Below, one piece after another: positions 1-64,000 of a DNA stretch of 64,000 bases. Under the pieces are notes generated by a model. It saw nothing but the letters and a program-made list of their open reading frames with translations. It did no database searches and was not told where the DNA came from. The stretch is from a virus. The translations under genes were made by a program, and so were the position numbers. Position 1 is the stretch's first letter. Each line of letters starts with the position of its first letter. The stretch lies in IMG/VR virus record IMGVR_UViG_3300025154_000073, positions 1 to 64,000 of that record; one strand, written 5' to 3'.

Positions 1-5
1 GGGCT

Positions 6-314
6 GTGCCATCAGGGACTGTCGTCTACCAAAATCTATCCGTTAGAATTGAGCCTGCCAAGCCAAGTCAAGTTTTATTGGAACAAGGCTTACAAGTTCC
101 AACACTTTTCAATGTCATGTTATTTGCTGGAAACATTGAGGTGAAGCATAACGATCAGATTAGATTTACCGCTCCCGTAAATGACAGGTATTACAACAAA
201 AAATTTAGAGTTATAGGCGTTCAAAATTCAAGCAACGGATATTTTCAAGACAGGAATCAAATCAAATTGGTGGCTCGCAGATGGGAAGAATCGCATTCTA
301 ATAACCTACAATGA
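6..314 (+). CDS. Head-tail connector-like protein, possibly 5'-partial
   Basis: The frame is open to the left edge, so the GTG at 6 may not be the true start. The product is a small (about 100 residue) beta-rich protein with Arg- and Asp-rich segments near the C-terminus (DRNQIKLVARRWEES). Its last codons overlap the next gene by 4 nt (ATGA), which means tight translational coupling. Size and position, directly before an HK97 gp10-like gene and the tail terminator, fit a head closure or head-tail adaptor protein. This is mainly a positional call; no diagnostic motif is visible. Confidence 0.5.
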   Translation: MPSGTVVYQNLSVRIEPAKPSQVLLEQGLQVPTLFNVMLFAGNIEVKHNDQIRFTAPVNDRYYNKKFRVIGVQNSSNGYFQDRNQIKLVARRWEESHSNNLQ

Positions 315-838
315 CAGATGACCTAATTAAAGGACTCAAAAGGCGTACCCGCGCATGGGGCGATGAAATAAAGAAACTTGCCAATCAAAATCTTGGCAAG
401 TTCAGAAGTCTTATATCTGTTACATTCAGGACGGTGGAGAAAGACGGGAGGGTTGGACTTGACATTACCGCAACAGCTACCGACCCCAAGAAACCTGTCG
501 TTCGTGCTTATGAGTATGGTTCGGGTATTCATTCAAGGGTAAAGAGACGCTCCCCACATCAACTTCCTGATGGCAGGATATTGATAAGACCAAAAACGTC
601 AGGGAAACTACTCGCTTTTCATTGGGAAATTGCAAACGCCAATCCTGAATTATTTGCATTTGATAAAAAGGGAAGAGTTTTACTTCCTGAGGTGAGACAT
701 CCTGGAGTCAAAGCCGCCAATAACGGAAAGGGCTATCTTTCTCCTGCTATTGCAAAAGTGCGTAGAAAGATGAGGAAAGAAATATTATTAGAGGTGCGGG
801 AGTCGGTAATGGGGCAATTCAAGAAAAAGTTTAAATAG
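311..838 (+). CDS. HK97 gp10-like neck/tail completion protein
   Basis: A 175-residue basic protein. The N-terminal helix (KGLKRRTRAWGDEI) is followed by a beta-rich core with the YEYGSGIH segment near residue 70 and a PEVRHPGVKA...GYLSPAI segment near residues 127-150. Both are typical of HK97 gp10-like proteins, which act at the head-tail junction. It overlaps the upstream gene by ATGA. The TAG stop lies in the first bases of a palindromic boundary element (837-856). Confidence 0.7.
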   Translation: MTDDLIKGLKRRTRAWGDEIKKLANQNLGKFRSLISVTFRTVEKDGRVGLDITATATDPKKPVVRAYEYGSGIHSRVKRRSPHQLPDGRILIRPKTSGKLLAFHWEIANANPELFAFDKKGRVLLPEVRHPGVKAANNGKGYLSPAIAKVRRKMRKEILLEVRESVMGQFKKKFK

Positions 839-856
839 AAAACACCGTGTTTACTC
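837..856. promoter_or_regulatory. Boundary palindrome copy 1 (AGAAAACACCGTGTTTACT)
   Basis: Perfect match to the 19-bp consensus AGAAAACACSGTGTTTACT. It fills the gap between two convergent genes: the + stop codon TAG (836-838) touches its left end and the - strand stop TAA (851-853) lies in its right end. Confidence 0.8.
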
Positions 857-1741
857 AAAAGACTTCTTCGCCAGTTCCTCTTTATACCACTCCGGAACCC
901 CACTAACAATTCCCCTTGAAATCTTGCTCCAAAAGTGCTTGAATAGCTTTTCTTTTATTTCTTCCTCACACTCTTTGAGCGTGTCTGCCGACACTTCTTT
1001 CATCAATGCGCCAATATCTTTGGGAGAACCGTCAAGCAATCCCCGTTCTTGAAGATGTTGAACGGACTTCTGCCATCTGGTGTTTGAACGATATTCCCCT
1101 ATCAAAATCGCCTCAATATCCCTATTATTAGGATTAGACTTTTTCCACTCGCCCTGATGAATCTCTTTGAAGGCTTCTGAGACATACTTCCCCATTGCCA
1201 CTTTCTTCTCTTGTGTAAAAACAGAGTAGTTTTTGATAACAACACCTTCAACCAGTGTTCCGCCTAGTACAGATTCTTTTTCAAGAAACGATTTGAATTG
1301 TTCAAAATCCGACACCTTGCCTTGATACATAATGGGAACACATTCAAGACCGATTCTCTCCGCTTCTGCAAGTTTTTCCTCATACGGCATATATTCCTCA
1401 AGACCCGTATTAATGTCAAAAATGATAATGAAATTCTTCGGGGTTCTGGAATATTTCAACGTGTTATGTTTCGGTGATTGAAGATACTCGCCTCTGTAAA
1501 ACCACCCATCGCGCAGAGGAAGTTCTTTGATGACTTCAACTGCCTTCGAGAACATCTTTTCGGGAGCATCTAAAATAATGTCTTTTCCCTTACTTCTGCA
1601 TACCAATTCTCCGTCTATTCGACCAAATGAGAACTGAGAACCATCGCACTTTTCTTCAATCAGAACATCCGAATCAAACAAATTGGCAATAGCCCTATGA
1701 CCGAGAGCGTAAATGGATGGGTAACTACTGATATGTTGCAT
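851..1741 (-). CDS. RNA ligase, Rnl2-like nucleotidyltransferase
   Basis: A 296-residue covalent nucleotidyltransferase. Motif I is EEKCDGSQ with the adenylated lysine at K31. Motif III-like FYRGEYL is at 81-87, motif IV EGVVIK at 165-170, and motif V lysines fall in EKKVAMGK at 178-185. This set defines the RNA ligase/DNA ligase superfamily, and the size and domain fit Pfam RNA_ligase. It probably seals broken RNA, for example tRNA cleaved by host defence nucleases. It is antisense to the surrounding tail operon and has its own GGAGAG ribosome site, so it looks like an inserted accessory gene. An RlaP-type nucleotidyltransferase at 56233-57030 could be a repair partner. Confidence 0.8.
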   Translation of the reverse strand: MQHISSYPSIYALGHRAIANLFDSDVLIEEKCDGSQFSFGRIDGELVCRSKGKDIILDAPEKMFSKAVEVIKELPLRDGWFYRGEYLQSPKHNTLKYSRTPKNFIIIFDINTGLEEYMPYEEKLAEAERIGLECVPIMYQGKVSDFEQFKSFLEKESVLGGTLVEGVVIKNYSVFTQEKKVAMGKYVSEAFKEIHQGEWKKSNPNNRDIEAILIGEYRSNTRWQKSVQHLQERGLLDGSPKDIGALMKEVSADTLKECEEEIKEKLFKHFWSKISRGIVSGVPEWYKEELAKKSFE

Positions 1742-1759
1742 TTTCTCTCCTTTTCATGT

Positions 1760-1788
1760 TTGAAGGATACCATAAAGTAGGTGATAAT
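1760..1788 (+). promoter_or_regulatory. Sigma-70-type promoter for the tail operon
   Basis: TTGAAG at 1760-1765, a 17-bp spacer and GATAAT at 1783-1788. It lies between the antisense RNA ligase and the gene starting at 1812, and would restore rightward transcription after the insertion. Confidence 0.5.
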
Positions 1789-1811
1789 TACTTAGAGGAA
1801 CATTAGAATTT

Positions 1812-2231
1812 ATGATCTCAAATGCAGACATCCAGAGCGCATGGATTACAAAGCTAAAAGCGAACACGTCAATAACAAACCTAGTTTCCGCTGTGGAAAT
1901 ACGAGAAGATTCATACAAGGGAACGGATTTCGTATATCCCAACATTCGCGTGAAACTTGGAAACCTGACCCCGCAGAATCCCAACAAGAACTGCCAAGTT
2001 TTTAATTCCAAAGTCTCAATTCTCGTCTTTACGGAGGAGAAGTCCTCAAAACAGGCAGATCAAATCGCTGGTGTGATAGCAACACAGTTTTGGGGGCTTA
2101 CATTTTCAAGCAATGGGGTTCGTTTTGCGGGAGTGACATTAGAGTCCGTATCACCCGCGGAAGTGCCCGAAAGTGATGTGAATTCTTGGCTTGCAAGCAC
2201 AAACTTTAGCTGTACTGTTCAGACTGGATAG
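1812..2231 (+). CDS. Tail terminator / tail completion protein
   Basis: A 139-residue protein with an N-terminal helix (MISNADIQSAWITKLKANT) followed by alternating strands (YPNIRVKLGNL, CQVFNSKVSILVFTEE). This resembles the tail terminator fold of siphoviruses, which caps the tail tube and joins it to the head. It is preceded by a candidate promoter and sits between the gp10-like gene and the tail tube gene, the expected order. The ATG is preceded by AGAGGAA. Function rests on fold-like pattern and synteny. Confidence 0.6.
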   Translation: MISNADIQSAWITKLKANTSITNLVSAVEIREDSYKGTDFVYPNIRVKLGNLTPQNPNKNCQVFNSKVSILVFTEEKSSKQADQIAGVIATQFWGLTFSSNGVRFAGVTLESVSPAEVPESDVNSWLASTNFSCTVQTG

Positions 2232-2242
2232 GAAGGATATTT

Positions 2243-2539
2243 ATGCAAACAAACTTTTCAAAACGCGCTGTCTCTGACACAAAAGCCGTAGTTGAATTAA
2301 AAGTACAAGAGACTACAATTAAGAAAGCACAAAGAGTCGCTGTTTATTCTATTTACGACGCCAGACTGAGCTATGTTGGTCGCGTGAGCGGTGAACAATA
2401 TATCTGGAGCAAGATAGATGAATCGGTTCTCGTGTTAACTGAGGATGTGCCGTATCTCTTGGAAAAGAGGCTCGGCTCTCGAAGTTGCTGTGGCGGAATG
2501 AACCAAGATGGCAACCGAGTTTTTGAAATTAGGAGTTAA
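2243..2539 (+). CDS. Small conserved structural-operon protein
   Basis: A 98-residue protein with an AAGGA ribosome site shortly upstream. It has a basic N-terminus, a central segment VYSIYDARLSYVGRVSGEQYI and a cysteine pair near the C-terminus (SRSCCGGMN). It lies directly before the tail tube gene in the same operon. I do not recognise the family; it may be a minor head-tail or tail component. Confidence 0.6.
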   Translation: MQTNFSKRAVSDTKAVVELKVQETTIKKAQRVAVYSIYDARLSYVGRVSGEQYIWSKIDESVLVLTEDVPYLLEKRLGSRSCCGGMNQDGNRVFEIRS

Positions 2540-2541
2540 TT

Positions 2542-3177
2542 ATGACAACGTTAACCACAGGAACCCCGCAAGGCAACGTTGATACCCAAGAGGATTTGTA
2601 TATTGAATCGTCTCCATATATCTTCATTCAGGATAACACGGCAAACCCGCTGAACAATCCTGATTCAGATGGTTTCTATTGGGGACTAAGTGGAACTACA
2701 ACCTATCCGGTCTATGAATTAGGCTGTATCCAAGACGTAAGCCTTACCGAAGGGTTAACGATGAACGATGTTCGTTGTGACACCGTAGGTATTGTGGATA
2801 CTGTTCAGAGACGGGATTATGTGGAGTTCAACTTTACAATCCTTTCGTTGTTCCCGCTGGTCACTTCCCGACATCCTCTCAATCTGTCCGTTCCTGTTGT
2901 GGCAACTGGCTATGAAAAAGTTGGAATCGGTCAGATCAATAATGTTCGCAAGTACATGGTCTACGCGCCAATTGTCTATGACGCCGATAATGGAGACTAT
3001 CTTTTGTTCCATCTCCACAAGGCTAAGTTCGTGGACGCTTGGACGATTGACTTCAAATCTGGTGGCAACCCCTGGGCTATCACTGGTCTGAAACTTCGCG
3101 GTTATGCAGATACTACGAAACCCGCAACCCAGCGTTTCGGAGTTATCGTGAGATCGGATTTGAGTGCCTTGCCGTAA
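2542..3177 (+). CDS. Major tail (tube) protein
   Basis: A 211-residue beta-rich protein. The segment YELGCIQDVSLTEGLTMNDV at about 57-76 and the repeated hydrophobic strands after it resemble tail tube proteins, which polymerise around the tape measure. It starts 2 nt after the preceding stop, behind TTAGGAG. Its place, before chaperone-like genes and a long tape measure gene, is the standard siphovirus order. The assignment is by length and synteny; no catalytic motif is expected. Confidence 0.65.
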   Translation: MTTLTTGTPQGNVDTQEDLYIESSPYIFIQDNTANPLNNPDSDGFYWGLSGTTTYPVYELGCIQDVSLTEGLTMNDVRCDTVGIVDTVQRRDYVEFNFTILSLFPLVTSRHPLNLSVPVVATGYEKVGIGQINNVRKYMVYAPIVYDADNGDYLLFHLHKAKFVDAWTIDFKSGGNPWAITGLKLRGYADTTKPATQRFGVIVRSDLSALP

Positions 3178-3179
3178 CC

Positions 3180-3806
3180 TTGAACATCGGGTTTCGCAAA
3201 TTTATAAATCTCGAAAATAAAAAAATCAAAATCGTATCGGCAACAGAGGATGAGAGTTTTCCTGAAAAGGTCTACTCTTATCTCTCTGTTGCTTTTGATA
3301 TTCCAGTCAAGAAATTAGAAAAGAAAGATTGGCAAAAGACACTACTCGATATGACCGAGGCGATGAGAAATTTCGCGCCCGACAGTTCCCTGCCGCTTCT
3401 ACAAGGCTCTCCACAGAAAGAAAAGCCTGCCGATTGGGATTACGAAGATAGGGCGTGGGCTTATCACTCTCACGTCCTAGCAAAGGCTTATGGGTGGACA
3501 CTGGAATACATTGCAGAACTAGGTGTCAATGAAGCCTTAGCTCATTTACAGGAAATATTAGTAGACGAACAGCTTGAAGATGAGTTCATGTACGGATTGA
3601 GCGAGGTTGCTTATCCTTACAACAAATCAACCAAGAAGAGTGAGTTCAAGCCCATGAAACGCCCCTACTTCATGCGCCCGTCTATTTCAAGTGCGATCAA
3701 GAAGGTCAGGATTAGAAAAGATATGTTGCCGCAGGGACGTATCATTGATGTAAGTGGGATGCCAGAAGAGTATGCAATTCCTGGACTTGTCACAGAAAAA
3801 GGATGA
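3180..3806 (+). CDS. Tail assembly protein, chaperone-like
   Basis: A 208-residue protein starting at TTG (3180), two bases after the tail tube stop. The middle contains a helical segment (WAYHSHVLAKAYGWTLEYIA, about residues 92-111) followed by ALAHLQEILVDEQLEDEF, a pattern common in tail assembly chaperones. The C-terminal part is basic. Its TGA stop lies in a boundary palindrome at 3806-3824. It may instead be a virion component; the helical motif and location favour a tail assembly role. Confidence 0.5.
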   Translation: MNIGFRKFINLENKKIKIVSATEDESFPEKVYSYLSVAFDIPVKKLEKKDWQKTLLDMTEAMRNFAPDSSLPLLQGSPQKEKPADWDYEDRAWAYHSHVLAKAYGWTLEYIAELGVNEALAHLQEILVDEQLEDEFMYGLSEVAYPYNKSTKKSEFKPMKRPYFMRPSISSAIKKVRIRKDMLPQGRIIDVSGMPEEYAIPGLVTEKG

Positions 3807-3824
3807 GAAAACACGGTGTTTACT
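3806..3824. promoter_or_regulatory. Boundary palindrome copy 2 (AGAAAACACGGTGTTTACT)
   Basis: Perfect consensus copy that begins at the last base of the upstream TGA stop. It contains the GTG (3816-3818) that is the only plausible start of the next gene, so the element also sets that gene's translation start. Confidence 0.8.
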
Positions 3825-4121
3825 AAGAGAAAACTAAACCTAAGAAAAATTCACAAATTGTATCTAACCCTAAAACATTGCCTGCCTGTAAAAGAACATC
3901 AATACCTCATAGATCAGATAGACGAAATACTGGACAAGGCACAGGATGGCATGATGGTTAGATGTCTTGGAATTATGTATAACAAGGATTTTAGTAAAAA
4001 ATCGTATGTTGAATTGTTGACTTTGTTTATCAAAGGACTAAGAGAAAACGACTTCTTTGCATACGTCAATTTCATAAAAGGAATGTCAAAAAGTGATACT
4101 AGTAATAGTACCAAGAAGTAA
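3816..4121 (+). CDS. Small helical protein before tape measure, possible chaperone N-part
   Basis: A 101-residue basic helical protein. Its only plausible start is the GTG inside the boundary palindrome, giving Met-Phe-Thr as the first residues; no classical ribosome site is visible. It overlaps the next frame for 29 nt (4093-4121). Two overlapping frames just upstream of a tape measure gene are typical of tail assembly chaperones made by ribosomal frameshifting. Whether that happens here is inference. Confidence 0.55.
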   Translation: MFTKRKLNLRKIHKLYLTLKHCLPVKEHQYLIDQIDEILDKAQDGMMVRCLGIMYNKDFSKKSYVELLTLFIKGLRENDFFAYVNFIKGMSKSDTSNSTKK

Positions 4122-4647
4122 TGTTGAACTGAACGCAAAAACCGCCCTGACAGAACTACGGGGATTACTGTCTGGAAACACCGCTGAGTTCGGTCAATTT
4201 CTGATTCTCAAAAGCGAAGAGTGGAATATGCCCGCCAAAGTACTTCTTGGTCAATTTGAGAAACTTGGCGCAGAATTTTCAAACAAAAAAGATGCGGGCA
4301 AGGAATTGTATGTAGGCGTAAAAAAGTACCTAGACAATCCAGTTAGTGCAAATAGTGCACATACTGAAATGCTAAGTTCCGAAGATGCTGAAAAACTTGT
4401 ATCCATCATTGCCAAATACATTGACTTGGACACCATTGGAGAACTGACGGGGAAAGAGTTTGCGCTTCAATTATTCAACAAAATGGACTTAGATGAAATA
4501 GTGGTAATTGAAAAACTTCTGTTGGGTGATGATTTTTCTGAAACACCCACATCTGAAATAATGAACTTGTGTATTAAGGCAATGATAAGAAATAATTTGT
4601 TGAGTCTACTCAAAGTCTATAATACGGGGGGTAATAATGGCATCTGA
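4093..4647 (+). CDS. Tail assembly protein preceding the tape measure
   Basis: A 184-residue acidic, helical protein (GTG at 4093). It is in the +1 frame relative to the upstream gene and overlaps it. The end overlaps the tape measure start by 11 nt. The sequence has no recognisable catalytic motif. The product could be a separate protein or the C-terminal part of a frameshifted chaperone, by analogy with the gpG/gpGT pair of lambda. Confidence 0.55.
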   Translation: MILVIVPRSNVELNAKTALTELRGLLSGNTAEFGQFLILKSEEWNMPAKVLLGQFEKLGAEFSNKKDAGKELYVGVKKYLDNPVSANSAHTEMLSSEDAEKLVSIIAKYIDLDTIGELTGKEFALQLFNKMDLDEIVVIEKLLLGDDFSETPTSEIMNLCIKAMIRNNLLSLLKVYNTGGNNGI

Positions 4648-7393
4648 ACAGGTCAGATTTGACATTCTAATTGAAGCCAAGATTGCTATGGCAACTATGA
4701 AAGAGTTGCTAAAAGACACTCAAGACAATAACATCAAAATGAAGGCTTTTAGCAATACGGTGTTGGAGTCCAGCAGGGCGTGGGGGAGGTCTTGGCAATA
4801 TGCTCTTGGAATTTACAAACAACTTAATGCGGAACTCTCAAAAGCGCACAAACCCACTATGTTTGGAAATGTGGGTGGACAAGATTTGTTTGCTGGTACG
4901 GGGAAAATTCTTCAGGGTATGGAGGATGGTGGAAGAATAGCATCCAAAGTTGCGGAAGATGTTAAGAAAGTACCTAAAGCCTTAAACGAAATCCCCCCTG
5001 CTGTACAAAAAACCTCCAACGCATTCGGAAGCATGATAAACGTAGTCAAGGGTGCGATCACCGCCATGCTGACTCTTGCTGCTCTGCGTGCCGTTACTCA
5101 GTTCTTTACTGGCGCAATAAAAGCCGCTCAGGATTTCAGGGCGCAATTACTTTTGCTGAATTTTTCAGAAGCAATTCTTTCGCAGAAGGGGATGGATATA
5201 ACCCGCGCCGAACTGGATAAGTTCGTTACGGATGTAGAGACCAAGTTCAAGTATCTGTCTAAACTACAGGCGATGACGATAGTAAGCGAAACTGCGGGGG
5301 CTACTCAGGAATTTGGCATATCCAAAGAGCAACTTGGGGATTTGACCAAAGCAATTGCATTTATCCAACTCAAAAATAAGATGCTTGGGCGCGAAGATGT
5401 AGACGCCGCTCACATCATCAACGCCGCAATGGACGCTCGCTCCAATTTCTTCAACGGAATGGGTATCAACATCACCAAGAGTATTGTAGACCAAAAAGCC
5501 TATAATATGGGATTGGCAAAATGGGGAGAAGAACTTACTAAAGACGCCAGATTCCAAGCCATTCTTGCGCTACTTGTAGAACAAACATCATCGAAGCAGG
5601 AAGAACTTAATAAGCAGTTAGAGGGGACTCCACTCGGCAATCAGATGAAGTTTAGCAAAGAGTGGGCGGATACAATGCTTGAAGTAGGAACTTCTCTACT
5701 TGCAGTAAAGGACAACCTGATTGAGCTATGGGCTAATATAAACGCCAATCAGGGTACTTCTAACGCTATTATAGCATTTTTTGAAAATCTAACTGGCAAT
5801 ACAAACGATTTTATTAACGCTTTGGATAATGCAAATGAAGTCCTTACTATCTTTGCGGCTACCGAAGACGCTCTCAATAAAAAATATGGGGGGAAAGATA
5901 AAGGCGGAATTTCCCTTAATCAAATTGTTGGATTTCTAACCTTCAATCTTTGGCAAGCCATCATTCAGGGGCTTGCAACTCTTACAGCCGAAATAGTAGC
6001 GTGGGCCGCAACCCTGTGGATAGAAATAGCGTCAGGCACTCCTTTTCTTGAGGCTTGGAAAAGCGCGGGGAATAGTGCAGTAGAAGCGTGGACTTCTGGA
6101 TGGGATAAGGCTTGGAAAATCTGGAAAGGCGAAGCAGAATTATTTACGCCAAATACGCCTGCACCTGTACCAAACACTCAAAGAGAGGCGGGCTTTGGCG
6201 GAGGGCATAGCGTTCCTTCTGGCGGGGGAGAAACACAAGAAGAAATCAACGCAGAAATGCAAGAGAAGCTGGACAAATTTAATCAAGAAATACTTGAAGC
6301 CCAACTGAAACTCGCACAGGACATGGAAGATGCGGCGATAGACCTGGGGCGAAAACTTTATGATATTACGGTTGAATATGAACAGAAACGCGCAGACGCT
6401 TACAGAAATTATCAAAATAGAATTGACGATATCAATAGAGATTTTGACGAAAAAATAGAAGATATTAATCGTAAGCAACAGGAAGATAAAGCTAAAGAAC
6501 GGCAGGATGAACTAGAACGGGAACGAGAGTTTCAGAACAAGATGCAGGAGTTGAAAGAGAACTTCCTGATGGATTTGGATGATGCCCTTCATGCTCGCGA
6601 TGCCCGCCAAATTTTACGACTTATCAAACAATATAACCTTGACAAACTTCAAGCTGAAAGAAAAAACGCCCTTGATGAACAATCAGCAAAAGAAAATGCA
6701 AGGATTCGCCAAAAAGCATTTGATGAACAACGCAAACAAGCAGAGGAAGAAAGAAAACAAAAGATCGCTGATGCACAACAAGACCTCAATGATAAACTAG
6801 CCCAACTTGCTCTGGACGAAGCCCTTGAGATTCAAGCGGCTAATTTGAAATATCAAAGAGAGATAGAAGATTTAACTCGTCACATGCAGGACAGGCTTGA
6901 AATTATTGCGGCTAATCTTGCAATGGAATATGCTACTACGGCAGGTTGGTTGGCGGCTATCGTTGCTGTATACAGACAATACTATGCCGATGTAAGTGCC
7001 ATCTACGCCGCTATACAAACCATGATGAGTGGAGCAGGAATTTCAATGGGAGGAACAGGTGGAAAACTTCCAGAAGCTGGTGGAATAGGTGGAGTAGATA
7101 ATCCTGGAATGGGCGGAGGTTTCCGCTTTGCCAAGGGGGGTACACTCTTTGCCAATCGTCCAACTAATGTTACTTTTGGTGAAGGTGGACTTGAAATGGC
7201 AACCTTCACTCCTCTTGACAGGCGGGGGCAGGATACAAATAAAATATTCTCGTCTCTGGGCGGGGGCGCAAATGGTGCAGACGGAAAAATAAGTATTGAA
7301 TTATTACTATCCCCTGATTTAGAATCAAGGATAGTGAGCAACACTCTGAATAAAACAGCGGATATTGTGACTCGAATAAGGAACTCGAAATAA
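4637..7393 (+). CDS. Tail tape measure protein
   Basis: At 918 residues this is the longest protein here. The N-terminal third is helical; a hydrophobic stretch at about 140-165 (AITAMLTLAALRAVTQFF) is followed by further Ala/Leu-rich segments. Residues about 530-770 form a long charged coiled coil (QEEINAEMQEKLDKFNQEIL onward) and the C-terminus is Gly-rich. This profile defines tape measure proteins, which set tail length and enter the host with the DNA. A GGGGG ribosome site precedes the ATG. The chaperone-like genes upstream and tip genes downstream agree. Confidence 0.85.
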   Translation: MASEQVRFDILIEAKIAMATMKELLKDTQDNNIKMKAFSNTVLESSRAWGRSWQYALGIYKQLNAELSKAHKPTMFGNVGGQDLFAGTGKILQGMEDGGRIASKVAEDVKKVPKALNEIPPAVQKTSNAFGSMINVVKGAITAMLTLAALRAVTQFFTGAIKAAQDFRAQLLLLNFSEAILSQKGMDITRAELDKFVTDVETKFKYLSKLQAMTIVSETAGATQEFGISKEQLGDLTKAIAFIQLKNKMLGREDVDAAHIINAAMDARSNFFNGMGINITKSIVDQKAYNMGLAKWGEELTKDARFQAILALLVEQTSSKQEELNKQLEGTPLGNQMKFSKEWADTMLEVGTSLLAVKDNLIELWANINANQGTSNAIIAFFENLTGNTNDFINALDNANEVLTIFAATEDALNKKYGGKDKGGISLNQIVGFLTFNLWQAIIQGLATLTAEIVAWAATLWIEIASGTPFLEAWKSAGNSAVEAWTSGWDKAWKIWKGEAELFTPNTPAPVPNTQREAGFGGGHSVPSGGGETQEEINAEMQEKLDKFNQEILEAQLKLAQDMEDAAIDLGRKLYDITVEYEQKRADAYRNYQNRIDDINRDFDEKIEDINRKQQEDKAKERQDELEREREFQNKMQELKENFLMDLDDALHARDARQILRLIKQYNLDKLQAERKNALDEQSAKENARIRQKAFDEQRKQAEEERKQKIADAQQDLNDKLAQLALDEALEIQAANLKYQREIEDLTRHMQDRLEIIAANLAMEYATTAGWLAAIVAVYRQYYADVSAIYAAIQTMMSGAGISMGGTGGKLPEAGGIGGVDNPGMGGGFRFAKGGTLFANRPTNVTFGEGGLEMATFTPLDRRGQDTNKIFSSLGGGANGADGKISIELLLSPDLESRIVSNTLNKTADIVTRIRNSK

Positions 7394-7394
7394 A

Positions 7395-7763
7395 ATGCAG
7401 GGCGCATCAGGAACTTTTGGAATCAACGGAACAGATTTTATTCTCCCCCCTTCAACCGCCGCGTGGGGTACTCGTGACACGCTTGGAATTGATGGGAATG
7501 GACATCCTATCTATCCCGCTCTCAGAACTTTTGAAATGATGTGGGAACTCGCCAGTCCCTCAGATGTCAAACAACTCATAGACACATATAACTCTGTGAG
7601 CAATACAGGAACAGTTGTATTTGACCTTCCCAAATGGGGAGATGCAAATTATATTTTCTATTCTTATTCGGGATGCGTTCTAAGAGAGGCTGAAACCGGT
7701 GTGTATTTCAACGAATATATTACCGATGTTCGCGTAATTATTGATAAAGTGAGGACTACTTAG
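7395..7763 (+). CDS. Distal tail-like protein
   Basis: A 122-residue protein starting right after the tape measure stop. The segments GTFGINGTDFILPPS and TYNSVSNTGTVVFDLPKWGD are beta-rich, as in small distal tail or minor tail proteins that connect the tube to the tip. The stop overlaps the next start by one base. Function is inferred from order (tape measure, distal tail, hub). Confidence 0.55.
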   Translation: MQGASGTFGINGTDFILPPSTAAWGTRDTLGIDGNGHPIYPALRTFEMMWELASPSDVKQLIDTYNSVSNTGTVVFDLPKWGDANYIFYSYSGCVLREAETGVYFNEYITDVRVIIDKVRTT

Positions 7764-10003
7764 TGATACTGACTTCTCCAGATTTGGAGCTACTTCGCAC
7801 CCGCCCAAGCACAACTAACTTAAATCTATTCATCTTCCAGCCCCGCTCGGTAATGAAGTGCAGAGTAAATGACGCATCCATAGCAAAGGGAGCTAGAGAG
7901 ATAGTCTACAACGCCGTGTCGCTTGGGTCTTATCTGGACGTTGAAGCTAATATGACTATGTTGGTAGGAACAAGCGCAGGGGCTAGTGATGTGGGGCGTA
8001 TAAGAATACGCTCGGCGGATGGGAGTCAATTTGTAGTAAGCGAAAACTCAAACATAGAATGGTCAAACGCCCTGCATCTTACAGTTTTGAGATATTGGGA
8101 AATATGGCCTATTTTTCCAAGAATCATTCCCGATCCAGCAGTTACAGATAATGTTATCTTCTACAAAGACTATGATATTGCATACACAAACCAAAATACA
8201 ATTCTTGGTACTTTTGTAAACGCAGGACCACACAGACCCGTTCTAATTGAAAACGGCACAGGGACGGTCTACTATTCATCCAACGGTATTTACAACGTAC
8301 TGGGAGATGCGCTTAGTTTCAATTGGGCATTTGAGGGAGGGACTCCAACAGGAAGCGTATCTAACACCCCTGGCAATGTTGCTTATACAGTTCCAGGTGA
8401 TTATGTAACAAGGATTATCGTTACATCTGCATCTGGCGCAGTGGATACTACATACAGATACGTTTCAGTAAAAAACAAGATTGGCGAGGGAAGCACTACT
8501 CCAACCATTAGATGGGAAATGACAAATCTTGCGGGTTCAAGGGGCGAGGCTGGGTACTCTGCCGAATTCACTGTATTTGACAATATTACTATTGACGAAA
8601 ATGCGGTAGTCATGCTTCTCGCTGATGACTGGTATGGTGGGACACATCAATCTCTTGGCGGCAACTTTCCAAATGCAGAAAAGATTTTCTTCGTTGGATA
8701 TATTGACAAGGGAAGTTTGAAATACAATTATAGAGAAAGCTCATATTCATTTACAGCATCCAGTATAACAGCACTAATGAAAAAGGCTTCTGGATTTTCA
8801 GTTTCAGTTGAAACGTCCGCCGCTCCCGATACATGGTTTAAGTTATTGAATCTTGATTGCCGCAGGGCAATTTATCATTACCTTCGCTGGCACAGTACGG
8901 TACTCAATACCACAGATTTTGAGTTTAATGGAACAGATTATCCAATTCAATACTTTGACGCTGACAGAACTTCACTATTCGATTCAATTGACAGTTTCCT
9001 TCGTGGAACACTTGTTGGAACAATGTCATCAGACCGTCAAGGTAGGTTGTACGCAGAAGTTGAACCGATGGCATACTCAGACCCAACAGGCTCGTTCACT
9101 CCTGTTATGGAGATAACCAATCGGGATTGGATGGGACAGCCTGAAATAGAAGAAAAGCACGGAGATACGGTTTCCTATGTCGAGTATGGCGGAGTTGCAT
9201 ATAGCGGAACATCAGGCACATTTCTCGCTCTACTTGCAGATGCGCCAGGTGGTGTGCCTGCGTTTAGGGGAGATGTGGAAAAGAACTCGGGTTTAGCACT
9301 TGCAGATCAGACACAATTGAATGCTCTGACTGGTAATATATATGCCAATAAGAATTCACGTTACCCATCCATAAGTTTGGACATGGCAATTCCTCCCAGA
9401 AATCTTGACATCGCTCCGTATGAAACAGTTCAGGTTATTGTAAATTCTGGAGATACTGTTCGTGGGATTGCACTGAATAAGTTATACATTCCTGACACGG
9501 CGTCATGGCAGTATGACCCCAAAAATCAAATTCTTCTCTCATCAATTACGTTTCTAAATCTTGTCAACGGACAACCTGGGGAGACTATCACCATTCCAGA
9601 CGCACCTCCCGAAGATGGGTTCGACCAGCCCGGAATTGACATTCCCAACATTCCAATATTCACACCAGTTCCAATATCTAATTCTCCTACATATACATGG
9701 GTGATAAAAATGCCAGGAGTCGGAGGAATTCCCGGACCCAGACTACCCCAAGATCATACAGCCCTGCGGGTTGATGCTTATTGCGTAGGCGGAACTTCGG
9801 TAACTTTCAATATAGAGATATGCTCTTCTGCTGGAGGTGGTGGAACAGATATATTAGCGGCAGATGCGGTTGCCACTACAACTGCGGGTACAGCAGTTCC
9901 AGCGGTATCTGCAATTCCTCTTGGAAGTTGGCTCTGGTTGGACATCTCCTCCGTATCTGGGGCAGTAAGCGAATTTGTAGTTACTTTGGCAACATCAGGA
10001 TAA
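7763..10003 (+). CDS. Tail hub/tip protein with PKD-like domain
   Basis: A 746-residue protein starting at GTG. Residues about 175-235 match a PKD/Ig-like module (SFNWAFEGG, then TVPGDYVTRIIVTS and YRYVSV). The flanking regions look like a tail hub, including late segments similar to baseplate hub beta-barrels (WKLLNLDC-like region and the MEITNRDWMGQPEIEEKHGD stretch). Ig/PKD domains on phage tips usually bind cell-surface sugars. The C-terminus is Pro- and Gly-rich and ends in a second beta domain. It belongs to the tip complex with its neighbours. Confidence 0.65.
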   Translation: MILTSPDLELLRTRPSTTNLNLFIFQPRSVMKCRVNDASIAKGAREIVYNAVSLGSYLDVEANMTMLVGTSAGASDVGRIRIRSADGSQFVVSENSNIEWSNALHLTVLRYWEIWPIFPRIIPDPAVTDNVIFYKDYDIAYTNQNTILGTFVNAGPHRPVLIENGTGTVYYSSNGIYNVLGDALSFNWAFEGGTPTGSVSNTPGNVAYTVPGDYVTRIIVTSASGAVDTTYRYVSVKNKIGEGSTTPTIRWEMTNLAGSRGEAGYSAEFTVFDNITIDENAVVMLLADDWYGGTHQSLGGNFPNAEKIFFVGYIDKGSLKYNYRESSYSFTASSITALMKKASGFSVSVETSAAPDTWFKLLNLDCRRAIYHYLRWHSTVLNTTDFEFNGTDYPIQYFDADRTSLFDSIDSFLRGTLVGTMSSDRQGRLYAEVEPMAYSDPTGSFTPVMEITNRDWMGQPEIEEKHGDTVSYVEYGGVAYSGTSGTFLALLADAPGGVPAFRGDVEKNSGLALADQTQLNALTGNIYANKNSRYPSISLDMAIPPRNLDIAPYETVQVIVNSGDTVRGIALNKLYIPDTASWQYDPKNQILLSSITFLNLVNGQPGETITIPDAPPEDGFDQPGIDIPNIPIFTPVPISNSPTYTWVIKMPGVGGIPGPRLPQDHTALRVDAYCVGGTSVTFNIEICSSAGGGGTDILAADAVATTTAGTAVPAVSAIPLGSWLWLDISSVSGAVSEFVVTLATSG

Positions 10004-10004
10004 A

Positions 10005-11486
10005 ATGACAGAACCCAACAACGCCAATAACGGAAAAATCTATAATTTAAGAATGCCAGACCCAAATAATTCAAGAGTAGCTCATACCTCGCTTGTAACT
10101 GGCTCTATGAATTTTTTGTCGTCTACATTTATGAATGCCGGTGGATACGAAAGTCCTGGCATTACAGAACCCCTTGTATGGATTTCAGACGAGCCGGGCA
10201 CGAGGGAGGCGGCTGTATTAATAAGTAGTACGATTTTAGATGTAATTACGGTCTATACTGGAGTTACCGGAACCCCATCAATAACAAGAAGTAGCAGAAC
10301 CGATTTCACACTAACAGACACTCAAGGCGTGCAGTGGCTTGGCATAAAAAAGGTGGGAAATAATTACAATATATACTATGGAGAGATTCTAACTTCCGAT
10401 TCTGTGTATAGATTCAAGAAAATGGTCATAACTCCTGGAGTTGGAAGCGTGGACACCCTTATAGATGAGATTCCTCTGTCTCCAGAAAATGGGGCATGGG
10501 ATGTGGCTCAAGTCAAAAAGGTTGAAAATATTGGTCATGTCAGTTTGGTAAAGACCTACCCAAACAAAATTTATCCATATAGATTTGATATTTATATTTA
10601 TTCTATTGACATGGATACCGAAGTTATCTCTGGTGGTCTTACCTGGTCGTCTGGGGGAACGCCTACCCACTGGAAAAGCTACATGAAAGACTTTTCTTCA
10701 CAAAGTCTGGTTTCTGTAGTAGCCCTTACAGCTTCTATGGGAGTGCTACATTGGGCTACTCATTATGTGGACGACGCAAGTAATACGGTTGGCGGAACTC
10801 CATTAATATTTCATGTTGTCGCAGACGGTGTAGACACGATTACTTTAGACACCGTTTCAAACGATTGGATAGGAAGTTGGTCTGTTGATGGTTTCTCGAA
10901 AGTTTGTCAATACAATACAAAAGATTTCTTGTTGGTTTGCGAAGCTTCAAGAAACCCATCTAACGGTCTTACGCATAGAGACTTGATAGATACCAATGGA
11001 ACAGTCACAACAGAATTCGACCCAACCACCACCATCTACAATCCAACAAGTTCAAGATTGCTTCCGTTTATATCCGATTTCGCATTTCCTGCGGTTGCAT
11101 ATATTACCGGAACGTATCATAATATAGACATCTACACTGGACAACCAACCACTCAATTTTCAATAGCGGGGGTTACGTCAATATACAATATATTTCCTAA
11201 TTTAGATGCCTTTGACGGCTCAATCTATCTTAGTGTTAGAAAAGATGCGAAAGACAAGATCATAGGAGTGAATCCGTACACTATGGATATTACAAAAACA
11301 ATTGAGGTTACTCTTCCAAGCGCATCTACTTTAACAAGTAGTACCGTAAAGAATAGTTTCAATCACGGGAATTTTTTTGTTCGGTGGGGAATAGGCGGTT
11401 TCTCCGCGCTACAAGTGTATATATCTTATTTATTCAATCTGAAATCTGGATTGAATCAAGTCCAAATGATAATTGAGCAAAACTAA
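10005..11486 (+). CDS. Minor tail protein, beta-propeller-like
   Basis: A 493-residue protein with repeated short beta hairpins and many aromatic and Thr/Ser residues. The pattern (ITRSSRTDFTLTDTQGVQWL, VSLVKTYPNKIYPYRFDIYI) suggests a beta-propeller or beta-sandwich. It lies between the hub and the fibre, with 1-nt gaps or overlaps on both sides. It may contact receptors. I do not recognise a named family. Confidence 0.55.
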   Translation: MTEPNNANNGKIYNLRMPDPNNSRVAHTSLVTGSMNFLSSTFMNAGGYESPGITEPLVWISDEPGTREAAVLISSTILDVITVYTGVTGTPSITRSSRTDFTLTDTQGVQWLGIKKVGNNYNIYYGEILTSDSVYRFKKMVITPGVGSVDTLIDEIPLSPENGAWDVAQVKKVENIGHVSLVKTYPNKIYPYRFDIYIYSIDMDTEVISGGLTWSSGGTPTHWKSYMKDFSSQSLVSVVALTASMGVLHWATHYVDDASNTVGGTPLIFHVVADGVDTITLDTVSNDWIGSWSVDGFSKVCQYNTKDFLLVCEASRNPSNGLTHRDLIDTNGTVTTEFDPTTTIYNPTSSRLLPFISDFAFPAVAYITGTYHNIDIYTGQPTTQFSIAGVTSIYNIFPNLDAFDGSIYLSVRKDAKDKIIGVNPYTMDITKTIEVTLPSASTLTSSTVKNSFNHGNFFVRWGIGGFSALQVYISYLFNLKSGLNQVQMIIEQN

Positions 11487-13639
11487 TGACTCGAAAATTA
11501 AGGAAATCTTTTTCGGAATTCGATAAGACCCTAGCCAAAGAACCAAACATTCTCTTTGGAGAACTTGGTATTCCTCTTGGGGGAAAACAAGTAGTAGAAG
11601 TTGTAACTCGCAATGGTTTTGTGTATGTTCGCCTACGAAGCAATACATCGGAAATAATTCAAGCCTTCAATGACAAGGTATCCCCCGCCTATGGACTTCC
11701 TGTACTTGTTGTCAGGGAGGGAAATCGCTATGTTATAAAAGGTAGAGATACCGAAAGATATTCAGATTGGGGAAATGATTCTCCCTATCTCCCTCGACAT
11801 GGAAACGCACACTCGTTCAATCCAGATGGAAGCGGAGGTGGGGATATGGTTTGGGTGTATGGGCAACAGATAATGCCCGCCCTGACTTTTCCGTCTGGCT
11901 CTTATGGTGCAGATAATGTATTGATTGCGTCCTATCCTCTAAAAAACCTGAACGGGGATTGGATGTATATTGGCAATACAGGAACTCCGTCTCTTACTCA
12001 ATACAATCCTGTGTCTGGGTCTGCTTTGATATTAATTAGCATTGACACCAATACAGGGAATCCTTATTTACAGGCAACCACTGGGACATACATCCCTGAG
12101 TCAATCACCAGCATACAGGGATTGATGCCCTATCTTCCAGATAATAATAGTCCCCAATACATGCCAGATTCATTTGTCAGATTGGGGAGTGGAACATCAG
12201 TAATTGATTGGGGCAATATTTATGATATTAGACAATTTATCCCAGTATTGTCCACAGGTACTTTTATTGCAGACGGGGCAATTACTCCCGTTAAATTAGC
12301 CAACGCTTCCGCCCAATACAAATATCTTGTAGCTGGCGCAACCCCGTTTGCATACGCCGAAAGCGTGGGGGCGTTGAACATCGCCAGCGGCAAGACGCTG
12401 GTTGTGTCAGAGAGCTTGACGCTGACTGCTGGGGCAGCGGGATATACACTGACAGTGCCAGGTACGGGTGTCGCATTAGTCAAGCCGACTGCGCTCACAG
12501 TTGGCTATATTCCGTTTGGGATTGCCGCAAATTTAGTTGGCGAGGATGCTGGATTATTTTGGGATAACACAAACAAAAGATTAGGAATTATTCAAGTCGC
12601 CCCCGTTGCCCCTCTGCATGTAGGCGATTCGACGGTTAATAATAGTGTTGACGCCCAGATATTAATTTCGCGTGCCGTAAATGATGATGTTGCCGGAAAT
12701 GGTCACGCATTTTCGGATTCATCCACCATCACTAGGTCTGGAACTATTGCCTACAATTCGTTTGACGGTAGAACTATATTTTCGGGAACAAATAACTACG
12801 ATCATTATGCTTTAATGCAAGCGGCGGTAACATACAATTCTTCCGGGACAATGACAAATTTGTATGGATTTATCAACGTCCCAGCCATTAGTGCCGGAAC
12901 AATAACAAATTCATACGGCATTAAGATCAATAATCCAACAGGTGCGGGAGCATTGACTAATAATTATGGGGTTTACGTAAGCGCTCTTACAAAGGGTGGG
13001 ACGCTAAACTATGCGATTTATACTGCGGGCGCTACGATAAGTTATTTTGGGGGCGCGGTAAGTTTTGCCGACACCACAGAGTCCACATCCGCATCTACTG
13101 GCGCATTAAAGGTATCAGGCGGCATAGGCGTGGCGAAGAATGTCTATATTGCTGGCAAACTCGGAGTAGGTGTAAATCCAAGTTATTATATAGACGGAGT
13201 TGTGCCGAGCGGGGCAAACAGAAGCATTCTACGATTGGGCGTATTGGGCGTAACCAATGGTTTAACCGTAGACTACACCAACACTGGCACGATAATCACG
13301 ATCCGAGGGGCTGACAGCCAACTTATAATAGGCGCACCAACTGGAGACGGAAAAGGGAAGGGGACGATTAACGCGCAGGCAGTTTATGATGATGGGGCGG
13401 GGCCGCTTACCGATTTTGTTTTTGAACCAGATTACAAAATGTTATCAATCTCGGAAATGACGAGGTATTATAATAAAGAAAAACATCTTCCAACCCTGCC
13501 TGGCATGGATGAATGGAAGGAAAAAAAGGGTTTATCTCTTGGTCAGATGTCAATAAATCTTTGGGAAACAATCGAAGTGCAGGCGAGATATATTACGGAA
13601 TTAAATCAAAGATTGGAAATTTTGGAGAAAGGAAATTAA
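11486..13639 (+). CDS. Tail fibre / spike protein
   Basis: A 717-residue protein. The N-terminal 100 residues look like a tail-attachment domain. The middle is Gly/Ala/Thr-rich with triple-beta-helix-like repeats (SGKTLVVSESLTLTAGAAGY, GALKVSGGIGVAKNVYIAGK). The C-terminus ends in a coiled coil (SINLWETIEVQARYITELNQ), like trimeric fibres that have a helical C-terminal trimeriser. It probably binds the host. A tail-fibre chaperone was looked for; only a 72-residue helical protein follows. Confidence 0.7.
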   Translation: MTRKLRKSFSEFDKTLAKEPNILFGELGIPLGGKQVVEVVTRNGFVYVRLRSNTSEIIQAFNDKVSPAYGLPVLVVREGNRYVIKGRDTERYSDWGNDSPYLPRHGNAHSFNPDGSGGGDMVWVYGQQIMPALTFPSGSYGADNVLIASYPLKNLNGDWMYIGNTGTPSLTQYNPVSGSALILISIDTNTGNPYLQATTGTYIPESITSIQGLMPYLPDNNSPQYMPDSFVRLGSGTSVIDWGNIYDIRQFIPVLSTGTFIADGAITPVKLANASAQYKYLVAGATPFAYAESVGALNIASGKTLVVSESLTLTAGAAGYTLTVPGTGVALVKPTALTVGYIPFGIAANLVGEDAGLFWDNTNKRLGIIQVAPVAPLHVGDSTVNNSVDAQILISRAVNDDVAGNGHAFSDSSTITRSGTIAYNSFDGRTIFSGTNNYDHYALMQAAVTYNSSGTMTNLYGFINVPAISAGTITNSYGIKINNPTGAGALTNNYGVYVSALTKGGTLNYAIYTAGATISYFGGAVSFADTTESTSASTGALKVSGGIGVAKNVYIAGKLGVGVNPSYYIDGVVPSGANRSILRLGVLGVTNGLTVDYTNTGTIITIRGADSQLIIGAPTGDGKGKGTINAQAVYDDGAGPLTDFVFEPDYKMLSISEMTRYYNKEKHLPTLPGMDEWKEKKGLSLGQMSINLWETIEVQARYITELNQRLEILEKGN

Positions 13640-13644
13640 ATAAA

Positions 13645-13863
13645 ATGGAAATCAGCAAAGAAGTTAAAATACAGATAATCGAGAACGAGATTGCCGCTCA
13701 TTTGAACGGACAGTATCTTTTAGAGATGCGCTATCGGGTGAGTAAAAAAATCGGTGCATCACCAGATGAATTGAAGGCAATCACGGACGAACTGACGAAG
13801 CTCGCCGCAAAACTTGACGAATGGGAGACGGTCAAGTCTGAATTGGAGAAGGAGTCAAAATGA
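13645..13863 (+). CDS. Small coiled-coil protein after the fibre
   Basis: A 72-residue protein. I chose the ATG at 13645 because GGAGAAAGGAAA lies just upstream and the fibre stop is at 13639. The sequence is two helices rich in Glu and Lys (residues 1-30 and 42-72). It could be a fibre chaperone or a small accessory protein. Its TGA overlaps the next ATG. Confidence 0.6.
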   Translation: MEISKEVKIQIIENEIAAHLNGQYLLEMRYRVSKKIGASPDELKAITDELTKLAAKLDEWETVKSELEKESK

Positions 13864-14834
13864 AAGTAACTAAAATAATTGCTGGCGCGATTGCAATAAT
13901 TCTCGCGCTTGTTGGCATAGGAGCAACCGCCGCGCAGTCTGATGTTCTCTGGCGCGGGGATGCGGAGACGGGTGATTTGTCTCAATGGGAAGTCCGCGCG
14001 CCGGGTCAAATCAGTGTCGTAACGAACCCTGTAGGACAAGGGAGATACGCGTACAAGTTTGTCCTGCCCGCCGATTTTGTTTCTCAAGGCGGAAAAGAGG
14101 CGGTATGGCTTTCTTCCAAGCCTTTCCATAGTGACGTAAGCGGCGAAGAAAAATACTATGGCTGGCAAGTGTTCATCCCAGCCGACTACCCCACCAACTC
14201 CGCATGGGCGCTTGTCATGCAGTTCAAAGGCGAGGGCACAGGTTCGCCGCCTGTTGCTTTGGGATATCGCAACAACTCGTGGAGTATAAATAATAATCCT
14301 GTTGCAGGAACTGGAAACAACGTAGTTCTTGCAAGGTTCGGAGCAACCAAAGGCAGATGGGAAAGATTTGTTTTCCATATCAAATGGTCTCCAGATCCAT
14401 CTGTGGGTTTTATTGAAGCCTGGCACAACGGAAATTTAATCTTACCACTGAAGCACGTTTCAACTATTCATCTAAGCGGCGGTAATCCGGTACAAAATTA
14501 TATTGATATGGGAATGTACCGCGATCCTAGTGTAAATGATACGGTAACTTTTTATCACGATGGGTTTATCGTGTGTAAAACCTATGTGTGTGCGGCGGGA
14601 GGACTACCCCCTGTTACTGGCGTTCCAACTCAGACAAATACTGCTCTGCCTATTACCAGAACGCCCACAGCAAGCCGTACACCTACACAGACACCTATTC
14701 CTTTTACGGTTACGCCCAGCCTGACTCCGCCTGTTGTGACTGCGACATTTACCCCAACAACCGCCCCGACATGCTTTGATGTATTCCGGTTTCGAAATGG
14801 TATTTATGAAAAGATAGGTAATATTTGCCCATGA
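13860..14834 (+). CDS. Secreted polysaccharide-lyase-like protein with Thr/Pro linker
   Basis: A 324-residue protein. Residues 1-27 form a signal peptide or N-terminal membrane anchor. Residues about 28-240 resemble the heparin-lyase-I/PF14099-type jelly roll, with LWRGDAETGDLSQWE at the start, the YGWQVFIPADY strand and WHNGNLILPLKH. The tail after residue 250 is a Thr/Pro-rich linker (TPTASRTPTQTPIPF) with a short Cys-containing end. Such linkers are characteristic of Chloroflexota surface proteins. It may digest capsule or sheath polysaccharide during infection or release. Enzyme activity is inferred from fold likeness. Confidence 0.6.
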   Translation: MKVTKIIAGAIAIILALVGIGATAAQSDVLWRGDAETGDLSQWEVRAPGQISVVTNPVGQGRYAYKFVLPADFVSQGGKEAVWLSSKPFHSDVSGEEKYYGWQVFIPADYPTNSAWALVMQFKGEGTGSPPVALGYRNNSWSINNNPVAGTGNNVVLARFGATKGRWERFVFHIKWSPDPSVGFIEAWHNGNLILPLKHVSTIHLSGGNPVQNYIDMGMYRDPSVNDTVTFYHDGFIVCKTYVCAAGGLPPVTGVPTQTNTALPITRTPTASRTPTQTPIPFTVTPSLTPPVVTATFTPTTAPTCFDVFRFRNGIYEKIGNICP

Positions 14835-15010
14835 GCAACTTATACCAAGTTCTGCCCGACTATCTAATTCCCAATTTCTATCGCAGCGGACGAGAAGGAT
14901 TCCCTGTCTATCATCCTATTTGGTCATTAGGTGAATGCTTCCTGCCGATGGATATGTTAGTCAAGCTGGAAGATGATACAATTATTCCATCGCCTTACAA
15001 TCCCGCGTGA
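14831..15010 (+). CDS. Small unknown protein
   Basis: A 59-residue protein. The ATG at 14831 overlaps the upstream TGA (ATGA). The end overlaps the lysozyme GTG by the same arrangement. It is Tyr/Pro-rich (LPDYLIPNFYRSG, VYHPIWSLGE), with no membrane segment. Coupling at both ends supports a real gene. Function unknown; it sits in the lysis cassette. Confidence 0.6.
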   Translation: MSNLYQVLPDYLIPNFYRSGREGFPVYHPIWSLGECFLPMDMLVKLEDDTIIPSPYNPA

Positions 15011-16755
15011 AGGTCAATATGCAAATAAAACAACCGCCAATATATGACGTAAGTCATTGGGAAGAAATCCCAGATTTTACAAAGGTCTCACCACGACCCG
15101 TTCTATTTATTACAAAAGCAACAGAAGGAATAACATATAAAGATGATAAATTTATTCGTTTCTTTGGTGGCATGAAACAAATAGGTGTGTTGCGTGGTGC
15201 GTATCATTTCTTCCGGCAGGCATATAATTCGGTTGCTCAGGCGAAGTTTTTTCTTGGCTTTGTGGGTCAATTTATCACTTATAAAGACTTGCTGATTTTG
15301 GATGTTGAAGAGGGTGGAGAGACGGCTCCCATGCTTCAAGACTGGCTGGAGTATGTTCGTACTGAGCGACCTAATAATCAAATCATTATATACAGTCGCA
15401 AGAACATCCTTGATAGTATTTTGATGACATCTACTCAAAGAGCTTATTTCAAAACGTTCTCTATTTGGACAGCTGGTTATCCATATTTTCCAGACCAATA
15501 CAGCACACCGCCCGCAAGTTATATTCCAGATCAGACACGTTTCGGGCCTGTTGTGCTGTGGCAATATTCAGATAAGGGGATTGTTTCAGGAATTCAAGGC
15601 TACGTGGATGTCAATTGGATTGACCCCGTTTTTCTTGAAAAGATGAACGGTTTACCTGACCCTCCTCCTCCCCCCACCGACGACACTATTTTATCCGAGC
15701 GCGAATACTTCCTTGGCGCAATTGAAAAAAGATGCGAAACTATCACAACACATGGAAAGGCAATATATAACCTAACCGAAATACTAACCGAAAAAGTAGA
15801 AAAGTTCTTTATCAGTCCACAATTGCAATCCCGCCAATATGTACCTAAGTTTTTAGAGGATTACGATCTGCACTTTGCAATAAATTGTGACGGGTGGACA
15901 ACGCCTCCATTAATCCCCACTGGCTATAACGCTTCAGAGGGTCATCCTTATGGAATTACAGGAAATGAAGAAACAGTTTATGTAAGCAAGGATAACACTT
16001 TCTCTCTTACCCGCCCCGCCTCTATCTGGAACGCCTTTTCGTTTCAAAACCGCCTGATAAAAGATGGCGTAATTCCTGTCATAAATAAGAGTGTTGATGA
16101 CATCCGTGCCCGCACAGCAATTGGGTATACACAAGATCAATCAAAGGTCTATCTAATCACAGTAGATGGTGGAGACCAGTACTCAAAAGAGGGCTTGAAC
16201 TTCCAAGAGACCGCCGCTATACTACTTAAATTAGGGTGCTATCAGGCATTTATGCTGGATGGCGGTGGCAGCACGGCAAAGGTGGTTGAAGATCACGGAG
16301 TAAAGGTTATTGGATTGACAAGTGGCGAGGATTTGGTTTTGCAGTATGGCGCACTTTTGCGCCGTGTATTGAACATTTTTGGATTACAAATGAAAGACGG
16401 GACGGTCGAACCGCCCACAGGAGAAACCATGACTCATAAAGTTTTAGTGGCAGTAAAACCGAGGATTGAACATAGCATGTATGCCAATAGCGCAAGCGTC
16501 AATCTGGCGGTTGGCACAGAGTTTGAAAGCACCATATCTTTTATCGTAAATGACCCGTCCCGCGTTGACAACGGCGTGACGTTCGTTCAGATAATCGGCG
16601 GAACGTATAACCAGTATTGGGTTCCCCTGATTTATAAATCAGTTGAATATGTCAAGGCTTTGGATGTGGTCGTTCCTCCTCCAACAACCGTCTGGCCCGA
16701 CAAATTGACAGCCCACTACGGAACCGAAACAAAGGACTACTTCCCCAATGCTTGA
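15007..16755 (+). CDS. Endolysin: GH25 lysozyme fused to phosphodiester glycosidase domain
   Basis: A 582-residue two-domain protein. Residues 10-210 are a GH25 muramidase: catalytic Asp in YDVSHW (D14), GAYHFF at 64-69 and the DVEEG motif at 99-103. After a Pro-rich linker (219-223), residues about 285-460 match the NAGPA/phosphodiester glycosidase family, with INCDGW at 292-297, ITVDGGD at 384-390 and MLDGGGST at 416-423. The first domain cuts peptidoglycan. The second may remove phosphodiester-linked sugars, for example from wall polymers. No signal peptide is seen, so export would need a holin. The fusion is unusual for a phage. Confidence 0.8.
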   Translation: MKVNMQIKQPPIYDVSHWEEIPDFTKVSPRPVLFITKATEGITYKDDKFIRFFGGMKQIGVLRGAYHFFRQAYNSVAQAKFFLGFVGQFITYKDLLILDVEEGGETAPMLQDWLEYVRTERPNNQIIIYSRKNILDSILMTSTQRAYFKTFSIWTAGYPYFPDQYSTPPASYIPDQTRFGPVVLWQYSDKGIVSGIQGYVDVNWIDPVFLEKMNGLPDPPPPPTDDTILSEREYFLGAIEKRCETITTHGKAIYNLTEILTEKVEKFFISPQLQSRQYVPKFLEDYDLHFAINCDGWTTPPLIPTGYNASEGHPYGITGNEETVYVSKDNTFSLTRPASIWNAFSFQNRLIKDGVIPVINKSVDDIRARTAIGYTQDQSKVYLITVDGGDQYSKEGLNFQETAAILLKLGCYQAFMLDGGGSTAKVVEDHGVKVIGLTSGEDLVLQYGALLRRVLNIFGLQMKDGTVEPPTGETMTHKVLVAVKPRIEHSMYANSASVNLAVGTEFESTISFIVNDPSRVDNGVTFVQIIGGTYNQYWVPLIYKSVEYVKALDVVVPPPTTVWPDKLTAHYGTETKDYFPNA

Positions 16756-17605
16756 TTCTATTGTTGCCTCACAAGGCGATAATACCAAGACCTATTCGCC
16801 TAAACGTGCTTTGCCTGACCCCGGAGTAGGCAAACGATGGGCGCGGGTAATAACTACGCCTGAGTACTGTAAAAAGAAAGGGCTACCCATCAGGAATATT
16901 CTCGAATATCCTTTGATGGTGGCAAAAAGTTTCTCGTCAATTCCTGACGTGTTTCAGCGTACCATCGCCAGTAAAGAAGAAAATCCTGTTACCCTGACCG
17001 AGCCTGTTCAACGGTGGGTGTATGCCCGCTTCAGGGAGTGCGCACCAAAGTGGCTGTCTGAGCTTGAACTATTGAAGGCGTGGCTGAATGCCTTTGAAAG
17101 CGCAAAGGCTTTTTGTAATGGTACGGGAGTCAACAAGATTGACGAGAATACTGGCGAGTACCTGTATGCCGATTTTATCGGTGGAACAGGACTGGATAAA
17201 AAAGGCTTCAAACTATGGGCTACAATTTGTCGCGGCGCGTTGGTCAAGGTATCGCAAGAGGCGTATTGGGGCGGAGAATGGCGAGTACAGATCGAGGTTA
17301 TGGATGTGTTTGATCCCGCCACCCTGACCAAGACATACAAAGGCAATGAGCATTTATTCACACCTGCGATTAGCTGGAATCGGATGTGGATCAATCCTAC
17401 AACAGCAAATCCGTATGGCACACCTGACCCCGCCATGCCTTATGGACGTGCAAATCCTTTTCCCCATTTCGGAGACGACAGAAGTACGATAGTGCCAATC
17501 CCTTTATTGGGGAAAGGCGTCAAAGTGAGTTATCTTCCGAGAGAGTGGATTGAATATCTAAATGCTGGAGACCCCTACCCTAATTTCTATTGGGAAAATT
17601 TCTAA
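16748..17605 (+). CDS. Hypothetical protein in lysis region
   Basis: A 285-residue soluble protein overlapping the lysin by 8 nt. It is Pro- and Trp-rich (VQRWVYARFRECAPKWLSEL, RMWINPTTANPYGTPDPAMP). No signal peptide, membrane segment or known motif is seen. It may be a virion or lysis accessory protein. I cannot assign a family. Confidence 0.6.
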   Translation: MLDSIVASQGDNTKTYSPKRALPDPGVGKRWARVITTPEYCKKKGLPIRNILEYPLMVAKSFSSIPDVFQRTIASKEENPVTLTEPVQRWVYARFRECAPKWLSELELLKAWLNAFESAKAFCNGTGVNKIDENTGEYLYADFIGGTGLDKKGFKLWATICRGALVKVSQEAYWGGEWRVQIEVMDVFDPATLTKTYKGNEHLFTPAISWNRMWINPTTANPYGTPDPAMPYGRANPFPHFGDDRSTIVPIPLLGKGVKVSYLPREWIEYLNAGDPYPNFYWENF

Positions 17606-17664
17606 TTATGACGTAATAAGTCCCTCATGTGAGGGATAAAATCTTGCTCGACTGGATAAAATTT

Positions 17665-18030
17665 ATGAATATTGAATTGTTTCTACAAGAAAAGAGTTGG
17701 ATTGCATTGATTGTCTATATTCTCATAAAGGAAATATGGCCGTTTTTCCGCGACAAGATTTACCCGAGCAGGATGGCGGAAGAACATTTGATTCGAGAAC
17801 GGAGGGTTAAAATGGAGGAACGCGCTTTGAAAAACGATGAGCGTAATATTATCGCTTTTGAAAGCATGTCGCTGGCCGTTCAGCACATGACTCTGGCGCT
17901 TACCAGCAACAATGAGCGACTCTCAACATTGATAGCGGATCAAGCCAGACATGCGACCTTTATGTCGGATGCCATTGCTGATATGCGCGAAAAAGTTGCA
18001 GCAGGTCATGCGGACATAAATAAAAGATAG
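17665..18030 (+). CDS. Holin-like small membrane protein
   Basis: A 121-residue protein starting at ATG 17665; a GTG at 17629 would add 12 residues. A membrane segment at about residues 11-28 (WIALIVYILIKEIWPFF) is followed by a charged coiled coil. A single helix plus charged tail next to an endolysin fits a holin or spanin-like role, but the topology is not diagnostic. It is the last gene of the block and is followed at once by a terminator hairpin. Confidence 0.55.
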   Translation: MNIELFLQEKSWIALIVYILIKEIWPFFRDKIYPSRMAEEHLIRERRVKMEERALKNDERNIIAFESMSLAVQHMTLALTSNNERLSTLIADQARHATFMSDAIADMREKVAAGHADINKR

Positions 18031-18060
18031 GGAACGCGCTAGTTCAGGCGTTCCCTATCT
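18025..18060. terminator. Bidirectional terminator hairpin between convergent operons
   Basis: A perfect 13-bp stem (AGATAGGGAACGC at 18025-18037 with its complement at 18048-18060) and a 10-nt loop. On the - strand it is followed by CTTTTATTT, a good U-tract; on the + strand the downstream tract is weaker (CTTCTC). It sits where the tail/lysis operon meets the early operon. Confidence 0.8.
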
Positions 18061-18109
18061 CTTCTCTAACCGGTCTTTTTTGAGTCTTTACGTCATGTTC
18101 ATAAAGTAA

Positions 18110-18994
18110 TTACTCCACATCCTGTATCAGTTGCAGGCGAACATGCCTGCTCTCTAGCCAAAAACGCAACCAAACACATCCCATAGGCTTTGGGGGTGCG
18201 CCGCGCTCCACATGCCAACCACCAGAACCATCGCCATAATCGTTTTTATAGGTTGCCGTTCTAACATGATATTGCATGTCTTGATATATAATTCCAGCGT
18301 CACTAAGTCTTTCACGGGGCATTGATAAGACCCACGACTCATGAATGTGGCCATTGACCACTATATCTGCGTCTGGCAAAAACACGGCTTGACGGTTTGA
18401 TTGAATAACGCCTTTTGTGACAGGCCCGCCGCCACCAGAACCATGAAAATATTTTAGATTTATGGTCTCTCTTTGTGTTCCGTTTATTGTGAAATGAAAT
18501 ATTACCCATCCCCCATACGCTCCCTTATTTACAATCCCCCCATCTTTTTGCATCCCCTTCACAAATAGGTCAATCAGGTTTACATCTGAGTTCTTGGCTA
18601 CGCTTACTTCGTGATTCCCCACCGCCTGCAACGCCCACAGGTCTCTATACGGTCTATAAAACTCTATTGCCTCATCAGTAATTACGTTGAAATATGACTC
18701 TCCCAATATCATTTTCTGAGCATATTCTTTTCTCATATCCGGATAGGATTTGCGAGGATCGTACCTCCCCTGCATTACATCAAATAAATCTCCAAAGTCC
18801 AATATATGAGCATTTCTTTCTTTTGCAAGTTCGAGATGTTTGAGTTCTAGTTGTCTGTTGTTTCCTGCGCTATCGTGGTGGGCATCTGAACGAAGCATAA
18901 ACCATTTTTCCCAACCCGCGCTAACCTCGAAATAGTTCGATAAAACATTGGGCGATTTCTTTTCAATCCTTATCGGTTTTGTTTTTTTCAACAT
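18110..18994 (-). CDS. Calcineurin-like metallophosphoesterase
   Basis: A 294-residue protein with the full metal-binding set: SDAHHD (36-41), DFGDLFD (66-72), GNHEVS in the middle and NGHIHE in the C-terminal half. These are the D-x-H, GD, GNH and GH-x-H motifs of metallophosphatases. It could act on nucleic acid ends or small phosphate esters. It is the last gene of the early - strand block, separated from the preceding gene by a boundary palindrome. Confidence 0.8.
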   Translation of the reverse strand: MLKKTKPIRIEKKSPNVLSNYFEVSAGWEKWFMLRSDAHHDSAGNNRQLELKHLELAKERNAHILDFGDLFDVMQGRYDPRKSYPDMRKEYAQKMILGESYFNVITDEAIEFYRPYRDLWALQAVGNHEVSVAKNSDVNLIDLFVKGMQKDGGIVNKGAYGGWVIFHFTINGTQRETINLKYFHGSGGGGPVTKGVIQSNRQAVFLPDADIVVNGHIHESWVLSMPRERLSDAGIIYQDMQYHVRTATYKNDYGDGSGGWHVERGAPPKPMGCVWLRFWLESRHVRLQLIQDVE

Positions 18995-19033
18995 TCCTCA
19001 CATGACAATATGATATTTAGGTTAAATTATATC

Positions 19034-19052
19034 AGTAAACACGGTGTTTTCT
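19034..19052. promoter_or_regulatory. Boundary palindrome copy 3 (AGTAAACACGGTGTTTTCT)
   Basis: Exact consensus read on the - strand. It lies between the PAPS-reductase-like stop (19067) and the phosphoesterase start (18994). Confidence 0.8.
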
Positions 19053-19066
19053 TTACTTCGCCACAA

Positions 19067-19801
19067 CTATTGGCTTGCGTTACAAACTACGCCGCACTCG
19101 GTCTCAAGTTCTGACTTATAATTACCTGCGGACGGATCGAGTTCGTCAAGATATACATCTTTGTTTACACGAACGCCCATTTTGCGTTCTTGCTTGACCA
19201 TGCGCTCAAAGGATTCTGGGAAGTCAACGCGGATTTTATTCCAGTAACCTTTGCCGCCTTTTACGCACCCAATACAGTTATTGTTTTTATAGCCAAGTTT
19301 GTACATGGCTGGTAATTCAATGTCTGCTTGCATGAGCATATCGAGACAGGCTTGCTTATTCATGCCAGCGTCACGCAACGGAAACATAAGATAGAGTTCA
19401 GGATTATTACGCTCAAAGCGGGCAAGGCGGGCGAGTTCGTCTACGCCAAAACCAAACACATGCACATCACCAGCGACCTGATATTGTTCGCGGACATTGC
19501 GCTTTAGTTCTGTTGTGCAACGTGCGCCACCTGGACCAACAAGCCAACCTGTTTTGTCGAACACATCGAAAATATTCTTATACTTTTCGGAATTCAAGAT
19601 TTTAATTTCTTTGCCTATCCACTTTTCGACATCGGCAATAAATCGGCGGTTGTCTGGATGCTCAAAGGCTAAGGTATCGCAGTATAAAATCTCTGCGTCT
19701 GGATGCTGTTTGAGTGTGAGTTTTGCCGCACACGCCGAAGCTGCTCCGCATGAGAACCACACGAGGACACGACCGGCGGGCTGTTGAGGCAATCTAGTCA
19801 T
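19067..19801 (-). CDS. PAPS reductase-like PP-loop protein
   Basis: A 244-residue protein with a PP-loop-type N-terminus (WFSCGAASACAA, about 15-26) and later cysteine-bearing segments (GGARCTTELKR; NNNCIGCVKGG, which may bind a metal or cluster). This is the phosphoadenosine phosphosulfate reductase superfamily, common in phages. Related enzymes activate sulfur for DNA or RNA modification (DndC group) or sulfate assimilation; which applies here cannot be read from the sequence. No other dnd genes are in view. It overlaps the upstream gene by 4 nt. Confidence 0.75.
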   Translation of the reverse strand: MTRLPQQPAGRVLVWFSCGAASACAAKLTLKQHPDAEILYCDTLAFEHPDNRRFIADVEKWIGKEIKILNSEKYKNIFDVFDKTGWLVGPGGARCTTELKRNVREQYQVAGDVHVFGFGVDELARLARFERNNPELYLMFPLRDAGMNKQACLDMLMQADIELPAMYKLGYKNNNCIGCVKGGKGYWNKIRVDFPESFERMVKQERKMGVRVNKDVYLDELDPSAGNYKSELETECGVVCNASQ

Positions 19802-20169
19802 CGTGCTTTATCCTTTGCAATCCAGATTGTTTCGTCTGGTGTCATAAGCAAGGTTGAGATTTGGAAAGTTTCATCTAAAATTTTAATTGCCAAGTCTTTT
19901 GCTCTCTCTAAAATCTTTTCTTGTGTTTCAGGAAAACGAGGATAGTTTATAAACCCAACAACAAATCCAACTTCTTCGCCACCTAAAAATATAAACTTTG
20001 TTGGATCGAGCGTTACACACAGACCGCCAAGCAGACATTCACGACGAATAACCTGTGAGGCGGCTTCAATTGAGCCGGACTGATAAATTTTTACCCAATA
20101 TGTTTTTTCCTTAATCTCATTCATGTTTGCCAGTCTCCTCAAGTTTTCCGTGTTAGAAGTTGCACTCAT
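19798..20169 (-). CDS. Hypothetical protein with palindrome-set start
   Basis: A 123-residue mixed alpha/beta protein (TYWVKIYQSGSIEAASQVI; YPRFPETQEKILERAKDLAI). I chose the ATG at 20169 because the half-site GTGTTTACT abuts it directly, just as at 46478; a later ATG at 20124 is the alternative. No known family. Confidence 0.6.
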   Translation of the reverse strand: MSATSNTENLRRLANMNEIKEKTYWVKIYQSGSIEAASQVIRRECLLGGLCVTLDPTKFIFLGGEEVGFVVGFINYPRFPETQEKILERAKDLAIKILDETFQISTLLMTPDETIWIAKDKAR

Positions 20170-20178
20170 AGTAAACAC
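20170..20178. promoter_or_regulatory. Half boundary palindrome touching a start codon
   Basis: On the - strand GTGTTTACT is followed immediately by ATG, and the stop of the upstream 38-residue gene ends 2 bases before it. Only the right arm of the palindrome is kept; the left arm is changed. Confidence 0.45.
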
Positions 20179-20180
20179 CC

Positions 20181-20297
20181 TTACTTCCCCATCGGAAGTT
20201 TGCCGTACCTAGTCCAGTAGTATTCGCGCACTTCCTGGATCACAAAGAACAAAACCCACGCAACGGGGACGATCAGAACCCACAAAAGTTTCTTCAT
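20181..20297 (-). CDS. 38-residue single-helix membrane peptide
   Basis: Starts MKKLLWVLIVPVAWVLFFVI, a complete membrane helix, then a charged tail. The ATG overlaps the stop of the upstream gene (ATGA). No homology is visible, but the clean hydrophobic profile and coupling support a real gene. It is a small membrane protein of unknown role. Confidence 0.6.
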   Translation of the reverse strand: MKKLLWVLIVPVAWVLFFVIQEVREYYWTRYGKLPMGK

Positions 20298-20521
20298 CTC
20301 TTCCTCAACCTGACACCTGTCCAGGGAAAACTCATCTTGAAAGTTTCAATCTCAGGATTACGGCATAATTTTGTAAACATTCTGCCATCTTTGTTAGTTT
20401 CAACATCAAAACACGAAAACTTCCCAGCCTCTAAGACTGCCGCCTTGATATTTTCATAGGTGCGCTTCTTGCCACGCAAATCAGATATGGTATCAAATCT
20501 ACATAAAAATATTTGTTTCAT
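20294..20521 (-). CDS. Small hypothetical protein
   Basis: A 75-residue protein, basic at the C-terminus (TGVRLRKR). It has KKRTYENIKAAVLEAGKFSC in the middle. It is ATGA-coupled to both neighbours. No family recognised. Confidence 0.6.
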   Translation of the reverse strand: MKQIFLCRFDTISDLRGKKRTYENIKAAVLEAGKFSCFDVETNKDGRMFTKLCRNPEIETFKMSFPWTGVRLRKR

Positions 20522-20724
20522 CCCTTCCTCATGTCATAGCCAAGTGAGCAAACTGTATTAATTTCTTGTTTTTGCATACCCTTCTGCAAAGCCCTCATTT
20601 TGGCGGCAATTTCTTTACACTTACGCACACCAGCTTGATAAGCCCGAAGATCAATACGATTCATTCCTTGATGATAGTGCAAATCTTTTCGTAACTCCTT
20701 GATAAGAGTTTTATTTCTCTTCAT
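20518..20724 (-). CDS. Small basic helical protein
   Basis: A 68-residue protein rich in Lys and Arg (KRNKTLIKELRKDLHYHQ; GVRKCKEIAAKMRALQKG), two predicted helices. It may bind nucleic acid. ATGA overlaps on both sides. Confidence 0.6.
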   Translation of the reverse strand: MKRNKTLIKELRKDLHYHQGMNRIDLRAYQAGVRKCKEIAAKMRALQKGMQKQEINTVCSLGYDMRKG

Positions 20725-20825
20725 CTCTCCCCCAATTCATCGTCAATCCTTGCCGCAAGAGCGCACATTGCCCACGCCATAAAGAAAGCAAATATCATAG
20801 GTATCAAACAGATTAGCCACATCAT
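20721..20825 (-). CDS. 34-residue membrane peptide
   Basis: Begins MMWLICLIPMIFAFFMAWAM, one membrane helix, then a short charged tail ending DDELGER. The upstream methyltransferase stop overlaps its start and its stop overlaps the next ATG. Confidence 0.55.
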   Translation of the reverse strand: MMWLICLIPMIFAFFMAWAMCALAARIDDELGER

Positions 20826-22018
20826 TTTTCTCTCCAGTATTCAATTCTCTTTTCGGCTATGTCAATATATCCATTTTCCTTGTCAAATTCAATTCCAACC
20901 ACCTCATCCCACCCTGCTTTATAACAACCTATCATTTCGCTTGCCACCCCACTAAAAGGAATTACAATTCTGCGCGGAGCGTATTCGATGGGAGGTAAAA
21001 GAAGTTTGGCAAGATAGGTACATAAATCAATTGGTTTTAGGGTGGGGTGAGTATTTTTGTGAATGGGATTATTATGCTCTCCAATAAGTCCTTGTCGGAC
21101 AAGGACTTGCCCGTCTAATTCATCCAATCCCGCATTTCGTTCTTTGACTCCGACTTTGGCACAATAATAAATAGGGTCTGCTTCGTCTATCTGGTTGGAG
21201 ACATTGAAGAAGAAACGAGATGCGCCACCAGAATCTCCGACAGTTTCCTTCAGAGGAGCGTCAACGTCAAACATTCCGTAAATTCCGTTTGGAGAACCGT
21301 TTGTATGTCTTTTGTGTTTTGTGGTCATTTTTCCAGAAGTAAGACTTCCACTCTGTTCGTCCAAATGTACCGCGTTTTCTTTGCTAATAATAAAATTCGC
21401 AGGATAGCGACCCAGACCACCGTCAAAGCGATTAATTACATATTCTTCACTTGTGGGAACGCGAGACCCATTAATGTTTAACGTTCCTGCGCCAGTTTTT
21501 AGAATGTTGTCTATGGGTCTTCCATTGTACGGTTTTTGAAAAACTATAATCGGCTCAACCGCAGGCTTTAGGGCTTGTAGAGAATAGCGATGACCGTCAA
21601 ATACACCTTCGCCCTCTTTGTGGACTCTGTGCGCTTTCGGGAATCCCTGACCATTCACCCATCCGAAAATTGTGGGATGAATAATAAATCCAGCATCTTC
21701 AATGGCAACCGCCAACCTATGCCAATTTCTCGACGCGGAGAATGCCATTCCAAATGCCCCATCATATAAAACCCCCATAAGAGCCGACCACGTTTCAGGC
21801 TGAAAAGCAACATCGCCTCCATCCCAAACTTGACCCATAAAACCCTTGCTCGATCTTGAGAAAACACCGTCTTTTCCAAATTGGGCGGGTGCGGAATTCT
21901 TTCCGCCAAATCTTTTGACAATAGAGGTTAGATGATAGGGCGGATCACAAAACAAAGCATGAAATTTCTCGCCCTCATAATTCTTAGCCCAACTTACAAC
22001 ATCCTCGTTGTATATCAT
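20822..22018 (-). CDS. DNA (adenine-N6 / cytosine-N4) methyltransferase
   Basis: A 398-residue enzyme with the DPPY catalytic motif at residues 25-28 (ALFCDPPYHLTS) and the AdoMet-binding FSGVASEMIGC segment near the C-terminus. This motif order (catalytic first) is the beta-type arrangement. The start at 22018 is chosen because GGAG lies 8 nt upstream and the HNH gene stop overlaps it as ATGA; an ATG 12 nt earlier is less likely. It probably protects phage DNA from restriction. No cognate restriction gene is visible. Confidence 0.85.
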   Translation of the reverse strand: MIYNEDVVSWAKNYEGEKFHALFCDPPYHLTSIVKRFGGKNSAPAQFGKDGVFSRSSKGFMGQVWDGGDVAFQPETWSALMGVLYDGAFGMAFSASRNWHRLAVAIEDAGFIIHPTIFGWVNGQGFPKAHRVHKEGEGVFDGHRYSLQALKPAVEPIIVFQKPYNGRPIDNILKTGAGTLNINGSRVPTSEEYVINRFDGGLGRYPANFIISKENAVHLDEQSGSLTSGKMTTKHKRHTNGSPNGIYGMFDVDAPLKETVGDSGGASRFFFNVSNQIDEADPIYYCAKVGVKERNAGLDELDGQVLVRQGLIGEHNNPIHKNTHPTLKPIDLCTYLAKLLLPPIEYAPRRIVIPFSGVASEMIGCYKAGWDEVVGIEFDKENGYIDIAEKRIEYWREK

Positions 22019-22509
22019 TTTTTTCTCCACAAGCCACTTAGAATTTCTCTTTGCGTAAATCTAGGTTTCCACTCAGGATTCTTCAACAGTTTTTCCTTGA
22101 TGTCGGTCAGCTGGGCTATCATTTCTTCCAGTTCGTAGGACTTCAAGCCAAGATTGTCCGCGTCTTGTTTTAGACGGTGATATTGGGTTTCGTCAAACTC
22201 GAACAAAAACCAGTCCGTATAATAACACTCGTAGTACTCATGGCGTCCGTTACACGCCTTACATTGAAGATTTACGTTATACAAATCGAAGTATGTTCCA
22301 CCCTTTGTTCCTGGTATCAAATGACCTGCTTGCAGAATGGCAGAATGTCCATTCTTGGGCGCGGGACACACACATTCTTTATCCCGCATAAGGACAATAT
22401 CTCTCAGTAAGGCGTGAGCAACCTTCTTGCGTGCGCCATGAGAGGACACTTTCTTGACAGGCTTCCTGCCCTTCTTCTGTTTTCTCTTCGGTTTAGGTTT
22501 ACTAATCAT
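22015..22509 (-). CDS. NinG-like HNH nuclease
   Basis: A 164-residue protein. A lysine-rich N-terminus (SKPKPKRKQKKGRKPVKK) is followed by a zinc/HNH domain: CVCPAP, LQAGHLIPG and NLQCKACNGRHE. The AGH...QC..CN pattern is that of lambda NinG (Rap), a recombination endonuclease. The C-terminus is helical. I take the ATG at 22509, since the upstream gene ends at 22502. Confidence 0.75.
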   Translation of the reverse strand: MISKPKPKRKQKKGRKPVKKVSSHGARKKVAHALLRDIVLMRDKECVCPAPKNGHSAILQAGHLIPGTKGGTYFDLYNVNLQCKACNGRHEYYECYYTDWFLFEFDETQYHRLKQDADNLGLKSYELEEMIAQLTDIKEKLLKNPEWKPRFTQREILSGLWRKK

Positions 22510-22729
22510 CTTTTTTCTCGTTTTCAATAAAGTCAAATAGTCCAGTTTGACCCGCCGCCCGCATTTTCCACGCTTCGGGGATACCCCGCGTGTAATTGCA
22601 TTCGGGATAATTCGGACACCCAAGAAATTGATTGTCATTCATTCGATTTGTTTTGACAATCATTTTTCTAGGCGGATTGCATTGCGGACATAAAATATCG
22701 CTCTCTGTATTTTCAATAAATTTTTTCAT
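22502..22729 (-). CDS. Topoisomerase-type zinc ribbon protein
   Basis: A 75-residue protein with CPQC at 14-17 and CPNYPEC in the middle. The sequence MIVKTNRMNDNQFLGCPNYP closely follows the zinc finger repeat found at the C-terminus of type IA topoisomerases. As a stand-alone protein it probably binds single-stranded DNA. It overlaps the HNH start by 8 nt. Confidence 0.7.
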   Translation of the reverse strand: MKKFIENTESDILCPQCNPPRKMIVKTNRMNDNQFLGCPNYPECNYTRGIPEAWKMRAAGQTGLFDFIENEKKDD

Positions 22730-22732
22730 TTT

Positions 22733-23404
22733 CTAATACTCTATACTTGGTAAAACTCCAGAACAATTTGTCAATCGACTGATACCTTTTTGTACAACAA
22801 GACTGTCGCTGTTCACATACAACTTTCCTATTTCTTCATGACTGGTGGCTGTATGGGCTACCAGAACACCTTTGTCATTAATGGTGATTGCCAAATAATT
22901 GCTTCTTGGAGGAACTTTCTTTATCTTCCTCGCAATCATGCCTACCTTACGATCATCACCACTTGCCTCTGATATAGCCAGCCAGTCCTCAGGCTCAAGT
23001 TCATATCCTGCATCAACCAGATTGGCGACCTGCACAAGAGACTTTTCGCCTGACTGTTCGATACTTTCATATTCTTCTTCTGGTATCTTTCCGCTTTTCA
23101 ATAACTTCTGAATCTTGACGTGTCTTTTGATGGTGGTGGGGTCAAGTCCTGTCTTACGAACCGCCGCAGACAGAAACGACTCTCCCTCATGCTTCTCAGG
23201 TCTCCACGCACCCTCCAAAATCTCGAATCCGATGGATTTTGCCCTGTCAAAACTCCTACCCCGCTCCTCCAGGTCACAAATTAGACCAAATCCACCCTCA
23301 AAATCCTCTGAATCTGCATAGGTCTGGAATATCTTACCCAAACTCTCCACGATTTCGGTGTGAGCAAGCGAGGTGGCGGGGACGGAGATTATCTCGCCTG
23401 TCAT
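22733..23404 (-). CDS. Helix-turn-helix protein, ParB-like features
   Basis: A 223-residue protein. Residues about 85-115 (SFLSAAVRKTGLDPTTIKRH) read as a helix-turn-helix, followed by helices. The N-terminus has no clear ParB catalytic box. It may be a DNA-binding regulator or partition-type factor. The assignment rests on the HTH pattern only. Confidence 0.5.
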   Translation of the reverse strand: MTGEIISVPATSLAHTEIVESLGKIFQTYADSEDFEGGFGLICDLEERGRSFDRAKSIGFEILEGAWRPEKHEGESFLSAAVRKTGLDPTTIKRHVKIQKLLKSGKIPEEEYESIEQSGEKSLVQVANLVDAGYELEPEDWLAISEASGDDRKVGMIARKIKKVPPRSNYLAITINDKGVLVAHTATSHEEIGKLYVNSDSLVVQKGISRLTNCSGVLPSIEY

Positions 23405-23613
23405 TCATTGCCTAGTAAAAAGTGGGATTTCGGAATATTGACACTCTGTATTCTCACAACCATCTGCATTCCTTCTGGTATAGGTTCATCCTTCAAGGAC
23501 ATCTCGACTATATTGGCGGGAACGCCAAATTTTTCCTTATAGAAATCAAGAACCTTTTGTACCTTTTCTGATACAGGCTCTTTCGAGCCATCAAACCATA
23601 ATAAGTAGTCCAT
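23401..23613 (-). CDS. Small hypothetical protein
   Basis: A 70-residue acidic alpha/beta protein (VQKVLDFYKEKFGVPANIVE; MQMVVRIQSVNIPKSH). It is ATGA-coupled to the downstream HTH gene and starts at the boundary of the upstream gene. No family recognised. Confidence 0.6.
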   Translation of the reverse strand: MDYLLWFDGSKEPVSEKVQKVLDFYKEKFGVPANIVEMSLKDEPIPEGMQMVVRIQSVNIPKSHFLLGNE

Positions 23614-23868
23614 TTATTTCTCCATTGCTCGGCGTTCTAACGGCGAGCGTGAGCAGCGCAAGCCAAGCCAAGATAATTGCGCCAGCCACCACGTGGCGAA
23701 GCGTCCGCTGCACGCTTTGGTAGAGGGCGGGTACATTTCTTCCCACCACGTATATTTCCACTCGTTATAAACACGCCACAAATCCCAGGCGTGAGTAAAT
23801 GCCTGCTCATGCCTATCGCATAACTCGCAAGTTCGATTGTACGGATTTCTGTATTTCCATTTGTGCAT
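23614..23868 (-). CDS. Trp-rich small protein with Cys pair
   Basis: An 84-residue protein, unusually rich in Trp (WDLWRVYNEWKYTWWEEMYP) with CELC at 15-18 and a later CSRS. Composition suggests a small zinc or interaction module; no match recalled. It overlaps nothing; 135 bp upstream are non-coding. Confidence 0.5.
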   Translation of the reverse strand: MHKWKYRNPYNRTCELCDRHEQAFTHAWDLWRVYNEWKYTWWEEMYPPSTKACSGRFATWWLAQLSWLGLRCSRSPLERRAMEK

Positions 23869-24003
23869 AGTAGCCTTCTAACTATGATTTGACCAATTCT
23901 TGTCCGACAAAAATACTTATATCAAATAAGGCAAGAGCAGGAATATTTGACGCCATATTGTTATTATAAGTCTTATGTGGGGATTTATGGTGAGAATTAG
24001 ATT
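23869..24003. other. AT-rich intergenic stretch
   Basis: 135 bp without a gene. The - strand has TATAAT-like runs (TTATAATAAC) but no convincing -35 partner. It may hold a promoter for the block ending at 18110. Confidence 0.3.
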
Positions 24004-24022
24004 AGAAAACACGGTGTTTACT
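24004..24022. promoter_or_regulatory. Boundary palindrome copy 4 (AGAAAACACGGTGTTTACT)
   Basis: Perfect consensus. It lies directly after the - strand gene at 24022-24333; its last base is the last base of that gene's TGA stop. Confidence 0.8.
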
Positions 24023-24333
24023 CAACGTTCCTTATTCCTCTTTTCTGCTTCCTTCCAAATTCTAAGCCACGTTTCTCCGTGACAATTCTTTTCACCAGCC
24101 TTGCACCAGCAGGCGATGTGTTCAATCTTGTCAACCACGCATCTTTCCAAAAACTCGTTGATAAGTCCAACCTGTTCGGGTCTGCGTATCCACTCATCAA
24201 AAATAGCTTTCTGTTCCGCCTTTGTCTTTTTCTTCTTTCCGACATAATTACCGAAGTGAGTTCCCCTTGTAACCGTAAGCGTGTTCTTGGGTATTCTCTC
24301 GCCTGTCTGCCGACTTCTTGAAATTCTATTCAT
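24022..24333 (-). CDS. DUF4326 family protein
   Basis: A 103-residue protein. The C-terminal ACWCKAGEKNCHGETWLRIW segment is the hallmark of DUF4326 phage proteins. The ATG at 24333 overlaps the upstream TAA (TAATG) and has GGAGAG before it. Function unknown in the family. Confidence 0.75.
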   Translation of the reverse strand: MNRISRSRQTGERIPKNTLTVTRGTHFGNYVGKKKKTKAEQKAIFDEWIRRPEQVGLINEFLERCVVDKIEHIACWCKAGEKNCHGETWLRIWKEAEKRNKER

Positions 24334-24482
24334 TATTTTTCTCTCCAATATAGGCTTAGTCCAAAACTTCTCGCTCCAGTCTTCCAGAATCCGAAGGTTG
24401 TAATCTCCACCCTGCCCTTCACCATCTTTCTGATGAAAGAACGCAGGAAGGACAGGGCTTTGTTGTGAAGTGACTCAACCAT
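24333..24482 (-). CDS. 49-residue basic protein
   Basis: Basic protein (FLRSFIRKMVKGRVEITTF; FWKTGARSFG). Start and stop are shared with the neighbours (ATGGTTGA upstream, TAATG downstream), which supports a real gene. No family recognised. Confidence 0.5.
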   Translation of the reverse strand: MVESLHNKALSFLRSFIRKMVKGRVEITTFGFWKTGARSFGLSLYWREK

Positions 24483-24636
24483 TATTCCCCTCAGTCAATA
24501 TCTCGGCTTGATACGCAATGTCCAATAAAACGGCATTCCTAAGTTCAATGTAATTGTCCTGCGTTATCTCCTCACGCATCATGGCGCGATACATATTTGT
24601 CAATATATCTTTGGCTTCATCCACCAGTTCTTTCAT
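24475..24636 (-). CDS. 53-residue acidic helical protein
   Basis: Helical, acidic peptide (MKELVDEAKDILTNMYRAMM). The ATG overlaps the primase TGA. It is co-translated in a run of overlapping genes. Unknown function. Confidence 0.55.
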   Translation of the reverse strand: MKELVDEAKDILTNMYRAMMREEITQDNYIELRNAVLLDIAYQAEILTEGNNG

Positions 24637-25637
24637 GCCCTCACCGCCATATTCACAGCATTTCTGAATTTGAACCCCAACAATATTGCATCATCAAATT
24701 TTTCGTTTCTAGGAGGAATAACCAATCTGCACCTTTTCTCTCCAATCTGCTTTGCCGTGTTCAATACAGCTACGACTCCATTGGGCTGTTTTACATAGGC
24801 GTCGGGGTCAAAGGCTAGATAAAAAATCTCTACGTCTGAGTCTGCAAGCATCTTCAATATTCTTTTTTCTGGCATTGAGGATTGTACACCGACTACCTGA
24901 AATTCAGATGAGAGTTCTCCCCATATCTCGGTAACGTCGGCTTTCTTCTCGCCCTCCATTACCACAACCTTATTTGACAATTTCCCGTTTTCATGCAGGG
25001 GAACGTATAAGTGCTGGCATCCAGATTTGTATAGATTTCTGTATCGGTCATTTGAGTTGGCGGGTTTAACAACGCGCAGTTTTACATTTTCAATTCGGTT
25101 TCCGAGTGTCCATATCGGGAAGGTGAATGCAGAGTTGTTATAGGTGGACAAACTTCCACGAACCTTATAATCTTTGATATATCCCTTTTGAAGATACTCT
25201 CTCCAATTTGGGGGAACTCCAATAGACTCGTAATACATATTTGCAATTTCGTTATCCAATCCGTCCTCGTAATATCTTTTGTAAAAACCTTGTTCCTCGA
25301 TGGTTCTGGAGAGTTCCTCAAGTTCTTTGGATTTCTTTTCAAAATATTCGCGTTCAAGTTGGACAACCTTTAATCTAAATTCTTCGCGCTCTTCGGAAGT
25401 CCATTCCGCATCTGATTTTTCTGGAGACCATTTATACCCACACTTGCGGCACAATCCAAAGGGAACTCCTCTGCGTGACGCAATCCATAAAACAAATCTA
25501 TCTGAACAAGTACCATCTTCGTGAATCTCGCCACCACAAGAAGGACAAGACGAATGGAATTCGTTAGGGGTTACTTGAACTACAAAAGATACCTTGCCTT
25601 GAAGAGATGCGAAGATTGGGGGAAGTAGATCGATCAT
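24633..25637 (-). CDS. DNA primase with zinc finger and Toprim domain
   Basis: A 334-residue protein. The N-terminal zinc finger contains CPSCGGEIHEDGTC (31-44) and CRKCG (about 68-72). A charged helical linker follows. The Toprim domain has KVVVMEGEKKADV near residue 225 and YLAFDPDAYV near 280. This is the bacteriophage primase layout. It overlaps the helicase gene (ATGA), so the two are made together as in other phage replication modules. Confidence 0.8.
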   Translation of the reverse strand: MIDLLPPIFASLQGKVSFVVQVTPNEFHSSCPSCGGEIHEDGTCSDRFVLWIASRRGVPFGLCRKCGYKWSPEKSDAEWTSEEREEFRLKVVQLEREYFEKKSKELEELSRTIEEQGFYKRYYEDGLDNEIANMYYESIGVPPNWREYLQKGYIKDYKVRGSLSTYNNSAFTFPIWTLGNRIENVKLRVVKPANSNDRYRNLYKSGCQHLYVPLHENGKLSNKVVVMEGEKKADVTEIWGELSSEFQVVGVQSSMPEKRILKMLADSDVEIFYLAFDPDAYVKQPNGVVAVLNTAKQIGEKRCRLVIPPRNEKFDDAILLGFKFRNAVNMAVRA

Positions 25638-26629
25638 TTTACACCTATTGGCTTTAGATAGATTTGGTCGTGAAATTTCTTGTCATAAATAAAAGAACCG
25701 CTTGGGTCGATGTGGCAGGGAAACACTCTTCCAACAACATCTTTTTCCCCAACAAATCCCATTTCCTCAGCATTACGACGTTTAACTATTCTAACAAATA
25801 CCAAGTTAGGTTCAACCTCGAAATTCCAATTACCTTCTTCTACTCTTGAATACATGGGGTGATCGTGCTTGGGTTGCCAGTAGGCATATACAATGTCTGG
25901 AATGGAATAAAGTTCCCCAGCCTCCGCAAGATCAGCCGCTCCAGGTATCCTCATTTTCTGCGTGTAGTTGTCTCTTTGAGTCTTCAATAAGGCTTGACTC
26001 GCTAATCCAATAGGACACTTAAACTTCTTGCAGGCGTGAAAAAGCCTGAGAACATTGTCGGCAGTTTGTAATCTCTTCTGGTCATTATTGGTCATCATCC
26101 TACGTTCAGGGTCGGGAGGAATAATTTGGGCATAATCTATTCCAATGTGAGTAAATTGCATTTTGTCCGCAAACTTTTCATTTGCTCCAAATTCAAGGGT
26201 CTTGATGATGTTACCGACATTTAGCTGAGCCATGTCATCCATTGACATTCCAAACGAATTGCCAATAAAAATAAACTGGTCATCCTGATAAGCAAGCGAA
26301 TCTCCGCCATACTTCTTGACCTGCTTTCCAGCAGTTCCTTCGGAAGTGTCCTCAAGGCTTACCAGACCCACCAACGTCCCCTGTTTACCCTCAATTCGTT
26401 TTTGTGCCTTGAAAGTTACATCACGCAAGGCGGTAGATTTACCTTGATGGGATTTTGCGGCATAGATGGCAAGCTCGCCTGGATACTGGTCTGGGACAAT
26501 ACCCTCAAGCCCCTCGATGTGGAACGGAAGGGCAAGGTGAGAGTTCTCTTTCAAAAAAATGTCGTAGGCGACTTTGTCTTCCCAAGTTTGTTGGGCAGTT
26601 TTTACGAAGTTGGCGGGTTTGAATGTCAT
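25634..26629 (-). CDS. DnaB-like replicative helicase
   Basis: A 331-residue RecA-type ATPase. Walker A is AAKSHQGKST (57-66), Walker B-like GIDYAQIIPP is in the middle and the conserved GLASQALL/RIPGAADLAEAGEL segments follow. The size lacks the N-terminal DnaB domain, as in short phage helicases. It starts 3 bases after a boundary palindrome (26632-26650), and partners the primase downstream. Confidence 0.8.
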   Translation of the reverse strand: MTFKPANFVKTAQQTWEDKVAYDIFLKENSHLALPFHIEGLEGIVPDQYPGELAIYAAKSHQGKSTALRDVTFKAQKRIEGKQGTLVGLVSLEDTSEGTAGKQVKKYGGDSLAYQDDQFIFIGNSFGMSMDDMAQLNVGNIIKTLEFGANEKFADKMQFTHIGIDYAQIIPPDPERRMMTNNDQKRLQTADNVLRLFHACKKFKCPIGLASQALLKTQRDNYTQKMRIPGAADLAEAGELYSIPDIVYAYWQPKHDHPMYSRVEEGNWNFEVEPNLVFVRIVKRRNAEEMGFVGEKDVVGRVFPCHIDPSGSFIYDKKFHDQIYLKPIGVK

Positions 26630-26631
26630 AG

Positions 26632-26650
26632 AGAATGCACCGTGTTTTCT
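26632..26650. promoter_or_regulatory. Boundary palindrome copy 5 (AGAATGCACCGTGTTTTCT)
   Basis: One arm is altered (GAATGCA). On the - strand it runs from the upstream TAA stop to 2 bases before the helicase ATG, so it is the whole intergenic linker. The same variant arm recurs at 31564-31582. Confidence 0.75.
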
Positions 26651-27216
26651 TAGTAGCTCAGTGGGATGTCGTTTGCGTCTTTTTTCTTTTCAACCAATCT
26701 GTTATTGGCTTCTCTTAATTCTCTTGCCTTTGCCGCGCACATATTAACCAGACTGGTTGGTTTTGCTACTGTGTATGGCGCAAGTCCATTCTTAAACCCA
26801 TTTTTCCAATCGGCATGAACTTTGATAAGTACTTCAACTCCGAATTCTGCACAATTTTGTTTTATAGCTTCCATTGCTTGAATGTAAAACGCATATTGTC
26901 CCTTACTTTTTTTATGCGGTTTAGACGGAAGCGAGAACATCCAAGTATCACGAAGGACACGAGCAATTTCCTGTACCGACTGAGGATAGTCTTTGTAATC
27001 TCCTCTAAATAATTCTACGTTGTATTCTCCCGCCATCTCGTCTGTTTTCCTTGCAATTCCAGAAATCCCCATCACGGCATCAACAAGCAGTTCTGACAAT
27101 CGTTCATAATTTTCTTTATATGGACTTTCGCATTCTAATCCATCAGAACAAAATATTGCCTCGTGTTTTAGAATATTTTCAAATTTCAATTTTAATTCTC
27201 TACGCAAAGTTGTCAT
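26650..27216 (-). CDS. Conserved hypothetical replication-region protein
   Basis: A 188-residue helical protein. The ATG at 27216 is chosen for its excellent AGGAGGAAG ribosome site. Segments GDYKDYPQSVQEIARVLRDT and SKGQYAFYIQAMEAIKQNCA are conserved-looking but not diagnostic. The location just upstream of the helicase suggests a loader or accessory role; this is inference. Confidence 0.6.
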   Translation of the reverse strand: MTTLRRELKLKFENILKHEAIFCSDGLECESPYKENYERLSELLVDAVMGISGIARKTDEMAGEYNVELFRGDYKDYPQSVQEIARVLRDTWMFSLPSKPHKKSKGQYAFYIQAMEAIKQNCAEFGVEVLIKVHADWKNGFKNGLAPYTVAKPTSLVNMCAAKARELREANNRLVEKKKDANDIPLSY

Positions 27217-27227
27217 TCTTCCTCCTG

Positions 27228-27246
27228 CGAAAACACGGTTCATTCT
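27228..27246. promoter_or_regulatory. Boundary palindrome copy 6 (diverged)
   Basis: GAAAACACGGTTCATTC matches one arm well. It covers the upstream TGA stop (27240-27242) and ends 12 bases before the next start. Confidence 0.5.
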
Positions 27247-27536
27247 TTTTTGGAAGGCTTTGCAAACCACTTTATTTTGTGGCCTACAAGTTTCATATGC
27301 TCTACTCTGTGCTTCTTTGCATTCCAACGGTCTAAAGATATTCCCAACAACTCTGTCAAACCCATAGGAATAGGGCCTCCGAAAATTCCAGGAAATCCAT
27401 CGGTGTCAATTTTGCAATCATAGCACCATATCTTATGTTCATATTCAGACCACTCAATATTTGTGCCATTGCATTTGTCACACGTGATGCAATATTCGTA
27501 CGGGTGCATAATATAATGCCACGTTCTTTTTCTCAT
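27240..27536 (-). CDS. Zinc ribbon protein
   Basis: A 98-residue protein with CITCDKC at 16-22 and CYDC at about 38-41, a four-cysteine zinc knuckle pair. Related small zinc proteins are common in phage early regions. The ATG is the first after the long non-coding stretch to its right. Confidence 0.65.
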   Translation of the reverse strand: MRKRTWHYIMHPYEYCITCDKCNGTNIEWSEYEHKIWCYDCKIDTDGFPGIFGGPIPMGLTELLGISLDRWNAKKHRVEHMKLVGHKIKWFAKPSKKE

Positions 27537-27540
27537 TCTA

Positions 27541-28041
27541 ATTCCTTTCTGATTATTTTATGACAGAATCATCCTAAGACTTCCTAATTAGCCACTCAGA
27601 TTCTTTAAAGAACCTCTACCCTATTAGGGTCAAGTAGGACTATTCATCCTGGACGTGGGCGGATTTATAACGGCGTACCGTCTCACCTTTCGGGATTCTC
27701 TGTTAGAGACACCCGCCCCGCCTGCCTCTGTGCTTTGACGCGGGGACGTTGTTGGGAGTCCTGCCACTCGGTTACTTAGTAGGCAGACTGCAATCTCTTT
27801 ATCGTATGAGAGCCTGTTTCGCTCAAAAATGTATTTTCGGATTAGGCAGGATTGCTAGTTGCTGTTCCGTTAAACGCAAAATCCAGTTTTGACAACTGCG
27901 GCTCTGGCGGCTAAAAGAACTACCGCTCGCGCGGATATGGAAGGGATACCATAGCCGCAGTTGTCAAAACTGGATAATGTCGAAGTTAATATGTTCATTT
28001 GTCCTTTTAGCCTTTCGCGCTTCCACACGCTTTTCCTTACT
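27541..28041 (-). ncRNA. Candidate large structured non-coding RNA A (about 500 nt)
   Basis: No convincing gene occupies this stretch. On the - strand it holds a perfect 23-bp inverted repeat (27881-27903 with 27953-27975) whose loop carries two further hairpins, one with a GCGA tetraloop (27923-27934) and one at 27937-27952. More hairpins lie at 27697-27709 and 27618-27630, and a CC-GAAA-GG tetraloop stem near 27688. GNRA loops appear only when read on the - strand, giving the sense. A sigma-70-type promoter sits just upstream (28048-28076). The size recalls large phage RNAs such as ROOL, but I cannot confirm a family. No clear U-tract terminator ends it; it may lead into the gene at 27536. 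Confidence 0.6.
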
Positions 28042-28047
28042 CACCCA

Positions 28048-28076
28048 ATAGTAATCTCATCCTTGACGGATGTCAA
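28048..28076 (-). promoter_or_regulatory. Sigma-70-type promoter for ncRNA A
   Basis: On the - strand: TTGACA (28071-28076), 17-bp spacer, TACTAT (28048-28053). Transcription would start near 28041 and enter the structured stretch. It lies 2 bases beyond the stop of the 53-residue gene upstream. Confidence 0.65.
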
Positions 28077-28077
28077 G

Positions 28078-28239
28078 TTAAATCAGACAGGTCTTTTCTA
28101 TTCTTTTTGTCTTTCCACATCTCTCACAGACATAGGTTTCGGAGAACTCCGCATAATATCCGAAGCCAACGTACCTGAACTTACCCATCCTGAATGTGAA
28201 TGTATGACCAAAAAGAAAACACAGTGTTTTGTTTAGCAT
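28078..28239 (-). CDS. DUF1660-like zinc protein
   Basis: A 53-residue protein beginning MLNKTLCFLFGHTFTF and carrying CERCGK. The LC.LFGH start plus C..CGK end is the signature of DUF1660 prophage proteins. The start is 1 base after the upstream stop. A degenerate copy of the boundary palindrome overlaps codons 3-9. Confidence 0.65.
   Translation of the reverse strand: MLNKTLCFLFGHTFTFRMGKFRYVGFGYYAEFSETYVCERCGKTKRIEKTCLI
28214..28232. promoter_or_regulatory. Boundary palindrome copy 7 (AGAAAACACAGTGTTTTGT)
   Basis: Centre base is A instead of C/G. It lies within the first codons of the DUF1660-like gene, 9 bases past the upstream stop (28241). Confidence 0.55.
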
Positions 28240-28240
28240 C

Positions 28241-28498
28241 TCATTCCTCTTTAGGTAATATGGTCACAACTGTTCCGCGCATCCCATCATAGACGACTCT
28301 TATACCATCTACAATGTGAACTGACACGCGGTTGGATTGACGCTCTACGAACTGAGAACGTCCCGCCCTGATTGCTTTTGCGATGGCTTTTACATCCACG
28401 ATCCTACCGAGCCGTTCTTGGGAACGTCTGCGGGCATGAGACATTTGTGCATTAGCTTTTATGGATAGGTCAGGATGTTTAGATTGATAGAATGACAT
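28241..28498 (-). CDS. Small RNase/toxin-like phage protein
   Basis: An 85-residue protein: AQMSHARRRSQERLGRIVD at 17-35 and a final VSVHIVDGIRVVYDGMRG strand pair. The H/R-rich helix followed by a YD..RG..VT.LP ending is seen in many small phage proteins of the DUF4258 type. Its ATG is set by the boundary palindrome copy at 28498-28516. Confidence 0.55.
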   Translation of the reverse strand: MSFYQSKHPDLSIKANAQMSHARRRSQERLGRIVDVKAIAKAIRAGRSQFVERQSNRVSVHIVDGIRVVYDGMRGTVVTILPKEE

Positions 28499-28516
28499 AA
28501 ATACACCGTGTTTTCT
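28498..28516. promoter_or_regulatory. Boundary palindrome copy 8 (TAAATACACCGTGTTTTCT)
   Basis: On the - strand its last base is the A of the ATG start of the gene at 28498. It links an integron-like cassette end to this gene. Confidence 0.75.
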
Positions 28517-28640
28517 AGCCCAACGGTTATGAGTTAGTGGTTTGCCGTATTACCGAATTGACAATGTTTGCTGTGGATTCCGTTTACTTCGCAACCACAG
28601 ACAGCGCACAGTATAGGCACATCCGCTGCACGCTTTGTTA
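28517..28640 (-). repeat. attC-like cassette end
   Basis: On the - strand the stretch opens with ACCTAAC (RYYYAAC) followed by AAAGCGTGCAGCGGATG and closes with ACCGTTGGGC, whose GTTGGGC fits GTTRRRY. These are the outer core boxes of integron attC sites. The gene 28534-28785 reads into it. Stem pairing between halves is imperfect, so this is a candidate only. Confidence 0.4.
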
Positions 28641-28785
28641 GGTGCGCTTGAAGTTGCGCCACTAACTCAGGCAAAAGGGAATTAGGAATTTTTATATCTC
28701 CAATTCCTTCATACCAAAAACCTGCTTCTTTTCTGACTTCAATTAGCAGGTATTCTTTTGTTGGACAAATTTTTATATTTTGCAT
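28534..28785 (-). CDS. Cassette-like zinc protein
   Basis: An 83-residue protein starting at ATG 28785 (a TTG 12 nt earlier is possible). It ends with CAVCGCEVNGIHSKHC, a zinc-like site. The LTKRAADV segment is encoded by the attC-like half-site and recurs in the gene at 46205. Immediately upstream is CGCAAACCGTTGGGTG, also seen before other cassette-like genes. Confidence 0.55.
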   Translation of the reverse strand: MQNIKICPTKEYLLIEVRKEAGFWYEGIGDIKIPNSLLPELVAQLQAHLTKRAADVPILCAVCGCEVNGIHSKHCQFGNTANH

Positions 28786-28834
28786 ATTAGCACCCAACGG
28801 TTTGCGTAACCCGCTTTATGCAGGCGAAGTATCT

Positions 28835-29032
28835 TCAACTTTCACAGATTCGGGCAGGCCCAAAACGCCAGCCTTCAAGGAGTCGAAGCTGGGTTGGGCG
28901 CAATTCCAGACACGCAGGACAATCAACATCATTCCATCCAGTGCTTGCAAAACTCCAACCAGTGCTACCACATACGGCGATTGTTTTTGTATATGGCACA
29001 AGAAATTTTTTTACATGATGACAAGTAGGCAT
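28835..29032 (-). CDS. Small CxxC protein
   Basis: A 65-residue protein. The segments HHVKKFLVPYTKTIAVCG and VDCPACLELRP fit a widespread family of tiny phage/actinobacterial-type zinc proteins with one Cys before and a CPAC motif after. GAAAGGATAAG precedes the ATG. Confidence 0.6.
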   Translation of the reverse strand: MPTCHHVKKFLVPYTKTIAVCGSTGWSFASTGWNDVDCPACLELRPTQLRLLEGWRFGPARICES

Positions 29033-29121
29033 ATCTTATCCTTTCGGTTTCAGGGCTTCCGCCCAACTATGATTTATAAAGTAACCGCAATACGGAAATC
29101 ATTTAAATAACACGATGGTTT

Positions 29122-29159
29122 GCAGGGCGTACTCAACACTCTTATCAAGTACGCCCTGC
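29122..29159. repeat. Perfect 12-bp inverted repeat
   Basis: GCAGGGCGTACT at 29122-29133 and its complement at 29148-29159, 14-nt loop. It lies between SSB and the next small gene. No U-tract follows on either strand, so it is not a normal terminator; it may stabilise or process mRNA. Confidence 0.6.
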
Positions 29160-29164
29160 GCCAA

Positions 29165-29572
29165 CTAACCCGTCATGTATTCTGGCAAATCTTCTTCCTC
29201 GGAGGATGCTTGACTTTCTCCGCCAGATTTGCTTGAAAGAAACTTGACCAGAGAGGCGTTGATCTCAAGGGTTGAAGCCCAAGTTCCATCGCTCTTTTCA
29301 AAGATGCGTGGATTTCCTGTCGCTTTGTCAATAGAGACCTTGCCCTCAACGAACACCAAAGAGCCTTTATTCAGATACTTCTTGCAGGCTTCCGCCGCAC
29401 TCCCCCAGATTGACACCCGAAACCAAGTTGTTTCTTTTACGTGTTCTCCGCCTTTGGTATTGTATTCGTTTGTGGTGGCGACTGATAAATTGGTAACAGG
29501 CTGACCGGATGGGGTATAGCGCATGGACGGATCAGCACCTAAGCGCCCGATAATTTCTATTTTCTGATACAT
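29165..29572 (-). CDS. ssb: Single-stranded DNA-binding protein
   Basis: A 135-residue OB-fold protein: KIEIIGRLGADPSMRYTPSG at the N-terminus, TWFRVSIWGSAAEACKKYL in the middle and LVFVEGKVSIDKATGNPRIF after it. The tail is acidic (SEEEDLPEYMTG), in place of the bacterial DDIPF-type end. It coats single-stranded DNA in replication and in ERF-mediated annealing. The start is 1 base after the ERF stop. Confidence 0.9.
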   Translation of the reverse strand: MYQKIEIIGRLGADPSMRYTPSGQPVTNLSVATTNEYNTKGGEHVKETTWFRVSIWGSAAEACKKYLNKGSLVFVEGKVSIDKATGNPRIFEKSDGTWASTLEINASLVKFLSSKSGGESQASSEEEDLPEYMTG

Positions 29573-29573
29573 A

Positions 29574-30218
29574 CTACGCCTCTTTCTTCATCATGGCGTC
29601 AATCTCTGCCATCTTCTCTTTGATAAATTCGGCGGTTGAATCTCCGCTGATTTTGGGAACGTCTTTTATTCCGGCTTGATGCGCGGCGGCGAATTTTTCT
29701 CCAAACGCTTTTTGCAGGGATTGTAATTCGCTGGCTGGCTTTGGGGTTTTTAATTCGGGCTTGGGATGTTCCACAAGTTGTTTTGAGGGGCGTTCCTGGT
29801 CTCCAGATGGGTATTTATCTGGGTCGTCTCCTGTTTCAATATTGAAAGTTTGGCGAATGGCATACTTATACATGCCCGTCATTGCTTTGTTGCAACTCTT
29901 ATCTCCGCTGTCTGCCCCCTCGCCTAGTGATTGAACATCAATATAGCTTCCGCCAACGTGGGTAAATCTCACAATTCCGTGAACGGTGGTGTTAATCATC
30001 GCCGTTCCTTTTGCGGTTGTGTATTGCTCTCTGTTTGTCTCGGCAACTTGAAGTACGGAGACATACACTCCATGTTCAACCATTGACGGGCGAACCGCCT
30101 CAATCAATGCCGCCTCGCCTGCGTATGAGTATGATAGTCCCGCTCCCCTCTGTTTTTGAACATATCCCACTTCTTTCATTATTGCATTAATCGCTTCGTG
30201 AATATCTTTTTCTGACAT
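29574..30218 (-). CDS. erf: ERF-family single-strand annealing recombinase
   Basis: A 214-residue protein. The N-terminal 135 residues carry the ERF signature: YSYAGEAALIEAVRPSMVEH, then GEGADSGDKSCNKAMTGMYK and the TGDDPD end. The C-terminal part is a Pro/Lys-rich linker plus a helix. It anneals homologous strands with SSB, coded next door. Confidence 0.85.
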   Translation of the reverse strand: MSEKDIHEAINAIMKEVGYVQKQRGAGLSYSYAGEAALIEAVRPSMVEHGVYVSVLQVAETNREQYTTAKGTAMINTTVHGIVRFTHVGGSYIDVQSLGEGADSGDKSCNKAMTGMYKYAIRQTFNIETGDDPDKYPSGDQERPSKQLVEHPKPELKTPKPASELQSLQKAFGEKFAAAHQAGIKDVPKISGDSTAEFIKEKMAEIDAMMKKEA

Positions 30219-30307
30219 TTCTACTCCTTGTTTTAGGTTACACCGACATTTGTCGTATGTTTCAAAAATTATTGTACATCAACTACCTGAGAATGGGGTG
30301 AGAAATG

Positions 30308-31075
30308 CTATTTCTTCAATTCTCCTTCCCATAAGATACCATCCTGACCATGAAGCCTCCATAGTTTTCCGTCAAAGGATGGGACTAATCCCACATTCCA
30401 TAAATCAACTGCTGGTTGATATGGATACGTCTTTTTCCAATCTTTTACAATGGGCACAAAAATACTGACCGTATAAGCCCACACAGAATCTCTCACAGAA
30501 TCTCTCACAGAATCCCACACAGAATTCCACACAGAATTCCACACAGAATTCCACACAGAATTCCACACAGAATTCCCCACAGAATTCCCCACAGAATTCC
30601 ACACAGAATTCCACACAGAATCTCTCACAGAATCTCTCACAGAATCCCACACAGAATTCCACACAGAATCCCACGCTTTAAGCAATTCCAATTCCTTTGA
30701 ACTGATTTTCCCATGTTTTAATGTAAATGGATTTAGTGGGCTGGCAGCTTTCAGATAATCCCATTTGAATAACGTTTCTGGTTTTACTTCCCGTTCTATT
30801 CTCAAGAATTCAAATCCCGCCTTATCCGATTCTTCGAGTACTGGAGTTCCATACACGATGTACGCAGAACATGGTATGGATGCTCCGATAAAGCATTGAT
30901 CTGGTTTTCGGCTGGCGTGAAGAAACGCATTTGAACATAACCTTCCAGTTTCGGAGAAATGTGGTGCGTACACATCCCACCCGACACTTTCTCGGTAGTT
31001 TATGGTTTTTCCTGTGTAAAAGTCAAAACCATCTGGTCTTGCGAGTTTGTAGAACTTTTGTAGTTTTGTTTTCAT
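30308..31075 (-). CDS. Tetrapeptide-repeat protein A
   Basis: A 255-residue protein in three parts. Residues 1-134 form a globular domain. Residues 135-198 are 16 four-residue units of the type [W/R/G][D/N]SV (WDSV WNSV WDSV RDSV ...). The end (QPAVDLWNVGLVPSFDGKLW) is a second globular piece. The protein at 33087-33905 shares the layout, including the ELLKAWDSV junction and the PSFDGK.WRLH end. A repeat of period four could make an amphipathic solenoid or filament. I know no function for it. Confidence 0.75.
   Translation of the reverse strand: MKTKLQKFYKLARPDGFDFYTGKTINYRESVGWDVYAPHFSETGRLCSNAFLHASRKPDQCFIGASIPCSAYIVYGTPVLEESDKAGFEFLRIEREVKPETLFKWDYLKAASPLNPFTLKHGKISSKELELLKAWDSVWNSVWDSVRDSVRDSVWNSVWNSVGNSVGNSVWNSVWNSVWNSVWNSVWDSVRDSVRDSVWAYTVSIFVPIVKDWKKTYPYQPAVDLWNVGLVPSFDGKLWRLHGQDGILWEGELKK
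30482..30673. repeat. 12-bp tandem repeat array in protein A
   Basis: About 16 units of 12 bp (variants of ACAGAATTCCAC / ACAGAATCTCTC), all in frame. Units carrying GAATTC dominate. The array is open in several frames, so long spurious reading frames appear on both strands. Confidence 0.9.
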
Positions 31076-31087
31076 GTTATTTTCTCC

Positions 31088-31549
31088 TTAGTAATTCGGG
31101 TTATCGTGATACCAGCGGTCGTCGGGTTCTGGGTCAAGCTCGGAATTTCGTACGCCACATTGACGCATCCACTTAATGACATCCTTCTCTATTTCAGCAT
31201 ACTTGTCTTTCACGATTTCAAGTTCAAAATTTCGCTCATCACCCCTGCTTGGTGATGAGGGGGAATAATATCCTCCGTACTTCATAGCTCCCAGAAATGC
31301 TTCATACGGATTGAATTCAATCTTTGGAGACTTCTGGATAATAATTGTGGGCGCAATCCAGCAATCTTCTAAATCTGCGCCTGAACATGGATTATCTCTG
31401 TTATCTTCAACCGCAACAAAGACATTTTTATAGTAAGCTCGGAAGGTGATTTCGTAATCCTCGGCGTAGTTATCATTGCCAAGTGTTATATATAACTCGG
31501 TGTAAGGAATGTCTTTGTCTGTTTTTCCTATACGAATTTTTGAGATCAT
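31088..31549 (-). CDS. Hypothetical protein
   Basis: A 153-residue protein with AGGAGG just upstream. The N-terminal half is beta-rich (TELYITLGNDNYAEDYEITF); the C-terminus is charged. It has a Pro-Ser-rich loop (YYSPSSPSRGDE). It lies upstream of repeat protein A in the operon. Unknown function. Confidence 0.6.
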   Translation of the reverse strand: MISKIRIGKTDKDIPYTELYITLGNDNYAEDYEITFRAYYKNVFVAVEDNRDNPCSGADLEDCWIAPTIIIQKSPKIEFNPYEAFLGAMKYGGYYSPSSPSRGDERNFELEIVKDKYAEIEKDVIKWMRQCGVRNSELDPEPDDRWYHDNPNY

Positions 31550-31844
31550 TTGTCAACCTCCTGAGAATGCACGGTGTTTTCTCTGCCATCTTTCGGACGG
31601 CTTCAACCACGTCTTGTTCTGTTGCTTCAAGATAGTCCAATTCCAGGATTTTGCATAAAGTGACCATGAGGGACTCGTGAGCGTTGAACAACTCCTCTTT
31701 TGTCGGTTTGTCTTCCGATTCGTGAGGAGTTTTAGGACAGTACCACTCTTTAGTCCAGGGGTCTTGCACAAGATCGCCGTCGCAAATACGGCAATGCTTT
31801 TCTGAGCCGAACGGGTCGGCGTTTTGGTCATAATTAACTCTCAT
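31473..31844 (-). CDS. Zinc protein with C-terminus extended through a palindrome copy
   Basis: The frame codes 123 residues: HCRICDGDL (17-25) and WYCPKTPHES (34-43) form a zinc site, followed by a helix (TKEELFNAHESLMVTLCKIL). After KMAEKTPC it runs through the palindrome at 31564-31582 and overlaps the next gene by 77 nt in another frame. The last 30 residues are therefore probably not ancestral; the element seems to have removed the original stop. Confidence 0.55.
   Translation of the reverse strand: MRVNYDQNADPFGSEKHCRICDGDLVQDPWTKEWYCPKTPHESEDKPTKEELFNAHESLMVTLCKILELDYLEATEQDVVEAVRKMAEKTPCILRRLTNDLKNSYRKNRQRHSLHRVIYNTWQ
31564..31582. promoter_or_regulatory. Boundary palindrome copy 9 (AGAATGCACGGTGTTTTCT)
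   Basis: Same variant arm as copy 5. It lies 14 bases before the start at 31549, with the AGGAGG ribosome site between them. Confidence 0.75.
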
Positions 31845-32550
31845 AATCAGTCTCCTTTTTGAAATTTAGCGGTCTGTCTATTTTATTTTCAATTATATAT
31901 TTATCATACGCAATTGCAGCATCAATTTCGTAAACATACGACCCCACATAACAGCGATTAGATTTTCCCTTTAACCTAAATCTACAATACCACCTATTAT
32001 GTTTTTCTGAGAAGAATATTCCGAAGAATTTTGATGACGCACTAGAAACTTTCTTTCCGAATCGGGGGTTGTTTTTCCACCCTTGCGCCAACTTCATTTT
32101 TTCTCTTGAGGCGTCTGCTATTTCTTCTCTATTTCTATTTGCTTCTGATATTTTATTGATGGCCTCTTTTGTGTGGTGTTTTCCATACATGGGATTTTTT
32201 TCTTTAGCCTGTGAACAAGACATTTTTGCCTTAGTTTCTTCTGTGCATCTCCCATGCGCTCCGGCATCTTTTTTGTTGTATCCAAATAATTTGTTTTTAG
32301 TGTGGTAAAAATTAATCCAATAATCCTCTCTGTCAACAAGCATTTCTACTGAACATACGTCAATAACTTCAAACAAGAAATTATATTCTCCGTATTTGTT
32401 CCACGCGTTTTGTAGGTGCGCGTTGTGTGCCGTGCCGTTTTTCAATAAAAAAATATGGTCTTTCCATCTATGCTTTATGTCAATAGATTGACCTATGTAG
32501 TTTTTTCCGCTTATTTTATTCATAATACGATAGATTCCGCATATAGGCAT
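31834..32550 (-). CDS. GIY-YIG homing endonuclease with NUMOD3 and AP2-like domains
   Basis: A 238-residue protein. The GIY-YIG nuclease has GIYRI at 5-9 and NYIGQS at about 17-22, with the conserved Arg in KHRWKDH. NUMOD3-type repeats follow (YGKHHTKEAINKISEA). The C-terminus is AP2-like (KFFGIFFSEKHNRWYCRFRL, ending RPLNF). It probably moves itself between sites in phage genomes. The gene at 54894 has the same layout. A pseudoknot-like RNA element overlaps its 5' end. Confidence 0.85.
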   Translation of the reverse strand: MPICGIYRIMNKISGKNYIGQSIDIKHRWKDHIFLLKNGTAHNAHLQNAWNKYGEYNFLFEVIDVCSVEMLVDREDYWINFYHTKNKLFGYNKKDAGAHGRCTEETKAKMSCSQAKEKNPMYGKHHTKEAINKISEANRNREEIADASREKMKLAQGWKNNPRFGKKVSSASSKFFGIFFSEKHNRWYCRFRLKGKSNRCYVGSYVYEIDAAIAYDKYIIENKIDRPLNFKKETDYES

Positions 32551-32566
32551 TGTATATACTTCAAAC

Positions 32567-32668
32567 AAACCACCGCCAATCTGCATTCCGAACTTGTCAC
32601 AGTTGCAGGAGCGCGGCAGACGGGCGGTGGTTTATCTCGGAATAAAAAATCTCCTGTGAAACTGTGAC
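32567..32668 (-). ncRNA. Pseudoknot-like element before the homing endonuclease
   Basis: Two stems interleave: AAACCACCGCC (32567-32577) pairs with 32623-32633, and GTCACAGTT.GCAGGAG (32596-32611) pairs with 32651-32668 with a small bulge. The order b', a', b, a makes a pseudoknot if all pair. Its 3' part lies 16 bases before the ATG at 32550 on the - strand. It may control translation or mark the insertion site. Confidence 0.45.
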
Positions 32669-32715
32669 GAATTGATTATACCACAATCACGGATCAGCGG
32701 AAGGGTCATAAATAC

Positions 32716-33069
32716 TCATCGCCCCTCCATCTCTTCAAGCAGGGAGACAGCTTGCAAATCCATGACTAACTGTTCGTCATAGTCGGGCTGGTTGTCCTGA
32801 CAAAAAACTTTCCAAACGCCCGTTTTACCCAGACCGTGAGTGTCGGAAAATAGGGATTCTGGCGGAGGACAGAAAGCATAACCTTTTTCGAGGAAACAGA
32901 AGTCAATTTCCGCACCGAACTCGGTCTCCACAGGGTAGGCATGACCTACGCACGCGCCGTGTTCGAGTTTGACCATTTGCTCGTGTTCAATGCACCAGAC
33001 GAACTCTGGAGCGTCTCGCCTCACGGAAGATACAAGGCGGTGTACGTGCGTTCCTAGTGAAGTTTTCAT
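32716..33069 (-). CDS. Hypothetical protein
   Basis: A 117-residue protein beginning MKTSLGTHVHRLVSSVRRDA. The ATG at 33069 has GGAG upstream. Cysteines in VWCIEHEQ and HGACVGH could bind metal, but no known motif is complete. It follows repeat protein B. Confidence 0.6.
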   Translation of the reverse strand: MKTSLGTHVHRLVSSVRRDAPEFVWCIEHEQMVKLEHGACVGHAYPVETEFGAEIDFCFLEKGYAFCPPPESLFSDTHGLGKTGVWKVFCQDNQPDYDEQLVMDLQAVSLLEEMEGR

Positions 33070-33086
33070 AATGTTCTCCTTTTCTC

Positions 33087-33905
33087 CTATTTTGTACATT
33101 CAAAGACGATCTCGGCATTTTTCCCTGAGTGTAATCTCCATGTTTTTCCATCAAACGATGGCACAAATCCTCGCTTCCATAGATCAACACAAGGCTGAAA
33201 TTCATAATTGTTATCCCAAATATAAAATAAACTTCCGATGTAAGCCCCCACAGAACCCCCCACAGAATCTATCACAGAATTCCCCACAGAATTCCACACA
33301 GAATCTCTCACAGAATCTATCACAGAATTCCCCACAGAATTCCCCACAGAATTCCCCACAGAATCCCACACAGAATTCCACACAGAATTCCCCACAGACC
33401 CCCCCACAGAACCCCCCACAGAATCTCTCACAGAATTCCACACAGAATCCCACACAGAATTCCACACAGAATTCCACACAGAATTCCCCACAGAATCTCT
33501 CACAGAATCTCTCACAGAATCCCACTGCTTTAATAATTCAATGTCTTTTTTTGTGGGCTTTGATTTATTGGCTAGTGGATTGATTGGATTTTGCGCTTCC
33601 TTGATATTAATTAATGGATATACCTCCTTTTTCCACTTCTTAAGGGAGCGCAGAGCCTCTGCTGAGTGTGAAGCAGACCACCATGACGGAATATCTTCTT
33701 CATCAACATTCAATGTCCAATCGCAATCTGGATATAAATATCCTTTATCTGGTGTGATCTCCACCTTTACGGAATTTCTAGATGCTTCTTTCAGTTCTGG
33801 GTACTTAGACAGATATCTAGAATACAGCGTGTCGTGAGAGGAAATGCCGCGCTCCCAAATTACTTGGTGACTTCTTGTTACAATACATGAAAAATCTTTA
33901 CACAT
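33087..33905 (-). CDS. Tetrapeptide-repeat protein B
   Basis: A 272-residue paralogue of the protein at 30308. The N-terminal domain (1-127) differs. Residues 128-219 are 23 units such as WDSV, RDSV, GNSV, GGSV and IDSV. The end QPCVDLWKRGFVPSFDGKTW matches protein A. So the repeat and the C-terminal module are shared while the N-terminal domain is exchanged, which suggests one scaffold with two specificities. Confidence 0.75.
   Translation of the reverse strand: MCKDFSCIVTRSHQVIWERGISSHDTLYSRYLSKYPELKEASRNSVKVEITPDKGYLYPDCDWTLNVDEEDIPSWWSASHSAEALRSLKKWKKEVYPLINIKEAQNPINPLANKSKPTKKDIELLKQWDSVRDSVRDSVGNSVWNSVWNSVWDSVWNSVRDSVGGSVGGSVGNSVWNSVWDSVGNSVGNSVGNSVIDSVRDSVWNSVGNSVIDSVGGSVGAYIGSLFYIWDNNYEFQPCVDLWKRGFVPSFDGKTWRLHSGKNAEIVFECTK
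33249..33524. repeat. 12-bp tandem repeat array in protein B
   Basis: About 23 in-frame units of 12 bp. Unit order differs from the array in protein A, although the unit types are the same. Such arrays change length by slippage. Confidence 0.9.
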
Positions 33906-34149
33906 TGTTTTTCTCCTTTTGTTTTTCTAATTGTTTTTCTGCCAATTCTGCGAGAATAAGAATTCTGTCGTAAATCTCTCGCCAAGTTCCTTCGATATTA
34001 TTTGTCATGCGCCTAGCTTCACTCTCTCCAACAACGTCTATGAGCCTTTCAAGAGCATCTTCGGCTGAGTTCCGCCAGTATCGCGCCATTGGTGGGATTT
34101 CAAAAGAAAATCTACTTCTTACGTGCCTCTGTCCGTGAAAGTGACTCAT
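33898..34149 (-). CDS. Small helical protein
   Basis: An 83-residue protein. The ATG at 34149 overlaps the upstream TGA (ATGA); the end overlaps repeat protein B by 8 nt. The C-terminal half is a charged helix (ELAEKQLEKQKEK). Unknown function; may pair with repeat protein B. Confidence 0.6.
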   Translation of the reverse strand: MSHFHGQRHVRSRFSFEIPPMARYWRNSAEDALERLIDVVGESEARRMTNNIEGTWREIYDRILILAELAEKQLEKQKEKNNV

Positions 34150-34322
34150 TTCGTACTCCACAACTTACGGATTGACTTAGGAAGGCGAATGTCCGCGTGT
34201 GGCGGATTCTTCTCGCCTTTGCCATTGTTCATTACTCGGACGTTGTTCAACTTGTCCTCAACTGTTTTCGGCATGATTTTTAACAATGCCGCTGTTCCAG
34301 ATCGTTTTAACGTCCAAGTCAT
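34146..34322 (-). CDS. Small basic protein
   Basis: A 58-residue basic protein (MTWTLKRSGTAALLKIMPKT; ADIRLPKSIRKLWSTK). ATGA coupling at its end supports it. The start is uncertain; an ATG 72 nt further upstream lies in the structured region. No family recognised. Confidence 0.45.
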   Translation of the reverse strand: MTWTLKRSGTAALLKIMPKTVEDKLNNVRVMNNGKGEKNPPHADIRLPKSIRKLWSTK

Positions 34323-34622
34323 AGTTTTCAGCCTCTCGGTTTCGGTTTTGACATTCGTACTAGGTAGCGGGAGTCGCGCTCGAAGCGACCTCAATGCTGA
34401 GTTTATGAAACTCGCTCTGACCCATGCCAGCCTCCCGCAGTGTTTATTTCTTTCTGCCTTCGCTTAGGTCATAACTCCTAAGCCTTGAAAAACACTTGTG
34501 GGCGGAGCATTGTCTTTTTGCTCACGGGCTTTGACTTCGCCTGCTTCATTCAACATAGTTGAATTGCGCCCACATTTTTAATATATCACGATTGCGCTCT
34601 CTTAGGATTAAATCTTCCTAAG
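34323..34622 (-). ncRNA. Candidate structured RNA B (about 300 nt)
   Basis: Non-coding stretch with many paired segments: a closing stem TGTGGGCG (34497-34504) with CGCCCACA (34567-34574), an inner hairpin at 34548-34564 (ATTCAAC), and hairpins at 34463-34482, 34399-34413, 34373-34389 and 34601-34622. On the - strand it begins right at the stop of the gene at 34618 with AACACTTAGG, the same words found at the start of candidate RNA C. No known family recognised. Confidence 0.5.
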
Positions 34623-34926
34623 TGTTTGACAATATGGATTTGGCTTTTAATAGAATTCTTGCAAAGTGCCTGTGGGAGGCGTATCTTTCTGGATTTGCTA
34701 TAATCCAGGAGTTTTCTCCATCCATTTCATCAAATACTTCCTTTATAAATTCTGTCAATGCGGCGATGACGGTGGCACTATCGTCTTCCTTCTCGAATGT
34801 TGTTGTTTTCCATTCCTGCTTGCGCCCTATCGGGGCTTCGCGTCCACCGACGGGGCATTGGTTGGTTTCAAAGTGATGTAAACCGTATTCGCCGCCACAG
34901 TTTTTACATTTATCGTATGTGTTCAT
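34618..34926 (-). CDS. Zinc ribbon protein
   Basis: A 102-residue protein with CKNCGGEYGLHHFETNQC at 7-24, a CxxC...C zinc site typical of small phage proteins. The C-terminal part is helical. The stop (TAG) sits in the hairpin that opens candidate RNA B. It is the first gene after the CRISPR array. Confidence 0.65.
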   Translation of the reverse strand: MNTYDKCKNCGGEYGLHHFETNQCPVGGREAPIGRKQEWKTTTFEKEDDSATVIAALTEFIKEVFDEMDGENSWIIANPERYASHRHFARILLKAKSILSNT

Positions 34927-35038
34927 TTTAGCTCCTATTGTTTTACGTTAGTTTGTACGTGAGCTGCGACACAACCTTAATCATAAGATTTGCTTAAGTG
35001 TTGCGTTAAGCCTTGTTTCCTTTACTAGAATTCTCGGA

Positions 35039-35128
35039 CGGTTCATCCCCACGTGTGTGGGGAATACCATGGCAGGAATATAGTCACTGTCTCTTGACAC
35101 GGTTCATCCCCACGTGTGTGGGGAATAC
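35039..35128 (-). CRISPR. Two-repeat, one-spacer CRISPR mini-array, type I-E-like
   Basis: Identical 29-bp repeats at 35039-35067 and 35100-35128 flank a 32-bp spacer (35068-35099), exactly the type I-E unit size. The repeat has the CCCCAC/GTGGGG stem and on the - strand ends in ATGAACCG, close to the E. coli crRNA handle ATAAACCG, so the crRNA sense is the - strand. No cas gene is in the window. It would need a host Cascade. The right repeat is joined to a zinc-ribbon reading frame. Confidence 0.85.
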
Positions 35129-35222
35129 TTTTACAGTACGGATAAAGACCATCCCTATGACCTTTGCTTTTGTGAAATTCCGAATAGTCTTTATCTTGTA
35201 AACACTTTTTGCATTTTTTCAT
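35043..35222 (-). pseudogene. Zinc-ribbon gene whose 3' end is replaced by the CRISPR array
   Basis: The 59-residue frame starts MKKCKKCLQDKDYSEFHKSK and continues to DGLYPYCKS, the usual N-terminus of a common small phage zinc protein that should go on to another Cys. Instead the next residues (IPHTRGDEP) are encoded by the CRISPR repeat, then the spacer, and the frame stops in the second repeat. The junction is therefore at about 35128. Confidence 0.65.
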
Positions 35223-35268
35223 TATCTATTTGCTCCAATAGAAAACTCCACAAGTCAAAGCCGTTGAT

Positions 35269-35338
35269 TGTTCAGGTCTACGGGGACGAGTGGAGTAATT
35301 CTTATTGTAACATAACGACTTTTCCATAGACCTGAACA
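35269..35338 (-). repeat. 12-bp inverted repeat in the 5' leader of the CRISPR transcript
   Basis: TGTTCAGGTCTA (35269-35280) and its exact complement (35327-35338). With the promoter at 35344-35352 the transcript would start at the base of this stem. Confidence 0.6.
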
Positions 35339-35343
35339 GTTGG

Positions 35344-35352
35344 AGTATATCA
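35344..35352 (-). promoter_or_regulatory. Extended -10 promoter TGATATACT
   Basis: TG-A-TATACT on the - strand with no good -35. The same 9-mer stands before the small RNA gene at 57043. It would transcribe the inverted repeat, the zinc-ribbon remnant and the CRISPR array. Confidence 0.45.
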
Positions 35353-35403
35353 TACTTTGAACAAAAGGGACGACGACAGATGCAACAGAACCTAATCTAA
35401 CTC

Positions 35404-36069
35404 TCATTTTCTCTTTTCGTCTTTCCATTTGATAACTGGCTTATTGTTGATTTTTACATCGTAGCTCTTTAGATATGGCACATCTACAACGTGCCAGTTT
35501 TTTGTCATTCCAGGATGATAAATCAAGGACTGATCTATCGGAATGTGTAGCATGTAGTCATCCTTGATAGCTTCGCCCTCATCGTGGAAGGTTTTTAGCA
35601 TGTGGTCAAGGTTCGAGCGTTGAATAACGCTGATTAATGTGGTTTGCTTAAAGAGTACCGCATCAAGCTCCCCACTGATCTTGCCATTAAAGTTGTGAGC
35701 GAGTCCGCACAGGATGATCGTGTTATTGTGATATGGATGGTAGATTGTCTGCAAAATTCCTGTAAACGTTTTCATATCTTTTCGATTGTCTGGGTCTGCA
35801 AGGAATTTCAGTTCATCCAAAATAATCAGGCTGTTTTTAATTTTTGACAACTCAATCAGTGTGCTAATTGAAAGAACGCCAGGGATATTAACGGACAGTC
35901 TGAATCCGACAATGTTTGTCTCTGGGGCTTGCTTTCTGACAATATCAATGATGTTGAATAGCAATCCTGATTTTCCTGTATTTTTGTCGCCCACTACGCC
36001 AATGACGCGAAGGCTTTTATCTTTAAGGAACTCCTCAAGATCGTGAATATTTTCGTTAGGTGTGTACAT
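35404..36069 (-). CDS. P-loop ATPase
   Basis: A 221-residue ATPase. Walker A is GDKNTGKSG (27-35) and Walker B is SLIILDELKF (about 79-88). I chose ATG 36069 because AAGGAGATA precedes it. The motif spacing fits an ASCE P-loop protein of the Zot/FtsK-like group; function could be DNA handling or packaging-like transport. It is the first gene left of a boundary palindrome. Confidence 0.65.
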   Translation of the reverse strand: MYTPNENIHDLEEFLKDKSLRVIGVVGDKNTGKSGLLFNIIDIVRKQAPETNIVGFRLSVNIPGVLSISTLIELSKIKNSLIILDELKFLADPDNRKDMKTFTGILQTIYHPYHNNTIILCGLAHNFNGKISGELDAVLFKQTTLISVIQRSNLDHMLKTFHDEGEAIKDDYMLHIPIDQSLIYHPGMTKNWHVVDVPYLKSYDVKINNKPVIKWKDEKRK

Positions 36070-36104
36070 GGTATCTCCTTTTTCTGGCGGGTGATTGGGT
36101 TGCC

Positions 36105-36123
36105 AGAATACACGGTGTTTTCT
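36105..36123. promoter_or_regulatory. Boundary palindrome copy 10 (AGAATACACGGTGTTTTCT)
   Basis: Begins 1 base past the stop codon (36125-36127) of the upstream - strand gene and 35 bases before the ATPase start. Confidence 0.8.
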
Positions 36124-36124
36124 T

Positions 36125-36382
36125 TTACGAGTTGGCGTCCCAACATTCCTTGTGGACAATGCGCTCAAATTTGTTACGGTACGCCCATTTTGCGGTATCT
36201 AGTTCTTCACGTGTGAAGTTGCGATGACAATACATACACTCATCATCAAGGTACATGGAAATTGCCAACTCAAGCATGGCGGGGCGATTCTCATCTGTGA
36301 GTTCAACGACTGCAACGGATTTGCCACCGCCTAAATCAAACTCTTGTACGTCCTCTTGTTTGGGTAAATTAAAGACATTCAT
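36125..36382 (-). CDS. Zinc-binding small protein
   Basis: An 85-residue acidic protein. DDECMYCHRNFTREELDTAK and later HKECWD give a CxxC...HxxxC set, like a zinc finger. ATG at 36382. Unknown function. Confidence 0.6.
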   Translation of the reverse strand: MNVFNLPKQEDVQEFDLGGGKSVAVVELTDENRPAMLELAISMYLDDECMYCHRNFTREELDTAKWAYRNKFERIVHKECWDANS

Positions 36383-36383
36383 T

Positions 36384-36485
36384 TCAGACTCCTTTAATCA
36401 TAATCAGGGCTTGGGCTACAAGGTACAATCCCAAGACGACAACCGCCAGAGCCTTTAATAGTCTGGCTTCATGCGTGTAGTTCAT
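36384..36485 (-). CDS. 33-residue membrane peptide
   Basis: Starts MNYTHEARLLKALAVVVLGL, one membrane helix (residues 10-30). The start overlaps the upstream stop (ATGA). The stop is 1 base before the next ATG. Confidence 0.55.
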   Translation of the reverse strand: MNYTHEARLLKALAVVVLGLYLVAQALIMIKGV

Positions 36486-36667
36486 AGTCCCTCCGCTATG
36501 TCCAGGGCTTGCCGCGCCGCGTCAACACGGTTAGAGGCGTCAATGGGCGGGATTTTCAACAGTCGCCCGTCCTTTGTGGCGATGACACACCACTGACTTA
36601 TGGAAAAAGGTGATAGGTAGACGGTGACGGCGATCCCGTTGCGCGTCTCTGAGTAAGTTCTGCTCAT
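36482..36667 (-). CDS. Small hypothetical protein
   Basis: A 61-residue beta/alpha protein (NGIAVTVYLSPFSISQWCVI; DAARQALDIAEGL). Coupled to both neighbours by ATGA overlaps. No family recognised. Confidence 0.6.
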   Translation of the reverse strand: MSRTYSETRNGIAVTVYLSPFSISQWCVIATKDGRLLKIPPIDASNRVDAARQALDIAEGL

Positions 36668-36990
36668 GCTTCACCCTTTGCCTGTTTCAAGGCGGTGCGG
36701 ATACGCTCGTTTACCGCCTCGCCTGACAGCGCCATGTCTTTTGTGACTGCCAACACGTCAGGATGCTCAAGGTAGCGTATTGCCAGTTCAAGCATGGCGA
36801 TCAGCGCATCATGGTTATTGCAGGCGGTGACAATAAACTCCGCGTTTGCTCGGTCTAATTCTGATGGAATTCCATTTGCTGAGTCAAGGTCGGGACTAAT
36901 AAACGCCACTCCAAAGCATTCTGGTGAGTTAATGGAGATGGCTTGTTCCCAGGCAACCCATTTATAAGGTGTAGGTGTGTGCTTGTTCAT
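36664..36990 (-). CDS. Hypothetical protein with DNA-mimic-like acidic helix
   Basis: A 108-residue protein starting MNKHTPTPYKWVAWEQAISI. The segment ANAEFIVTACNNHDALIAML is a conserved-looking core common to small phage proteins. GAGGAG precedes the ATG at 36990. Function unknown. Confidence 0.65.
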   Translation of the reverse strand: MNKHTPTPYKWVAWEQAISINSPECFGVAFISPDLDSANGIPSELDRANAEFIVTACNNHDALIAMLELAIRYLEHPDVLAVTKDMALSGEAVNERIRTALKQAKGEA

Positions 36991-37048
36991 TTTTATTTCT
37001 CCTCTGCCCCTCACTGGTTAGGCGAGGGGCGGTAATGGGTGTGAGTGT

Positions 37049-37855
37049 TTACTTTGTGCGGGCGGAGTTCCTTAATTCCTTGACGAATTCTCCTGCGTTG
37101 TAATTGTAGTAAGCTGAGAATGCGCCTTCGCCCTCTGATCTAAGTACACGGTATCCGTGAGATTTCAGGTTTTTGAAGGTGTCAAGGTCAACGCGGGCGG
37201 GGAAGTAGATTCGGATTCGGTTCTCGCCTGCTCGCCATTGTATTTTGACGCCGTTGATTTCTTCGTCCTTGTCTGGGATAGCTTGTTTCTTCTCAACCAG
37301 CGCGGCGCGTTTGGTCGCTGTGCGGATATTGGCAGACAAGTTAGTCAATTGAAATGGGGTGATAGGGTGCGGTTCCCATCTATATTCTGGCTTATAGTTG
37401 CGAATTGTGATTTTGTCCGACTCGGACAGTTCGCACAAGTCAAGGCTGGCGGGGTTTTTTAAGTACTTGGCGTGAGCGGCATTAATCGCCTTGTATCGTT
37501 TTTGTAGTACTAATAAACCGTCAAGTTTGGATTCCAGTTTTTCAACGGCTTCAGGGTCATCGCTAAAAATAGCGTTGTTTGCCTCCATAGACGCGGCGCG
37601 GCTTTTCAGTTCTTCGGCGCGGAGATGCAATTCGTACCCTTTGCGGTGTTTGCTTTCAATCCGTGCGCGATAATTTCGGTCTCTGCCCTCGGAGTAATGT
37701 CCCACGAGGATCGGTTGACCAAACGGTATACAATCTGCCATTTTATGAGCCTGATTCCAATTCGATTCGCTTTCTGTTTCTGCTTTTTGTGCGGCTTTTA
37801 CAAGCCTTTCATAGCGGGCGGTGCGTTTTGCTTCGTATTCTTCAATTGTGTACAT
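37049..37855 (-). CDS. DUF3560 protein
   Basis: A 268-residue protein. The N-terminal RTARYERLVKAAQKAETESE, the GQPILVGHYSEGRDRNYRAR block and the C-terminal RIYFPARVDLDTFKNLKSHG segment are the DUF3560 signature, found in phage and plasmid operons. The protein is charged and mostly helical. Function unknown. The ATG at 37855 overlaps nothing but is 1 base from the upstream stop. Confidence 0.75.
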   Translation of the reverse strand: MYTIEEYEAKRTARYERLVKAAQKAETESESNWNQAHKMADCIPFGQPILVGHYSEGRDRNYRARIESKHRKGYELHLRAEELKSRAASMEANNAIFSDDPEAVEKLESKLDGLLVLQKRYKAINAAHAKYLKNPASLDLCELSESDKITIRNYKPEYRWEPHPITPFQLTNLSANIRTATKRAALVEKKQAIPDKDEEINGVKIQWRAGENRIRIYFPARVDLDTFKNLKSHGYRVLRSEGEGAFSAYYNYNAGEFVKELRNSARTK

Positions 37856-37856
37856 A

Positions 37857-38006
37857 TTAATCCTCTGCAAGAGCAACCAGCGCGGCGAATTGCAATTCGT
37901 ATTCTGGGCGGTCTGTTGATAATTCTATGACGCGCTCGGCTGTAGGTGTGTGGGCGGATGATTGTCCGATTGCCCATTCAAAAAAATATGGGTAGTTTTT
38001 ATACAT
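37857..38006 (-). CDS. 49-residue small protein
   Basis: Short Trp/Tyr-rich protein (MYKNYPYFFEWAIGQSSAHT) ending in an acidic helix. AAAGGAGAT precedes the ATG. A boundary palindrome lies 22 bases upstream. Confidence 0.55.
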   Translation of the reverse strand: MYKNYPYFFEWAIGQSSAHTPTAERVIELSTDRPEYELQFAALVALAED

Positions 38007-38027
38007 TTTGTAATCTCCTTTGATTTG

Positions 38028-38046
38028 AGAAAACACGGTGTATTTG
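38028..38046. promoter_or_regulatory. Boundary palindrome copy 11 (AGAAAACACGGTGTATTTG)
   Basis: Right arm carries one change. It sits between the stop at 38059 and the start at 38006. Confidence 0.7.
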
Positions 38047-38058
38047 TATCTTACACGG

Positions 38059-38232
38059 TCAAGATGAGAGAGGGGTTAAAATGTTGCCGGTGTTAAGCGG
38101 ATGAAGGATAACCGCTTCGTGTAGAGGCGCGCCGTTGCCTCTACAATATTGTGGAAAAACTAACCCGCTATCAATCCACAAAGAAAAACGACGCACAACC
38201 TTCGCGCCACAATGTTTACAGTGATATTCCAT
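38059..38232 (-). CDS. 57-residue zinc-like protein
   Basis: Begins MEYHCKHCGAKVVRRFSLWI, a CxxC with a basic strand, and has a third Cys (QYCRGNG). It resembles small phage zinc ribbons. Unknown function. Confidence 0.55.
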   Translation of the reverse strand: MEYHCKHCGAKVVRRFSLWIDSGLVFPQYCRGNGAPLHEAVILHPLNTGNILTPLSS

Positions 38233-38253
38233 GATTTTTACTCCTCTTCCTCT

Positions 38254-38400
38254 TTATCGGTCGTAGTGGTTTATAGGGTTGGCTGGTGTGTAAAACGCGC
38301 ACTGTCTACAATCGCGCATTGCCAGAGCCAAGAGACAGCAAGCGCAATTAATACGCCTTTCTGCCAGAGTCCATATGTGGGGGATGATTACAGATTGCAT
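38254..38400 (-). CDS. 48-residue Cys-rich peptide
   Basis: Segments INCACCLLALAMRDCRQC and FYTPANPINHYDR. Five cysteines suggest metal binding. The start lies 2 bases after the upstream stop. Confidence 0.5.
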   Translation of the reverse strand: MQSVIIPHIWTLAERRINCACCLLALAMRDCRQCAFYTPANPINHYDR

Positions 38401-38402
38401 GG

Positions 38403-38669
38403 CTATACCTTTGCGCCAAGTTTCTCAAAGGATTCCAGGCAATTTTTGTATACATTCCACCCAAACATTGACGCGCTTTCCATCGCTTGCGCCTGTGGTT
38501 TTGTTACGTCAAGTTTGGCATTCATCGTGTCCACCTGATTCTGGTTAGCTTTCTGGTTAGTTTTGTAGTATCCAGTTTCAAAGGCGCGTATCTCGATCAC
38601 CTCGCCAATTTGGGTAGAGGGATTGATGGTCATATTGTTCAGGGAATAGCATTTATTGGGTATGATCAT
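38403..38669 (-). CDS. Small hypothetical protein
   Basis: An 88-residue protein (MTINPSTQIGEVIEIRAFET; NAKLDVTKPQAQAMESASMF). No family recognised. The upstream 120 bp are non-coding and AT-rich. Confidence 0.55.
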   Translation of the reverse strand: MIIPNKCYSLNNMTINPSTQIGEVIEIRAFETGYYKTNQKANQNQVDTMNAKLDVTKPQAQAMESASMFGWNVYKNCLESFEKLGAKV

Positions 38670-38734
38670 GGTAATATACTCCTATATAAGATTATGGTTA
38701 GGTTTATTAATCAGATTAATCATATTTATTAGAC

Positions 38735-38771
38735 TGATTACAAGGCACTACCTAGTAATACCCTGTAATCA
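38735..38771. repeat. Inverted repeat in a small intergenic region
   Basis: TGATTACA (38735-38742) with TGTAATCA (38764-38771), next to a shorter palindrome TTAATCAGATTAA. Probably an operator or hairpin upstream of the gene at 38669. Confidence 0.45.
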
Positions 38772-38787
38772 ACCCCCCTCGTTTGTG

Positions 38788-38916
38788 TTAGTCGTCCGCT
38801 AGTGCGATCATAGAGTCCCACGCTACGTCAATTTCGCGCTTATGCTGCGCTGGGGCGTTGGAAGGGTAATAGCTACCATCTAGGAAGAGAGAAAACCATA
38901 CTAAAGCGGTATCCAT
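38788..38916 (-). CDS. 42-residue small protein
   Basis: Starts MDTALVWFSLFLDGSYYPSN and ends acidic. TAATG overlap with the upstream gene supports it. Unknown function. Confidence 0.5.
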   Translation of the reverse strand: MDTALVWFSLFLDGSYYPSNAPAQHKREIDVAWDSMIALADD

Positions 38917-39152
38917 TATGAACCCCCGAAGATTGACCAGAACGCCTTGCCTAACAACTCGCTGACCGGCGATCCGAGAATAAGCGAGTGAGCCGCGTAC
39001 GCCATGCCTAAGATGATGATTGCCACTGTGTAGGTACGATATGAGCGTGTAGCGTGTACCGGCTTGGCTTGTGCGTGGCTGGGGATGAACCCGTTGGCGG
39101 TCCACTTACCTGCTGCCCCATTGATACCCTTAGCGTGTAGTTGCTTGTTCAT
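38916..39152 (-). CDS. Small membrane protein, first gene of its operon
   Basis: A 78-residue protein. A basic N-terminus is followed by a membrane segment (TYTVAIIILGMAYAAHSLIL) and a short hydrophobic end. The operon promoter lies about 60 bases upstream (39211-39239). Confidence 0.55.
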   Translation of the reverse strand: MNKQLHAKGINGAAGKWTANGFIPSHAQAKPVHATRSYRTYTVAIIILGMAYAAHSLILGSPVSELLGKAFWSIFGGS

Positions 39153-39210
39153 TGTCGTATCTCCTGTTGTGTATGTGGTGGTGATTAGTCACCTGTGTTT
39201 GATTGACTAC

Positions 39211-39239
39211 ATGATACACTATATCGTATAGTAATACAA
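39211..39239 (-). promoter_or_regulatory. Promoter with embedded palindromic operator
   Basis: On the - strand TTGTAT (39234-39239), 17-bp spacer, TATCAT (39211-39216). The spacer contains ACTATATCGTATAGT (39218-39232), a palindrome whose core TATATCGTATA recurs inside the rightward promoter at 44904-44931. A shared repressor is likely. Confidence 0.6.
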
Positions 39240-39254
39240 TAGATATACCCTTAC

Positions 39255-39351
39255 TCTAATCTAACTCTAATCTAGTGTTCTAATTATGTTCTAAGCGCAT
39301 AGATATAATATATTAGCTCATGTGTTCTAACCCAGGGTCATAGTTAGAACA
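39255..39351. promoter_or_regulatory. Operator cluster: TGTTCTAA and TCTAATC repeats
   Basis: TGTTCTAA occurs at 39276-39283, 39287-39294 and 39323-39330, and inverted at 39344-39351. The last two form TGTTCTAAC-11-GTTAGAACA. TCTAATC-4-TCTAATCTA stands at 39255-39274. The whole 39153-39450 stretch has no gene, is AT-rich, and may be an origin or control hub. Confidence 0.55.
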
Positions 39352-39450
39352 GGCGTGCTAATATTCTGCGGACGCTGAGAGTTCGCATAGGGTATGCACA
39401 GTCAACAAAGTAAATCGTTTGGTCTTTTGAAATGCTTCCCCCTATACGTA

Positions 39451-39675
39451 CTATATCAAGAAGATGTCTGTAAGATCAAGCCACGCTTGGTTGAACTTCC
39501 CGTGTAATAGATTGTCGAGCGCGTGAAGCATTAGTTCTGAGTGGCTTGGCTCGTATTGTAGGGAGTAGTCTGGATGTGATGCACCAGCAAGAACCATTTC
39601 CCCACACAAAGGACAGTGAAATTGACCAAGCGGAACATCAACAAGGTCGGATGGGTCGTAGATGCATTTATCCAT
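39451..39675 (-). CDS. Zinc-like small protein
   Basis: A 74-residue protein with CPLCGEMVLAGASHPDYSLQ at 21-40, a CxxC with a downstream His, seen in small phage proteins. The C-terminus is helical. It starts 3 bases past the upstream stop. Confidence 0.6.
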   Translation of the reverse strand: MDKCIYDPSDLVDVPLGQFHCPLCGEMVLAGASHPDYSLQYEPSHSELMLHALDNLLHGKFNQAWLDLTDIFLI

Positions 39676-39678
39676 TTA

Positions 39679-39951
39679 TTAGCCACCATATTCCAGCACA
39701 TACTTTTTAGCAGCTTCTTTTGAGACATACTTGTCATCCCAGTCAAGATAGATTTCGCCTGGAACAAGATCAATTAACTTGCAAATGATTTCCTTTTGCT
39801 CTGGCGTATCATTTTGAGTCATCGCAGACATGGAATAGCCTAACTCGCCATACTTTTCAAGCAGGGCTTTCCCTTCTGCACTTGTGATGCTCCACGATTT
39901 CAGCGTTCCCCATTTTAGAGTAATATAATCCTGCTCGGTTTCTGTTCCCAT
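39679..39951 (-). CDS. Small acidic protein
   Basis: A 90-residue acidic alpha/beta protein (YITLKWGTLKSWSITSAEGK; IICKLIDLVPGEIYLDWDDK). AGGAG precedes the ATG. It is the first gene of the block after the terminator at 40033-40075. Confidence 0.6.
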   Translation of the reverse strand: MGTETEQDYITLKWGTLKSWSITSAEGKALLEKYGELGYSMSAMTQNDTPEQKEIICKLIDLVPGEIYLDWDDKYVSKEAAKKYVLEYGG

Positions 39952-40032
39952 CTTTTTCTCCTATATTGCCCTACTTCAACGGAATACTAACACACTCTTA
40001 TGGATATGGTATTGTTTGTTATCCATCAGCTT

Positions 40033-40075
40033 AAAAAAAACACCACCCTACGAGCACTAGGGCTCCTCAAGTGGT
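40033..40075 (-). terminator. Intrinsic terminator right after a consensus promoter
   Basis: On the - strand ACCAC...CCCTA-gtgctcg-TAGGG-TGGTG forms a stem-loop ending in eight U. It begins only about 8 bases after the -10 of the promoter at 40084-40112. Confidence 0.75.
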
Positions 40076-40083
40076 TCTTAATT

Positions 40084-40112
40084 ATTATATGTTTTCTCTT
40101 AAAAATTGTCAA
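40084..40112 (-). promoter_or_regulatory. Perfect-consensus promoter
   Basis: TTGACA (40107-40112), 17-bp spacer, TATAAT (40084-40089) on the - strand: all 12 consensus bases match. The short transcript would end at the terminator at 40033-40075 unless read-through is allowed. Confidence 0.75.
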
Positions 40113-40244
40113 GGCCTTTTAGAATAGGTATTCTAACTCTGTAAGGTGTGAAAATTTACAATTCATCTTCTTCTCCTGTAATTTTTATGTTTGGTCTTGG
40201 GGAAACGCTTTCCCTATACCGTCTAAACCCGACTCCATTTGAGC
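40113..40244. other. Intergenic control stretch
   Basis: No gene. TAGAATA-gg-TATTCTA is a palindrome near 40120-40136, just upstream of the consensus promoter. A 14-codon frame behind CAGGAGAAGAAG could be a leader peptide; I do not call it. Confidence 0.35.
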
Positions 40245-40592
40245 TTACTTTACGCGAGCGCCTGCAAAAACATAAGCATATTCTTTTTCTGATACCCGCC
40301 TTTCGAGAATATACACAAGCACAAAGATAGGCATAATTTCAGACGGGTCAATTTTCTGGCTTATGTTGTAATTCATTTCAGGCGGCACGGCAAACAATAA
40401 CTCTGGCGCGTAAGTGCTGGATATAACTGTTTTGGCAAGTGCGCTTTCTCTTGCTCCAATATCACACTTTATTGCGGCTTCAAGTATTTGGTTGGACATT
40501 TCCCCGAACTCTTTAAGCACCATCAACAGTACGACTACGATAAAGGGGACTCCAATAAGAATCAGGATGGTAGCCAGGACTTCAAGTTTCAT
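40245..40592 (-). CDS. Membrane-anchored small protein
   Basis: A 115-residue protein with one N-terminal membrane helix (VLATILILIGVPFIVVVLLM). The rest is soluble, with a second weakly hydrophobic part near residue 90. Unknown function. Confidence 0.6.
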   Translation of the reverse strand: MKLEVLATILILIGVPFIVVVLLMVLKEFGEMSNQILEAAIKCDIGARESALAKTVISSTYAPELLFAVPPEMNYNISQKIDPSEIMPIFVLVYILERRVSEKEYAYVFAGARVK

Positions 40593-40601
40593 CTCTACTT
40601 C

Positions 40602-40922
40602 CTATATCACTTCTTCATCCGCGAGGATGCCCAGGATGGATAAGATCAGTGTGTGAGAGAAACCGCGCAGGCTTCCACTCATCTTCTCAAGTAGGAGGGA
40701 GTGCGCTTTCCCCTCTACGAGCATACTTGCCAGCACAACATTCTCAATAACGTCAATTACGTTTACAAAATCATTCTCGTCCATCTTGCTTAGAACAATA
40801 TCTTTGCCGTTGTCAGTCATTTTGTCGAGGTATTCCCTGATTTGGTCAACCTCGTCGAGGTCTTTCCCGATATTGCCCATACTTACGTTTTCATAATACT
40901 TTAGTAATGCCTGTACGTTCAT
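40602..40922 (-). CDS. Small hypothetical protein
   Basis: A 106-residue acidic helical protein (NIGKDLDEVDQIREYLDKMT; VIENVVLASMLVEGKAHSLL). A boundary palindrome lies 20 bases upstream. No family recognised. Confidence 0.6.
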   Translation of the reverse strand: MNVQALLKYYENVSMGNIGKDLDEVDQIREYLDKMTDNGKDIVLSKMDENDFVNVIDVIENVVLASMLVEGKAHSLLLEKMSGSLRGFSHTLILSILGILADEEVI

Positions 40923-40941
40923 GTTATTTTCTCCTATGGTT

Positions 40942-40960
40942 AGAATACACGGTGTTTACT
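40942..40960. promoter_or_regulatory. Boundary palindrome copy 12 (AGAATACACGGTGTTTACT)
   Basis: Lies between the coiled-coil gene (its frame-corrected TAA stop at 40956-40958 is inside the element) and the gene starting at 40922. Confidence 0.75.
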
Positions 40961-41691
40961 GAATGCGCCTGATGGTGATTGAAGGCGCGCCCTCAGTATA
41001 GCAATTCTTTATGTCAGAGTGGGTTTCTGTGTAAATCGTCCAACTTTGCGGGTATCCATATTTTTCTAGGCTTCCCGTAAATCGCGTGAAAGAATTTCCC
41101 TTTTACGCCTAAATCTTTGCATTTTGGATTTTCTTTCAACTTCTCGACAACGTGTTTTTTCATGTCATCTTTAATCTCGGCTTCGAGCTTCTTGATGTTC
41201 TCGTCAACATCTTCGGATTTGCCAGAGAACTCGGCTTCAATTTCAAGTTTGCGTTGCGCGATTTGGGCGTACACATCTTTGGTCTGTTGTTCGATTTCTG
41301 CTTGCAAAGCCCGTTTCTGGATTACAAGAGCCTCAGTTGCGATGTTTTCGTTTTCTCGTTTCTTAGCCACAATTGCTTGGCGTTGTTTCTCAATATCCGT
41401 AAACTTAGCCATTAGTTCTGTGCGTTGTCGGTCTATTTCTGCAAGCGCGATCTTGAATTCTTCCGGTACGACGATCTCCGCGATTTCCTTGTCAACATCC
41501 GCGTTGAACGCATTGATAGCCGCACGAGTCTTTGCTTCAAGTTCGGACGCCTGTTTCATCCCGTTACTGACAACAATCTCAATTTCGGCAGGAATCTTAA
41601 CTTCGTCAAGAAGTTTGCTTTTGTCAAGTTCGAGCAAATCTTTTTGTGCGTGGAACTCAGCAAGCAGGTCTAACTTTTGTTCGATTTCCAT
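40956..41691 (-). CDS. Coiled-coil protein with apparent +1 frameshift
   Basis: The zero frame codes 225 residues, mostly a long coiled coil (KRALQAEIEQQTKDVYAQIA), and stops at 41014. Past the run AAAAGGGAAA at 41095-41104 the +1 frame is open and protein-like (SFTRFTGSLEKYGYPQSW ... TEGAPSITIRRIQ) and ends at 40956-40958, inside a boundary palindrome as other genes here do. So the natural C-terminus is probably the +1 frame. The shift could be programmed or a sequencing or mutational indel. Start ATG 41691 follows AGGAG. Confidence 0.65.
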
Positions 41692-41704
41692 TTTTATTTT
41701 CTCC

Positions 41705-41723
41705 TAAATACACGGTGTTTTCT
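41705..41723. promoter_or_regulatory. Boundary palindrome copy 13 (TAAATACACGGTGTTTTCT)
   Basis: Upstream of the coiled-coil gene's ribosome site and downstream of candidate RNA C. Confidence 0.75.
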
Positions 41724-41724
41724 C

Positions 41725-42579
41725 AAGATACTGCCCCGCCGCTCTGCAACCTTTCGCCAGAAACTTCAACATCGCGAGCAGATATTCGGACACGGCGGGG
41801 ATGAAATCGGGCGGGAGGCGCGGGGAAAACTTAATTTCCACTCCATAATTCACTCATTCTCGGCTCGGATTGCTCCGCCGCCCGATATTCATTTGGTAAA
41901 GGTTGAGGCGGGACACGTGGGCTAGGACACAGCCCGCCTCCGATCTTATGTGCAGGCACATGTTTTATCGTTGTTACCTAGTCTGCGCCGGATTTTATTA
42001 CCGGCCTCTTTTGATAAAATATTGAAGTAAAGTTGCTGTCTCTCCAAGCTGTCAAGCCTTCTGTCTAATGCTCTATTGGTTGTACTGGGCTTTCTCTACC
42101 GCAATTACACCTCAGCAATCGGGGCGGCATACTTCTGTCACAGTTGCGCCGCATTCATCGTATCTATTGTGACAATGAAAAATCTTATAAGGGTTCTGCC
42201 CAGCCGTCCTGCTTCTCAGTCAGGCTTGCGCCACCGGCTTACACATGTTTGTTATCTGTGCGTGCGGTACAGGGACCGGCTGGGGTGCTCTAAAACGAGT
42301 ATCGGTTCGGTATTTAGCCTGCCGATATTGTTATCGTCCACTCGTAATATTCTGTTTGCCCCGCCGCCAGTTAAGCCTAACTGATTTCACCGACTGGACA
42401 GCAACGACGGGGACTTTGATCGTGGAGAAGTCTGCTAATCAGGCTTCAAGCGGATAAAGGAGATACCGAAAACCGCCTTAGAACTTCTCCATTGAACAGG
42501 GCTACCCGTTCAATAAATATATCTTATCACAGTCTTGAAAAAGTACATTAATATAAGCTAAGAATTGCCTAATTTTCGG
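41725..42579 (-). ncRNA. Candidate large structured non-coding RNA C (about 850 nt)
   Basis: No supportable gene. Many stems read on the - strand: GAGGCGGG/CCCGCCTC (41905-41912 with 41933-41940), GCCGG/CCGGC (41987-41991 with 42001-42005), ATGTGC/GCACAT at 41948-41961, TGTCACA/TGTGACA (42136-42142 with 42168-42174), a GGC-GCAA-GCC tetraloop stem at 42223-42232, and a hairpin at 42491-42514. It starts at the stop codon of the gene at 42580 with AACACTTAG. The length is in the range of giant ornate phage RNAs such as GOLLD; I cannot confirm a match. Confidence 0.6.
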
Positions 42580-43032
42580 CTAAGTGTTTCTATATATTTC
42601 TCTTTTATCCGATTTTATGGTGAAATCCAGGATTATATGCAGGGCATCAGAAAGGCATATCCCTACGAACCATTGACCGAATTTATCGGGCAAGTGCGCG
42701 GGAAGTCCGAGGTAATTTAGTATAAGTATGGGCAACGCCAGGTATCCTACGCGCAATACTGTACCAAAAAAGATGCTGTGAGATATTACGCTTCGATGTT
42801 TAACGATTTTAGAGTAGGGTAGCCAAAATACGCGCCATGCAAGAGATAGAGGTTTACCAATTATGGGGATTCGCCTGAGATGGTGAAGTCCCAAAAAACC
42901 CTCGTCAATATCCAAGTCCGGCGAGAGGATTAATCCAGACAGGATTCCAACGGTAAGGGCTGGCTCGAAAGCACAAACGCTTCCTAAAGCCAGCCCGATT
43001 GTAGTCATTGAATGCGTTTTTCCAGAAGGCAA
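42580..43032 (-). CDS. DUF2227-like metal-binding membrane hydrolase
   Basis: A 150-residue protein: SGKTHS at 3-8, ILSPDLDIDEG, HRSVISHSIFFG and DALHIILDF. His/Asp pairs and hydrophobic helices fit the DUF2227 (YdjM-type) membrane metal proteins. It ends in AAC ACT TAG as does the gene before candidate RNA B. Confidence 0.7.
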   Translation of the reverse strand: MPSGKTHSMTTIGLALGSVCAFEPALTVGILSGLILSPDLDIDEGFLGLHHLRRIPIIGKPLSLAWRVFWLPYSKIVKHRSVISHSIFFGTVLRVGYLALPILILNYLGLPAHLPDKFGQWFVGICLSDALHIILDFTIKSDKREIYRNT

Positions 43033-43035
43033 ATT

Positions 43036-43233
43036 CTACTCACTCAATCCATATTTGAAAAATAGAACCAAAAACAACACAACCAGGATAACTAGAATCT
43101 GGATGAGCAGAACACCCGCCGCGATTGTTCTTCGAGCCAGTTCTATCTGCTCATCAGTCCATTCGGGAATGCTTGGCTTTACGGGGACTGCGTATAGATG
43201 CCCGTCAGAAGTTCTAAAGTAGTCGTATTTCAT
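43036..43233 (-). CDS. Small membrane protein
   Basis: A 65-residue protein with one C-terminal membrane segment (AAGVLLIQILVILVVLFLVL). The soluble N-terminus is about 35 residues. It is ATGA-coupled to the SH3 protein. Confidence 0.6.
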   Translation of the reverse strand: MKYDYFRTSDGHLYAVPVKPSIPEWTDEQIELARRTIAAGVLLIQILVILVVLFLVLFFKYGLSE

Positions 43234-43568
43234 TTTTCACCACACAGATATTTGGCACGAACGACGCCCGATCCGCCTTCAAAAGTTATCCGATACCACA
43301 TATTGCCATTTACGTCATACAGTTTCTCAATTATCTCGACTGGCGTTCCGTCCGCAAAAGGCTCTTCGCGAACTAAAGGGAAAGACGTACCCGCGCCTGT
43401 GCGGATGTTCAACCCGTAAGAACCACAAACCACCATTTCAACCATTGGTTTGACTGTTTGTTTGGCAGTTCCTCCAAACTGTGAACTATTAGCACTTTTG
43501 GGCAACGTTGAGGCAACCCCGCAAGCCAGGGAAGTAAGAATTAACAAGACCATCAATCGGTTCATCAT
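43230..43568 (-). CDS. SH3b-domain lipoprotein
   Basis: A 112-residue protein. The N-terminus (LMVLLILTSLAC) is a lipoprotein signal with a lipobox Cys at residue 16. The rest is a bacterial SH3 domain: GLNIRTGAGTSFPLVREE, then WYRITFEGGSGVVRAKYL. It would sit in the host membrane and may bind cell-wall polymers, perhaps in superinfection exclusion. Such proteins are common in Chloroflexota. Confidence 0.7.
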   Translation of the reverse strand: MMNRLMVLLILTSLACGVASTLPKSANSSQFGGTAKQTVKPMVEMVVCGSYGLNIRTGAGTSFPLVREEPFADGTPVEIIEKLYDVNGNMWYRITFEGGSGVVRAKYLCGEK

Positions 43569-43864
43569 ATTTTGCCTGTTTTCAATTTTGAATGGTTTAC
43601 TCGTTTGCTGTTAGCGCGTTCCACTAACCACTCCGCCAATACAGGTTTCCAACTCTCCCAAGCGTCAGGGTTGTTGGTTTTGCTGATTGTGCAAACGGTC
43701 AGAGGATATTTACCGCGTTTTACGATCACAATTGAACGTGGAGGACTACCAACTGCAAACCAGCGCAAGTCTTTCCAGTCGCCAATGTGGGCTTCGCTGG
43801 CTATCTCGGTTAGCAGTTGTGTTTCTCGAACCTTTGGGATGGGCAAGGCAATGGGTGTTTGCAC
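43565..43864 (-). CDS. Small hypothetical protein
   Basis: A 99-residue basic protein with DWKDLRWFAVGSPPRSIVIV in the middle and a Lys-rich end. No family recognised. ATGA-coupled to the SH3 lipoprotein. Confidence 0.6.
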   Translation of the reverse strand: MQTPIALPIPKVRETQLLTEIASEAHIGDWKDLRWFAVGSPPRSIVIVKRGKYPLTVCTISKTNNPDAWESWKPVLAEWLVERANSKRVNHSKLKTGKI

Positions 43865-43878
43865 TACTAATTCCGTTG

Positions 43879-44568
43879 TTAGTTCCCATTGCCGCGAGTT
43901 TTTGTTTTGTTTGCAATCGCCTCGAATTCGTCAATTGCCTTATTCTGACCCATTTGCGCGCCTTTTTCGCCGTACAAACGAGCAAGCTCTGCGTTTCTGC
44001 CCTTCATCACAATTTTCTCGCCTTCGATTTCGGCAGTACGCTTATCCCTTGTTAGTTTCCTTGTTTGTTCCCTAAAATCGCGCTCCAGAGCCGCATCGGG
44101 GTCGTTTCGTCTGTATTGCCAGTCCGCGTAAAGGTGTCCGCCCGCTAACACAAAGATGCAAACAACCGCTAATAAACCTAAATACACTTCCATATTTGGG
44201 ATGGTCAGTAAATATGCCATATCGCTCTGGGCTATTTCGATTGTCGCTCCCGCTAACATGGTCAACACGGAAGCCGAGAGGGTCAAATATACCATCGTGT
44301 TTGCAATTGACTCTTGTTTGTTTGTGTTAGTTCTGCCATCGTCAATTGGGTCTGCTTCATATTCCCGCCAACGCCAATAAAGATAACCTCCCTCCATCAA
44401 ACAAACGCCTAAGGCGGGAAGCCATAATGCCCACTTGGGAGCAAACGTTCCAACTAAAAAATATGTTTGCGTGCTACTAACACCCAGAATAACTACCGTC
44501 ATCCAATGGTCAACCAAAAAACGACCAAACCTTACCGCTTGTATTTTTGCTTTTTCTAAGGCGTCCAT
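43879..44568 (-). CDS. Membrane protein with cytosolic tail
   Basis: A 229-residue protein. Four hydrophobic segments lie in the first 150 residues (MTVVILGVSSTQTYFLVG, ALWLPALGVCLMEGGYLY, NTMVYLTLSASVLTMLAG, MEVYLGLLAVVCIFVLAG). A charged helical tail follows. Start ATG 44568 has GGAGG upstream and overlaps the preceding stop. Possible role in membrane defence or signalling. Confidence 0.6.
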   Translation of the reverse strand: MDALEKAKIQAVRFGRFLVDHWMTVVILGVSSTQTYFLVGTFAPKWALWLPALGVCLMEGGYLYWRWREYEADPIDDGRTNTNKQESIANTMVYLTLSASVLTMLAGATIEIAQSDMAYLLTIPNMEVYLGLLAVVCIFVLAGGHLYADWQYRRNDPDAALERDFREQTRKLTRDKRTAEIEGEKIVMKGRNAELARLYGEKGAQMGQNKAIDEFEAIANKTKTRGNGN

Positions 44569-44789
44569 CATTCCTCCGTCTGTTTCCAAGTGCTGTTTGG
44601 GATTACTATGTTTCGAACTCCATCATGCTCCAGAAGTCCATCTGTTTCCAAGCTATCAAGAAGATACTTCATCACTGACTTTGAGGTTATCTTGCAAGCC
44701 ATCATAATTTCATCATACGATGGACTGTTGCCGTTGTGTTTCTTTTTGTAATCAATGACGAATTTTATGATTCTACTTTTATCAAACAT
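44568..44789 (-). CDS. LexA-like winged-helix DNA-binding protein
   Basis: A 73-residue protein like the DNA-binding part of LexA: IKFVIDYKKKHNGNSPSYDE then a recognition helix KITSKSVMKYLLDSLETDG and a wing (GLLEHDGVRNIVI). No peptidase domain follows. It is the first gene after the divergent promoters, so it is a candidate repressor or activator of the palindromes found there. Confidence 0.65.
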   Translation of the reverse strand: MFDKSRIIKFVIDYKKKHNGNSPSYDEIMMACKITSKSVMKYLLDSLETDGLLEHDGVRNIVIPNSTWKQTEE

Positions 44790-44816
44790 ACTCGCTCCTT
44801 AGTGAACTTTCGTTCT

Positions 44817-44845
44817 ATTCTAATTCCAAAGACTCCAGCCGTCAA
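44817..44845 (-). promoter_or_regulatory. Leftward early promoter
   Basis: TTGACG (44840-44845), 17-bp spacer, TAGAAT (44817-44822) on the - strand. It drives the winged-helix gene and the early block. A boundary palindrome abuts its upstream side. Confidence 0.7.
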
Positions 44846-44846
44846 G

Positions 44847-44865
44847 GGAAAACACGGTGTTTATT
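44847..44865. promoter_or_regulatory. Boundary palindrome copy 14 between divergent promoters (GGAAAACACGGTGTTTATT)
   Basis: Core AAAACACGGTGTTT is intact. It starts 1 base upstream of the leftward -35 and lies 38 bases upstream of the rightward -35, an operator-like position. Confidence 0.75.
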
Positions 44866-44903
44866 GCTATTCCAAACACTAATAAATTTCTCATATAAAA
44901 CCC

Positions 44904-44931
44904 TTGCGCTTTTCCTTATATCGTATATACT
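44904..44931 (+). promoter_or_regulatory. Rightward promoter with embedded palindrome
   Basis: TTGCGC (44904-44909), 16-bp spacer, TATACT (44926-44931). The region contains TATATCGTATA (44917-44927), the same core as at 39220-39230. Confidence 0.6.
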
Positions 44932-44951
44932 TATGGAAAGGATAAAAAAAG

Positions 44952-45323
44952 ATGATAGCTGTGATTAAATATGACGGAAAAAAGATTTTTGAAAAGTTTA
45001 TGCGAATGGGCGCGGCATCCAGTATGCCCAAGATTCGCAAATGGCTCAGGACGGAGGAGAACATAACCGTCTCCCAGATGGGTCCAATCTGGGCAATGTG
45101 GAAGTACGCCACCCAGAACCCGGAAGAAGCGTTTCCCCTCTACAAGGTTTGGCACTTTGAGTATTGGTCAAACGTGAGTGTTATGGGAAAGATAATCGAC
45201 TCAAACGCAACCTTTGAATCCTTCTTAAAGGATTGCCAGTATAGAATCAAAAAATCTGGCGATTCAATAATGAGCAAAACCGCATATAAAAGGTTTTGTA
45301 ATAAGTATGGTCTTGAGGAGTAA
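44952..45323 (+). CDS. First gene of the rightward block, hypothetical
   Basis: A 123-residue basic protein (KIRKWLRTEENITVSQMGPI; KDCQYRIKKSGDSIMSKTAY). AAAGGAT precedes the ATG. Helical with a possible DNA-binding character. No family recognised. Confidence 0.6.
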   Translation: MIAVIKYDGKKIFEKFMRMGAASSMPKIRKWLRTEENITVSQMGPIWAMWKYATQNPEEAFPLYKVWHFEYWSNVSVMGKIIDSNATFESFLKDCQYRIKKSGDSIMSKTAYKRFCNKYGLEE

Positions 45324-45333
45324 AGAGGGTAGT

Positions 45334-45669
45334 ATGCCTAAATACGATCTAATTGAAGCGGAGATACAATGGTGCGAGACACATCGCAATCCTGATGATC
45401 CTGAGCAAACGATCTACCAAGATGGTTTTGTTGCTGGTTTATATCAGGCACTTTGGCTAATGAAAAGTAGACAAACAAACGAAAATTACATTCCGAAAGA
45501 TAAAGATGCCGTTATTCACCCAGATTGGTATTCTCTCGCGCTTTTGAAGCGCATTGAATTAACCAATTCGCAAATTGATACTCTGTTGAAAAATGAGTTG
45601 TCAACGAGAAGCAGAAAAAAAGTGTTGCAATATTTTAGGGCGCGCAAAAAGCCCCGCAAAGGAAATTAA
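45334..45669 (+). CDS. Small hypothetical protein
   Basis: A 111-residue protein. The ATG at 45334 follows AGAGGG. Segment EAEIQWCETHRNPDDPEQTI and a basic end (SRKKVLQYFRARKKPRKGN). Unknown function. Confidence 0.6.
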   Translation: MPKYDLIEAEIQWCETHRNPDDPEQTIYQDGFVAGLYQALWLMKSRQTNENYIPKDKDAVIHPDWYSLALLKRIELTNSQIDTLLKNELSTRSRKKVLQYFRARKKPRKGN

Positions 45670-45823
45670 ATGAAAAAATTCAAAGCCGTGCCAGTGGCAC
45701 ACAGTAAAGATGATTTGGGCGGGTACAGGCGGGCATGCGGGGTGGTGTGAATTGGAAAAGTATTGGGTGGCACTTCGCCAGTAACGCAAACCGTTCTACC
45801 GCACTTGCAAACAAAGGAGTCTT
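45670..45823. other. Intergenic stretch with cassette-like leader
   Basis: A weak 26-codon frame (45670-45750) is the only coding candidate. The end has CGCAAACCGTTC, which recurs before the gene at 46205 and, inverted, beside 28785. Confidence 0.35.
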
Positions 45824-46087
45824 ATGACTAAGAAATTGAAACTTGAGAATACAGAGCGTGGCTTTGCTAGGTCAGATTTTGATGACCTATATGGTAGTCA
45901 TTGCTCAATTCAGGAAAGTAGCCTTGCCACAGATAATGCAATCTGGCTTGGCGTGCATGAAGGTTCGGCGCAATATGACAATAAAGAAAGTTCTCGTATG
46001 CACTTGAATCAAGAACAAGTAGCGTCATTGCTCCCGCTTTTGGAGCGTTTTGTGAAAACTGGTCGCCTTCAAACGAGAAGGCGATAG
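45824..46087 (+). CDS. Cassette-like conserved protein
   Basis: An 87-residue protein. ERGFARSDFDDLYGSHCSIQ, ESSLATDNAIWLGVHEG and SRMHLNQEQVASLLPLLERF match a frequent metagenomic family found as stand-alone cassettes. Function unknown. GGAGTC precedes the ATG. Confidence 0.65.
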   Translation: MTKKLKLENTERGFARSDFDDLYGSHCSIQESSLATDNAIWLGVHEGSAQYDNKESSRMHLNQEQVASLLPLLERFVKTGRLQTRRR

Positions 46088-46204
46088 AACACGGCGTGCA
46101 ACGGATTTGCTTTACGGGCTGGCAAAATCGGGAGCAATGACACAATCCGCAAACCGCTCACGCAAACCGTTCGGCGGACACGCCCAACGCCCAGAAGGAG
46201 AAAA
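46088..46204. repeat. attC-like imperfect palindrome
   Basis: The left part GCGTGCAACGGATTTG is partly complementary to CACAATCCGC...CTCACGC on the right. GCCCAAC (RYYYAAC) stands near the end. Resembles an integron cassette junction; pairing is imperfect. Confidence 0.35.
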
Positions 46205-46432
46205 ATGTTAGAACTGTTTTTGTCTGCTCTCGAAGATCAACTAGGTCTTATTGTAGACCCTCCATTAGCTCCTATTGCCCGCATGGGTATTATCAGCCAA
46301 GAAATCACCCGCATAACATCCAGCGGGCTAACAAAGCGTGCAGCGGATGTGCTGGAAGTCTGCGATAATTTCAAGAAAGCACGCGATGGTAAATGTTTCA
46401 ACTGCGGTCACGCGGAATCCGTACACCGCTAG
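46205..46432 (+). CDS. Cassette-like small protein
   Basis: A 75-residue protein with a helical start and a CFNCGHAESVH zinc-like end. GLTKRAADV is encoded by GGCTAACAAAGCGTGCAGCG, an attC-like half shared with the gene at 28534. GGAG precedes the ATG. Confidence 0.55.
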   Translation: MLELFLSALEDQLGLIVDPPLAPIARMGIISQEITRITSSGLTKRAADVLEVCDNFKKARDGKCFNCGHAESVHR

Positions 46433-46458
46433 CGCAATCTGTTGACGTGGTACAATAA

Positions 46459-46477
46459 AGAAAACACGGTGTTTACT
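46459..46477. promoter_or_regulatory. Boundary palindrome copy 15 (AGAAAACACGGTGTTTACT)
   Basis: Perfect consensus, ending exactly at the base before the ATG at 46478. Confidence 0.85.
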
Positions 46478-46681
46478 ATGAACATAACCCTTGACATTAA
46501 AACCTTGAGAAAATTGGCGAATAAGAACTACACGCCTCTTATGGAAATAAATTTTGAGAACGACGAGGAAATTAAGTTTATTTACTTAGAGCCTGATTAC
46601 GGAATGTGGGCACAAAAAGAATATGTATATCAGGACTTCGAGACTGGACTAAAAGAGGAAATACTCAGACTTGGCAAATGA
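46478..46681 (+). CDS. Small protein started by the palindrome
   Basis: A 67-residue acidic protein (MNITLDIKTLRKLANKNYTP). The ATG follows the boundary element with no spacer. Its end overlaps the terminase small subunit by 11 nt. Unknown function. Confidence 0.6.
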   Translation: MNITLDIKTLRKLANKNYTPLMEINFENDEEIKFIYLEPDYGMWAQKEYVYQDFETGLKEEILRLGK

Positions 46682-47195
46682 ACAATACTCAGAGGTCTAC
46701 AAGATTAAGTGTAGAGCCATCTGGTATGACAATGGCTGTCCAAGCCCTAGAAAATTGGAAGAACTGAAAATACTACCTCCCGACGAATTGGGAAGGACTG
46801 TAAGAACCAGTGAACTGAAACACTGGATTTTTGATGGGGATTGGACTCAGTGGAAAGATGTGATGGACTCTGAGGTCGCCACGCGGACAGAAGAAGAACT
46901 TTTAGGTCGCAAGGTTGCTGTCATCAAAGAGCAACTGGAGCAGACTAAAGTTATACGCAACGCCGCATATCAAAATATAAAAGACGGTAAGTTTGATAGC
47001 TCTGCCTCTGCTGTGAATGCGTTTTTCAAAGCATCCGAAGCCGAACGAGGACTGATGCAAATCGAGAAGGTCATTGAAGATTTGGCTAAACGTCAGACAT
47101 CAGACCTACAAAACGAATTCAAAGAGTTGGCAGAACGCGCAGGGGCGACAACCGTTGAGGCAGAGGATATAACAGAGGAAAAAGAAGATGAATAA
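46671..47195 (+). CDS. terS: Terminase small subunit-like
   Basis: A 174-residue protein starting at TTG (46671). The N-terminal part (YKIKCRAIWYDNGCPSPRKL, then TSELKHWIFDGDWTQWKD) reads as a DNA-binding HTH domain; the rest is helical, suited to ring assembly. It is upstream of the large terminase. A methyltransferase lies between. Its stop touches the palindrome at 47196. Confidence 0.65.
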   Translation: MANEQYSEVYKIKCRAIWYDNGCPSPRKLEELKILPPDELGRTVRTSELKHWIFDGDWTQWKDVMDSEVATRTEEELLGRKVAVIKEQLEQTKVIRNAAYQNIKDGKFDSSASAVNAFFKASEAERGLMQIEKVIEDLAKRQTSDLQNEFKELAERAGATTVEAEDITEEKEDE

Positions 47196-47214
47196 AGAAA
47201 ACACGGTGTTTACT
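47196..47214. promoter_or_regulatory. Boundary palindrome copy 16 (AGAAAACACGGTGTTTACT)
   Basis: Perfect consensus. It starts at the base after the TAA stop (47193-47195) and ends 3 bases before the ATG of the next gene (47218). Confidence 0.85.
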
Positions 47215-47217
47215 CCA

Positions 47218-47868
47218 ATGAGGATTTTGATAGCGTGTGAAGAAAGCCAGGCGGTTGCGATTGCTTTTAGAGAATTGGGTCACGAAGCGTACTCATGCGA
47301 CCTGTATCCTTGTTCCGGCGGTCATCCTGAATGGCACTTACAACAAGACGTGAAACCGTTATTGCGTCAGTATTGGGATATGATTATCGCCCACCCAACT
47401 TGCAGATATTTGACCAATAGTGGAGTTTGCCATCTGTACGTTGGCAAGCGTAAAGAAAACGGAAATTTTCAGCCGCGATGGGAGAGCATGCGGGAAGGCG
47501 TAGAGTTTTTCAATTTGTTTTTAGACCTTCCGCATATTCCAAAGGTTGCAATTGAAAATCCTATAATGCACGCCTACGCAAGAGAGATTGTTAAATCTCC
47601 ATACACACAAATAATCCAGCCATGGATGTTTGGACACATGGAGCAAAAGGCAACTTGCTTGTGGTTGAAAGGTTTGCCAAAGTTGGAAGAAACTGATAAC
47701 GTCCACGAACAAATGATGGGGTTGCCGGATAAACAAAGACAACGATTGTACTACCTTCCACCTGGACCTGAAAGAGAAAAGGAGCGAAGCAAAACATTTC
47801 TTGGAATTGCTCGCGCTATGGCGGAACAATGGGGCAACGGCATTAATCGAACCTCAATGGAGTTATAA
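47218..47868 (+). CDS. DNA cytosine methyltransferase-like protein
   Basis: A 216-residue protein: ILIACEESQAVAIAFRELGH (AdoMet-binding, residues 3-22), PTCRYLTNSG in place of the PCQ..S catalytic loop and AIENPIMHAY plus PWMFGHMEQKATCLWLKGL. These mark a frequent phage family related to C5 methyltransferases. The catalytic Cys is in HPTCRYL. It may modify phage DNA. Confidence 0.7.
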   Translation: MRILIACEESQAVAIAFRELGHEAYSCDLYPCSGGHPEWHLQQDVKPLLRQYWDMIIAHPTCRYLTNSGVCHLYVGKRKENGNFQPRWESMREGVEFFNLFLDLPHIPKVAIENPIMHAYAREIVKSPYTQIIQPWMFGHMEQKATCLWLKGLPKLEETDNVHEQMMGLPDKQRQRLYYLPPGPEREKERSKTFLGIARAMAEQWGNGINRTSMEL

Positions 47869-49434
47869 CTGCCGAATCTTAGCAGTAGAAAACCTCTTAG
47901 TCAGGATGAGTGGAAGAAACTCTACCTGATCTCAAAAGAACTGGAAAGCAGGGGGGAGAAAGTACCTGAACAATCCATTGAACAATTCAAGGATAAAAAA
48001 CGAAAAAAGTGGCCTGTTGACCCCAACGGGTATTTTGTGCGTAATGACGGAAAGTCGTACAGCCCCTCAGAGAACCACAAGAAATTTGTGGAAAGTACCG
48101 CCAGATTTTCAGCCCTGTACGGCCCGAGAGGTTGTGGAAAATCCGGTGGTGGAGGACAGAAGACTCTTAGAAAAATAATGCAGGGGGAAGATGGCGCGGT
48201 GATGAACCCCGACATGGAGAATTTTAAGCTATCAACGTGGCCTGAGTTGAAGGCGTGGATACCCTGGAAGATGGTAGTCCCTACACAGAAACACAGGTCG
48301 AGACCTGAGTGGGAACCGACCAAACCGTTTACAATGGTGTTTATAAATGGGGCAAGAGTCTACTGCAAGGGACTCAAAGACCCCGACTCTGCGCGCGGCC
48401 CTAATATCAACTACCTTTGGTATGACGAAGCGGGGCGCGATAAAACAGGACAGGGTTGGAAGATTGCCGTGTCCTCTGTCCGTGTTGGAAACAATCCTCA
48501 AGCGTTTGCAACTTTCACGCCAAAGACTTCCGAACACTGGACGACAAAGTTTTTTGTTAAGCAAGAAATCCCCGAAGATGTCAAACAACAGTTTGCGGAA
48601 GCGTTGGGAGATGATAAAATTCTCATAGAGTCTTTTCACGCAACGCGCGAGGACAACAAGGCGAATCTTGACCCCGCTTTCTATGCCTCCATCCTTGCAA
48701 GTAATCCTTCTGGATGGCTCAAGGCTCAAGAGTACGATGGAGAAGTTGCAGATGAAGGCGGTCAGATTGGTTATCGAAGTTGGTTTGATGGCAGAATCAT
48801 CACTACGTTACCAACCAGAATTATAAAAAAGATACGCGCATGGGATACTGCCGCCAGTGAGAAGAAGGTCGCCAAAGACGACCCAGACGAATCGGTTGGT
48901 TCATTACTTATAAAATTTCTTCCAAAGGACAACCCTGAATGGATGGAACTCTACGGACACTTATTGCAAGAGGGGCAGGAAAAACAACCACATTTTATTT
49001 TAGAAAATCAAGTCGCTGGTTTTTGGGCGGCGGAAAGACTATTTGAAGTCATCAAGAATACTGCTAGATATGATGGAGTCTATGTTCCCGTTTACATTGA
49101 CCAAGACCCAGGCGGGGCAGGCAAGAACCAGGTCGCTCTACTTGCCGCGTCTTTCAAGGACTCGAAGAACCCAGAACTCCATGCTCATCAGGTTCTTGAA
49201 GTGGATGTTAGAAAAGTTGGAGATAGAGTCCTCGCCGCGAACAATCACTGGTTTGGTGCGGCGTCAGAAGGTAGGATGTGGTTGATGAAAAGCAGTTGGA
49301 ACGACGGATTCTTGGGTCAACTTGATGGATTTACGATGATTGGGCATGACGACAAAATCACCTCGGTCACTTCTGGAATGTATGTTTTGAACCCCGCGAA
49401 AAAATGGGGCAAACTCCCATTTGTCACATTATGA
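47869..49434 (+). CDS. terL: Terminase large subunit with probable CTG start
   Basis: A packaging ATPase-nuclease, 521 residues from the CTG at 47869; the next in-frame candidate (GTG 48037) would remove 56 residues. Walker A is GPRGCGKSG (85-93), Walker B is YLWYDEAG (182-189), and the nuclease part has RAWDTAASEK and DQDPGGAG. GGAG lies 6 bases before the CTG and the upstream stop is adjacent, so CTG is the best start. Confidence 0.85.
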   Translation: MPNLSSRKPLSQDEWKKLYLISKELESRGEKVPEQSIEQFKDKKRKKWPVDPNGYFVRNDGKSYSPSENHKKFVESTARFSALYGPRGCGKSGGGGQKTLRKIMQGEDGAVMNPDMENFKLSTWPELKAWIPWKMVVPTQKHRSRPEWEPTKPFTMVFINGARVYCKGLKDPDSARGPNINYLWYDEAGRDKTGQGWKIAVSSVRVGNNPQAFATFTPKTSEHWTTKFFVKQEIPEDVKQQFAEALGDDKILIESFHATREDNKANLDPAFYASILASNPSGWLKAQEYDGEVADEGGQIGYRSWFDGRIITTLPTRIIKKIRAWDTAASEKKVAKDDPDESVGSLLIKFLPKDNPEWMELYGHLLQEGQEKQPHFILENQVAGFWAAERLFEVIKNTARYDGVYVPVYIDQDPGGAGKNQVALLAASFKDSKNPELHAHQVLEVDVRKVGDRVLAANNHWFGAASEGRMWLMKSSWNDGFLGQLDGFTMIGHDDKITSVTSGMYVLNPAKKWGKLPFVTL

Positions 49435-49559
49435 ACAAGAAGAATAGAAATCGTTTCAAGCGTATGCCTCTGGTTTGTAAGTATCGCTGGCGAGGTATCG
49501 CAAAAAGCAATTATCGAAAACACGGAATCAAGAAGTTAAGGAAGTCTTATGCCAACTAA
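49431..49559 (+). CDS. 42-residue highly basic peptide
   Basis: Starts MNKKNRNRFKRMPLVCKYRW; about 17 of 42 residues are Lys or Arg. ATGA overlap with the terminase and 11-nt overlap with the portal gene support it. Possibly nucleic-acid binding. Confidence 0.5.
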   Translation: MNKKNRNRFKRMPLVCKYRWRGIAKSNYRKHGIKKLRKSYAN

Positions 49560-51489
49560 TACAGGCAATGTTTCAACGCTAGACATTATCAACGCTCCGC
49601 AACCCACGAGAGAAGCGGGTCAGCGCAGTATGCGGGTATCGGATGCGTACTTTACAAGGATGATTCCAAGGTGGTCACAACCCTCAATTCTTACGCCTGG
49701 TCAATGGCGTGCGTGGGTGGCGAGTCAACCCGTAGCTGTGACCTGTAAAGACACCATGATCTCCAACATTGCCGACCTTGACTGGAAGATAACTCCTCGC
49801 AAGAGCGACATGCGCGATGAACTAAAGGGGACAATAGAGTATTATGAAAAGTTTCTTAGGAACGGCGGGTATTCGGGTTTGGATTGGATTGGATTTCTTG
49901 AATGGTTCATCTCCGACCTAAACGACCTTCCTTTTGGAACAGGATTTGAACTTGGCAGAAAGGGAGATACAGAGAATGGCAGAGTAATGTGGCTCGAACC
50001 CTTAGACGGCGGAACGCTCTACCCCACCAACAATAAAGACACTCCAATCATTCAATACTACAATGGGCATTATGCTTCGTTTCCCAAACACGCCATAGCA
50101 AGAGCCTACATGAGTCCACGTCCTGAAATAGAAAGAAAAGGGTGGGGTGTCGCTCCACCAGAAAAAGTATTCCTAGCTATGGAAATGCTGGCGAGAGGGG
50201 ATAGGTATTATGCCAATCTTCTTCTCGACATCCCGCCCGCTGGAGTCTTTGATCTCGGAGATATTACATGGGAGGATGCGAATACATGGATTGAATCTTT
50301 CAGAACCTTTACACAGGGTGGAACAGCGGAGGGATTCAAGATTCCTGTTCTTGCAGAGCATACAGGGAAAGTACAGTTCATCCCGTTAGGCAAAGCCCCC
50401 AATGACATCATGTATGACAGGATTACCCTAAAATACGCGGCTCTTGTAACCGCAGCATACGGCATGACATTGGGAGACATTGGACTTGCGGGGTCGTCTG
50501 CTTCTGGCGAAACTCTGGCTGGCTCGATTCGTGGCGAACAGAAAACCAACCGAACAGGTAAGGCTAGAAACAAAGGAAAGATTAAGTACTTCATTGAAGG
50601 GATAATTCCATCTGTTTTACAGTTTGATTTTATTGACACGGACGGAGAAAGACTCTCCATGCTCGGACGCGCCAGGCTTGCAAGTGCAACCGCCTTCAAT
50701 ATGAACGTTCAAAATGGAACAATCTCTCCCGAAGAATCAAGACTGCAACAGATTCAAGACGGACTATTTACGATCTCCATGCCAGAGAAGCCGCCGAAAG
50801 ATGCCAAGCCTACTTTGTTAGGCAAAGCCCCAGAACGCCCCGCATCCGTAGGCTCTCCCCAACCCCCCTCTTTAGGTGGAGATGGCGAGATGAAGTCTCT
50901 AGTCGGTCTGACAATTGAAAAAGGACGCTCGTTCAATGCCAGAATTGGCAAGTTAGTAAAACGAATCTGTGAAGACATTGCGCCCATACTCACAGAATCG
51001 TCTCAAAGTGTTAATGCGGATGATCTATATTTACTCCGCTCGGCTGTGGACGATTCCATTTTTGGAGAAGAGGACGTATTCAATATTGCGGAAATCCTCA
51101 AGGCAATTTGGGTACAGGATAATTGGGTCTCGGTCAAAGACGTAGACCTGCCTTTTGAACTAAAGGCTTTGTTCACTCAGAAATATATTTGGGAACTGAC
51201 TGACGAACAGATTGACAAGATTGACTTCGTTCCTTTCGCAGAGGAACTAAAACACCGTGTTTCCTCGGAGATAAAAAACTTCATTGGAAAGTCGGCTGTC
51301 TCGATGTTGAAAGACCAAATCATAAATGACGCATTTGACAATGGCGATGGCACAAGTTACGATAATATAGTGAATGCTATACGAAGTCGCATAGTTGAGA
51401 ACTTTGGCGAATTTTCTTCAACCTGTGTTGGGTTGGAGGCAGAAAAAATACTAGACGAAATAAGGAAAAACATAAATGAAAACAGTTAA
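49549..51489 (+). CDS. Portal protein
   Basis: A 646-residue protein. Segments SILTPGQWRAWVASQPVAVT, DLDWKITPR and the YAALVTAAYGMTLGDIGLAG block fit portal proteins, which form the dodecameric DNA entry ring. The C-terminal third (from about 430) is extra, Pro-rich then helical. A copy of the palindrome core lies inside the coding sequence at 51247-51265. Confidence 0.75.
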   Translation: MPTNTGNVSTLDIINAPQPTREAGQRSMRVSDAYFTRMIPRWSQPSILTPGQWRAWVASQPVAVTCKDTMISNIADLDWKITPRKSDMRDELKGTIEYYEKFLRNGGYSGLDWIGFLEWFISDLNDLPFGTGFELGRKGDTENGRVMWLEPLDGGTLYPTNNKDTPIIQYYNGHYASFPKHAIARAYMSPRPEIERKGWGVAPPEKVFLAMEMLARGDRYYANLLLDIPPAGVFDLGDITWEDANTWIESFRTFTQGGTAEGFKIPVLAEHTGKVQFIPLGKAPNDIMYDRITLKYAALVTAAYGMTLGDIGLAGSSASGETLAGSIRGEQKTNRTGKARNKGKIKYFIEGIIPSVLQFDFIDTDGERLSMLGRARLASATAFNMNVQNGTISPEESRLQQIQDGLFTISMPEKPPKDAKPTLLGKAPERPASVGSPQPPSLGGDGEMKSLVGLTIEKGRSFNARIGKLVKRICEDIAPILTESSQSVNADDLYLLRSAVDDSIFGEEDVFNIAEILKAIWVQDNWVSVKDVDLPFELKALFTQKYIWELTDEQIDKIDFVPFAEELKHRVSSEIKNFIGKSAVSMLKDQIINDAFDNGDGTSYDNIVNAIRSRIVENFGEFSSTCVGLEAEKILDEIRKNINENS

Positions 51490-51730
51490 GGTAGATCATG
51501 TAATTTTGACTCTCGCCCTCTCCCCTCATGCTCTTACATTGGGTGGACAGACACGCGAGGACATCAACCAAATGATTAATGCCCGTCTTGCGGAGGGGTA
51601 CGATGAAGTAGAGGTTATCCCGCTTCGCACAAATATGGGCGAACGCGAACAAGCTACACACGTAATCAATCAGTACATCTTTCGCAAGTTCGAGAGACCC
51701 GTAGAATCAGCCAAATCCAAGAATGCTTAA
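51476..51730 (+). CDS. Small hypothetical protein
   Basis: An 84-residue protein (MKTVKVDHVILTLALSPHAL; DINQMINARLAEGYDEVEVI). It overlaps the portal end by 14 nt. No family recognised. Confidence 0.55.
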   Translation: MKTVKVDHVILTLALSPHALTLGGQTREDINQMINARLAEGYDEVEVIPLRTNMGEREQATHVINQYIFRKFERPVESAKSKNA

Positions 51731-52058
51731 CTGGCTCGTCTTTGCGGCAGTCGGAAAGTTGATTATATATTTGTGGATGAAGTTTCCTCTGCCGCAGTCT
51801 ATATTGGATAATACACAAGAAAAGTATATTTACCGATTTATAAAACAATTGCATGAGTGTGAACTATGTTCAGGAGTTTGGATATTTTGCGCCCTCGCCT
51901 TGTTCTTTGGAGTAGACATCTTTCAAGATTTATTTGGCTACATAGGGGCTATCCCGCAAATTGTTGGGAACTTGGTGACTGGAGCGGTAACTTCTTGGTT
52001 GGTGTTCATTTTTAACGCAGGTTGGCGAGAAGTATATCAAGAGGTGATGATAATTTAA
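51723..52058 (+). CDS. Membrane protein
   Basis: A 111-residue protein with hydrophobic segments near residues 1-20 and 55-80 (VWIFCALALFFGVDIF) and a C-terminal helix; HECELCSGVW has two Cys. TAATG overlap with the protease gene. Holin-like or unrelated; not diagnostic. Confidence 0.55.
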   Translation: MLNWLVFAAVGKLIIYLWMKFPLPQSILDNTQEKYIYRFIKQLHECELCSGVWIFCALALFFGVDIFQDLFGYIGAIPQIVGNLVTGAVTSWLVFIFNAGWREVYQEVMII

Positions 52059-53557
52059 TGCCATACGAAATTAAGAAACAGGGCGACCAGTATTGTGTCG
52101 TCAAGGCTGGGGGCGAAACTGTAAAATGCCATGAAAGCAAAGACAAAGCCCTAGATCACATGCGGGCGTTATACGCCAATGTTCACGACTCTGCGATTGC
52201 GGAGTTCTCAATGAGCATCGTCAAAGCAACCTCCAAAGACGGAGAGATGAAATGGCGTTCTGTTAACTCAGACATCGAAGAGGATTTCTTTGGCGAGAGA
52301 ATGTCTTTAGAACTGTTCGCAGACTTTAATAAACACATTGAAAATAAAGACTCTGTTCCAGACGTTTTCAAATCGGTAGTTTGTGAAGAGGATTGGTGCG
52401 GTGGAATGCCGTATGTTTCATTATCTCACTACAAGTCTGGAAAGAACAAAGTCAACGTTCCTGGAGAGGTCTCTAAAGTTTATGTAGACGGCAAAGCCCT
52501 AAAATCCACAGGAACGCTTTACGATACCCCTCTTGGCAAGGCGGTCTACAAGTCTCTTGAAAAAGATTTAGTAGAGAAATCAGATACCCCCGTTAGAATC
52601 TCAATAGGATTCCTTGACCTAGAACATTCGCACGGAGACAAGTTTACCTTCATGCGCAAGGGACTGACTGATAAGTGCCCTTTGTGTAAAGAGGGGATTG
52701 GGGATAAAATTTATAAGAAAGGACATCTCGTTCATTTGGCTCTCACCAGAGTCCCCGCAAACCCCAGAACAGAGATGGAGTTGGAGACAAAATCTATGAC
52801 TACAAAACTCGAAGATGCAAAGTCTGTGGTTGAGGACGAAGAAGTGTTGAAAGGTCTTGAATTAAAGTCCCAGACCGAGAACGATGTCCTTGTCATCAAG
52901 ACGGAAGATGCTGACGCAGACGAAAAAGATTGTCCAGAAGGCGATGAAGAGTGCATGAAAAAGCACAAAAAGGACATGAAGAAGGACATGAAGAAAGAAA
53001 TGTCCACCACAACGTCTGATGCAGAAACCACCGTGTTTTCTCCCGCCAAATCAGAGGTTGAATTAAGCGTAAAAATCAACACAGAAGTTGCGGAAAACAC
53101 ACCTGTTGAGAAGGCTCTTTCCGCTCTTAGAAACAGGATTGACGCTCTCAAATCGCAAGGACTGACCGGCGACTCTGCCCTTGCTGAAATTCAGAAGAAC
53201 TTTGATGAACTTGGGACTGTGGTAAAGTCTGAATTTATAGTTCCTCCCTCACCCGAAGAAGTCGCCAAAAAAGAAATGTCGGAAATCGTTCGATCTGCTA
53301 TACAAGAAGCGTTACCTCAGGCGCTTATTCAAGTTGCTCCAATTCAAGCCAAACTTGAAGAAGTTCAACACGAAATGGCAGAGTTAAGGGCGTTAGTTAC
53401 AAACAAATCCGTAACAATCAAAAGAGAAGAAGTTCCTCAACCCCGCAGTCTAAATGTAAACCTAGTGCAAAAAGCGGCAATTGAAACTCTCATCGCCAAA
53501 ACTAAACCAAAAGACCAGTTTCAAGCCATAGCCGATCAGAGCATGGGTATTCAATAG
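52058..53557 (+). CDS. Prohead protease with scaffold-like C-terminus
   Basis: A 499-residue protein. The N-terminal 230 residues resemble a prohead protease: MPYVSLSHYKSG, LYDTPLGKAVYKSLEKDL and the end GHLVHLALTRVPANPRTEME. A charged, Lys/Glu-rich linker follows, then a coiled-coil region that can act as scaffold (KEEVPQPRSL ... QKAAIETLIAK). It lies directly before the capsid gene. A palindrome core copy lies inside the coding region at 53023-53041. Confidence 0.7.
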   Translation: MPYEIKKQGDQYCVVKAGGETVKCHESKDKALDHMRALYANVHDSAIAEFSMSIVKATSKDGEMKWRSVNSDIEEDFFGERMSLELFADFNKHIENKDSVPDVFKSVVCEEDWCGGMPYVSLSHYKSGKNKVNVPGEVSKVYVDGKALKSTGTLYDTPLGKAVYKSLEKDLVEKSDTPVRISIGFLDLEHSHGDKFTFMRKGLTDKCPLCKEGIGDKIYKKGHLVHLALTRVPANPRTEMELETKSMTTKLEDAKSVVEDEEVLKGLELKSQTENDVLVIKTEDADADEKDCPEGDEECMKKHKKDMKKDMKKEMSTTTSDAETTVFSPAKSEVELSVKINTEVAENTPVEKALSALRNRIDALKSQGLTGDSALAEIQKNFDELGTVVKSEFIVPPSPEEVAKKEMSEIVRSAIQEALPQALIQVAPIQAKLEEVQHEMAELRALVTNKSVTIKREEVPQPRSLNVNLVQKAAIETLIAKTKPKDQFQAIADQSMGIQ

Positions 53558-53614
53558 ACTCACCCGCAGGTTAAGCCGTAAGGCGTCTCGGCATATTCCT
53601 TTTAGGAGGACATT

Positions 53615-54793
53615 ATGTCCGATGTAATTTTGAACGTCGGTGAAGATGCCGCAACTCAGCCCGCTTTTACAGAGGCTATGGTTCAGCGTGCCGCAGACCC
53701 GTTAGCGCATAACGTAGTTCTGCCTGCTGATTTTGCCGCACAATATCCGACCCCGCTCGACACCACAGAAATTCTCGCCATGTGCGAGGAAATCAATCTG
53801 TATCTCAATATCCCCGAATTAATGACGGGCTTGAAGCAAGAGACCTACCGCGAGATGACCTCGCTCGGTTTCAACTCAGGCTCAAGTTATATCTCCTTCG
53901 CGGACTATGTTTGTCCCGAAGAGTACACCCACGATGGCGAGAACGTCACTGTTGATTTGAAGAATATCGGCGCGAAGAAATCCCTCGGCATTTCCGACAT
54001 CATGCACTCACAGGCTGTCGCCGCCGCTGGATGGAATGGCATTAATACCCTCGTTGGTGCTTCGCCCGCATTCTCAGGACTCCCGGGCACTTCCGACATT
54101 GGTACTTTCCAACGCCAGCACATTGCTGATGTGAAAGCCAAAGAAATGCGCTTTATGGCGACCCTCGTCCTCAATCAGTGGGATAGACTCCTCGCCGTAG
54201 GCAACGCCAGCAATAACGCTCTCGAATTCAGCGGTATTGAAACTTTAGTCACCGCCGTAAATGGCGCACATGTTCAGTCCACCGCCGACATCGCAGCTTC
54301 CGGCACGTTCTCGGCAACAGGCTTTGACCGCTTCCTGAGCGAGTCCTGCGCCGCACCCACCAAGATTTTCGGGCATCCCCAAGCTATTCAGGAAATGATG
54401 AGCGCATACTTCCAGTTGTGGGGAGCAGGCGTGCAGTCGGTTAGTTCTCAGAAGGGAAGTCGATTGACTCCTGGTTATAACTTCTCAGGCGAAGTCATCA
54501 CCGGCATCGGAACTCTCGGTGTTGTGGCAGATGCTAACTTCACCCGCACAACCAACGGAACAGGCTTTGTTTCCAACCTATACCCGCTCCGCATGGTGCA
54601 TAACGGCGAACCGCTGGTTTATCGCCGGACTCAGATTCCTCTCGCAGTCAAAGATTTAGCTCCAGGCTGCACATTTATACAATTTATGGAATTTGCGAAA
54701 ACAGCTTTAATAATCAAGTACCGCTGCTCTCAAAGCAAGTTCCAGGCTACTTTTGTGGGCCGCGTGACCACATCATGTCCAACTATTTATTGA
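53615..54793 (+). CDS. Major capsid protein
   Basis: A 392-residue HK97-type capsid protein. Strong AGGAGG ribosome site. The composition is Ala/Thr/Ser-rich with GC-rich codons, unlike its neighbours, as is usual for highly expressed genes. Segments DVKAKEMRFMATLVLNQWDR and TGFDRFLSESCAAPTKIF agree with the fold. Position after the protease and before a terminator fits. Confidence 0.85.
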   Translation: MSDVILNVGEDAATQPAFTEAMVQRAADPLAHNVVLPADFAAQYPTPLDTTEILAMCEEINLYLNIPELMTGLKQETYREMTSLGFNSGSSYISFADYVCPEEYTHDGENVTVDLKNIGAKKSLGISDIMHSQAVAAAGWNGINTLVGASPAFSGLPGTSDIGTFQRQHIADVKAKEMRFMATLVLNQWDRLLAVGNASNNALEFSGIETLVTAVNGAHVQSTADIAASGTFSATGFDRFLSESCAAPTKIFGHPQAIQEMMSAYFQLWGAGVQSVSSQKGSRLTPGYNFSGEVITGIGTLGVVADANFTRTTNGTGFVSNLYPLRMVHNGEPLVYRRTQIPLAVKDLAPGCTFIQFMEFAKTALIIKYRCSQSKFQATFVGRVTTSCPTIY

Positions 54794-54814
54794 GCCTAAA
54801 ACAAGAATAAAAAT

Positions 54815-54846
54815 AAACACCCTTCATAAAGAGGGGTGTTTTTTAT
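54815..54846 (+). terminator. Intrinsic terminator after the capsid gene
   Basis: Stem AAACACCC (54815-54822) with GGGTGTTT (54834-54841), loop 11, followed by a T-run on the + strand. Ends the late capsid transcript. Confidence 0.8.
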
Positions 54847-54884
54847 TAGAGTTTTATAATTGTTTATGATATGGGGTAAAATTA

Positions 54885-54893
54885 TGGTAGAAT
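54885..54893 (+). promoter_or_regulatory. Extended -10 element TGGTAGAAT
   Basis: TG-G-TAGAAT lies just before the ATG pair (54894, 54900), so the transcript would be leaderless or start near the second ATG. The same element recurs at 57165-57173. Confidence 0.4.
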
Positions 54894-55664
54894 ATGTGTA
54901 TGAGAAAAACTTCTGGAATCTACTACTATCGAAACAAGATAAATGGAAAAAGATATATTGGTCAAGCCCACAATATTGAAAGGCGATTGCGCGAACACAA
55001 CTATTATCTTATAAAAGGAACAGATAAATGCGCCGCCCTACAAAGAGCAGTCAATAAATACGGAATAGAAAATTTTGAAGTCGGTATACTTGAGGCTTGC
55101 GAACCCGATAAAATGAACGATAGAGAAATCTATTGGATTGACCTGTATAAATCATCCAGCAGGGATGGATATAATATTTCAAATGGCGGAGAAAGCGGGT
55201 TATTTGGATACAAGAGACCGCCAGAGTTCGGGAAAAAGGTTTCTGCCTCCAAAAAGGCGATGCACTTGAAGATGACAGACGAACAAAAGAAGAAAATATC
55301 AGAACTTCATAAAGGAAAGCCAAAGTCAGAAGAAACTAGGCGGAAGATGTCCGAGAATCATTCTAGGTATATGCTCGGAAGAAAACACTCGGAGGAAACA
55401 CTTGCAAAACTTCGCGTTGCTCATGGTGGAAAAAACGCATACCAGTTAGGGAAGAAGTCCCCCAATGCAGCATCTAAATATTTCGGGGTTAATAAACTCT
55501 TGCAAAAAGGTCATACATATTGGGCAGCAAACGTAAAGGCTTTCGGAAAAAGAACTTATGTTGGCATGTCCAAAATCGAAGAAGAAGCCGCCCGTCTCTA
55601 TGATGCCTATGTCACAGAAAACAATCTACCCAACCCGCTAAATTTTCCAGAGGAGATGAAATGA
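54894..55664 (+). CDS. GIY-YIG homing endonuclease
   Basis: A 256-residue protein. GIYYYRNKINGKRYIGQAHN is the GIY-YIG start, followed by RRLREHNYYL. NUMOD3-like repeats (KISELHKGKPKSEETRRKMS; GRKHSEETLAKLRVAH) and an AP2-like end (SKYFGVNKL, LNFPEEMK) follow. Layout as in the gene at 31834. The true start may be ATG 54900. It stands between capsid and later genes. Confidence 0.85.
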   Translation: MCMRKTSGIYYYRNKINGKRYIGQAHNIERRLREHNYYLIKGTDKCAALQRAVNKYGIENFEVGILEACEPDKMNDREIYWIDLYKSSSRDGYNISNGGESGLFGYKRPPEFGKKVSASKKAMHLKMTDEQKKKISELHKGKPKSEETRRKMSENHSRYMLGRKHSEETLAKLRVAHGGKNAYQLGKKSPNAASKYFGVNKLLQKGHTYWAANVKAFGKRTYVGMSKIEEEAARLYDAYVTENNLPNPLNFPEEMK

Positions 55665-55948
55665 ACAATCATTGGGATTTGTATCAAGGTTATTGCTCTG
55701 TGTGCAGAACTTTTGATGATTACAGCGCATTTACAATATACAGCATTCCGTGTTACTGTAAAACTTTTCCAGAAGAACACAGGGTAATGAGGAGAATTTG
55801 CCACAAATGCAGAATAGAATTGATGAAGATAGCCGAGAAAACCTCATTCACATGGGATTTTCGTGAACACTACCGACTTTTGTCCATTGCCGCATCTCCC
55901 CCATCTCTTCGTCAAGATTTCGCAAAGTCTGTGAAAGGCGTAAAATGA
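55661..55948 (+). CDS. Cys-rich small protein
   Basis: A 95-residue protein: GYCSVCRTFDDYSAFTIYSI, YCKTF and ICHKCRIELMK give paired Cys sites for zinc. Coupled by ATGA to the endonuclease and to the next gene. Unknown function. Confidence 0.6.
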   Translation: MNNHWDLYQGYCSVCRTFDDYSAFTIYSIPCYCKTFPEEHRVMRRICHKCRIELMKIAEKTSFTWDFREHYRLLSIAASPPSLRQDFAKSVKGVK

Positions 55949-56151
55949 ATAATGTCCTAGATTTAACTCAGGAATTCAATCAATTATTTATCGCATCTGT
56001 CATTTGTGTGCTGTGCGAACAAGAATCAATCGAGATTGACCTACAAGATATTGAAAAGTATTGGCAGGGCGAAGTTTCAAGACTTCAATACGACATGAAG
56101 GTGGACATACAGGGCAAGAGCGGAACAATCACGTTCAGCCTGAAACCGTAA
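55945..56151 (+). CDS. Small acidic protein
   Basis: A 68-residue protein (ASVICVLCEQESIEIDLQDI). One CxxC is present. No family recognised. A palindromic direct repeat lies 4 bases downstream. Confidence 0.55.
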   Translation: MNNVLDLTQEFNQLFIASVICVLCEQESIEIDLQDIEKYWQGEVSRLQYDMKVDIQGKSGTITFSLKP

Positions 56152-56154
56152 CTC

Positions 56155-56174
56155 TCTAATCCCTGTCTAATCTA
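56155..56174. repeat. Direct repeat TCTAATC-N4-TCTAATCTA
   Basis: The same 20-bp arrangement as at 39255-39274. It lies upstream of the nucleotidyltransferase gene and may be an operator. Confidence 0.4.
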
Positions 56175-56232
56175 TGTGTGATACCATGAAGGAAAATATT
56201 CAATAGTAGAAAAAAATGAAGGAGCGTTACGG

Positions 56233-57030
56233 ATGGCTATCCCACTAGATATTACTGAACAAAACCCAGCACTGGGAGAATGGTGTATTTTATCAGGTTA
56301 CAGAGGATCAATTTCGCATGGGTGTTATATTCCATCATCCGACCCCAACTCAATTGACGATAAAGATGTAATGGGTGTTTGCGTCCCCCCAATTGATTTC
56401 TATTTTGGCATTCATTCCGCATTTCCTGCAAACGAAATGTTTCCGTCCAACGGAACAAAGGAAATCAAAAAGGACGAATGGGATATAGTTGTTTACGATG
56501 CAAAGAAATTCATTGGTTTATTGGCACAGGGCAATCCAAATGTTCTAGCACTTCTTTGGCTTGAAAGTAATTATTACCTAAAGGTCACAGAACCAGGGCG
56601 TTTACTTATTGAAAACAGAAATCTATTCGTGGGTCGTCATGTCTACAAATCGTTTACTGGCTATGCTTACAGTCAGCTTCACCGAATGACACATGGAGGA
56701 ACATACAATGGTCACGCCTCTGCAAAACGAAAAGAACTTGTCGAGAAGTATGGCTATGACTGCAAGAACGCCGCCCACCTTATTCGATTACTGAGAATGG
56801 GAATTGAGTTTTTGAAGGATGGAGAGTTATCTGTTTTACGCGAAGATGCGAGTCAGTTACTTGAAATAAAACGCGGAGAGTGGACACTTGAACAAGTACA
56901 GACAGAAGCAGAACATGGTTTCAAATTGTCGGAGCAGGCGTATCTAAATTCAAGCCTTCCGAAATCTCCCGACTTGAAGGCGATCAACAAACTTGCGGTA
57001 GATGTAATTCGTATGTCTTTGCAGATATGA
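56233..57030 (+). CDS. RlaP-type DNA polymerase beta superfamily nucleotidyltransferase
   Basis: A 265-residue protein. LSGYRGSISHGCYIP holds the GS motif and DPNSIDDKDVMGVCVPP the metal-binding Asp pair of polymerase-beta-type transferases; DWDIVVYDAKKFIGLL follows. The C-terminal SQLHRM and CKNAAHLIRLLRMG blocks are shared with the RNA-repair-associated RlaP family. It could act with the RNA ligase at 851-1741. GGAG precedes the ATG. Confidence 0.75.
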   Translation: MAIPLDITEQNPALGEWCILSGYRGSISHGCYIPSSDPNSIDDKDVMGVCVPPIDFYFGIHSAFPANEMFPSNGTKEIKKDEWDIVVYDAKKFIGLLAQGNPNVLALLWLESNYYLKVTEPGRLLIENRNLFVGRHVYKSFTGYAYSQLHRMTHGGTYNGHASAKRKELVEKYGYDCKNAAHLIRLLRMGIEFLKDGELSVLREDASQLLEIKRGEWTLEQVQTEAEHGFKLSEQAYLNSSLPKSPDLKAINKLAVDVIRMSLQI

Positions 57031-57036
57031 TATACT
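57028..57036 (+). promoter_or_regulatory. Extended -10 promoter TGATATACT
   Basis: The 9-mer also stands at 35344-35352. Transcription would start at about 57043, the base of the closing stem of the RNA below. Confidence 0.55.
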
Positions 57037-57164
57037 TTCAAGCGAACGGTCATTGAGGGCGTCCCACCACTAAGATGTAAGGCGCGGCAGTCCTAGCGGC
57101 GCTAGGCAGGTGAAACATCCAGAACCAGCGCACAGACGAGCGACCTGAGCCGTTCCAATATTTG

Positions 57165-57173
57165 TGGTAGAAT
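57165..57173 (+). promoter_or_regulatory. Second extended -10 element TGGTAGAAT
   Basis: Same element as before the endonuclease at 54894. A transcript from here would be about 50 nt and end at the 57202-57232 terminator. Confidence 0.35.
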
Positions 57174-57201
57174 ATGGATGTTCATCTTATTCTCCTCCGC
57201 C

Positions 57202-57232
57202 CAACTCCTCTGAAAAGGGGAGTTGTGGTTTT
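57202..57232 (+). terminator. Intrinsic terminator
   Basis: CAACTCCTCT-GAAA-AGGGGAGTTG stem-loop (57202-57225) followed by TGGTTTT. Confidence 0.75.
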
Positions 57233-57270
57233 AATGGGGACTGATAGAATTAGGGGAAGGAAACAAAAAA

Positions 57271-57543
57271 ATGGAAACAATTGAGAAAACTTATTACGAA
57301 TACAAGACACAATCTTTAGACGAATTCGCCGTTGCCCTTTCTCTTGGAGCAGAAGTGTTGTGGGTGGACAAGACCACAGACTCCAGATTTTACACGTTCG
57401 GACTCAAGGCAGAGTTTGACATGGAGAAAACAATGCTGGCTCTCGCGTCCAGAACACTTACGGTAAATGCGTATGGCCTCTGCGACGCTCTCAGACGTGC
57501 AAAATCAATAGTCCACAGAAGAGAGCCACTAATCTTGACGTAA
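57271..57543 (+). CDS. Small hypothetical protein
   Basis: A 90-residue protein (YYEYKTQSLDEFAVALSLGA; TLTVNAYGLCDALRRAKSIV). GGGGAAGGAA precedes the ATG. No family recognised. Confidence 0.6.
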   Translation: METIEKTYYEYKTQSLDEFAVALSLGAEVLWVDKTTDSRFYTFGLKAEFDMEKTMLALASRTLTVNAYGLCDALRRAKSIVHRREPLILT

Positions 57544-57563
57544 TTTCAGTTAGGATTTACACT

Positions 57564-57836
57564 ATGCGCATGGTTAAGCGTGATGGGCAAGTAGCCCTGC
57601 AACAAAACTCTTCTAATAATATCCCAAGACAAGTAGAAGTTGATGGTGTTACATACACACCCGCGCTGAGATATAACGTAATCCTAGTATGGGTATTAGA
57701 AGAACACGCGGAGAAGATAATAAATTCCCCAAAGAATAAAGAAAAGAGTTGTAACTGTAACGGCGGAACATTTCGTCCGCAGTTTTTTTATGCTAGTCAG
57801 ATCAACGTCAACATTTTCGAGACTGGCAATAGATAA
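57564..57836 (+). CDS. Small protein with CNCNGG motif
   Basis: A 90-residue protein. CNCNGGTFRPQFFYA at about 63-77 is a conserved short motif in phage proteins of unknown role. Hydrophobic core VILVWVLEEHAEKII. Confidence 0.6.
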   Translation: MRMVKRDGQVALQQNSSNNIPRQVEVDGVTYTPALRYNVILVWVLEEHAEKIINSPKNKEKSCNCNGGTFRPQFFYASQINVNIFETGNR

Positions 57837-57847
57837 TAGGAGTAAAC

Positions 57848-58195
57848 ATGCAAGCATTTGTACAACTTCCCCCCGAAATTCAGAATCTAATCTTGGTTGG
57901 CGCAACCCTGTTGGTTGGGTTTGTATTCGCCAAAGCCGCAGAATATCTTCCACTTGAAAAGCTGAGTAAATATTTCCCAAAACTTTCGGAGTGGATTAAA
58001 CAGAACTCAGCCGTAGTCAGCGTTTCAATTGCTGGAGTTGTGGTTCAACTTTTGCAAGGATACTTGAATCAAATCCCCGCAATTTGGGAAAATGTAGTAA
58101 CCATCGCCTTTCAACTTTTAGTTACTATTCTCGCAACCTTGAAGGTGTTTGACGTTGCCAAGAATCGAAAGGTGAAGTACTTCCGCACCCTGTAA
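57848..58195 (+). CDS. Membrane protein, holin candidate
   Basis: A 115-residue protein with three hydrophobic segments (LILVGATLLVGFVFAKAA, VSVSIAGVVVQLLQGYL, VVTIAFQLLVTILATL) separated by short charged loops. This is a holin-like topology. The stop lies in a boundary palindrome. Confidence 0.55.
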   Translation: MQAFVQLPPEIQNLILVGATLLVGFVFAKAAEYLPLEKLSKYFPKLSEWIKQNSAVVSVSIAGVVVQLLQGYLNQIPAIWENVVTIAFQLLVTILATLKVFDVAKNRKVKYFRTL

Positions 58196-58213
58196 GTAAA
58201 CACGGTGTATTCT
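58195..58213. promoter_or_regulatory. Boundary palindrome copy 17 (AGTAAACACGGTGTATTCT)
   Basis: Its first base is the last base of the TAA stop (58193-58195). It ends 16 bases before the next ATG. Confidence 0.75.
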
Positions 58214-58229
58214 AAAGAGAAGAGAAAAT

Positions 58230-58538
58230 ATGAAAATGCACATATTGGCGCACCTAGCTCCCCGGTCAAATAGGATTGATTTACTAATCAAGCAAATAGA
58301 TGGAAATACGCTTGCCATTGGGAGAGGCGTTCTTTTTGAGGTTGTTCCAGAGGGTCAAGAAATAGAGCCAACTCTTAGTCTGCCCATTGAGTCGGCTCAA
58401 GAGTTAATGGATAGCCTTTGGCAATGCGGTTTACGCCCGTCCGAAGGCTCTGGTAGTGCTGGCGCGTTGAGGGCAACACAAAACCACCTGGAAGATATGC
58501 GAAAAATAGTATTCAAGATGATTGAAGAGAAAATATGA
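58230..58538 (+). CDS. Small hypothetical protein
   Basis: A 102-residue protein. IESAQELMDSLWQCGLRPSE and GSGSAGALRATQNHLEDMRK are widespread in phage proteins of this size. ATGA overlap with the next gene. Confidence 0.6.
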   Translation: MKMHILAHLAPRSNRIDLLIKQIDGNTLAIGRGVLFEVVPEGQEIEPTLSLPIESAQELMDSLWQCGLRPSEGSGSAGALRATQNHLEDMRKIVFKMIEEKI

Positions 58539-59329
58539 AATTTTACGTTATCGGATATAAAGGTTATATAGGCAGAGAACTTATGAGAAGAGGCTTTCTG
58601 GCTTTGGACTGTGATGTGAGAGACAGAGCATCTGTTCAAAGGGCGGCGAAATACTCCAAGCCCGATCTTGTAATTCACCTTGCAGGACATTCATCTGTAA
58701 ACTTCTGCGAGGAGAAAAAGAACGAAAGAGAGGTCACGGACGTAAATGTGATGGGGGCTGGCAATGTATTTAGAGTTATGTCAGACTCAAGGATTCCGTG
58801 CGTCTTTATATCATCAGACCACATTTTTCATGGGGGGGTATTTGAGACACATAAGGAAGATTCCAAACTTACCCGACCAGTCAATTTCTACGGACTTTGT
58901 AAATTAGCAGCCGAGCAGTCCGCACAAATTTTTGACGCAAACATCATACGGACTTCGTACATTTTTGACTCCACCCGTCTTTATGACGACATATTGGATA
59001 TGGATTTAAGGAAATATCCGACATTTATAAAAAGGTCTTTCCTGCATCTGTATGATTTCTGCGATATGTTGAAAAAATACTGCGATAATTTTTACACAAT
59101 GCCGAAAGTGCTACACTTATCTGGAAGTATGGTGGTTTCGTGGCATACATTCGCTAAAGAAATTGCAAGACAATATGGCTATAAATCCCCCAAACCCAGG
59201 TTCTTTGACAACAAGAATTTCCCTCCGCGCCCTCATAATGGGGGGCTGGATGTAAGTCTTTCCCATTCTTTAGGCTTCCCAGGCGTGAACTACGTAAGCG
59301 GAATTGAGAGGATGAAACATGAAGGTTAG
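58535..59329 (+). CDS. NAD-dependent epimerase/RmlD-like short-chain dehydrogenase
   Basis: A 264-residue protein. YVIGYKGYIGRELMRRG holds the nucleotide-binding GxxGxxG, VIHLAGHSSVNFCE the second motif, and VNFYGLCKLAAEQ the YxxxK catalytic pair. It belongs to the RmlD/epimerase branch that reshapes nucleotide sugars. Confidence 0.7.
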   Translation: MKFYVIGYKGYIGRELMRRGFLALDCDVRDRASVQRAAKYSKPDLVIHLAGHSSVNFCEEKKNEREVTDVNVMGAGNVFRVMSDSRIPCVFISSDHIFHGGVFETHKEDSKLTRPVNFYGLCKLAAEQSAQIFDANIIRTSYIFDSTRLYDDILDMDLRKYPTFIKRSFLHLYDFCDMLKKYCDNFYTMPKVLHLSGSMVVSWHTFAKEIARQYGYKSPKPRFFDNKNFPPRPHNGGLDVSLSHSLGFPGVNYVSGIERMKHEG

Positions 59330-59981
59330 TTTTGTAATACCAAGCTGGAATCACTTTGAGTTGGTCAATCAGCTTCTTGTAGATATTCGAGATAACTGCA
59401 CTCCCGATGAAATCATTGTGGTAGACGACTGCTCCACAGACCAGAAAGCCATAGATGGGCTAGATTGGTGGCGAGACAATTATGGCGTAACGGTTCTCAA
59501 AACTCCTGAAAATCAAGGGTTTCTTAGAACGTCCAACTTTGGCATGAAACAAGCCAGTGGAGATATTATCTGTCTGATCTCCACTGACGTGAGAATTTAT
59601 AAAGACATCGCTCTTATAGCTAAAGGAGCGCAACAGATTGAAGGAAAGATATTGTTGGGTGGAAAATATTACAACGAGAGTACGGGGTGGAACTATTTTG
59701 GTGGACGCATTTTCCCTTACATCGAGGGTTGGTTGCTGATTGCCAAAAAAGAACATTGGGAAGAATTAGGATATTTTGACGAGCGTTACGCCCCGAACGA
59801 TTTTGAAGATGTGTGTCTTTCTACAACGGCAATTTCTAAAGGATTTAGCTTGGCTCGAATAACCCCAGACGCGGGGACGGTAGTTGAACATATTGGAGCG
59901 CAGTCAATTGGGTATACAGAAGAAAGACGCGCCCTGACCGAAAGAAACAGGGTGAAGTTTGCGGAGAAGTGGATAAAATGA
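59319..59981 (+). CDS. Family 2 glycosyltransferase
   Basis: A 220-residue GT-A enzyme: VSFVIPSWNHFELVNQLLVD, DEIIVVDDCSTDQ (DDxD-like), GFLRTSNFGMKQASGDIICL and STDVRIY for metal and donor. The ending has a FEDVCLSTTAISKGF acid. It overlaps the previous gene by 11 nt. Confidence 0.8.
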   Translation: MKVSFVIPSWNHFELVNQLLVDIRDNCTPDEIIVVDDCSTDQKAIDGLDWWRDNYGVTVLKTPENQGFLRTSNFGMKQASGDIICLISTDVRIYKDIALIAKGAQQIEGKILLGGKYYNESTGWNYFGGRIFPYIEGWLLIAKKEHWEELGYFDERYAPNDFEDVCLSTTAISKGFSLARITPDAGTVVEHIGAQSIGYTEERRALTERNRVKFAEKWIK

Positions 59982-61000
59982 TAGAAGAATTAGAACTTGA
60001 ACCTCAAGTAAAAACCTGGCAAGTTGCCGAGAAACCAAAAATAAAGGTGCTATGTCTCTCGATCTGGTATCCCCTCTCGATGAGTCGCTACTTCGAGCGG
60101 GCTTTTCGCAGGCGTGACGACATAGATTTTATTGCGGCAGGTTCTTATACAGGCTCTAATATCCCCTGGATGGGAGGACTCAACCTTTTAGAGAAGTACG
60201 CAAAAGTCCCCGAACTTCCTCTGCCCTTTCCTCCGAATGTTAACAAAATTTCGTATGACTTCGTAAAGGCGCAACTTCCTAAAGATTGGATACCTGACTT
60301 GGTTTTGGCAATAGATGCTGGAGTTAACTGGACATCCAAGCCTCAGGATGGACTTGTTGCAACTATTGCAACAGACCCGCATTGCCTGAATTATGACCAC
60401 CAACGCAAGATTTCAGACAAGTTCTTCAACATGCAGTTATGCTATTCACAACAGGGAGACATATATCTTCCGTATGCTTACGACCCCTCGGTTCACTATC
60501 TTATGGTTCACACTCTTGAGGGGGAGGACTCTTTCTCGCAAAAATTGGACGTAGCCAACCTGTTCAGAGACACAGACGCAGTTCTTATAGGAATGCCCTA
60601 CGAGAAAAGAGTCAAGTGGGTGAATGAACTTAGAAAACACGGTGTTTCTGTCATCTTCGAGAACTCCCCTGTTTTTGATGAGTATCGGGAACTTGCGAAC
60701 AGGGCACGAGTGGGATTGAACTGGTCATCGCTCAACGATCTAAATGCAAGAGCATTTGAAACTCCCGCCTTTGGACTTGCGCCAGTAATGAACCGAGTTC
60801 CAGACGCGCACTTGTTTTTGACTGAAAATGAGGATTATCTTGGATTTGACGATTTGGGCGAGGCGGTAGAAAAGGTTCTGTATCTCAAAAACAACCCAAA
60901 AGAAATTGAACGTCTTGCCGTCAACGCCTATGAAAAGATTCTCCCGCACACTTACGATGCCCGTGTTCAACAATTGTTAGAGGAGTGCGGTTTCGCATAA
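59978..61000 (+). CDS. CgeB-like glycosyltransferase
   Basis: A 340-residue protein starting at ATG 59978 (ATGA overlap). VLCLSIWYPLSMSRYFERAF begins the N-terminal lobe, DAVLIGMPYEKRVKWVNELR the linker and RARVGLNWSSLNDLNARAFE the donor-binding region (GLN...N.R.FE). A perfect palindrome core copy lies inside the coding sequence at 60632-60650. Confidence 0.7.
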   Translation: MIEELELEPQVKTWQVAEKPKIKVLCLSIWYPLSMSRYFERAFRRRDDIDFIAAGSYTGSNIPWMGGLNLLEKYAKVPELPLPFPPNVNKISYDFVKAQLPKDWIPDLVLAIDAGVNWTSKPQDGLVATIATDPHCLNYDHQRKISDKFFNMQLCYSQQGDIYLPYAYDPSVHYLMVHTLEGEDSFSQKLDVANLFRDTDAVLIGMPYEKRVKWVNELRKHGVSVIFENSPVFDEYRELANRARVGLNWSSLNDLNARAFETPAFGLAPVMNRVPDAHLFLTENEDYLGFDDLGEAVEKVLYLKNNPKEIERLAVNAYEKILPHTYDARVQQLLEECGFA

Positions 61001-61005
61001 ATATT

Positions 61006-61221
61006 ATGACAGGCTCATATTCTTTTGAAGATTATCTTTACCCGCGAGCATCTGGCGGATGGTCTATTATAAATAATTACATTCCTCCAAACGAGAAGAA
61101 AACGTATTTCAAATGCGAAAGCTGTGGCGCAAAATACGTTATTCCAGAAATGAAGGGCGCAAATCTGATAAGGCTTGTTTGTTCGGGGTGCGGAGGAAAT
61201 CTTGAAGAAGTTCAAAAGTAA
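61006..61221 (+). CDS. Zinc ribbon protein
   Basis: A 71-residue protein: FKCESCGAKYVI and LVCSGCGGNLEE form a two-knuckle ribbon. A GTG at 60985 would extend it by 7 residues. Confidence 0.65.
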   Translation: MTGSYSFEDYLYPRASGGWSIINNYIPPNEKKTYFKCESCGAKYVIPEMKGANLIRLVCSGCGGNLEEVQK

Positions 61222-61402
61222 ACCTCTTGCTTTTGTAGCGTCAACCCTTGTATCTCACAAGGGAACGAATAGGAAATTTGTTAAGAAGTACATCGTCATT
61301 TCCAAGTCCATCCCCAAGAATACCGAGGACTTGGGCGCAATGGAAAACGAGGAATTCCTAGAGTCTAAACAGCTTCTAGGATATGAGGTAGTAATCAAAT
61401 GA
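61202..61402 (+). CDS. Small basic protein
   Basis: A 66-residue protein starting at TTG 61202 with GGAGG 6 bases upstream. Basic (KKFKSKPLAFVASTLVSHKG). No family recognised. Confidence 0.55.
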   Translation: MKKFKSKPLAFVASTLVSHKGTNRKFVKKYIVISKSIPKNTEDLGAMENEEFLESKQLLGYEVVIK

Positions 61403-61716
61403 CACAAGCTCCGAAGGTAATTAGAATTCAAGGTCGCGCAAGACGCGCCTACGATGAAGGCAAAGAAATCTACCGTGAGGATAAGATATACGTCCCTTCC
61501 GAAAAGGCGTGGTTCTACACAATAGATACTGACAGCCATTTTGTGTACAGACAGGATTGGAGAGTTGGTTCGTCTCTTATGTGTTCGTGCGGAAGTACTG
61601 GCGGAATATATAATCCAGATGTTTACATGCGCTTTACTTCCATAAATAGGGGTAGACTAATTTGTTGTAATTCCATGATGCAACGCGGAATTCACGGTGA
61701 CGGAAGTTCAGCATGA
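61399..61716 (+). CDS. Small hypothetical protein
   Basis: A 105-residue protein. SLMCSCGSTGG and RLICCNSMMQRG carry Cys clusters. ATGA-coupled on both sides. Unknown function. Confidence 0.6.
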   Translation: MTQAPKVIRIQGRARRAYDEGKEIYREDKIYVPSEKAWFYTIDTDSHFVYRQDWRVGSSLMCSCGSTGGIYNPDVYMRFTSINRGRLICCNSMMQRGIHGDGSSA

Positions 61717-62588
61717 ATCTTGTTATCGGAGCTAACGGTCTCGTAGGGTCTGCCCTAATGAGACACCTGTCTGACGCGGTGGGAACATTCCACACAAACA
61801 AAGACAATCTGTGTCCAGATAGAAAATATGAGTATTTGGACGTAACAGACTCTAAGAATATTGCAGATGTATTCAAGAAGCACAAACCCAAAAAGGTGTT
61901 TCTTGCCGCCGCCAATCCCCATGTGGACGCCTGCGAAAAGCCCAATACGGATATTGTGAATGTTGACGGGCTGAAACAGGTCATCTTAATTTCTGCAATC
62001 TTTCGCTCGCAACTTATATTCTTTTCTTCGTCCTATGTATTTGATGGAAAGAGTCAGACAGCCTACAAGCCAACCGATGACCCCTATCCCATCAATAGAT
62101 ATGGCAGGCAGAAGGAAATCATAGAGAACTGCATATTTGAGTTTAGTGATGAAGTGCAATATTTGATTATTCGCACCGTAGGAGTATTTGGAGAAGAAGG
62201 AAAGCCCAAGAATTTTGTCTCCCAAATAATCAAAGCGGTGGCTGAAAACAAAAAGGTACACGTCCCCACCGACCAGACCATGAATCCTGTGTATGCAATG
62301 GACTTGGCGAAAGTCGTCATTCACTTGTCCAATAGATATATGGACGAGGTGTTTCACGTCGCTGGCGATAAGTGTATGAGCAAGTACGACTTCGCTATAA
62401 AAATAGCCTATAAACTAGGATGCACCAAGCCACACGATCTTATTGTTGGTGTAAAGTCTGAGGACATGAAACAGGTTGCCAACCGTCCTTCCAATGGGTG
62501 TTTGGATTGCCGAACTCTGGAGACAAGAGCGATGAATGTTCCAAACTTTGAAAAAGGACTGGCGAAATTTCTGGAAGGTAAAAAATGA
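61713..62588 (+). CDS. RmlD-like NDP-sugar reductase
   Basis: A 291-residue protein. NLVIGANGLVGSALMRHLSD is the nucleotide-binding loop, FFSSSYVFDG the Ser motif and INRYGRQKEIIENC the YxxxK pair. Matches dTDP-4-dehydrorhamnose reductase-type enzymes. Part of the sugar cluster. Confidence 0.8.
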   Translation: MNLVIGANGLVGSALMRHLSDAVGTFHTNKDNLCPDRKYEYLDVTDSKNIADVFKKHKPKKVFLAAANPHVDACEKPNTDIVNVDGLKQVILISAIFRSQLIFFSSSYVFDGKSQTAYKPTDDPYPINRYGRQKEIIENCIFEFSDEVQYLIIRTVGVFGEEGKPKNFVSQIIKAVAENKKVHVPTDQTMNPVYAMDLAKVVIHLSNRYMDEVFHVAGDKCMSKYDFAIKIAYKLGCTKPHDLIVGVKSEDMKQVANRPSNGCLDCRTLETRAMNVPNFEKGLAKFLEGKK

Positions 62589-62773
62589 AATCAATAATTA
62601 CGCAGATTACGTTTCCACATATCTCTACCCATTGTTCTTATCTCCAATCGGAAGAAAGCCTGAAATATGTGAGATGTTATATATTAGAACATAAATGGAT
62701 AACAGATGATGGAAAACCTCCCTATGATGGAGAATACTGTTTGTGCGGAAAGACGACATATTATAGTGGGTAG
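62585..62773 (+). CDS. Small Cys protein
   Basis: A 62-residue protein ending CLCGKTTYYSG with CSYL near the start. Zinc ribbon-like. ATGA overlap with the upstream gene. Confidence 0.55.
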   Translation: MKSIITQITFPHISTHCSYLQSEESLKYVRCYILEHKWITDDGKPPYDGEYCLCGKTTYYSG

Positions 62774-62778
62774 TCTAA

Positions 62779-64000
62779 TTGAATCTTGACGAGGATAAGA
62801 AGAACCTCAAAGAGCAGATACTCGCTCTTTCATCAATCTACACAAAGAAAAGACTACAAACTAAATTCATAAAAGGCGAGACTTACATCCCTGCTTCTGG
62901 CTCTCTGCTGGAAGAGGAAGAGGTTAATAACCTTATTGAGGTCGCTCTGAGTGGGTGGGTAACAGAGGGTGAATATTCAAAGGCGTTTTCAAAGGGTCTT
63001 AGAGAATATCTCAATTCAAGATTTTGCACATTATGTAATTCAGGCTCAAGTGCAAACCTTCTGGCAATCACAGCAACTACGCAAAAAGAGTTTGGAAGAA
63101 AAGCCGCCAAAGAAGGGGATGAGTTTATTACCGCCGCAGTTGGATTTCCAACGACAGTTTCAGGTCTTGTTCAAAATGGAATAGTCCCCGTATTTGTTGA
63201 CATAAATCCCGTATCTCTTACTCCAGACGTTGAACTCATAGAACAGGCAGTAGTTGAGGGAAAAACGAAGGGAATCATCCTTGCTCACGCTTTAGGGAGT
63301 CCGTATGATGTGGATTCAATTCGAGACATTTGCGATGAGTATGGGATATGGCTAATCGAGGACGTTTGTGATGCCGTAGGAAGTCGGTATAACGGAGAAC
63401 TGGTAGGGACTCAAGGCTCAATGGCTACCATGTCCTTCTTTCCCGCACACCACATCAATACGGGTCAGGGAGGTGCAATCTTCACAAATGATGGACTTGT
63501 CAAAAAAGTTTTAGACAGTCTACACGCCTGGGGACGGAGTTGTTATTGCCTTCCTGGACAAGACAATACTTGCGGAAAGAGATTTGGTTATTGTATTGGT
63601 AAAGACATTGAGTATGACCACAAGTATGTTTTTGACAGAATAGGTTACAATCTTCAAATCACAGACATGCAATCAGCTATTGGGCTAGCTCAACTTGATA
63701 AGATAGCGAGATATGAAGAAATCCGAAAACACAACTGGCATAGGCTGAAAGAGGTATTCTCGGAGTACAAGAAATTCTTTATTCTTCCCCAACCCATCAA
63801 GGGTGCAGACCCCTCTTGGTTTGGTTTTCACGTTACCGTAAAAGGAACTTCGTTTACCCGCAGACAAATAACCGAATACTTGGAAAGCAAGAAGATTGGC
63901 ACAAGGCTTTTGTTTGGCGGAAATCTTCTTCAACAGCCCGCTTTCAAACACATTCCCCATAAAGTATTTGGAACTCTGGAAGAAAGCAATCTTATAACCT
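62779..64000 (+). CDS. rfbH: RfbH-like CDP-4-dehydro-6-deoxyglucose 3-dehydratase, partial
   Basis: A PLP-fold protein running off the right edge (over 400 residues here), start TTG 62779. The usual Lys is His in SFFPAHHINTGQGG, the trait of the E1/RfbH dehydratases. CYCLPGQDNTCGKRFGY gives the iron-sulfur cysteines typical of these enzymes, and NSGSSANLLAI follows the family. It would make 3,6-dideoxyhexoses from CDP sugars. Confidence 0.8.
   Translation, partial: MNLDEDKKNLKEQILALSSIYTKKRLQTKFIKGETYIPASGSLLEEEEVNNLIEVALSGWVTEGEYSKAFSKGLREYLNSRFCTLCNSGSSANLLAITATTQKEFGRKAAKEGDEFITAAVGFPTTVSGLVQNGIVPVFVDINPVSLTPDVELIEQAVVEGKTKGIILAHALGSPYDVDSIRDICDEYGIWLIEDVCDAVGSRYNGELVGTQGSMATMSFFPAHHINTGQGGAIFTNDGLVKKVLDSLHAWGRSCYCLPGQDNTCGKRFGYCIGKDIEYDHKYVFDRIGYNLQITDMQSAIGLAQLDKIARYEEIRKHNWHRLKEVFSEYKKFFILPQPIKGADPSWFGFHVTVKGTSFTRRQITEYLESKKIGTRLLFGGNLLQQPAFKHIPHKVFGTLEESNLIT

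Follow-up and report, generated by a model that had tools for sequence, protein, structure and literature searches.

Mini-arrays carried by viruses have been reported to exploit the Cas proteins of the host against related viruses (PMC6858448, PMC11656645), and a review defines them by one or two spacers with host-like repeats, the leader being no part of the definition (PMC11656645). The mini-arrays of SPV1 and SPV2 (Sulfolobales) carry a leader resembling the one in front of the host's own array (Medvedeva et al. 2019, PMC6858448), and the functional evidence on virus mini-arrays in these works comes from archaeal viruses. Solitary phage repeats act as RNA anti-CRISPRs (Racrs; Camara-Wilpert et al. 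2023, PMC10651486), with type I-E examples among them that were positive in tests; under the SRUFinder rule, a solitary repeat unit is a single repeat with no second one within 100 bp (PMC10651486).

The window analyzed here, a stretch of 64,000 nucleotides, belongs to a virus record of 73 kb (73,044 bp) and harbors at positions 35039-35128 a mini-array composed of two 29-bp repeats, identical to each other at 29/29 positions, and a single 32-nt spacer between them (Table 1). The array has a period of 61 bp and is best read on the minus strand, where the repeat handle is ATGAACCG. The original prediction had located both repeats and the spacer correctly to the base, and its assignment to the type I-E format is borne out by the repeat length of about 29 bp, the 61-bp period and the ATGAACCG/ATAAACCG-like handle. 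Allowing up to three mismatches, these two copies of the repeat are the only ones in the window (none in 100 shuffles) and likewise in the whole record. Both are undecayed, and the pre-crRNA region folds better than its shuffled versions (z -3.7).

Table 1. Features of the mini-array and its surroundings (window coordinates).
Feature	Position	Strand	Description
Small zinc-ribbon-like protein gene	34618..34926	-	Next gene downstream of the array, same strand
CRISPR repeat 2 (3' in transcript order)	35039..35067	-	GTATTCCCCACACACGTGGGGATGAACCG, same as repeat 1
Spacer, 32 nt	35068..35099	-	TGTCAAGAGACAGTGACTATATTCCTGCCATG
CRISPR repeat 1 (5' in transcript order)	35100..35128	-	GTATTCCCCACACACGTGGGGATGAACCG; exact match to repeats of bacterial I-E arrays
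Truncated endonuclease VII / HNH-type gene, first 31 codons	35129..35222	-	PHROGs matches to the zinc-finger part
Inverted repeat	35269..35338		Arms of 15 nt with 93% complementarity, separated by 40 nt; lies upstream of the endonuclease fragment
ATPase-like phage gene	35404..36168	-	On the strand of the array and upstream of it; L112 has a homologue

The record represents a tailed phage, with terminase, portal, tape measure, SSB, Erf recombinase, methyltransferases and helicase recognized by PHROGs; the terminase, portal, Erf and SSB genes uphold the phage location that had been proposed for the array. An assembly chimera was considered and appears unlikely: phage genes of the same orientation run on both sides of the array and its flanks are unlike those of host arrays, but the site is covered by a single assembly. 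The terminase is only distantly akin to those of named phages. One IMG/VR contig is 100% identical to the record over 15 kb and several others are 46-89% identical to it in the terminase; the array repeat is absent from these IMG/VR relatives, the terminase relatives being fragments, with contig L112 the only one observed to extend as far as the array. No viral relatives were found through the ATPase, and a terminase search for prophage relatives, run without a positive control, gave none in 400 genomes of the order Anaerolineales and none in 150 of the Desulfovibrio order. The absence of cas genes, first noted for the window, extends to the possibly incomplete 73-kb record, in which a tblastn search using 12 Cas proteins of two Anaerolineales as queries returned a single chance-level match (E 0.03). 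An Rfam search gave no match. Carriage of a CRISPR array by a phage is shared with complete phage CRISPR-Cas systems, e.g. that of ICP1, but systems of that type have cas genes, none of which were detected in this record.

Exact copies of the 29-mer repeat were located in 16 genome_contigs stretches, most of them arrays of Anaerolineales/Chloroflexi, with a few further carriers, namely rumen Desulfovibrio, Thiomargarita and a Pyrinomonas bin. In a sample from the class of UBA2395 it was present in 4/396 genomes, with a fifth genome carrying it with one mismatch. A 117-repeat array (L106) adjoins genes for Cas1e, Cas6e, Cas5e, Cas7e, Cse2, Cse1 and Cas3 in the same genome; the NCBIfam matches exceed the cut-offs of the I-E models and, in the case of Cas3, those of its core and HD domain models. 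Cse1 was found in four of the five repeat-bearing genomes searched, the Desulfovibrio bin being the one without it. The original prediction had named the lack of any similar repeat at an I-E locus of a host as grounds for refutation; this outcome did not arise, the repeat adjoining I-E operons in Anaerolineales being identical. Like these arrays (L106, L105, L107), the phage array has the same repeat (29/29), a period of about 61 bp and the same handle; the bacterial arrays, in contrast, are longer, and several of them adjoin a cas operon and begin behind cas2 with a conserved leader that ends in ...AATAAGG, whereas the phage unit has one spacer and neither operon nor leader. An attC-like 18-mer of the phage was found in 10/251 Anaerolineales genomes and in 0/150 genomes from the order of the repeat-bearing Desulfovibrio; in three of the ten Anaerolineales it forms pairs with a spacing of about 700 bp. 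Because of the exact repeat match and the common attC-like element, the probable host is a member of the Anaerolineales (Chloroflexota) that has a type I-E system, an assignment to be read with the occurrence of the same repeat in the rumen Desulfovibrio and other carriers. The exact repeat match ties a phage without close named relatives to type I-E Anaerolineales.

The attC-like elements (CGCCAGTAACGCAAACCGTT) lie at window positions 45776-46200 and 28796 and flank a small gene (45824-46087), which resembles an integron gene cassette within the phage; the element recurs in Anaerolineales genomes. Spacer 37 of a UBA2395 array (L010; DDSH01000010.1) covers 24 nt of this element, matching 24/24 at 45776-45799 with its first 8 bases unmatched. 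It was rejected as proof of phage targeting, since the 20-mer recurs in another Anaerolineales genome (G151) and the 18-mer in further genomes, as an attC-like repeat; the element serves here solely to mark the host lineage. To judge from this match, CRISPR in the L010 lineage may sample integron cassettes. The other host spacers compared with the phage (480 in all) matched it at or near the level of reversed-spacer controls.

Overall, the phage unit has one spacer between full repeats, no detected cas genes and a repeat identical (29/29) to that of the candidate hosts. It resembles the mini-arrays of the SPV1/SPV2 type in its one or two spacers with host-like repeats, the lack of cas genes and the intergenic position in a viral genome, and differs from them in belonging to a bacterial phage, in being of type I-E and in having no host-like leader. 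The missing leader is not taken to exclude it from the mini-arrays, since the review definition does not include one. In contrast with the SPV-type mini-arrays, no spacer target was found for the phage array, and we infer its link to rival viruses. The array is a well-formed fresh example of an already known trick.

The reading favored here, with moderate confidence, is that this is a virus-borne mini-array on a tailed phage of a probable I-E Anaerolineales host, whose crRNA would be loaded by host Cascade against a competitor. Read-through from neighboring phage genes would transcribe the array, and host Cas6e would cut both hairpins of the transcript to release a 61-nt crRNA, consisting of an 8-nt handle, a 32-nt guide and a 21-nt hairpin and starting AUGAACCG-UGUCAAGA. 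Once loaded, this crRNA would direct host Cascade/Cas3 at a competing phage or another mobile element. The exact repeat of the likely hosts, the I-E operon beside it in L106, the attC-like marker of host lineage, the I-E spacing, the undecayed repeats, the better-than-shuffled fold, the similar units on other viral contigs and the reported use of host Cas by virus mini-arrays support a guide; against it count a host that we infer and the failure to find a protospacer, a leader or an above-chance promoter.

Searches for a spacer target were negative throughout. No match was obtained in viral_contigs with sixth positions left free or with the first 21 nt of the spacer, nor among phages and plasmids. 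With as many as three mismatches allowed, 251 Anaerolineales genomes and 13 genomes that carry the repeat likewise gave none. A related virus matching the spacer was also not found, the close relatives of the phage being fragments only. The sole viral match of a looser pattern, in which wobble positions were left free, is on contig L116 and was rejected as a protospacer since its 22/32 identity is at chance level. This outcome would also suit an RNA anti-CRISPR. In that case repeat transcripts made in excess would tie up Cas6e/Cas7e, or fill Cascade with a guide of no relevance, and the phage would escape host immunity; the spacer target would then be irrelevant, and a repeat exactly that of the likely host, together with the type I-E Racrs already described, fits the same explanation. 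The locus shares with Racrs the presence of host-like repeats on a phage that lacks cas genes; Racrs, however, are solitary repeat units, and here a second identical repeat lies 32 bp away, so that two complete repeats enclose a canonical 32-nt spacer, an arrangement that SRUFinder excludes. Inspection beside the array, made without an acr library, recognized no known acr gene. This explanation is considered unlikely. Of the two roles originally proposed, guide or Racr, the shared basis of format, location and missing cas genes stands, and the Racr role is weakened by the exclusion of full repeats 61 bp apart. The locus offers a clean, one-spacer, leaderless case for asking whether phage mini-arrays serve as guides or decoys.

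The immediate setting of the array bears on its expression and origin. Repeat 1 directly abuts the end of the truncated endonuclease gene, which matches phrog_1035 (E 5.7e-6), phrog_2633 and phrog_2340, the other parts of the domain being missing. The sequence upstream of the array is this fragment and is unlike the host leader; promoter scans gave nothing recognizable above chance. The array and the main neighboring genes are all on the minus strand, which makes read-through transcription plausible, and transcription of the array could come from the endonuclease fragment instead of a leader. The inverted repeat upstream of the fragment is a possible operator or terminator. In L112 different small genes come after the ATPase gene, and the corresponding location holds no array and no endonuclease, so that the array position looks like a variable accessory site.

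The array without a leader or a found target, abutting a truncated gene at a site where L112 has neither, might also be a passive remnant, i.e. a piece of host array recombined into a broken endonuclease gene and devoid of present function. A remnant of this kind is nevertheless improbable, as the repeats remain identical to each other and to the bacterial repeats (58 sites unchanged), the array comprises precisely two complete units whose ends are clean, and comparable units recur on other viral contigs. It is similarly doubtful that the leaderless mini-array arose in the broken endonuclease gene and uses the transcription of that gene, a nuclease weapon having been swapped for an RNA guide of host Cascade. 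A solitary repeat in the endonuclease gene could even have become an array through insertion of one spacer by host Cas1-Cas2.

As for these comparable units, two or more I-E-like repeats that end in GGGGATGAACCG were found in each of 44 viral stretches, and in about 16 of them, some from the same phage, the unit is a two-repeat one. A single two-repeat stretch (L061) had Cas homologues in the flanks that were fetched, the search having used Anaerolineales Cas protein queries, by which distant cas genes could be missed. The survey suggests that two-repeat I-E-like units without detected cas genes recur on IMG/VR contigs of bacterial phages.

Repurposed CRISPR guides have precedent, and a partly complementary guide might repress a phage or host gene, such as the host cas operon. 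The viral contig group L028/L041, in which the mini-array spacer matches its own phage 33/33, is compatible with such a regulatory crRNA, but neither this phage nor the Anaerolineales cas loci that were fetched contain a seed match of at least 10 nt from the 5' end of the spacer, and a regulatory role is regarded as highly improbable. In L041 and its relatives L028, L032 and L045 the 33/33 match lies elsewhere in the same viral contig; the spacer also matches the near-identical contig L053, whose array differs, and is thus a self-matching phage spacer.

Two further sequence features of the phage were observed. The palindrome AAACACSGTGTTT is present in ten copies, at window positions 840, 3809, 19037, 24007, 44850, 46462, 47199, 51250 and 60635 and, past the window in the same record (L019), near record position 71191, mostly between genes or at gene starts; similar palindromes occur in L112 and none in base-shuffled sequence, and it is a possible operator or promoter element. 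The proteins encoded at 30308-31075 and 33087-33905 contain long runs of a short repeat of the DSVRDSVWNSVW type, and L112 encodes an analogous repeat protein of the AEYARYAEYAE type.

Follow-up and report, generated by a model that had tools for sequence, protein, structure and literature searches.

The window analysed here is the whole stretch of 64,000 bases, positions 1-64000 of a virus record 73,044 bases long, and its gene content (tape measure, endolysin, and terminase large subunit) is that of a tailed phage. Within it, 888 gene-free bases separate a DUF2227 gene from a downstream gene for a 225-aa protein (Table 1). A first-pass annotation made from the sequence alone had called positions 41725-42579 the longest gene-free stretch and proposed that they encode a large RNA (RNA C) on the minus strand. 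The stretch is real, and its freedom from genes is borne out, while its proposed ends proved slightly off; that it is the longest holds true provided that small open reading frames (ORFs) elsewhere count as genes. There is no ORF of at least 50 aa on the minus strand of the gene-free stretch, and plus-strand ORFs reach up to 102 aa with negative codon-use scores. None of the seven small ORFs of the stretch exceeded a Pfam curated cut-off or matched a PHROG, the single sub-threshold Pfam match among them having an E value of 0.026. A recoded gene was considered and rejected: minus-strand open frames span at most 85 codons when TAA or TGA is read, one frame spans 107 codons when TAG is read, and the phage genes use ordinary stops.

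Table 1. Features of the locus between and including the two flanking genes, in window coordinates
Feature	Position	Strand	Details	Basis
DUF2227 gene	42580..43032	-	upstream neighbour; TTG start	Pfam PF09988, E 1.3e-15
Likely promoter	42523..42551	-	TTAATG (42551-42546), 17 nt, GATAAG (42528-42523)	same pattern in relatives
Hairpin 1	42492..42513	-	9 bp, loop UAGC	pair probability 0.96
Forked hairpin	42423..42491	-	10-bp outer stem, inner GCGG/CCGC hairpin, second loop CUGAUUA	counterparts in L005, L007
Predicted closed core	41734..42412	-	679 nt; P1 42412-42403/41743-41734, 10 bp	long-range helix counts
Core domain I	42196..42401	-	P2 11 bp (42401-42391/42206-42196), P3 12 bp (42384-42373/42227-42216)	pair probabilities 0.95, 0.97
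Core local hairpins	42124..42179	-	42179-42154, 42152-42124	pair probability ~0.9
Core domain III	42044..42122	-	weakly determined	outer pairs, probability ~0.5
Core domain IV	41746..42036	-	8 + 11 bp (42036-42018/41773-41746)	pair probabilities 0.87-0.99
Helices within domain IV		-	42005-41987; 41940-41905 (8 bp); 41886-41806 (9 bp)	pair probabilities 0.87-0.99
Palindromic element	41706..41719	+	AAATACACGGTGTT; interval between core and 225-aa gene	repeated-site count
Downstream 225-aa gene	41014..41691	-	own Shine-Dalgarno site AGGAGA	ORF

Homologues of the DUF2227 gene occupy the same position in three related phages, L005, L007, and G016, whose terminases are 86%, 71%, and 44% identical to that of the window phage. 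The stop codon of this gene is a TAG within AACACTTAG (42588-42580), a motif that the first-pass annotation had placed at the start of RNA C and of a second candidate, RNA B. The motif is present in both places (34626-34618 for RNA B), but as the tail of the DUF2227 gene, ahead of the likely promoter, it does not mark where the RNA begins. It occurs twice or more in 9 of 100 shuffles, and relatives carry AAACACTTA or AAACGCTTA in its position. At the other end, the 225-aa protein has no Pfam or PHROG match. The palindrome found ahead of its gene (AACACGGTGTT/AACACCGTGTT) has 31 sites in the window at up to three mismatches, where 6.85 would be expected, and these often lie shortly before genes (e.g., 838, 3807, 24005, 36106, 40943, 41706, and 44848); a comparable palindrome, ACACGGTGT, is found in L007 and G016.

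The host of this phage is probably an Anaerolineales bacterium, because of a shared mini-array repeat and a spacer match. The window carries a mini-CRISPR (35039-35128, minus strand) with two 29-nt repeats, which we take to be type I-E-like, around one 32-nt spacer (35099-35068). Letter-for-letter copies of the repeat occur in 16 bacterial-genome stretches, mostly from Chloroflexota/Anaerolineales; the spacer had no match in the phage collection searched. A spacer of an Anaerolineales bacterium, UBA2395 (L125), is identical to window positions 45768-45799 (plus strand) at 27 of 32 positions, with all five mismatches in the first eight and the 3' 24 unbroken, while the best of 100 shuffled spacers still had 10 mismatches. 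No relative of the terminase was found in 400 Anaerolineales genomes. The window also encodes two GIY-YIG homing-type endonucleases with NUMOD3 motifs (31834-32586, minus strand; 54894-55664, plus strand), and two genes (30308-31075 and 33087-33905) contain GGAATTCTGTG repeats at 30546-30659 and 33277-33390 (minus strand), which give rise to spurious Rfam microRNA matches; these genes possibly encode related repeat-bearing proteins.

A likely promoter and a front module common to three phages

Just behind the DUF2227 gene, the minus strand carries a promoter-like element whose pattern, [CT]TAA[GT]G-N17-GATA[AC], is equally placed in L005 (CTAAGG..GATAAA) and L007 (CTAAGG..GATACA). It is not listed by a sigma-70 scan and is a putative promoter. 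The sequence AAAC[AG]CTTA at or just past the end of the DUF2227 gene is likewise common to the window, L005, and L007. From this promoter, we infer a transcript start at about 42516.

The predicted transcript begins with hairpin 1, which has an equally placed counterpart in L005 and a short one in L007 that is absent from the predicted fold, followed by a forked hairpin with counterparts at L005:5286-5346 and L007:513-576 (both minus strand). The three forked hairpins share a layout in which GCGG...UAUCUCCU...CCGC (the UAUCUCCU inner loop lying at 42465-42458 in the window) and a [CU]UGAU loop sit within an outer stem. The letters of this outer stem differ and its pairing is kept: 10 bp in the window (UGGAGAAGUU/GACUUCUCCA), 11 bp in L005 (GGGUAGACGCU/GGCGUCUACCC), and 10 bp in L007 (GGGAGUCCCU/AGGGACUCCC). 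The fork's second inner stem, clear in L007, is short in L005 and does not form in the window.

In MAFFT alignments of the module the outer stem is misplaced; pairs were therefore not counted on them, and the comparison relies on shuffles and a covariance model. Shuffled flanks matched the outer-stem lengths in 9, 1, and 15 of 2000 trials for the window, L005, and L007, respectively. A model built from L007 alone scored the L005 counterpart at 20.2 bits (E 0.021 in 482 kb), with only L007 itself and its other strand above it, and the window site at 12.5 bits (E 0.0077 in 1,101 nt, filters off), the next match scoring 3.7 bits; under default filters, the window site was missed. Conserved pairing thus exists, limited to the front ~100 nt.

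The front module is present in three of five DUF2227-bearing phages (the window and 4 of 37 related records) and was not found in the other two, G016 and G010. Two pattern scans of viral_contigs returned 67 stretches, among which inner stem, outer stem, and promoter occur together only in L005 and L007 (plus duplicate contigs). A looser pattern gave 116 stretches, 80 of them among the matches listed; we examined L147 onward plus L007, and among the 115 matches examined, L007 was the only real module. The pattern occurred in 7 of 400 Anaerolineales genomes, with 2 control matches, and the letters matched showed no sign of the module.

Complementarity of the front loop to Shine-Dalgarno sites

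The sequence of the UAUCUCCU loop complements that of Shine-Dalgarno sites (AGGAGAUA). Because AGGAGA is the usual Shine-Dalgarno site of this phage group, including the module-less G008, complementarity over 6 to 7 nt is expected, and only longer matches hint at targets. The longest match in the window apart from the loop itself, 12 nt (AAAGGAGATACC), lies directly before an ATG (36081, minus strand). Matches of 9 nt occur at Shine-Dalgarno sites at 39165 and 38021 (minus strand) and also at 33749 and 53898, which are not such sites. In L005, all three 9-nt matches fall at Shine-Dalgarno sites, and the gene immediately following the RNA stretch has a site that complements the loop over 9 nt (GGAGATACG); by inspection, the corresponding complementarity in the window covers 6 nt only.

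Predicted long-range helices on the minus strand of the core

Folding from the predicted start yields an orderly arrangement of hairpin 1, the forked hairpin, and one closed structure, the core, whose ends were taken from its own outermost closing helix. The first-pass annotation had pointed to many paired segments on the minus strand, and helix counts place these beyond chance. We counted confident helices (P>0.7) of at least 9 bp and called those spanning at least 100 nt long-range. The 825 nt from the predicted start to the next gene contain seven such helices, four of them long-range, whereas 60 shuffles average 1.0 and 0.5 and 58 genome windows average 1.3 and 0.6; none of either set reaches the counts of the 825 nt. 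The core contains five, again with four long-range, and these counts were reached by none of 150 dinucleotide shuffles, 160 further shuffles, and 246 genome windows from both strands. Across 24 threshold settings, the core count was reached by 0 to 15 of 160 shuffles and 0 to 45 of 246 windows, the loosest setting being the weakest. On the plus strand, the core forms one long-range helix, a count reached by 26 of 40 shuffles. It is mainly because of this excess of minus-strand long-range helices over shuffles and genome windows that we regard the body as a real RNA fold.

Free energy by itself is only mildly low. For the whole stretch z is -2.9; for the core it is -3.34 with 20 shuffles but -2.34 with 160 (1 of 160 lower), 4 of 246 genome windows beat the core, and a coding control stretch (42580-43233) has a z of -2.39. 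Local energies in 300-nt windows across the stretch are unremarkable. The GCAA tetraloop stem noted in the first-pass annotation is present (GGC-GCAA-GCC, 42232-42223, in domain I), as is a second GCAA loop on a 4-bp stem (41877-41866, domain IV); three GNRA hairpins are not unusual, being reached by 102 of 500 shuffles.

We found no homologue of the core by blastn in 50,697 phage records and 72,556 plasmids, by DNA search of 37 related records, or by blastn and nhmmer against the phage loci compared here. The fold of the core is therefore judged from one sequence, and what looks like a functional RNA in a single occurrence could have arisen as a fold by chance. No minus-strand terminator is predicted at the 3' end of the core.

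The same slot in related phages

What follows the front module differs among the three phages. In L005, it is followed by a tRNA-Ile gene and, beyond this, by an element in which the acceptor stem and T-arm of a tRNA enclose an enlarged middle; in L007, it precedes ordinary small genes, so front module and core are separable. Two RNA-like elements, L005:4893 and L026:6447 (both minus strand), have a proper acceptor stem and T-arm with an enlarged or replaced middle, and ARAGORN calls neither a tRNA nor a tmRNA; a third near L026 6985 (minus strand) was seen by eye only. A tRNA-like T-arm was looked for within RNA C and not found, and there are no tRNA genes in the window or the rest of the record.

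In G016, the DUF2227 gene and a small gene are followed by ~1.3 kb with no convincing gene, in which a 9-bp helix (GGGGGACAT/ATGTCCCCC, P>0.7) closes 1,035 nt. None of 40 shuffles of this stretch folds as well, while its helix count was reached by 2 of 40 and its long-range count by 8 of 40. RNA C shows no sequence similarity to the G016 stretch or to the window's remaining gene-free stretches, and homology to them was rejected. We read the slot behind the DUF2227 gene as one that takes RNA genes, with G016 possibly holding a second large RNA there.

Other stretches in this phage group also look like structured RNA. A gene-free stretch of the window (27585-27835, minus strand) is conserved in G008 (L142:2630-2900, plus strand; 69% over 208 nt), with paired-looking blocks in which 13 of 45 predicted pairs are changed on both sides of the two-sequence alignment; the window stretch has no Rfam match and is possibly a second unlisted RNA. 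The gene-free stretch L019:3065-4029 (minus strand) is extremely stable (z -11.7, 0 of 16 shuffles), and in a leader of ~300 nt there, a 5' arm (AAAATCTC) pairs the Shine-Dalgarno site of the next gene. A Twister-P5 ribozyme (L015:1718-1772, minus strand; 43 bits, over cut-off) lies in a gene-poor 2.4-kb stretch of a related phage. By eye, RNA B (34497-34574, minus strand) is a closed element whose outer stem (TGTGGGCG/CGCCCACA) encloses three inner hairpins; long helices are not in excess in its 695-nt stretch, the count being reached by 21 of 40 shuffles.

Interpretation and alternative readings

The stretch is free of genes, its minus strand carries long-range helices beyond chance, and its front module recurs in three phages with a re-paired stem. 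We somewhat favor the explanation that it is a minus-strand non-coding RNA gene of an Anaerolineales phage, with a promoter behind the DUF2227 gene, a conserved front, and a closed 679-nt body, similar in kind to GOLLD and ROOL. Transcription would proceed on the minus strand from the putative promoter just behind the DUF2227 gene and yield a transcript of ~780 nt, from ~42516 to ~41734. This would open with the front module, a hairpin followed by the forked hairpin displaying the UAUCUCCU loop, and the 679-nt body would fold back into one closed multidomain structure. Such an RNA may be made in quantity during infection and act not as a message but as a scaffold or cage of RNA, while its UAUCUCCU loop may link it to ribosomes or phage messages through Shine-Dalgarno pairing. 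Most plausibly, it would work as GOLLD and ROOL do, an analogy drawn from size, setting, and lack of protein and not from kinship. Of the original proposal of a large RNA, a structured minus-strand RNA remains the best reading; membership of a listed family, a start at AACACTTAG, and core pairing backed by comparison found no support. Of the two outcomes that the first-pass annotation named as refuting it, neither occurred: no protein matched, and pairing is conserved, if only across the front ~100 nt. The large-RNA reading is likely, although for the main body it draws on one sequence.

A serious rival, if on balance an improbable one, is that the 825 nt are the 5' untranslated leader of the 225-aa gene, in which pairing of the UAUCUCCU loop with AGGAGA controls translation or the structure shields the transcript from termination. 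The gene lies on the same strand, starts 43 nt behind the core, and has no terminator ahead of it; the L005 loop is complementary to the next gene's Shine-Dalgarno site over 9 nt, and the arm in L019 pairs such a site. Against this, the best site of the window loop, the 12-nt match before the ATG at 36081, belongs to another gene, the 225-aa gene has its own palindromic element and Shine-Dalgarno site, and what follows the module is an RNA core in one phage, tRNA genes in another, and small genes in the third.

It is also rather doubtful that the front ~95 nt alone form a functional anti-Shine-Dalgarno small RNA (sRNA) that targets messages of the phage or the host, with the following 700 nt being unselected DNA or the remains of an RNA gene in a slot that takes up such genes. 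Conservation is indeed confined to the front, the core has no homologue, and the energy of the remaining 704 nt is unremarkable (z -1.41; 7 of 60 shuffles lower). The long-range helices of the core are nonetheless strand-specific and had no equal among 160 shuffles or 246 genome windows, and short complementarity to AGGAGA is ordinary in the whole phage group.

More speculatively, and with little probability in our estimation, RNA C would represent a new family of large phage RNAs that unites scaffold and translational control. In this proposal, the closed 679-nt body would form an RNA-only particle, and the exposed UAUCUCCU loop on every copy would capture Shine-Dalgarno sites of phage messages or mimic the ribosomal anti-Shine-Dalgarno end, so that early messages are gathered or silenced. 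Several phages of the group would then carry RNAs of this sort behind DUF2227, among them the ~1-kb one of G016.

Size, the phage genome, and the tRNA genes that a relative carries in this slot would fit a divergent GOLLD, ROOL, other listed large RNA, or intron family, yet we consider this very unlikely. Rfam gave no match at gathering threshold or at E<=1 over the window, and at E<=10 over the stretch it gave only three chance microRNA-type matches. Kinship with GOLLD or another large-RNA model, raised in the first-pass annotation, was searched for directly: in the 73-kb record, the GOLLD model (RF02032, cut-off 150 bits) found nothing at E<=10, nor did that for ROOL (RF03087, cut-off 99.1 bits). 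In control searches, GOLLD matched in 5 of 14 genomes, none over cut-off; none of the 14 gave a ROOL match, so the negative for ROOL has no positive control behind it. There is no Rfam match for the catalytic core of a group I or group II intron, and because the DUF2227 gene ends naturally, as in relatives, no intron interrupts it.

A DNA element such as a replication origin or packaging site, with inverted repeats that merely resemble RNA, would suit a gene-free stretch with a palindromic element at one end but is hardly credible, given the promoter-like module that precedes the stretch, the imperfect 8- to 12-bp arms 200 to 680 nt apart that are typical of RNA folds, and the long-range helices that, because of G-U pairs and context, form on one strand only.

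Comparison with known systems

This phage group seems to hold many structured RNAs that are not listed, and a further, unrelated large phage RNA with a module pointing to Shine-Dalgarno sites would, if true, offer a concrete handle on function in the messages or ribosomes bound. In the titles and opening lines of abstracts on large ornate RNAs, anti-Shine-Dalgarno sRNAs, Chloroflexi phages, and phage mini-arrays, RNA C is not described.

Phage-derived sRNAs and a large bacterial RNA offer two partial parallels. A review of phage-derived sRNAs exists (excerpt of PMC12197685); RNA C resembles sRNAs that pair with Shine-Dalgarno sites in the complementarity of its front loop but differs in that its module is joined to a large body in the window and has no Rfam match. 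OLE RNA, a large ornate bacterial RNA of ~600 nt (excerpt of PMC9723947), is comparable in size and elaboration, whereas it is bacterial and not of phage origin, and RNA C lacks an Rfam match.

The closest systems are GOLLD and ROOL, large ornate phage RNAs of known structure. An excerpt of PMC12286853 describes them as phage RNAs of similar size near tRNA islands that form RNA-only cages, with no known purpose or protein partner. RNA C shares with GOLLD a phage-borne, non-coding character, a length of several hundred nucleotides, and an elaborate predicted fold, the tRNA setting coming only through its relative L005; it differs in having no covariance-model match and no detected conserved GOLLD 3' region, and in carrying the UAUCUCCU front module. 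It resembles ROOL, a phage and prophage RNA found near tRNA islands (same excerpt of PMC12286853), in its phage origin and length and differs in having no match to the model. Of the extensive, covariation-backed structure that marks such RNAs as a kind, RNA C shows structure beyond chance in one sequence and covariation in its front module only.
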